NCBI GenBank assembly: GCA_016928495.1
Contig: JAFGKQ010000084.1
Location: 1 to 13,070 of the forward strand
DNA: 13,070 nt
Reading direction: 5' to 3'
Source: Candidatus Fermentibacterales bacterium
GTDB taxonomy: Bacteria > Fermentibacterota > Fermentibacteria > Fermentibacterales > JAFGKQ01
This document shows, in pieces, positions 1 through 13,070 of this stretch. The translations under genes and the position numbers were made by a program. Below the pieces are notes generated by a model. That model saw only the letters and a list, made by a program, of their open reading frames with translations, did not search any database and was not told the DNA's origin. Position 1 is the stretch's first letter; each line of letters begins with the position of its first letter.

Positions 1-12
1 CTACGAGTTGCC

Positions 13-936
13 TCATCGCGCGCAGAGCTCCTCGAGAACCCTGTCCCGAAGCTCGTCCAGGAGCTCCCGGCAGAGCGGGATGCAGTTGTAGATGGGACAA
101 CCCGACAGCGTGCACTCGGCGATCTCCCGCGAGAAGGGAATCCTGAGCGCGATAGGCAGTCCCTGCTGCCGGCAGTACCGGTCCAGCTCCTCGTAGCCCG
201 GGCTGTCCCGGTTGACGACGACAAGCGTCCGAAGGCCCATCTGGTCTCTGGCTACCTCCACGGCGATCCGGAGGTCGTGCAGGCCGAAGGGCGTAGGCTC
301 GGTCACGAGGAGAAGCAGATCCGAGCCCCGGACCGTTTCCACGAAGGGGCATGCCGAGCCCGGAGGTGAGTCCAGAACGGCTATCGTCCTTCCGGGACCG
401 GGAACGCTGCCGAGCATCGAGCACTTGAGCTCCCTGATGACGGGTACCGGCATCGGCGAGCCCACGTTCATCCGGCCGGCGCCGTAGCCCATGCCCCCGG
501 CAGTCCCGAGCTCGAGGATCCCGAGGGGAAACAGCTCTTCGGAGATGGCTGCGCTCGGGCACCCCGTGACACAGCTGCCGCACCCGTGGCACAGCTCCGG
601 GAAGACCATCACCCCTGCTCCGGTCACGGCGATCGCGTTCCATGCGCATCTCTCCGAGCAGGTTCCGCACTTCGTGCAGGAGCCCTCGTCGACGATGGGG
701 ACCAGGACGCCGACCTCACGCTCGGTTGCGATCTCCGGCTTGAGGAACAACGCCGAGTCAGGCTCCTCGACGTCGCAATCCAGATACAGAGGCCTCTCGT
801 CGGGCGCCAGGGACGACGAAAGAGCAAGGGCGAGACTCGTGGCGACCGTTGTCTTCCCAGTCCCGCCCTTGCCGCTTCCGACGCTCACCAGCAGGGGCCT
901 GGAGCTCATCTCGCGCTGCTCGGCCCCGTTAGCCAC
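13..936 (-). CDS. MinD/Mrp-type P-loop ATPase with inserted 2x[4Fe-4S] ferredoxin domain
   Basis: This 307-residue protein is a cytoplasmic ParA/MinD-superfamily ATPase. A deviant Walker A motif (GKGGTGKTT) lies at residues 22-30, and a DCDVEEPD switch-like motif follows at 53-60. Two ferredoxin-type Cys clusters are inserted in the ATPase fold: C87, C90, C93, C97 and C116, C119, C122, C126. A VLDSPPG stretch near 187-193 fits the Walker B/switch II region. ATPases of this build accompany orange protein (ORP)/MTH1175-type genes and are thought to help assemble or insert metal clusters; that role is inferred. The gene is the last of a tight - strand series and overlaps the stop of the zinc-ribbon gene by 8 bp when read from a GTG at 936. 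An ATG at 909 (residue 10) is an alternative start, and neither has a decisive ribosome binding site. Such ATPases often occur as pairs, so a second copy may lie just outside the left edge. Confidence 0.9.
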   Translation of the reverse strand: MANGAEQREMSSRPLLVSVGSGKGGTGKTTVATSLALALSSSLAPDERPLYLDCDVEEPDSALFLKPEIATEREVGVLVPIVDEGSCTKCGTCSERCAWNAIAVTGAGVMVFPELCHGCGSCVTGCPSAAISEELFPLGILELGTAGGMGYGAGRMNVGSPMPVPVIRELKCSMLGSVPGPGRTIAVLDSPPGSACPFVETVRGSDLLLLVTEPTPFGLHDLRIAVEVARDQMGLRTLVVVNRDSPGYEELDRYCRQQGLPIALRIPFSREIAECTLSGCPIYNCIPLCRELLDELRDRVLEELCAR

Positions 937-1129
937 GCCTCATCGGCTTGCCGCACTTGGGGCAGGAGACGTTGTAGCATGGGGTGCCGATCTGATGGGG
1001 TACCCTGTGCCCGCAGGAGGGGCATACGCACTCGCCCCCCGGGCCTGCAGCCATCGGGCCTCCCATCCTGCCGCCTCCCCCTCCGCGCCCCTGTCCCGCT
1101 CCTCCGCCTCTTCCTCCTGATCTACCCAT
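929..1129 (-). CDS. Small Gly-rich zinc-ribbon protein
   Basis: This 66-residue protein has a Gly/Arg/Met-rich N-terminal half (about residues 1-32). A compact Cys-rich C-terminal half follows, with C34, C36, C39, C51, C56 and C59, including two CPxCG knuckles (CPSCGH and CPKCGK) and a VPH segment between them. This is a zinc ribbon or rubredoxin-like metal site. I chose the ATG at 1129 because reading further upstream gives low-complexity sequence that overlaps the neighbouring NifX-like gene, and because a purine-rich AAAGGAAAG lies just upstream. Similar short proteins sit beside ORP/MTH1175-type genes, and the position here between a NifX-like gene and the Fe-S ATPase fits that. Its own role is unknown. 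It could be a metal or Fe-S carrier, or a structural partner of the ATPase. Confidence 0.8.
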   Translation of the reverse strand: MGRSGGRGGGAGQGRGGGGGRMGGPMAAGPGGECVCPSCGHRVPHQIGTPCYNVSCPKCGKPMRRG

Positions 1130-1181
1130 TCCTGTTGCTTTCCTTTCTCTTCTTGCCGTTCGTCGATGACACGGGAGCGGC

Positions 1182-1556
1182 TCAGTGGTCGTGGGCGTGA
1201 CCGGACCCGCCCGGGCAGGGGCTTCCGCCCCGGAGGTTGCCCTGGAGGAAGGCCCGAACCGTCTGGCCGACCGTGCCGGAAGCTCCCGTGCTGCTCTCGA
1301 TCCCGAACTCGGAGAACAGCGCCATGGCTCTTCTACCCATGCCGCCGGCAAGGATCACCCTTGCTCCGCTCCGTTCGAGGAGCATGGGAACCTCCCCCGG
1401 TGAATGGCTCGCGTAGAAGGGATTCGACAGTGAGCTGACGGCTCCGATCTCACCGTTCTCTATCTCCACCATCGTGAAGAAGGGGCATCTGCCGAAGTGC
1501 TCGGCAACGGGGCTTTCCAGCCCTTCGTCGCTCTCCGAGGGTACCGCAACCAGCAT
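1182..1556 (-). CDS. NifX/NifB-type dinitrogenase Fe-Mo cofactor-binding domain protein (copy 1, His-tailed)
   Basis: This is a single-domain protein of 124 residues in the Nitro_FeMo-Co (PF02579-like) fold family, which includes NifX, the NifB C-terminus, MTH1175 and the Mo-Cu orange protein. Support comes from the MLVAVPS start strand, the AEHFGRCPFF segment with C24, the GGMGRRAM segment at about 71-78, and a G-T-V-x-x-x-V-R-A-F-L-x-G ending. The ATG at 1556 has a strong AAGGAG site 4 nt upstream. The C-terminus carries a further Cys (C114) and alternating His residues (H120, H122, H124), which suggests an added metal-binding tail. It lies 32 bp downstream of an equally long paralogue. Proteins of this fold bind a metal cluster or precursor, but there are no nif structural genes here, so a nitrogenase role is unlikely. 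The metal is not known. Confidence 0.87.
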   Translation of the reverse strand: MLVAVPSESDEGLESPVAEHFGRCPFFTMVEIENGEIGAVSSLSNPFYASHSPGEVPMLLERSGARVILAGGMGRRAMALFSEFGIESSTGASGTVGQTVRAFLQGNLRGGSPCPGGSGHAHDH

Positions 1557-1588
1557 CGCGCTCCTTTCAGCCCGGGACGGGACCGTCC

Positions 1589-1963
1589 TCAGGACGCGCC
1601 AGTCGTGCCGTAATGGGCATCGGTGCTCGCCGATGAGAGCTCTTCCAGCTTGCCGCCAGAGAGGGCCTCGACAGCCTCGGCGAGTGTGAGCTCCCCGGAG
1701 CGGAAGCACCGGGCTCCCGCACCGAGGAGGACGGAGAACGCCTTAGGCCCGAAGTTGCCCGCGATGACCGCTTCCGCACCCCGGTTGCAGATCAGCTCTG
1801 CCGCCCTCACTCCGGCGCCTCCGGGCTGCTCGAGCGCCGGGTTGGGCATGGACTCGTACTCGCCCGTGCCCGTGTCATGGAAGACGTAGAAGGGGCACCT
1901 GGCGAACACCTGGCTCACCCTGGCGCCGGCCCCTTCGCCCGTGGAGGCGAGAGCCACCAGCAT
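1589..1963 (-). CDS. NifX/NifB-type dinitrogenase Fe-Mo cofactor-binding domain protein (copy 2)
   Basis: This is a second single-domain Nitro_FeMo-Co family protein, also 124 residues. It begins MLVALAS, has the motif FARCPFY with C23, and has the family-typical AVIAGNFGPKAF segment at about 66-76, followed by GKLEEL near the end. Extra cysteines are at 59 and 86, and the His-rich tail of copy 1 is missing. The start is the ATG at 1963, one base after the stop of the DUF5320-like gene, so translation is probably coupled; an AAGGGC stretch lies upstream. Equal length, adjacent position and shared F-x-R-C-P-F-aromatic motif indicate an old tandem duplication with divergence. The two copies may form a heteromer or handle different steps of one metal cluster; that is inference. 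Confidence 0.87.
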   Translation of the reverse strand: MLVALASTGEGAGARVSQVFARCPFYVFHDTGTGEYESMPNPALEQPGGAGVRAAELICNRGAEAVIAGNFGPKAFSVLLGAGARCFRSGELTLAEAVEALSGGKLEELSSASTDAHYGTTGAS

Positions 1964-1964
1964 C

Positions 1965-2333
1965 TCAGCTCGCGCCCTTCTTCTTGGACGCGTCCGTCGC
2001 GGTCTTCTCGATCTCGCCGATCCTCGCGGAAATGAGATCGAGCTGCTCGCTGAGCCACTCGGCCCTGGAGCGAAGCATGCCGAGCTCGCCCTGGGGCTCG
2101 ACGGCTGCCGGGGCATACCCGAAGCGGATCCAGCCGGGGACTCCGCCACTGGCGTAGTACTGGTTCCTCCAGCCCCGTCCGCCACGCATGCCGCCGAAGC
2201 GGGCACCACCGTTGAAGCCTCCCCAGCGAGGGCCGCTGGCGTACCCGGGTGCCGGGTATCCCGCGCAGTACCCCATGGCTCGCCCCGTCATCGGTCCCAT
2301 TCCAGCAGGTCCGGTTCTGTCTCCACCTGGCAT
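1965..2333 (-). CDS. DUF5320-like Gly/Met-rich protein with C-terminal coiled coil
   Basis: This 122-residue protein starts with the hallmark MPGGDxTGPxGMGPMTGR segment of DUF5320 (residues 1-18), followed by GYCAG. It continues as a Gly/Arg/Tyr-rich low-complexity stretch to about residue 75. The C-terminal part (about 84-110, LGMLRSRAEWLSEQLDLI...) is a predicted amphipathic or coiled-coil helix, and the end is Lys-rich. The function of the family is not established; its members recur next to MTH1175/ORP-type proteins and Fe-S MinD ATPases, as here. The ATG at 2333 is preceded by AGGAAAG and lies 5 bp after the stop of the PadR-type gene. A role in oligomerisation or as a metal-cluster scaffold partner is a guess from composition and context. 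Confidence 0.83.
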   Translation of the reverse strand: MPGGDRTGPAGMGPMTGRAMGYCAGYPAPGYASGPRWGGFNGGARFGGMRGGRGWRNQYYASGGVPGWIRFGYAPAAVEPQGELGMLRSRAEWLSEQLDLISARIGEIEKTATDASKKKGAS

Positions 2334-2338
2334 CTTTC

Positions 2339-2770
2339 CTACCCCTTTCCGTGACTGCCCGAGCTTCCCGCTCCCTCGCCGTCAAGACGCTCGAGAAAGG
2401 AGTCGAGCAGGTTCCTTGTGGTCCTCAGATCGGCTGCCCAGGCATCCAGGGCGGCCGATCCGCTCTCGGTGATCGTGTAGAGCCTTCTCGCCGGCCCCGG
2501 CGTCTCCGTATCCCACCTGGACCGGACGAGCCCCTGGTCCTCCATGGAACGGAGAACCCTGTAGATCGTGCTCATGTCGAAGGACGAGAGCTCCTGAAGG
2601 CCGAACTCGCCGATGCCTTCCGCCAACTGGTAGCCATGGGTCTCGCCCTTCCCCAGAAGAAGGAGCAGAACAGGCTCGAGAAAGCCGCTGACCCTCCTGG
2701 CCTGCGGCTGGTCCCAACCATGCCCCCTCGGACCGTGCCGACAGCCTCGACCCCAGGCTCTTCCCGTCAT
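2339..2770 (-). CDS. PadR-family winged-helix transcriptional regulator
   Basis: This 143-residue protein has a PadR-type winged-helix domain from about residue 29 to 105. Visible signatures are LEPVLLLLLGKGETHGYQLAEGI, the FDMSTIYRVLRSMEDQGLV recognition-helix region, and the RRLYTITESG wing. A short C-terminal helix (about 107-130) would make the dimer contacts. A Cys/His/Gly-rich N-terminal extension (C10, H12, H17) could sense metal or redox state, which is speculative. The ATG at 2770 is preferred because AGAGAGG lies about 11 nt upstream; a GTG at 2779 would add three residues. It is the first gene of the ORP-like operon, with the next gene 5 bp downstream, and the three-half-site element at 2792-2824 lies directly upstream. 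It probably controls its own operon and perhaps the divergent peptidase gene. Confidence 0.9.
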   Translation of the reverse strand: MTGRAWGRGCRHGPRGHGWDQPQARRVSGFLEPVLLLLLGKGETHGYQLAEGIGEFGLQELSSFDMSTIYRVLRSMEDQGLVRSRWDTETPGPARRLYTITESGSAALDAWAADLRTTRNLLDSFLERLDGEGAGSSGSHGKG

Positions 2771-2791
2771 CGCAAGCACTGCCTCTCTTCA

Positions 2792-2824
2792 TGCACGTAT
2801 CAGATATATGCAACGTGCATATAT
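2792..2824. promoter_or_regulatory. Three alternating half-sites with 12-bp period (putative PadR operator)
   Basis: Three 9-bp half-sites lie at 2792-2800 (TGCACGTAT), 2804-2812 (ATATATGCA) and 2816-2824 (TGCATATAT), each separated by 3 bp. The second and third form a perfect dyad centred at 2814. The first and second form a dyad with 7 of 9 pairs. The element lies between the probable -10 region and the start of the PadR-type gene, in the only clearly AT-rich patch nearby. PadR regulators commonly bind dyads near their own promoter. The match to this protein is inferred from position. Confidence 0.6.
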
Positions 2825-2850
2825 ATGTGCCGATCTACTAACCCCGTCAA
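2820..2850 (-). promoter_or_regulatory. Probable promoter of the PadR/ORP-like operon
   Basis: On the - strand a TTGACG (2850-2845) is followed by AT-rich sequence. CATATA at 2827-2822 stands at 17-bp spacing and TATATA at 2825-2820 at 19-bp spacing. The -35 matches the sigma-70 consensus at 5 of 6 positions, but the -10 is only moderate. The half-site element overlaps the -10 region, which fits repression by blocking polymerase. Confidence 0.4.
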
Positions 2851-2962
2851 TCCCGCTCATGCCGCTTGCCGGGGCTGACTTCCGGGTCGGCTTTGCCTAG
2901 CTTCTCCCAGTAGACGCCATGACTCCTTTCTGTCCGGTGGCCCCACTCGAGTCCGGAGGTGG

Positions 2963-5041
2963 ATGATGCCCAGGCTGCTGCTGTTCGGTCTCCTGCCCGT
3001 CTTGTCTGCTCCTCTCCTGGCAGGGAGAATGACCGTTCCCTTCCAGTTCGATCTGAGCGACGGGTTCGAGCTCTACACCCACAGGATGTGGGACCGTGTC
3101 GACTGGCCAGGGCTGGAGTGCTTCTCGGCGCCGGGCGAGCCCGCGCTTCCCGCGCTTTCCTGCACCTTCGTCATCCCTCCGGACGCCGGCGATGTCCAGG
3201 TATCGGCCACAGCTCTCGAGAGCGCCTCTCTCGGGGATGGCTTCAGTATTCAGCCCGTGGCTGTTCCGAGGCCTCTCAGCCTGTCGGACCGCCTTGCGGA
3301 GGTCATCGAGCCGGATCCCGTCATCTACGGGCAGGACGCCTTCTGGCCAGCCGATCCCGTAGTCTGCATGCACGACGGGCGCAAGAGCGGGTTCAGACTG
3401 GCAGGGTTCAGGCTCTGCCCCTTTTCCTATGATCCGGCGACCGGCGAGCTCCTCGTGGCGACCTCGATAGAGGTGACCGTGACCTGGACCGATGGCGGTC
3501 AGGTCAGCACCATGTCGGCCCAGCAGATAGAGGCAGCGGGCAGTCAGCTTCAGAGCTGGGTGTGCAACCCCTGGGATCTCGCCGCCTACTCGCCCGCCAC
3601 GGGCGATCCGAGGGACCCCTTGGACTTTCTGGTCGTGACCTCCAGTGACTACGGCGATTCCTTCTCGGAGTTCGTCAGCTACAAGAACGGCACCGGAGTG
3701 GTCACGGAGCTGGTCTACATATCCGATATCCTTTCCTCGACTCCCGGATACGACGACGCCGAGAAGCTCAGGAACTACATTGTCGACAGGTTCGAGAGCG
3801 ACGGGCTTCGCTACGTTCTGCTCGCAGGCGACCAGAACGTGCTTCCCGTTCGCGAGGTCTACCTCTACTGCGAGGGCTATAGTGACAACGCCCCGGCCGA
3901 CCTCTACTTCAGCGATCTCGACGGCACCTGGGACGCCAGTGGCGACCACAACTACGGCGAGCCCGAGGATGACCTCGACCTCTACAGCGACGTCGCGGTG
4001 GGACGGGCCCTGTTCGACAGCGCCAGCGAGGCAGCGATCTTCGTCGAGCGAAGCATGATGTACGAGTCTTCACCTCCTCCGGGAGACTGGCAGTCTACGG
4101 CCATGCTCTGCGGGGGGGGACTGTTCCCTGGCTACACCGGAGCGAAGGTCTGCGACTCCATCGCCGCGTACCTGCCCGTGAGCTGGGACATAAACAAGGC
4201 CTACGAGTCGCCCTCGATACTCGATGGCTTCACCACCCACATAGACATCATCAACGACGGGACCAACTGGGTTCACTATGCCGGGCACGGCAACACGACC
4301 GGCATCTACTGGCAGGGCTATCCCAGCAGCATGATGACCAACTCGATAGCCCAGGGGCTCTACAACGGTGACAAGGCAGGGATCCACCACAGCATCGGGT
4401 GCCATCCCGGCGCTTTCCATTCCGGCGAGTGCTGCGCCGAGGCTCTCTGGCACAACGCAGGGGGCGGGGCCGCTGCCGTGATGTTCAATTCGAGCTACGG
4501 CTGGGAGGGCTATCTACCGGAGATGGGCGTGAGCGAGTGGATGTGCGTCTACCTGACCGAAGAGGCCTTCCAGCTCGGTAACGGCAGGATCGGCGATGCT
4601 TTCGCGACTGCGAAGGACCGCAGGGTCCCTCTCTGGAACGGGGACTACGACAGGGAGCTGTACTGCATAATGGACTGGTGCGCGTACCACGATCCCACCA
4701 TGTGGGTCATCGGAGGCAGCACGGGCGTCGAGGAGCCGGAATCCGCCGTTGCGGGCCCCGGCCTTCCCATCACGTTGGGCATCCCCTGCCCGAATCCGTC
4801 GTTCTCGGGCTCGACGATACGAGTTGCGGCGCAGTTCCCCGGCGCTTCAGGAGTGCTCGAGCTCTACGACCTGGCCGGAAGGGTCGTTCTGAGGACGGAG
4901 CTGAAGGAGCGCGGAGACGTCTTCATCGACCTGACCGGCGACAGGGGAGCCGGGATACCGTCCGGCATCTATCTTCTGAGGCTCGCCTGCCCCGGCGGAG
5001 AGGCAACCTCGAGGCTGGTAGTGCTGCCAGGCTCGAGCTAA
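2963..5041 (+). CDS. Secreted C25 (gingipain-type) cysteine peptidase with C-terminal sorting-like domain
   Basis: This 692-residue extracellular peptidase starts with a signal peptide (hydrophobic core about residues 4-20). A propeptide-like region runs to about 215. The C25 catalytic domain (about 219-585) begins with PLDFLVVTSSDY and contains LRYVLLAGD. The catalytic His is probably H442 in the HYAGHGN motif, and the catalytic Cys C480 in SIGCHPG, 38 residues later, as expected for the family. A DPTMWVIGG segment (577-585) marks the domain end. Residues 608-690 form a beta-sandwich sorting/FlgD-like domain with the hallmarks CPNP, LYDLAGR and GIPSGIYLLRL. The domain resembles type IX secretion signals, but no secretion genes are present here. 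GGAGG at 2955-2959 serves two in-frame ATGs (2963 and 2966). It is the only + strand gene and diverges from the PadR operon. The cleavage specificity cannot be read from sequence. Confidence 0.92.
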   Translation: MMPRLLLFGLLPVLSAPLLAGRMTVPFQFDLSDGFELYTHRMWDRVDWPGLECFSAPGEPALPALSCTFVIPPDAGDVQVSATALESASLGDGFSIQPVAVPRPLSLSDRLAEVIEPDPVIYGQDAFWPADPVVCMHDGRKSGFRLAGFRLCPFSYDPATGELLVATSIEVTVTWTDGGQVSTMSAQQIEAAGSQLQSWVCNPWDLAAYSPATGDPRDPLDFLVVTSSDYGDSFSEFVSYKNGTGVVTELVYISDILSSTPGYDDAEKLRNYIVDRFESDGLRYVLLAGDQNVLPVREVYLYCEGYSDNAPADLYFSDLDGTWDASGDHNYGEPEDDLDLYSDVAVGRALFDSASEAAIFVERSMMYESSPPPGDWQSTAMLCGGGLFPGYTGAKVCDSIAAYLPVSWDINKAYESPSILDGFTTHIDIINDGTNWVHYAGHGNTTGIYWQGYPSSMMTNSIAQGLYNGDKAGIHHSIGCHPGAFHSGECCAEALWHNAGGGAAAVMFNSSYGWEGYLPEMGVSEWMCVYLTEEAFQLGNGRIGDAFATAKDRRVPLWNGDYDRELYCIMDWCAYHDPTMWVIGGSTGVEEPESAVAGPGLPITLGIPCPNPSFSGSTIRVAAQFPGASGVLELYDLAGRVVLRTELKERGDVFIDLTGDRGAGIPSGIYLLRLACPGGEATSRLVVLPGSS

Positions 5042-5067
5042 CGAATGCGCCGCTAGCGCTTGAGCCT
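5029..5067. terminator. Imperfect inverted repeat between convergent genes (possible bidirectional terminator)
   Basis: AGGCTC at 5029-5034 pairs with GAGCCT at 5062-5067, and GCTA at 5037-5040 pairs with TAGC at 5054-5057, with a small internal loop between the two stems. It spans the 11-bp gap where the peptidase gene and the 84-residue protein gene converge, so a shared terminator would be sensible. There is no T-tract on either side, so intrinsic termination is doubtful. Confidence 0.25.
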
Positions 5068-5307
5068 CATGAGGTCCTCGCGGAAGACCTCCACGACGTC
5101 GCGCAGATCCGTTATCGCCTTGTGAAGGGCGTTGAGGAGCATGATGACGACGCCCATCGCGAGCAGCATGAAGCCGATGACCATCAGGGCCACGCCGGCC
5201 TGGTCGCGCATCGCCGTCACGGACCAGCCGAGGGAGTCCATTCCCAGCACTACGGCCGCGAAGCCCAGCAGTTGCGTCAGCAGAGCGGTGGTTCTGAGGC
5301 CTTTCAA
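5053..5307 (-). CDS. Small two-helix membrane protein, unrecognised
   Basis: This 84-residue protein of unknown family has two probable transmembrane segments, at about residues 8-24 and 37-60. A charged amphipathic C-terminal helix follows (about 61-84, ITDLRDVVEVFREDLMRLKR) and would face the cytoplasm. The start is a TTG at 5307, chosen because AAGGGA lies 5 nt upstream and the first hydrophobic segment begins soon after; the next Met is inside the protein at residue 23. It lies 18 bp downstream of the hydroxyacid dehydrogenase-like gene and is probably co-transcribed with it, but I see no functional link. Its 3' end almost meets that of the convergent peptidase gene. Confidence 0.7.
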   Translation of the reverse strand: MKGLRTTALLTQLLGFAAVVLGMDSLGWSVTAMRDQAGVALMVIGFMLLAMGVVIMLLNALHKAITDLRDVVEVFREDLMRLKR

Positions 5308-5325
5308 CTGCGTCCCTTCTTCCAG

Positions 5326-6438
5326 CTAGTATCCACGGTCGAGATCCACCACGTTGAGGTAGTTCCCTCTTCCATCGAAGGCCCTGCGGATGTTCTCGAT
5401 CACATCGTCCCATCTGCCGAGGTCCGAGAAGGGAGAGGCCCCTCTGTGAGGAGAGAGTACTACGTTCGACAGCTCGTGAAAAGGCGTATCGGGAGCATAG
5501 GGGAACCTCCGGCCCGACTCGTCTGGTGCGGGATCGTAGTCGTACCAGACGTCGAGGGCAGCTCCGGCGATCGCGCCGATGCGGAGAGCCTCGTACAGGG
5601 CTCCTCGATCCACTACCGGGCCTCTCGAGACGTTCACCAGCAGGCCTTCCTCGCCCAGTAGCCGCAGCTCTCCAGCGCCTATCAGGCCCCGGGTCTCGCT
5701 GGTCAGGGGAACCGAGACGATGACGGCGTCGCTCCATTCCAGGAAGCTGTTAAGGCCGTCCGGCGTGAAGCGCCGGAACCCGGCGTCGTGAGGCTCCGTG
5801 TCATGCAGGCCGCCCCCGGCGACGTCCTGTGCCCGGTCGGGCCACGCGGTTCGGAGCGCGGCGACCTGCAGGTCGAAGCCCGTCAGCAGACGGTGGACCC
5901 TACGGTTGACCCTGCCGTATCCGAGGAGCCCTATCCTGCGTCCCGTCAAGGGAATGGAGGCTGCCTCGGCGTCTCCGGTGCGCCACCTGCCCTCGCTCAT
6001 CCAGCCATGATGCTGCGGGATCCTGTTGGTCAGGGACAGCAGCAGCGCGAGAGCGTGCTGGGCCGTAAAGCCGGCATTGCCATGACCGTTCACGAGGACG
6101 ACTCCCCGCTCGCGGAGCGGTTCGTCGAACATCGGCAGGAGGTGCTGAACACCCGCACCGGGGTTGATGAACAGCTTCAGCCTGACGGCAGCCGCGAGCA
6201 GCTCCGGGTCGGGCCTCCAGCCGACCATGACCTGTGCCCCGGGAGCCAGGCGGAGCAGAGCCTCGCGTGCGGATTCACCGTTCGGGGGCAGACGCAGCCG
6301 GATCCGGGGGGAGATCTCGCGGATGCGATCTCTGAGGTGTGACTCGAGCCTCTCCTCGGGCTTCCAGAGGAGCAGAACCACCATCGGACCTGCGGCTTGT
6401 CGGCTCTTCTTCCTCGGGGCTCTGCTGACCAGGTTCAT
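5326..6438 (-). CDS. D-isomer-specific 2-hydroxyacid dehydrogenase family protein, NAD(P)-binding
   Basis: This is a cytoplasmic oxidoreductase of about 370 residues, of the D-2-hydroxyacid dehydrogenase superfamily. Visible parts are a substrate-domain stretch (KLFINPGAGVQHLLP), the Rossmann segment RIGLLGYGRVNRRV, the VSVPLTSETRGLI segment, the catalytic Arg region VNVSRGPVVDRGAL, an acidic region ALDVWYDYDP, and the catalytic His in LSPHRGA. Two details differ from the usual pattern. The third Gly of GxGxxG is Asn (GYGRVN), and the usual catalytic Glu position appears as Asp in DYDP, one residue further along. I chose the ATG at 6438 because GGAAGGGG precedes it and a TATTAT -10-like hexamer lies 41 bp further upstream. 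An ATG at 6489 gives 387 residues but lacks a ribosome binding site. Substrate unknown. Confidence 0.87.
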   Translation of the reverse strand: MNLVSRAPRKKSRQAAGPMVVLLLWKPEERLESHLRDRIREISPRIRLRLPPNGESAREALLRLAPGAQVMVGWRPDPELLAAAVRLKLFINPGAGVQHLLPMFDEPLRERGVVLVNGHGNAGFTAQHALALLLSLTNRIPQHHGWMSEGRWRTGDAEAASIPLTGRRIGLLGYGRVNRRVHRLLTGFDLQVAALRTAWPDRAQDVAGGGLHDTEPHDAGFRRFTPDGLNSFLEWSDAVIVSVPLTSETRGLIGAGELRLLGEEGLLVNVSRGPVVDRGALYEALRIGAIAGAALDVWYDYDPAPDESGRRFPYAPDTPFHELSNVVLSPHRGASPFSDLGRWDDVIENIRRAFDGRGNYLNVVDLDRGY

Positions 6439-6478
6439 TCCCCTTCCGGTGGCGGCGCTCTCTCGCAGTCCGAAGCGC

Positions 6479-6484
6479 ATAATA
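6479..6484 (-). promoter_or_regulatory. -10-like hexamer TATTAT upstream of dehydrogenase gene
   Basis: TATTAT on the - strand matches the sigma-70 -10 consensus at 5 of 6 positions and would place transcription start near 6472, about 34 nt before the preferred ATG at 6438. No convincing -35 hexamer lies 16-18 bp upstream. If it is real, the ATG at 6489 is upstream of the transcript and cannot be used. Confidence 0.25.
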
Positions 6485-6509
6485 GACATTCCAAGGTCGG
6501 TGCGGCGAG

Positions 6510-6560
6510 TCCCCGATGCGGTTCCGGGAAGATCATCCGGGAATGGCGACCCATCGGGGA
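6510..6560. repeat. Long inverted repeat in intergenic region between feo operon and dehydrogenase gene
   Basis: TCCCCGATG at 6510-6518 and CATCGGGGA at 6552-6560 are perfect 9-bp complements. The stem continues inward as GGT (6520-6522) with ACC (6549-6551) past a one-base bulge, and the loop has about 26 nt. It lies in the 219-bp gap between the last feo gene and the dehydrogenase gene. No T-run follows on the - strand, so it is not a standard intrinsic terminator. It may stabilise the 3' end of the feo mRNA. I recognise nothing else in this gap. Confidence 0.4.
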
Positions 6561-6657
6561 GACTGCTGAGCGATGGGGCGAGCGGACACCCTATGGCAAG
6601 GGGAGTCGTCCGTTTCCTTGCTTCCGGGACGCTAACGCGGTGAAAGGGGTAACGATG

Positions 6658-6873
6658 TCAGGGCCTCTCAGCCTTGCCCGAAGCACGTGTCAAGCCTCCC
6701 TGGCCTGTGCTGCCGGTGATGCCGGAGCCGGAGCCGCAACGGGAGGCGAAGGGGCAGGACCCGCAGTCACTGCAGGAGGTCTTCGTGTTGCTCGATCTCA
6801 GGAAGAAGGCCCTGAGCAGGAACACGATGGCTGCCAGGACGGCTGCCGCAACGAGGATCGTCTGAAGAGCCAT
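6658..6873 (-). CDS. FeoB-associated Cys-rich membrane protein
   Basis: This 71-residue protein has one N-terminal transmembrane helix (about residues 3-24). A Cys cluster follows (C34, C37, C40 and C46 in SCSDCGSCPFASRC), and the tail is Gly/Ser-rich. Short proteins with one helix and a Cys-rich segment are commonly found directly after FeoB (FeoB-associated Cys-rich family, PF12669-like). The Cys cluster could bind ferrous iron or an Fe-S centre on the membrane surface; that is inference. The ATG shares its A with the last base of the FeoB stop codon (TGATG), so translation is coupled. It is the last gene of the feo operon. Confidence 0.82.
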   Translation of the reverse strand: MALQTILVAAAVLAAIVFLLRAFFLRSSNTKTSCSDCGSCPFASRCGSGSGITGSTGQGGLTRASGKAERP

Positions 6874-8942
6874 CAGGTGAGCAGCCTCGCAACCTGGTTG
6901 AAGGCGAGCACCAGCACCCATGCCAGAGCGGTGAGACCGGCGAACTGGCCCAGGGCCCACAGGGTGCTCCTCGACTCCCGTCGCACCATGACGAAGGTCG
7001 GTATGCATGGCGCCATTACGAGAGCGAACAGGATGATCCCGAGTCCTGTGACAGGATCGTAGCTCTCGCGCAGCCTGTCGGTCAGCTCGCCGGACTCGTC
7101 CCCGCCGAGCGAGAAGAGCATGCCCATCTGGGCCACGAAAATCTCCTTGGCTCCGAGGGCTCCGACAAGCGCAGTACCGATTCTCCAGTCGAACCCGAGC
7201 GGTTTCAGGGCGGGCTCTATCGTCCTCCCGAAGACCCCCAGAGCAGAGCCCGAGATGGCGGAGGCGGAGGCGTGTTCCGGAGCTTCGGGGGCGCTGGCAG
7301 GTGGTCTGGGATAGTAGCTCAGGAACCAGAGGATCACGGAGAAGGCCAGGATGACCGTTGCCGCCTTGAGAAGGTAGTGCCTGACCCTCTGCCAGACATG
7401 AAGCGCTATGCTTCTCGCAGTCGGCATCCTGTAGGGCGGCAGTTCCATGACGAACGGCGTGTTGTCGCCCCTGAGGATCGTGGCCCTGAGGAGCTTCGCG
7501 AGGCCCACGGCGAGCAGCACCCCGAGAACGTAGACGAACCAGAGCACCAGGGCCCTGTTGGCCGGGAAGAAGGCGCCTATTACCAGAAGGTAGATCGGAA
7601 GCCTTGCACCGCAGGACATCAGGGGAAGGACCATCATCGTGGTCAGGCGGTCGCGCCTGTTGTCGAGGACCCTGGTAGCCATTACCGCGGGCACCGTGCA
7701 GCCGAATCCGATCAGCATGGGTATGAAGCTCCGCCCGTGAAGGCCGATCCTGTGCATGAAGCCGTCCACCAGGAAGGCTGCTCTCGCCATGTAGCCCGAG
7801 TCCTCCATGAAGGAGATGGCAAGGAAGAGCAGGGCTATGTTGGGCACGAAAACGAGCACGCCGCCCACACCACCGATGATGCCGTCGACGATCAGAGACT
7901 CGACGGGCCCGTGCGGGAGCACCGAGGCTGCCGCCGAGCCCAGCCATCCGAAGACCCTCTCCAGCAGACCCATCACCGGCGAGCCGATCCCGAAGGTGAG
8001 CCAGAAGGTCACGTACATGGCCAACGCGAAGATGGGCAGGCCGAAGAACCTGTTGAGCACGACGTTGTCTATCTTCTGGGTAAGGGAGGGCGCCGCGGTC
8101 CTGCGCCCCATCCTCCCATTCCTGGTGGCTTCGGCCGCCGCGCCCGAGGCTATGCCGTGTCTGGATTCCGCCAGCAGCACCTCCGGGGCATCGCCCAGGA
8201 GATGATGGAGGTAGTCACCGGCCATCTCGGCCTGTTCGAGAAGTCCCGTCAGATCCTCCCGCGAGACAGCCTGCTCGAGAGTCCGCGCTATCTCCTCGTC
8301 GCCCTCGAGCAGTTTCGTCGCGGCATATCTCCCGGGAAACGGAAGACCCGTGGCAGTCTCGAGCAGAGCCTCGATCCTCGCTATCTGCTCGTCAGCGTCC
8401 CTGCCGAAGCTGATGCGCTGCGCGGGGGAGGGTGCTGCCGCGGCTGCGGCTATTGCCCGCTTGAGCGCGTCGGCGCCCTTTCCCCTGCTCCCGACCGTCT
8501 CGACGACCGGAACGCCGAGAACCTGCGAGAGAAGCGCGGAATCCGGCATGGTGCCGAGCTCCATCGCCTCGTCGCTCATGTTCAGGGCCAGTATCGTGTT
8601 CAGGCCCATTTCGAGGAGCTGGACCGTCAGGTAGAGGTTGCGCTCCAGGTTGGTCGCGTCTATCACGTTGACGACCACATCGGGTCGGTCCCGTATCAGC
8701 ATCCGCCTCGCCTCGCGCTCGTCGTCGGAGTGAGGGGTCAGGCTATAGGTTCCCGGAAGGTCGAAGACCTCGAACCGCGTCTCTCCGAGGCCGAAGCTGC
8801 CAGTTGCGACGTCCACCGTGACGCCGGGGTAGTTCCCGACGTGCTGGCGTGCTCCCGTGAGCGCGTTGAATATGCAGGTCTTGCCGACGTTGGGATTGCC
8901 CGCCAGGGCAACCCTCACGCTGGATGAAGCCGAGGCGGCCAA
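6873..8942 (-). CDS. feoB: Ferrous iron transport protein B
   Basis: FeoB is the inner-membrane ferrous iron transporter with an N-terminal GTPase. All GTPase motifs are visible: G1 GNPNVGKT (15-22), G2 Thr in PGVTV (T42), G3 DLPG (61-64), G4 NMSD (121-124) and G5 VGSRG (150-154). A helical linker follows to about 290. The polytopic membrane part (about 300-689) has the two Gate domains and conserved cysteines in FGCTVPA (C415), SCGARLP (C444) and APCIPTF (C646), which are proposed to line the iron path. At 689 residues it is normal in length. The start is a TTG at 8942 preceded by AAGGA with 5-nt spacing, one base after the stop of the regulator gene. Pro/Ala/Glu-rich residues 545-565 form a loop longer than I would expect. 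No separate feoA or feoC is present. Confidence 0.96.
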   Translation of the reverse strand: MAASASSSVRVALAGNPNVGKTCIFNALTGARQHVGNYPGVTVDVATGSFGLGETRFEVFDLPGTYSLTPHSDDEREARRMLIRDRPDVVVNVIDATNLERNLYLTVQLLEMGLNTILALNMSDEAMELGTMPDSALLSQVLGVPVVETVGSRGKGADALKRAIAAAAAAPSPAQRISFGRDADEQIARIEALLETATGLPFPGRYAATKLLEGDEEIARTLEQAVSREDLTGLLEQAEMAGDYLHHLLGDAPEVLLAESRHGIASGAAAEATRNGRMGRRTAAPSLTQKIDNVVLNRFFGLPIFALAMYVTFWLTFGIGSPVMGLLERVFGWLGSAAASVLPHGPVESLIVDGIIGGVGGVLVFVPNIALLFLAISFMEDSGYMARAAFLVDGFMHRIGLHGRSFIPMLIGFGCTVPAVMATRVLDNRRDRLTTMMVLPLMSCGARLPIYLLVIGAFFPANRALVLWFVYVLGVLLAVGLAKLLRATILRGDNTPFVMELPPYRMPTARSIALHVWQRVRHYLLKAATVILAFSVILWFLSYYPRPPASAPEAPEHASASAISGSALGVFGRTIEPALKPLGFDWRIGTALVGALGAKEIFVAQMGMLFSLGGDESGELTDRLRESYDPVTGLGIILFALVMAPCIPTFVMVRRESRSTLWALGQFAGLTALAWVLVLAFNQVARLLT

Positions 8943-8943
8943 C

Positions 8944-9696
8944 TCAGTCCTTGAGTCTCTCGACCTCGATGGCCAGGGCCTCGTTCAGGCGGAGAGAGAG
9001 CGAGAAGCCCTTGAGCCTCACCTCGACGGGATCGCCCAGCGGGGCTTTCCGCACCATCTCGACCTCCACCCCGGGAAGGATGCCCATGTCCACCAGTCGC
9101 TGCCTGATGCTGCACCTGGCGTGTATGTGGACAACGCGGGCCTTCTCTCCCGGCTGGAGGGAAGCGAGGGTCGGGCCCTCGGCGGACCCTCTCCATCTCC
9201 CCGCTCTCCCTCGGTGGTGCCCGGGCAGAGAGGCGGGCTCATGGTGCATCACGCGGCCGGTCGGCTCACACTCGCGGAACCTCTCCGATATGCTTCCCCC
9301 GAGGCACGGGGAGGACTCCATGAACTGGGTGAAGGCAACGAGATGGGAAAGCGTCTCGGTGCTCAGGTGGTGCTCGAGCGCACAGGCGTCCCGTTCCGCG
9401 GCATCCTCGTCAACCCCCAGGATCTCGCTGAGGAACCGGTGCAGGAACTCATGCCTCGAGCGCACGTTCTGCGCGAGCCTGAGCCCCTTGTCGGTGAGCT
9501 GGAGAGTCTCGTGGGCCGTATAGTGGACATAGCCGTCTCTGTCGAGCCTCTGTAGAGCCTGGCAGACGCTTGCCATGCTCACTCCCCTGGCTGTTGCTAT
9601 GTCGCTGACCCTTGCGGTGCCGCCGTCCTCCTGGAGCTGGTATATGGCTTCCAGGTAGTCCTCGAGGCTCTCGGATATGGTGCCAATGAGAGTCAA
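8944..9696 (-). CDS. DtxR-family metal-dependent repressor fused to FeoA-like domain
   Basis: This 250-residue regulator has a winged-helix domain (about residues 1-65), the DtxR metal-binding dimerisation domain (about 66-140), a His/Arg/Gly-rich linker (about 150-172) and a FeoA/SH3-like domain (about 174-248). Metal ligands can be placed by comparison with DtxR and MntR. C105, E108 and H109 match the iron-type C-x-x-E-H site of DtxR. D13 and E16 match the MntR-type D-x-x-E at the N-terminus, where DtxR has Met10. H82 corresponds to DtxR H79, and H86 takes the place of Glu83. The C-terminal domain keeps the FeoA signature RQRLVDMGILPG and PLGDPVEV. The start is a TTG at 9696. As first gene of the feo operon under a DtxR-like operator, it probably represses feoB when iron is sufficient. 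Confidence 0.92.
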   Translation of the reverse strand: MTLIGTISESLEDYLEAIYQLQEDGGTARVSDIATARGVSMASVCQALQRLDRDGYVHYTAHETLQLTDKGLRLAQNVRSRHEFLHRFLSEILGVDEDAAERDACALEHHLSTETLSHLVAFTQFMESSPCLGGSISERFRECEPTGRVMHHEPASLPGHHRGRAGRWRGSAEGPTLASLQPGEKARVVHIHARCSIRQRLVDMGILPGVEVEMVRKAPLGDPVEVRLKGFSLSLRLNEALAIEVERLKD

Positions 9697-9702
9697 GGGC
9701 CG

Positions 9703-9709
9703 CCTCCTT
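9703..9709 (-). promoter_or_regulatory. Strong ribosome binding site fixing a TTG start
   Basis: AAGGAGG on the - strand stands 6 nt before the TTG at 9696 and is the best Shine-Dalgarno match in the window. It decides for TTG over any internal Met, because the DtxR helix begins within the first ten residues. Confidence 0.8.
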
Positions 9710-9727
9710 GTTAGGCATGCTTAATAA
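9708..9727. promoter_or_regulatory. DtxR/MntR-like operator palindrome
   Basis: The core TTAGGCATGCTTAA (9711-9724) is a palindrome with 6 of 7 pairs matched, and extending it to 9708-9727 gives 8 of 10. It overlaps the -10 hexamer and the predicted start of transcription. DtxR/IdeR/MntR-family operators often contain TTAGG or TTAGGC half-sites, and the adjacent gene encodes such a regulator, so an autoregulatory site is a strong inference. Confidence 0.62.
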
Positions 9728-9751
9728 AGCCGAATCGAGAGGTGGTGTCAA
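9723..9751 (-). promoter_or_regulatory. Promoter of the dtxR-feoB operon
   Basis: A perfect -35 TTGACA (9751-9746) is separated by 17 bp from TTTATT (9728-9723), a 4-of-6 match to the -10 consensus. Transcription would start near 9716, leaving a leader of about 20 nt before the TTG start. It is the best promoter in the window, and metal-loaded repressor at the overlapping palindrome would block it. Confidence 0.65.
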
Positions 9752-9771
9752 GTGGCGGAGGCTCGACAGGC

Positions 9772-11589
9772 TCAGGCCTCGAGAACGGCCTCCACCCAGA
9801 TCTTCTCCAGTGTGCCCGACCTGAAGAAGAGCAGCTCGGGGCACTCGGGGACTGCCCTGGCAAGAGCGCTCAGGTCCATATCCGATCCCGGGAGTCTCAC
9901 GCCGAGGCCCTCTGAGAGCAATGACGCCGCGTCCGGGTCCCACAGGGGCACATCGACGACCACCTGACAGCATGAGGCGACCTCAGACACCCAGTCTTCG
10001 GGGAATCCGCTCAGGGTCTCCCGGGCGAGCAGGATCGCCGGCCGGACCAGCCCGTCCCGCCCATGCAGCCTGGCGAGCCTGCCGGAGTAATCGAGCGGCT
10101 CGTCGAGCGCTCTGATCCGGTCCAGAAGGTCGAGGGGGAACGGCGATCCGGGTCTGAGAACGACGTCCAGCACGCAGTAGGGGTCTCGCCCCCTCCTGCT
10201 TCTGATGCACTCCGCGATGTCGTCCCTGTGGGCCCAGAGGTCCGACCCGGACACGAGGAGAGACCCGTGCCGGACTGATGGCGGCGGAGCGCTGTCCAGG
10301 CCAGCGCCCCCGGCGTCCAGGTCGATCCTCTGCTCGCCCGGCCAGCCGTCCGTCAGCACCGGTCTGTTGGGCATGTCGAGATCGTAGCCCAGGATGGCTG
10401 CGAGCTCCTCCCTCGCGCCCTCCAGGTCCGAGGGGCTCCAGCCCGGCAGACTGCTGACGTGGTAGGGCGGGAGGGGCTCGTACTCGATCCCGAGCGTCGA
10501 GGCCGAGGCTCTGAGCTCCGTGCCCGGAAGAACTGACAGAGTGAATACCTGCACGTCCTCCGATAGCCCCTCCGACACCAGCCTCCCGGCCGTTTCGAGG
10601 ATGCCGTCGGGAGTGTCCCCCGGCAGCCCGATGATGATGTCCACCACCGGTCGTACGCCCGCCTTTCCCAGCTCCAGGCATCCCCGGATGACTGCGTCCG
10701 GGTCTGCCGACCTCCCGGCGCGCTCGAGGGCCTTCGCGCTCATGGTCTGGAGGCCGACCTCGACGCACGTGAAGCCCGCTGCAGCCAGTTCCGCAGCCTG
10801 CTCCGCACCCACCCCCTCCCCACGGAGCTCGGCGAAGCACGGCAGATGGAACCTGCGAAGCCCCCGTAGCAGCCTGCTCAGGTCGGGCCTGGCGTTGAAG
10901 CAGGGATCGAGGAACACGATTTCCCCCGGGTCCAGCGAGCAGATCCCGGACAACATGGAAACCGCGTCTGCCGCGGAGAGAAGCCTCGGCACCGGCGAGC
11001 TGCGCCTGTAGGAGCAGTAGATGCAGCCTCCGGCGCAGCCCCGCTGCGTCTCGACATAGGCAGCGTCACCCGGGCCGATCGTGATATGGCCCGTCAGGTA
11101 GGGGTTGGGGTACCTGCCGGGCGCCGCTCCGGTCGCCGGAGCTACCACGAGCCTGGGTCCCGGATCCCCCCTTCTGGCAGTGGGACCTTCGAGGTCCCGG
11201 AGCATGTCCGGGAAGACAGCCTCTCCCTCCCCGCACACGGCCATATCGACGGGGGAGCCTTCCAACAGGGGATTGTCAGGGAAGACCTCCGGGCCGCCCG
11301 CGATGATCGTGAGCCCGTCCATGGCGGACCTGAGCCTTCCTGCGAGGTGAAGGGACCTCTCGATGTTCCAGGAGTAGAGGGTGAGGCCCAGCACCGACGG
11401 ACGAAGAGCGCGGATGTGCTCGAAGAGAGACGCATCTCCCAGTGTGTCCGCAGCGTCCTGGGGCAACAGGCACTCGGGGCCGAGGCCGGCCGCTGCCAGT
11501 AGACAGCCGGCCGCGAGTGGGACGTTCCCCGTCGGCGAGAGCGCGGCAGGCTGGTTGAGTGGAAGCTGGAGTAGTAGCGCGTCCCTCAT
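9772..11589 (-). CDS. B12-binding-type radical SAM protein
   Basis: This 605-residue enzyme has an N-terminal Rossmann-like B12-binding-type domain (about residues 1-150) with LGLTLYSWN and an IIAGGPEVFPDNPLL...VCGEGEAVFPDML pattern. The radical SAM domain (about 175-400) has the [4Fe-4S]-binding C185-x3-C189-x2-C192 (RGCAGGCIYCSYR), then VEVGLQT at 276-282, DIIIGLPGDT at 317-326 and LPGTELR at 354-360. The DxHxxG cobalamin-ligating motif is not visible, so cobalamin binding may be lost or base-off without His. Residues from about 411 to 605 match nothing I recognise. The ATG at 11589 directly follows the upstream TGA (TGAATG), indicating coupling to the membrane-protein gene. Substrate unknown; family members methylate or rearrange lipids, tetrapyrroles and natural products. 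The gene ends 20 bp before the dtxR promoter. Confidence 0.88.
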   Translation of the reverse strand: MRDALLLQLPLNQPAALSPTGNVPLAAGCLLAAAGLGPECLLPQDAADTLGDASLFEHIRALRPSVLGLTLYSWNIERSLHLAGRLRSAMDGLTIIAGGPEVFPDNPLLEGSPVDMAVCGEGEAVFPDMLRDLEGPTARRGDPGPRLVVAPATGAAPGRYPNPYLTGHITIGPGDAAYVETQRGCAGGCIYCSYRRSSPVPRLLSAADAVSMLSGICSLDPGEIVFLDPCFNARPDLSRLLRGLRRFHLPCFAELRGEGVGAEQAAELAAAGFTCVEVGLQTMSAKALERAGRSADPDAVIRGCLELGKAGVRPVVDIIIGLPGDTPDGILETAGRLVSEGLSEDVQVFTLSVLPGTELRASASTLGIEYEPLPPYHVSSLPGWSPSDLEGAREELAAILGYDLDMPNRPVLTDGWPGEQRIDLDAGGAGLDSAPPPSVRHGSLLVSGSDLWAHRDDIAECIRSRRGRDPYCVLDVVLRPGSPFPLDLLDRIRALDEPLDYSGRLARLHGRDGLVRPAILLARETLSGFPEDWVSEVASCCQVVVDVPLWDPDAASLLSEGLGVRLPGSDMDLSALARAVPECPELLFFRSGTLEKIWVEAVLEA

Positions 11590-12432
11590 TCAGAGAGCGC
11601 TGTGCGCGAAGAGCTGCTGTCCCCAGCCGATAGCCATCACCAGGAGCAGGAACCCGAGAACCGCTCCCGCACAGGCCGGTCCCAGCCTGTGCGGGTTCCT
11701 GACCTGGCGAGTTTCGAGCACGACGAACAGGTCGAGCAATGCGGCCAGCACGAAGGGCAGCGCCGCAAGAAGCTCCGCGCCGGGTCTTGCGAGCACGAGC
11801 AGGGGCGTGAGTATCGCGAAGGGAAGGGAGATAGCGGCCATCCTGGCCATCCACTCGAGAGAGAGCGCCATGGAAGGGAGCTCCTCGAAGAAATGCGAGC
11901 GGGTCGGGACCGCTCTCCTCATCAGATAGGTGATCGCGAAGCACGACGCAACGGCGAGCCCGGCAGCCGCGAAAACGGACGAGAGCCCGGGGGCCCAGGC
12001 CCATCCGGTCTCCGGCGAAGCAGTGACGATCTCGCCGGAGGGATGACCGCGCAGCAACAGGGCGACGAGGAAGCCGACCTCCAGGATCTCCATGTTGATC
12101 CAGATCGTCCATCTCCGGATCACGCTCCTGCCGAGCAGGCGCAGCAGCTGAAGCAGCAGGAGGAGGCTGGCGAGCTGACCGTACTGCGAGTCGAAGACTC
12201 TGCCGCTGACGGCGGCGCCCGCAAGAGTCCAGACGAAACCCAGCAGGAGCAGCTCCGCCGAGCGCATGAACCTGGTGTAGCGCATGTGCCGGAGTATGCG
12301 GTCTCTGGCCGATGCTCCCGCCGCAGGCTCGATCACCCATGCGCTTCCCTGCAGCCTCTCCGCATGAACCCACTGGTAGAGCTCCTCCAGGAGTATCAGC
12401 AGAATGCACAGGCAGATCGCTGCAGCTATCAT
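11590..12432 (-). CDS. Polytopic membrane protein, unrecognised
   Basis: This 280-residue protein of unknown family has about seven or eight hydrophobic segments: near residues 2-20, 58-76, 84-101, 110-127, 148-171, 193-214, 220-240 and 252-270. A short cytoplasmic-looking stretch (about 22-57) rich in Arg/His follows the first helix. No catalytic motif is evident. The ATG at 12432 overlaps the stop of the upstream transporter gene by 4 nt (ATGA), and its own stop touches the ATG of the radical SAM gene. Coupling to both neighbours suggests a shared function at the membrane, but the sequence does not say which. Confidence 0.8.
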   Translation of the reverse strand: MIAAAICLCILLILLEELYQWVHAERLQGSAWVIEPAAGASARDRILRHMRYTRFMRSAELLLLGFVWTLAGAAVSGRVFDSQYGQLASLLLLLQLLRLLGRSVIRRWTIWINMEILEVGFLVALLLRGHPSGEIVTASPETGWAWAPGLSSVFAAAGLAVASCFAITYLMRRAVPTRSHFFEELPSMALSLEWMARMAAISLPFAILTPLLVLARPGAELLAALPFVLAALLDLFVVLETRQVRNPHRLGPACAGAVLGFLLLVMAIGWGQQLFAHSAL

Positions 12433-13070
12433 GCGGACCTCTCGAACGCAGGCTCCTCAGGCGGTTCCCTGACCGGCAGGAGCAGCAGAAGGCCGACAAC
12501 GAAGAGCGCCGACATCGCCAGTATGGAGAGCCGGATGCTCCCCGTCAGGTCCCCTATCAGGGCGAAAACAAGCGGCCCGAAGACGCTGGCGAATCGCGAG
12601 GATATGGCGAAGAAACCGAAGAACTCGGAGCTCATGGACTCGGGTATGAGGCGCGAGTAGAGGCTCCTGCTGATCGCCTGGATGCCTCCCTGGAAAAGCC
12701 CCACGAGACCGGCGAGCACCCAGAACTCCGCAGCCGTCTTCATGCGGAATGCATACGTCACTATCGCGATGTAGGCGACTATCCCGGCCAGTATGGACTT
12801 CTTCGCCCCGAACCTCCTGGCGGCGCGCCCGTAGAGGATGCTTCCCGGGACACCCACAGCCTGGGTCAGCAGCAGGGCCCCGATCAGCGTGTCGTATCCC
12901 AGCCCCAGAACGCTCCTGGCGAATATGGTGGCCATTATGATCACGGTCTGCACCCCGTCGTTGTAGACCAGGAACGAGAGCAGGAACCGCATGGCGTTGG
13001 TGTGCTGCCTCAGCTTCCGGAGCGTGGAGACCAGACTGCCGATGCCGCTCCGCATGGACTGTGCGAACGA
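12429..13070 (-). CDS. MFS transporter, UMF1/Atg22-like (C-terminal half, cut by window edge)
   Basis: This is the C-terminal part (214 codons in the window) of a major facilitator superfamily permease. The reading frame is open to the last base, so the gene continues beyond the right edge, and the in-frame Met at 13055 is an internal residue rather than the start. The segment FLLSFLVYNDGVQTVIIMATIF is characteristic of the UMF1/Atg22-like family, where it opens the second six-helix bundle. Six hydrophobic segments follow, with a GRAARRFGAKKS loop and QGGIQAISRSLYSRLIPE, and a short acidic tail. Full-length members have about 400-450 residues, so roughly half is seen. The substrate is unknown in bacteria. 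It overlaps the next gene by 4 nt. Confidence 0.85.
   Translation of the reverse strand, partial: SFAQSMRSGIGSLVSTLRKLRQHTNAMRFLLSFLVYNDGVQTVIIMATIFARSVLGLGYDTLIGALLLTQAVGVPGSILYGRAARRFGAKKSILAGIVAYIAIVTYAFRMKTAAEFWVLAGLVGLFQGGIQAISRSLYSRLIPESMSSEFFGFFAISSRFASVFGPLVFALIGDLTGSIRLSILAMSALFVVGLLLLLPVREPPEEPAFERSA

Follow-up and report, generated by a model that had tools for sequence, protein, structure and literature searches.

The window analysed here is a stretch of 13,070 nucleotides, and at one edge it carries an operon built around two proteins of the NifX type. The domain of these proteins, PF02579, is shared with NifX, NafY and NifB of nitrogenase maturation, and the question is what two of them do where nitrogenase and nifEN genes are absent. 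A PF00148 search of this genome and of 41 genomes of the same taxonomic order gave no nitrogenase or nifEN match. This bears out the preliminary description of the locus, which had noted the lack of nitrogenase genes, and rules out a role in nitrogenase maturation. Much about the storage and delivery of iron and sulfide in strict anaerobes is still to be learned, and the two systems that the locus recalls, IssA and ORP, have so far been studied apart.

Organization of the operon and its control region

Six genes on the minus strand were identified from the sequence and by profile search, and a seventh, for a second ferredoxin ATPase (ATP2), opens at the window edge. In the direction of reading, the features are:

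2822-2850, minus strand: predicted promoter, TTGACG (2850-2845), 17 nt, CATATA (2827-2822), from sequence and alignment with relatives
2804-2824, no strand given: predicted PadR operator, ATATATGCA-CGT-TGCATATAT, with perfect 9-bp arms, from alignment and pattern search
2339-2770, minus strand: PadR-family regulator, 143 aa (PF03551, E 5.3e-17, 62 bits against a gathering cut-off of 27)
1965-2333, minus strand: DUF5320 protein, 122 aa (PF17253, E 2e-23, 83.9 bits against a gathering cut-off of 27)
1589-1963, minus strand: NifX-A, 124 aa, MTH1175/TM1290-like (PF02579, E 7e-16)
1182-1556, minus strand: NifX-B, 124 aa, TM1816/PH0822-like, with a His-rich C terminus (PF02579, E 1e-16)
929-1129, minus strand: small Cys-rich protein, 66 aa (alignment of 38 homologues)
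13-936, minus strand: ATP1, a P-loop ATPase of the MinD/Mrp/NifH fold carrying two [4Fe-4S] motifs as insertions (one CbiA/ParA-type match, two Fer4 matches)
1-16, minus strand: first codons of ATP2 (MRQLV), the gene being cut at the contig end (read from the sequence)

All six genes of the preliminary description are thus present in the order that it gave, and the profile searches agree with its families: PF03551 in PadR, PF17253 in DUF5320, PF02579 in both NifX proteins, and CbiA/ParA-type and Fer4 domains in the ATPase. The close spacing that it reported, of a few to about 50 bp, also holds. The gaps run from 1 to 52 nt (PadR to DUF5320, 5 nt; DUF5320 to NifX-A, 1 nt; NifX-A to NifX-B, 32 nt; NifX-B to the Cys-rich gene, 52 nt), and the Cys-rich and ATP1 genes overlap by 8 nt if GTG 936 is the start of ATP1 or lie 19 nt apart if ATG 909 is, the latter being the more likely start. 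The span of 13-2770 was drawn too short, since the cluster runs past position 13, where an ATGA overlap at 16-13 joins the end of ATP1 to the start of ATP2. The remainder of ATP2 is probably the reading frame at 3167-4048 of locus L038 on contig C255. Because the gene order recurs in nine genomes, all from one genus of a sister family, the cluster is more than a chance arrangement.

The promoter is predicted from the alignment with relatives; a scan for consensus promoters gave no hit in the window. Sister-family genomes carry TTGAC and TATCAT-like hexamers at the equivalent position (alignment A4), and the promoter looks sigma-70-like rather than sigma-54-dependent, with control by PadR. The operator pattern is present in 16 of 45 genomes, at about one site each, and in 14 of the 16 it lies on the operon contig; a reversed control pattern gave 2 matches in the same search.

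Properties of the encoded proteins

The best solved matches of NifX-A are MTH1175 (E 4e-19) and TM1290, followed by the ORP of D. gigas (9e-9). In a tree of PF02579 it falls in clade A (support 0.96), outside the desulfo-type subclade that holds D. gigas ORP, and its grouping with MTH1175 and TM1290, in a tree built without the IssA sequence itself, is weak (support 0.77). MTH1175 has been assigned to the IssA clade (PMC5524996). The closest solved relatives of NifX-B are TM1816 (PDB 1o13/1t3v, E 1e-25) and PH0822 (2yx6, 1e-22), whose PDB entries call them hypothetical or 'probable NifB'. NifX-B resembles the C-terminal domain of MrpORP and is itself a single-domain protein. The preliminary description had stressed the equal length of the two NifX proteins. 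Both are indeed 124 aa in the window, but this is incidental because their orthologues measure about 160-190 aa (NifX-A) and 145-160 aa (NifX-B) and the two fall in separate clades. The separate clades and the different solved relatives also rule out a recent duplication.

The DUF5320 protein, for which a search of the available papers found no study treating the family, consists of a cationic part rich in Gly, Arg and aromatic residues, followed by a coil-like C-terminal segment. Its residues 1-80 contain 29% Gly, 10% Arg and 15% aromatic residues, and residues 1-75 have a pI of 10.6. This matches the published composition of the thioferrate-binding tail of IssA (Gly 21%, cationic 10%, aromatic 20%, pI 10.7; PMC5524996). 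Such a likeness carries little weight, as nucleic acid is another possible ligand of Gly/Arg-rich tails. DUF5320 is also fused to NifX-A in other anaerobes, in 11 of 97 NifX-A proteins, and at L072, L077, L083 and L049 the fusions exceed the Pfam cut-off for both domains alike. At E<0.1, the C-terminal coil by itself matched 12 of the 33 NifX-A tails but none of 990 shuffled sequences and none of 212 other C-terminal segments; for the NifX-A coils of the sister family the comparison with the DUF5320 coil was not significant (E about 1). The window NifX-A ends soon after its PF02579 domain, without a tail. In other taxa NifX-A bears an IssA-like tail in cis, for example in an Anaerolineae locus (L063), where it adjoins PadR, ATP1 and ATP2.

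The Cys-rich protein combines a Gly/Arg-rich tail with the pattern C-x-C-P-x-C-G...H...P-C...C-P-x-C-G. Six cysteines and one histidine (C34, C36, C39, H45, C51, C56 and C59) are invariant among 38 homologues. No Pfam family scored above its cut-off; among the zinc-ribbon families the best reached 19.5 bits against 25. The predicted model has a C-terminal core of fair confidence, yet a fold search with it gave no match at E<=0.001. The earlier label of zinc ribbon is therefore not retained, and a simple C4 zinc ribbon is ruled out by the six-Cys/one-His invariance together with the lack of a fold match.

ATP1 and ATP2 conserve eight ferredoxin cysteines. A further cysteine, seven residues past the switch-II Asp, is found in 100 of 100 ATP1 and 93 of 93 ATP2 sequences, and NifH has its cluster-ligating switch-II Cys at the same spacing (DVLGDVVC). 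The predicted fold of ATP1 aligns with ApbC, MinD, HypB, BchL and NifH.

Comparison with ORP and IssA

ORP carries an S2MoS2CuS2MoS2 cluster and is encoded by sigma-54-dependent divergent operons. The ORP complex of Desulfovibrio vulgaris comprises Orp3, Orp4, Orp5, Orp8 and Orp9/MrpORP; Orp3 and Orp4 are tandem MinD-type ATPases with two [4Fe-4S] motifs each, and MrpORP, which holds a discrete [3Fe-4S] cluster in its NifX-type domain, hands a cluster to Orp3/Orp4 (PMC6345978). The ATP1/ATP2 pair fits Orp3/Orp4 as those are described there. Shared with ORP are thus the tandem two-ferredoxin-motif ATPases (ATP1 in the window, ATP2 probably continuing on C255), a NifX-type protein with one domain that belongs to the same broad clade (NifX-A) and a second NifX-type domain like that of MrpORP (NifX-B). 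The likeness to ORP/MTH1175 clusters put forward in the preliminary description stands on these ATPases and on the matches to MTH1175, TM1290 and ORP. A close link with the Mo-Cu ORP finds no support, since NifX-A lies outside the ORP subclade, the operon has no Mrp-NifX fusion, and a single operon with a predicted TTGAC-N17-type promoter and predicted PadR operator stands in place of the sigma-54 divergent operons. The DUF5320 and Cys-rich proteins are additions in the window operon. In this genome, which is 81% complete, the Mrp-NifX fusion is also absent from a separate, partial Mrp gene on contig C190, whose available part leaves no room for a NifX extension.

IssA of Pyrococcus furiosus serves thioferrate storage (PMC5524996). 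By best solved match NifX-A is nearest to MTH1175, which has been assigned to the IssA clade, and the cationic Gly/aromatic-rich stretch is also present, here in DUF5320. Unlike in IssA, this tail is supplied in trans and ends in a coil-like C terminus, NifX-A has no cationic tail in the same protein, and the operon adds ATPases, NifX-B and the Cys-rich protein.

A possible metal-sulfide scaffold and its alternatives

The reading that we favour, though tentatively, is that the operon may encode an anaerobic scaffold and mobilization complex for metal sulfide, most likely iron sulfide, in which a split, multi-subunit relative of IssA is joined to ORP-type ATPases. It builds on observations: which genes are present, their conserved order, the conserved operator, the clades in which the proteins fall, the domain fusions and the cysteines that do not vary. 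The match of NifX-A to MTH1175 ahead of ORP, the IssA-like composition of DUF5320 and the NifH-like fold and switch-II Cys of the ATPases also speak for it. NifX-A would be the globular scaffold where the anionic metal sulfide forms. DUF5320 would dock through its C-terminal coil and give, in trans, the counterpart of the IssA tail proposed to wrap thioferrate. NifX-B and the six-Cys/one-His protein would take small fragments to clients. ATP1 and ATP2 would pair as a heterodimer and, driven by ATP and by low-potential electrons passing through four [4Fe-4S] ferredoxin clusters and one switch-II Cys per subunit, would reduce the cluster and so release or load it, as NifH does for its partners. 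Bound at the single operator, PadR would keep the operon, its own gene included, repressed until a metal or sulfide signal relieves the repression.

Insertion of a cofactor and delivery of electrons without storage, by ATPases like NifH/BchL or ApbC, with NifX-A and NifX-B carrying a discrete Fe-S or heterometal cluster to one client enzyme, is in our judgement rather unlikely. The SIMIBI-type fold with its invariant switch-II Cys suits such a role, as do the match of NifX-B to the NifX-type domain of MrpORP and the passing of a cluster from that [3Fe-4S]-binding protein to Orp3/Orp4 (PMC6345978). However, the operon has no fixed neighbouring client enzyme, and the Gly/Arg-rich tails of DUF5320, the Cys-rich protein and many NifX-A proteins are easier to reconcile with a polymeric anion than with a discrete cluster. 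A genuine Mo-Cu sulfide complex of the ORP type, tied to cell division as proposed for Desulfovibrio, appears improbable: the position of NifX-A outside the ORP subclade, the absence of MrpORP, and the different promoter type and regulator (PMC3897727) weigh against it, even with tandem ferredoxin ATPases like the described Orp3/Orp4 (PMC6345978) and a NifX-type protein of the ORP clade. We give an equally small chance to a metal or sulfide stress operon, in which DUF5320 and the Cys-rich protein would sequester surplus metal, PadR would sense it and the ATPases would recycle it. A dedicated autoregulator and small Cys/His-rich and Gly/Arg-rich proteins are what such an operon might contain, but there is no transporter gene in the operon, either in the window or in the sister genomes, and simple sequestration needs no ferredoxin ATPases.

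The scaffold and mobilization proposal must also be set in its genomic context. Two genes of the ferritin family and a scaffold of the IscU/NifU type are already present in this genome, so a further system for iron storage or assembly is not obviously needed. The missing tail of the window NifX-A, the non-significant coil comparison in the sister family and the small weight of tail composition count against the proposal as well. We have dropped the absence of ferritin as a case for IssA-type storage, since ferritin-family genes exist in the genome. Most of the taxonomic order lacks the SufB/D core, but with IscU/NifU present the absence of SUF is a weak argument.

The preliminary description had placed the cluster in one uncultivated lineage; the system is in fact spread through anaerobic bacteria and archaea. 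Among 64 loci with good flanks, 20 lack a Gly-rich tail on NifX-A and also any DUF5320 or Cys-rich gene close by, which speaks against the scaffold proposal. A bolder version of our proposal, which we regard as doubtful, is that DUF5320 and NifX-A form a split store of thioferrate (or thiometallate) and that this store, with the ATPases, NifX-B and the six-Cys/one-His protein, is a general machine of anaerobes for co-storing iron and sulfide and releasing Fe-S units by ATP-gated reduction. If true, IssA and ORP would be two specialized forms of one ancient system in Bacteria and Archaea.

What is new here is the set of fusions, of DUF5320 with NifX-A and among the remaining parts, which tie DUF5320 to ORP and IssA. 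The fusions among the remaining parts are single reading frames that join NifX-A to NifX-B, NifX-B to the Cys-rich protein, NifX-A to the Cys-rich protein, and ATP1 to ATP2. Because of these fusions, DUF5320 can be treated as one system together with the two NifX clades, the pair of ATPases and a Cys-rich family that has no Pfam model, with a concrete division of labour that is testable using recombinant proteins.

Operon layout and spread

The operon lies on the minus strand of contig C170, the window in its entirety, which comes from a 2.3-Mb genome that is 81% complete. The gene order is as claimed in the preliminary description, and Pfam profiles confirm PadR, DUF5320, both PF02579 domains and the P-loop/ferredoxin ATPase ATP1.

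2770-2339, minus strand, PadR (Pfam match)
2333-1965, minus strand, DUF5320 (Pfam match)
1963-1589, minus strand, NifX-A (Pfam PF02579 domain)
1556-1182, minus strand, NifX-B (Pfam PF02579 domain)
1129-929, minus strand, Cys-rich protein, 66 aa
936 or 909 (alternative starts) to 13, minus strand, ATP1 (Pfam P-loop and ferredoxin parts)

The ATP1 stop overlaps the ATG of one more gene (ATGA, 16-13). A second ferredoxin ATPase, ATP2, runs off the end of C255, another contig of the same genome, at LSGKGGTGKT. This partial ATPase is compatible with the MRQLV remaining on C170, and we infer that the two contigs join. A hypothetical protein and convergent 2-oxoacid:ferredoxin oxidoreductase genes lie beyond ATP2 on C255.

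The operon is genuine and conserved. The order PadR-DUF5320-NifX-A-NifX-B-(Cys-rich)-ATP1-ATP2 is kept in nine genomes of one genus in the sister family (f2; the window belongs to f1). In one of these, L043, the Cys-rich gene was not found; in another, L041, NifX-B is fused to the Cys-rich protein. ATP1 matches at E<=0.001 occur in 59 of 60 genomes searched, weaker matches being mere ferredoxins. Among named genomes, relatives of ATP1 turned up in Chloroflexota, Bipolaricaulota, Planctomycetota, Omnitrophota, deltaproteobacterial groups and Bacillota, in Bathyarchaeota, Asgard archaea and methanogens, and in further groups. Where ATP1 has 3.5 kb or more of sequence on both sides (64 loci), the neighbours are ATP2 (64/64), NifX-A (60/64), NifX-B (51/64), DUF5320 (37/64) and the Cys-rich protein (27/64). 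On this spread and these counts the module is a general one in anaerobes; what the window holds is one PadR-controlled arrangement of it.

Proposed scaffold and tail, and fused proteins

NifX-A matches MTH1175 (E 4e-19), TM1290 (2e-16) and D. gigas ORP (9e-9); NifX-B matches TM1816 (1e-25), PH0822 (1e-22) and the MrpORP C-terminal domain. In a tree of 181 domains they fall in separate clades (local supports 0.96 and 0.975), so their equal length is incidental. Since NifX-B has HFGRC near its start and a His-rich end, compared with CXHFGHCE...CDH in MrpORP (PMC6345978), it keeps that motif only in part.

Single ORFs join NifX-A to DUF5320 above both Pfam cut-offs (L072, L077, L083, L049), and PF17253 is matched by 11/97 NifX-A proteins at E<=0.001. 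To exclude Gly-rich composition alone as the driver of the DUF5320 matches, 33 NifX-A tails were searched with a coil profile built only from the last 45 residues of 34 DUF5320 proteins. It matched 12/33 at E<0.1 and 10/33 at E<0.001, with 0/990 shuffles and 0/212 other C-terminal segments. Sister-family NifX-A tails have a coil-like end segment with no significant match to this profile. Other fusions are NifX-A with NifX-B (L086, L108, L118; opposite order in L077), NifX-A with Cys-rich (L087), DUF5320 with Cys-rich (L065), ATP1 with ATP2 (L058), Mrp with NifX-B (L083, L086, L113) and a third NifX type with Cys-rich (L052, L134). These single-ORF fusions tie the operon's parts to one another.

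The third NifX-type domain is a divergent one, and its fusions to the Cys-rich family lie at L052 3871-4506, L134 5032-5721 and L113 7391-8005. L083 6395-7270 (Sedimentisphaerales MAG) is a single ORF in which NifX-A is combined with a DUF5320-type tail and a ferredoxin domain of the two-[4Fe-4S] type, a natural union of scaffold, tail and electron carrier.

The window's DUF5320 is 29% Gly, 10% Arg and 15% aromatic over residues 1-80 (neighbouring proteins 10%, 7% and 7%), with a pI of 10.6 over residues 1-75. For IssA, a 70-residue tail is reported in which 15 residues are Gly, 7 are cationic and 14 are aromatic, with a pI of 10.7; its proposed role is to wrap anionic thioferrate, and IssX proteins are uncharacterised non-thermophilic homologues with Gly-rich tails (PMC5524996). 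The Anaerolineae locus L063 has a NifX-A whose tail is IssA-like, Pro-rich at first and then Gly/Tyr/Trp/Arg; PadR, ATP1 and ATP2 adjoin it. In the Cys-rich family (929-1129 and 41 homologues), six Cys and one His are invariant and follow a Gly/Arg-rich tail; no Pfam model exceeds its cut-off.

ATPases and regulation

The eight ferredoxin Cys are all conserved in at least 99% of 100 ATP1 and 93 ATP2 sequences, and an extra Cys seven residues past the switch-II Asp is invariant in the same sets. NifH has a Cys at the same spacing (DVLGDVVC), where it is a cluster ligand. Because ApbC, MinD, HypB, BchL and NifH align about equally well with the predicted ATP1 structure (pLDDT 91), the modelled fold by itself leaves function undecided.

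Upstream of padR, a perfect inverted repeat, ATATATGCA-CGT-TGCATATAT (2824-2804), overlaps the -10 of a predicted promoter, TTGACG-17-CATATA; both are conserved in sister genomes. With one mismatch allowed, the operator pattern occurs in 16/45 genomes at about one site per genome, and 14 of the 16 sit on the operon contig; a reversed control pattern gave two hits. The simplest reading is that PadR is a dedicated autorepressor of the operon, acting at this predicted operator.

Relation to ORP and IssA

The gene set, gene order, operator conservation, fusions and invariant residues are direct observations. Alongside them we propose that NifX-A may be a scaffold, DUF5320 a tail acting in trans, NifX-B and the Cys-rich protein acceptors, ATP1/ATP2 an ATP-gated reductase, and PadR the putative autorepressor. 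The same genome also carries ferritin-family and IscU/NifU genes, and therefore iron storage or cluster assembly could also fall to systems other than this one.

By the features tested, the operon is a full member of neither ORP nor IssA. The suggested ORP/MTH1175 resemblance holds for the ATPases, where the likeness to ORP lies, and for NifX-A, whose best match is MTH1175, but in the tree ORP falls within a desulfo-type subclade apart from the window's NifX-A. Regulation also looks different: D. vulgaris orp operons are sigma-54-dependent (PMC3897727, PMC6345978), whereas padR is preceded by the predicted promoter and the inverted repeat. The likeness to IssA lies in the proposed scaffold and tail, with metal binding predicted.

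Among 45 order-level relatives scanned, the SufB/D core family occurs in 3 (two weak) and IscU/NifU in 42. Elsewhere on the operon's contig are a Peptidase C25-family protein that lies divergent to the operon and carries a sorting domain for type IX secretion (2963-5041), a D-2-hydroxyacid dehydrogenase-like gene (5326-6489), a ferrous iron uptake unit in which FeoB adjoins a DtxR-type repressor that has a FeoA domain (6873-9696), a radical SAM protein with a B12-binding domain (9772-11589) and an ATG22/MFS-type transporter interrupted by the contig end (12429-13070).
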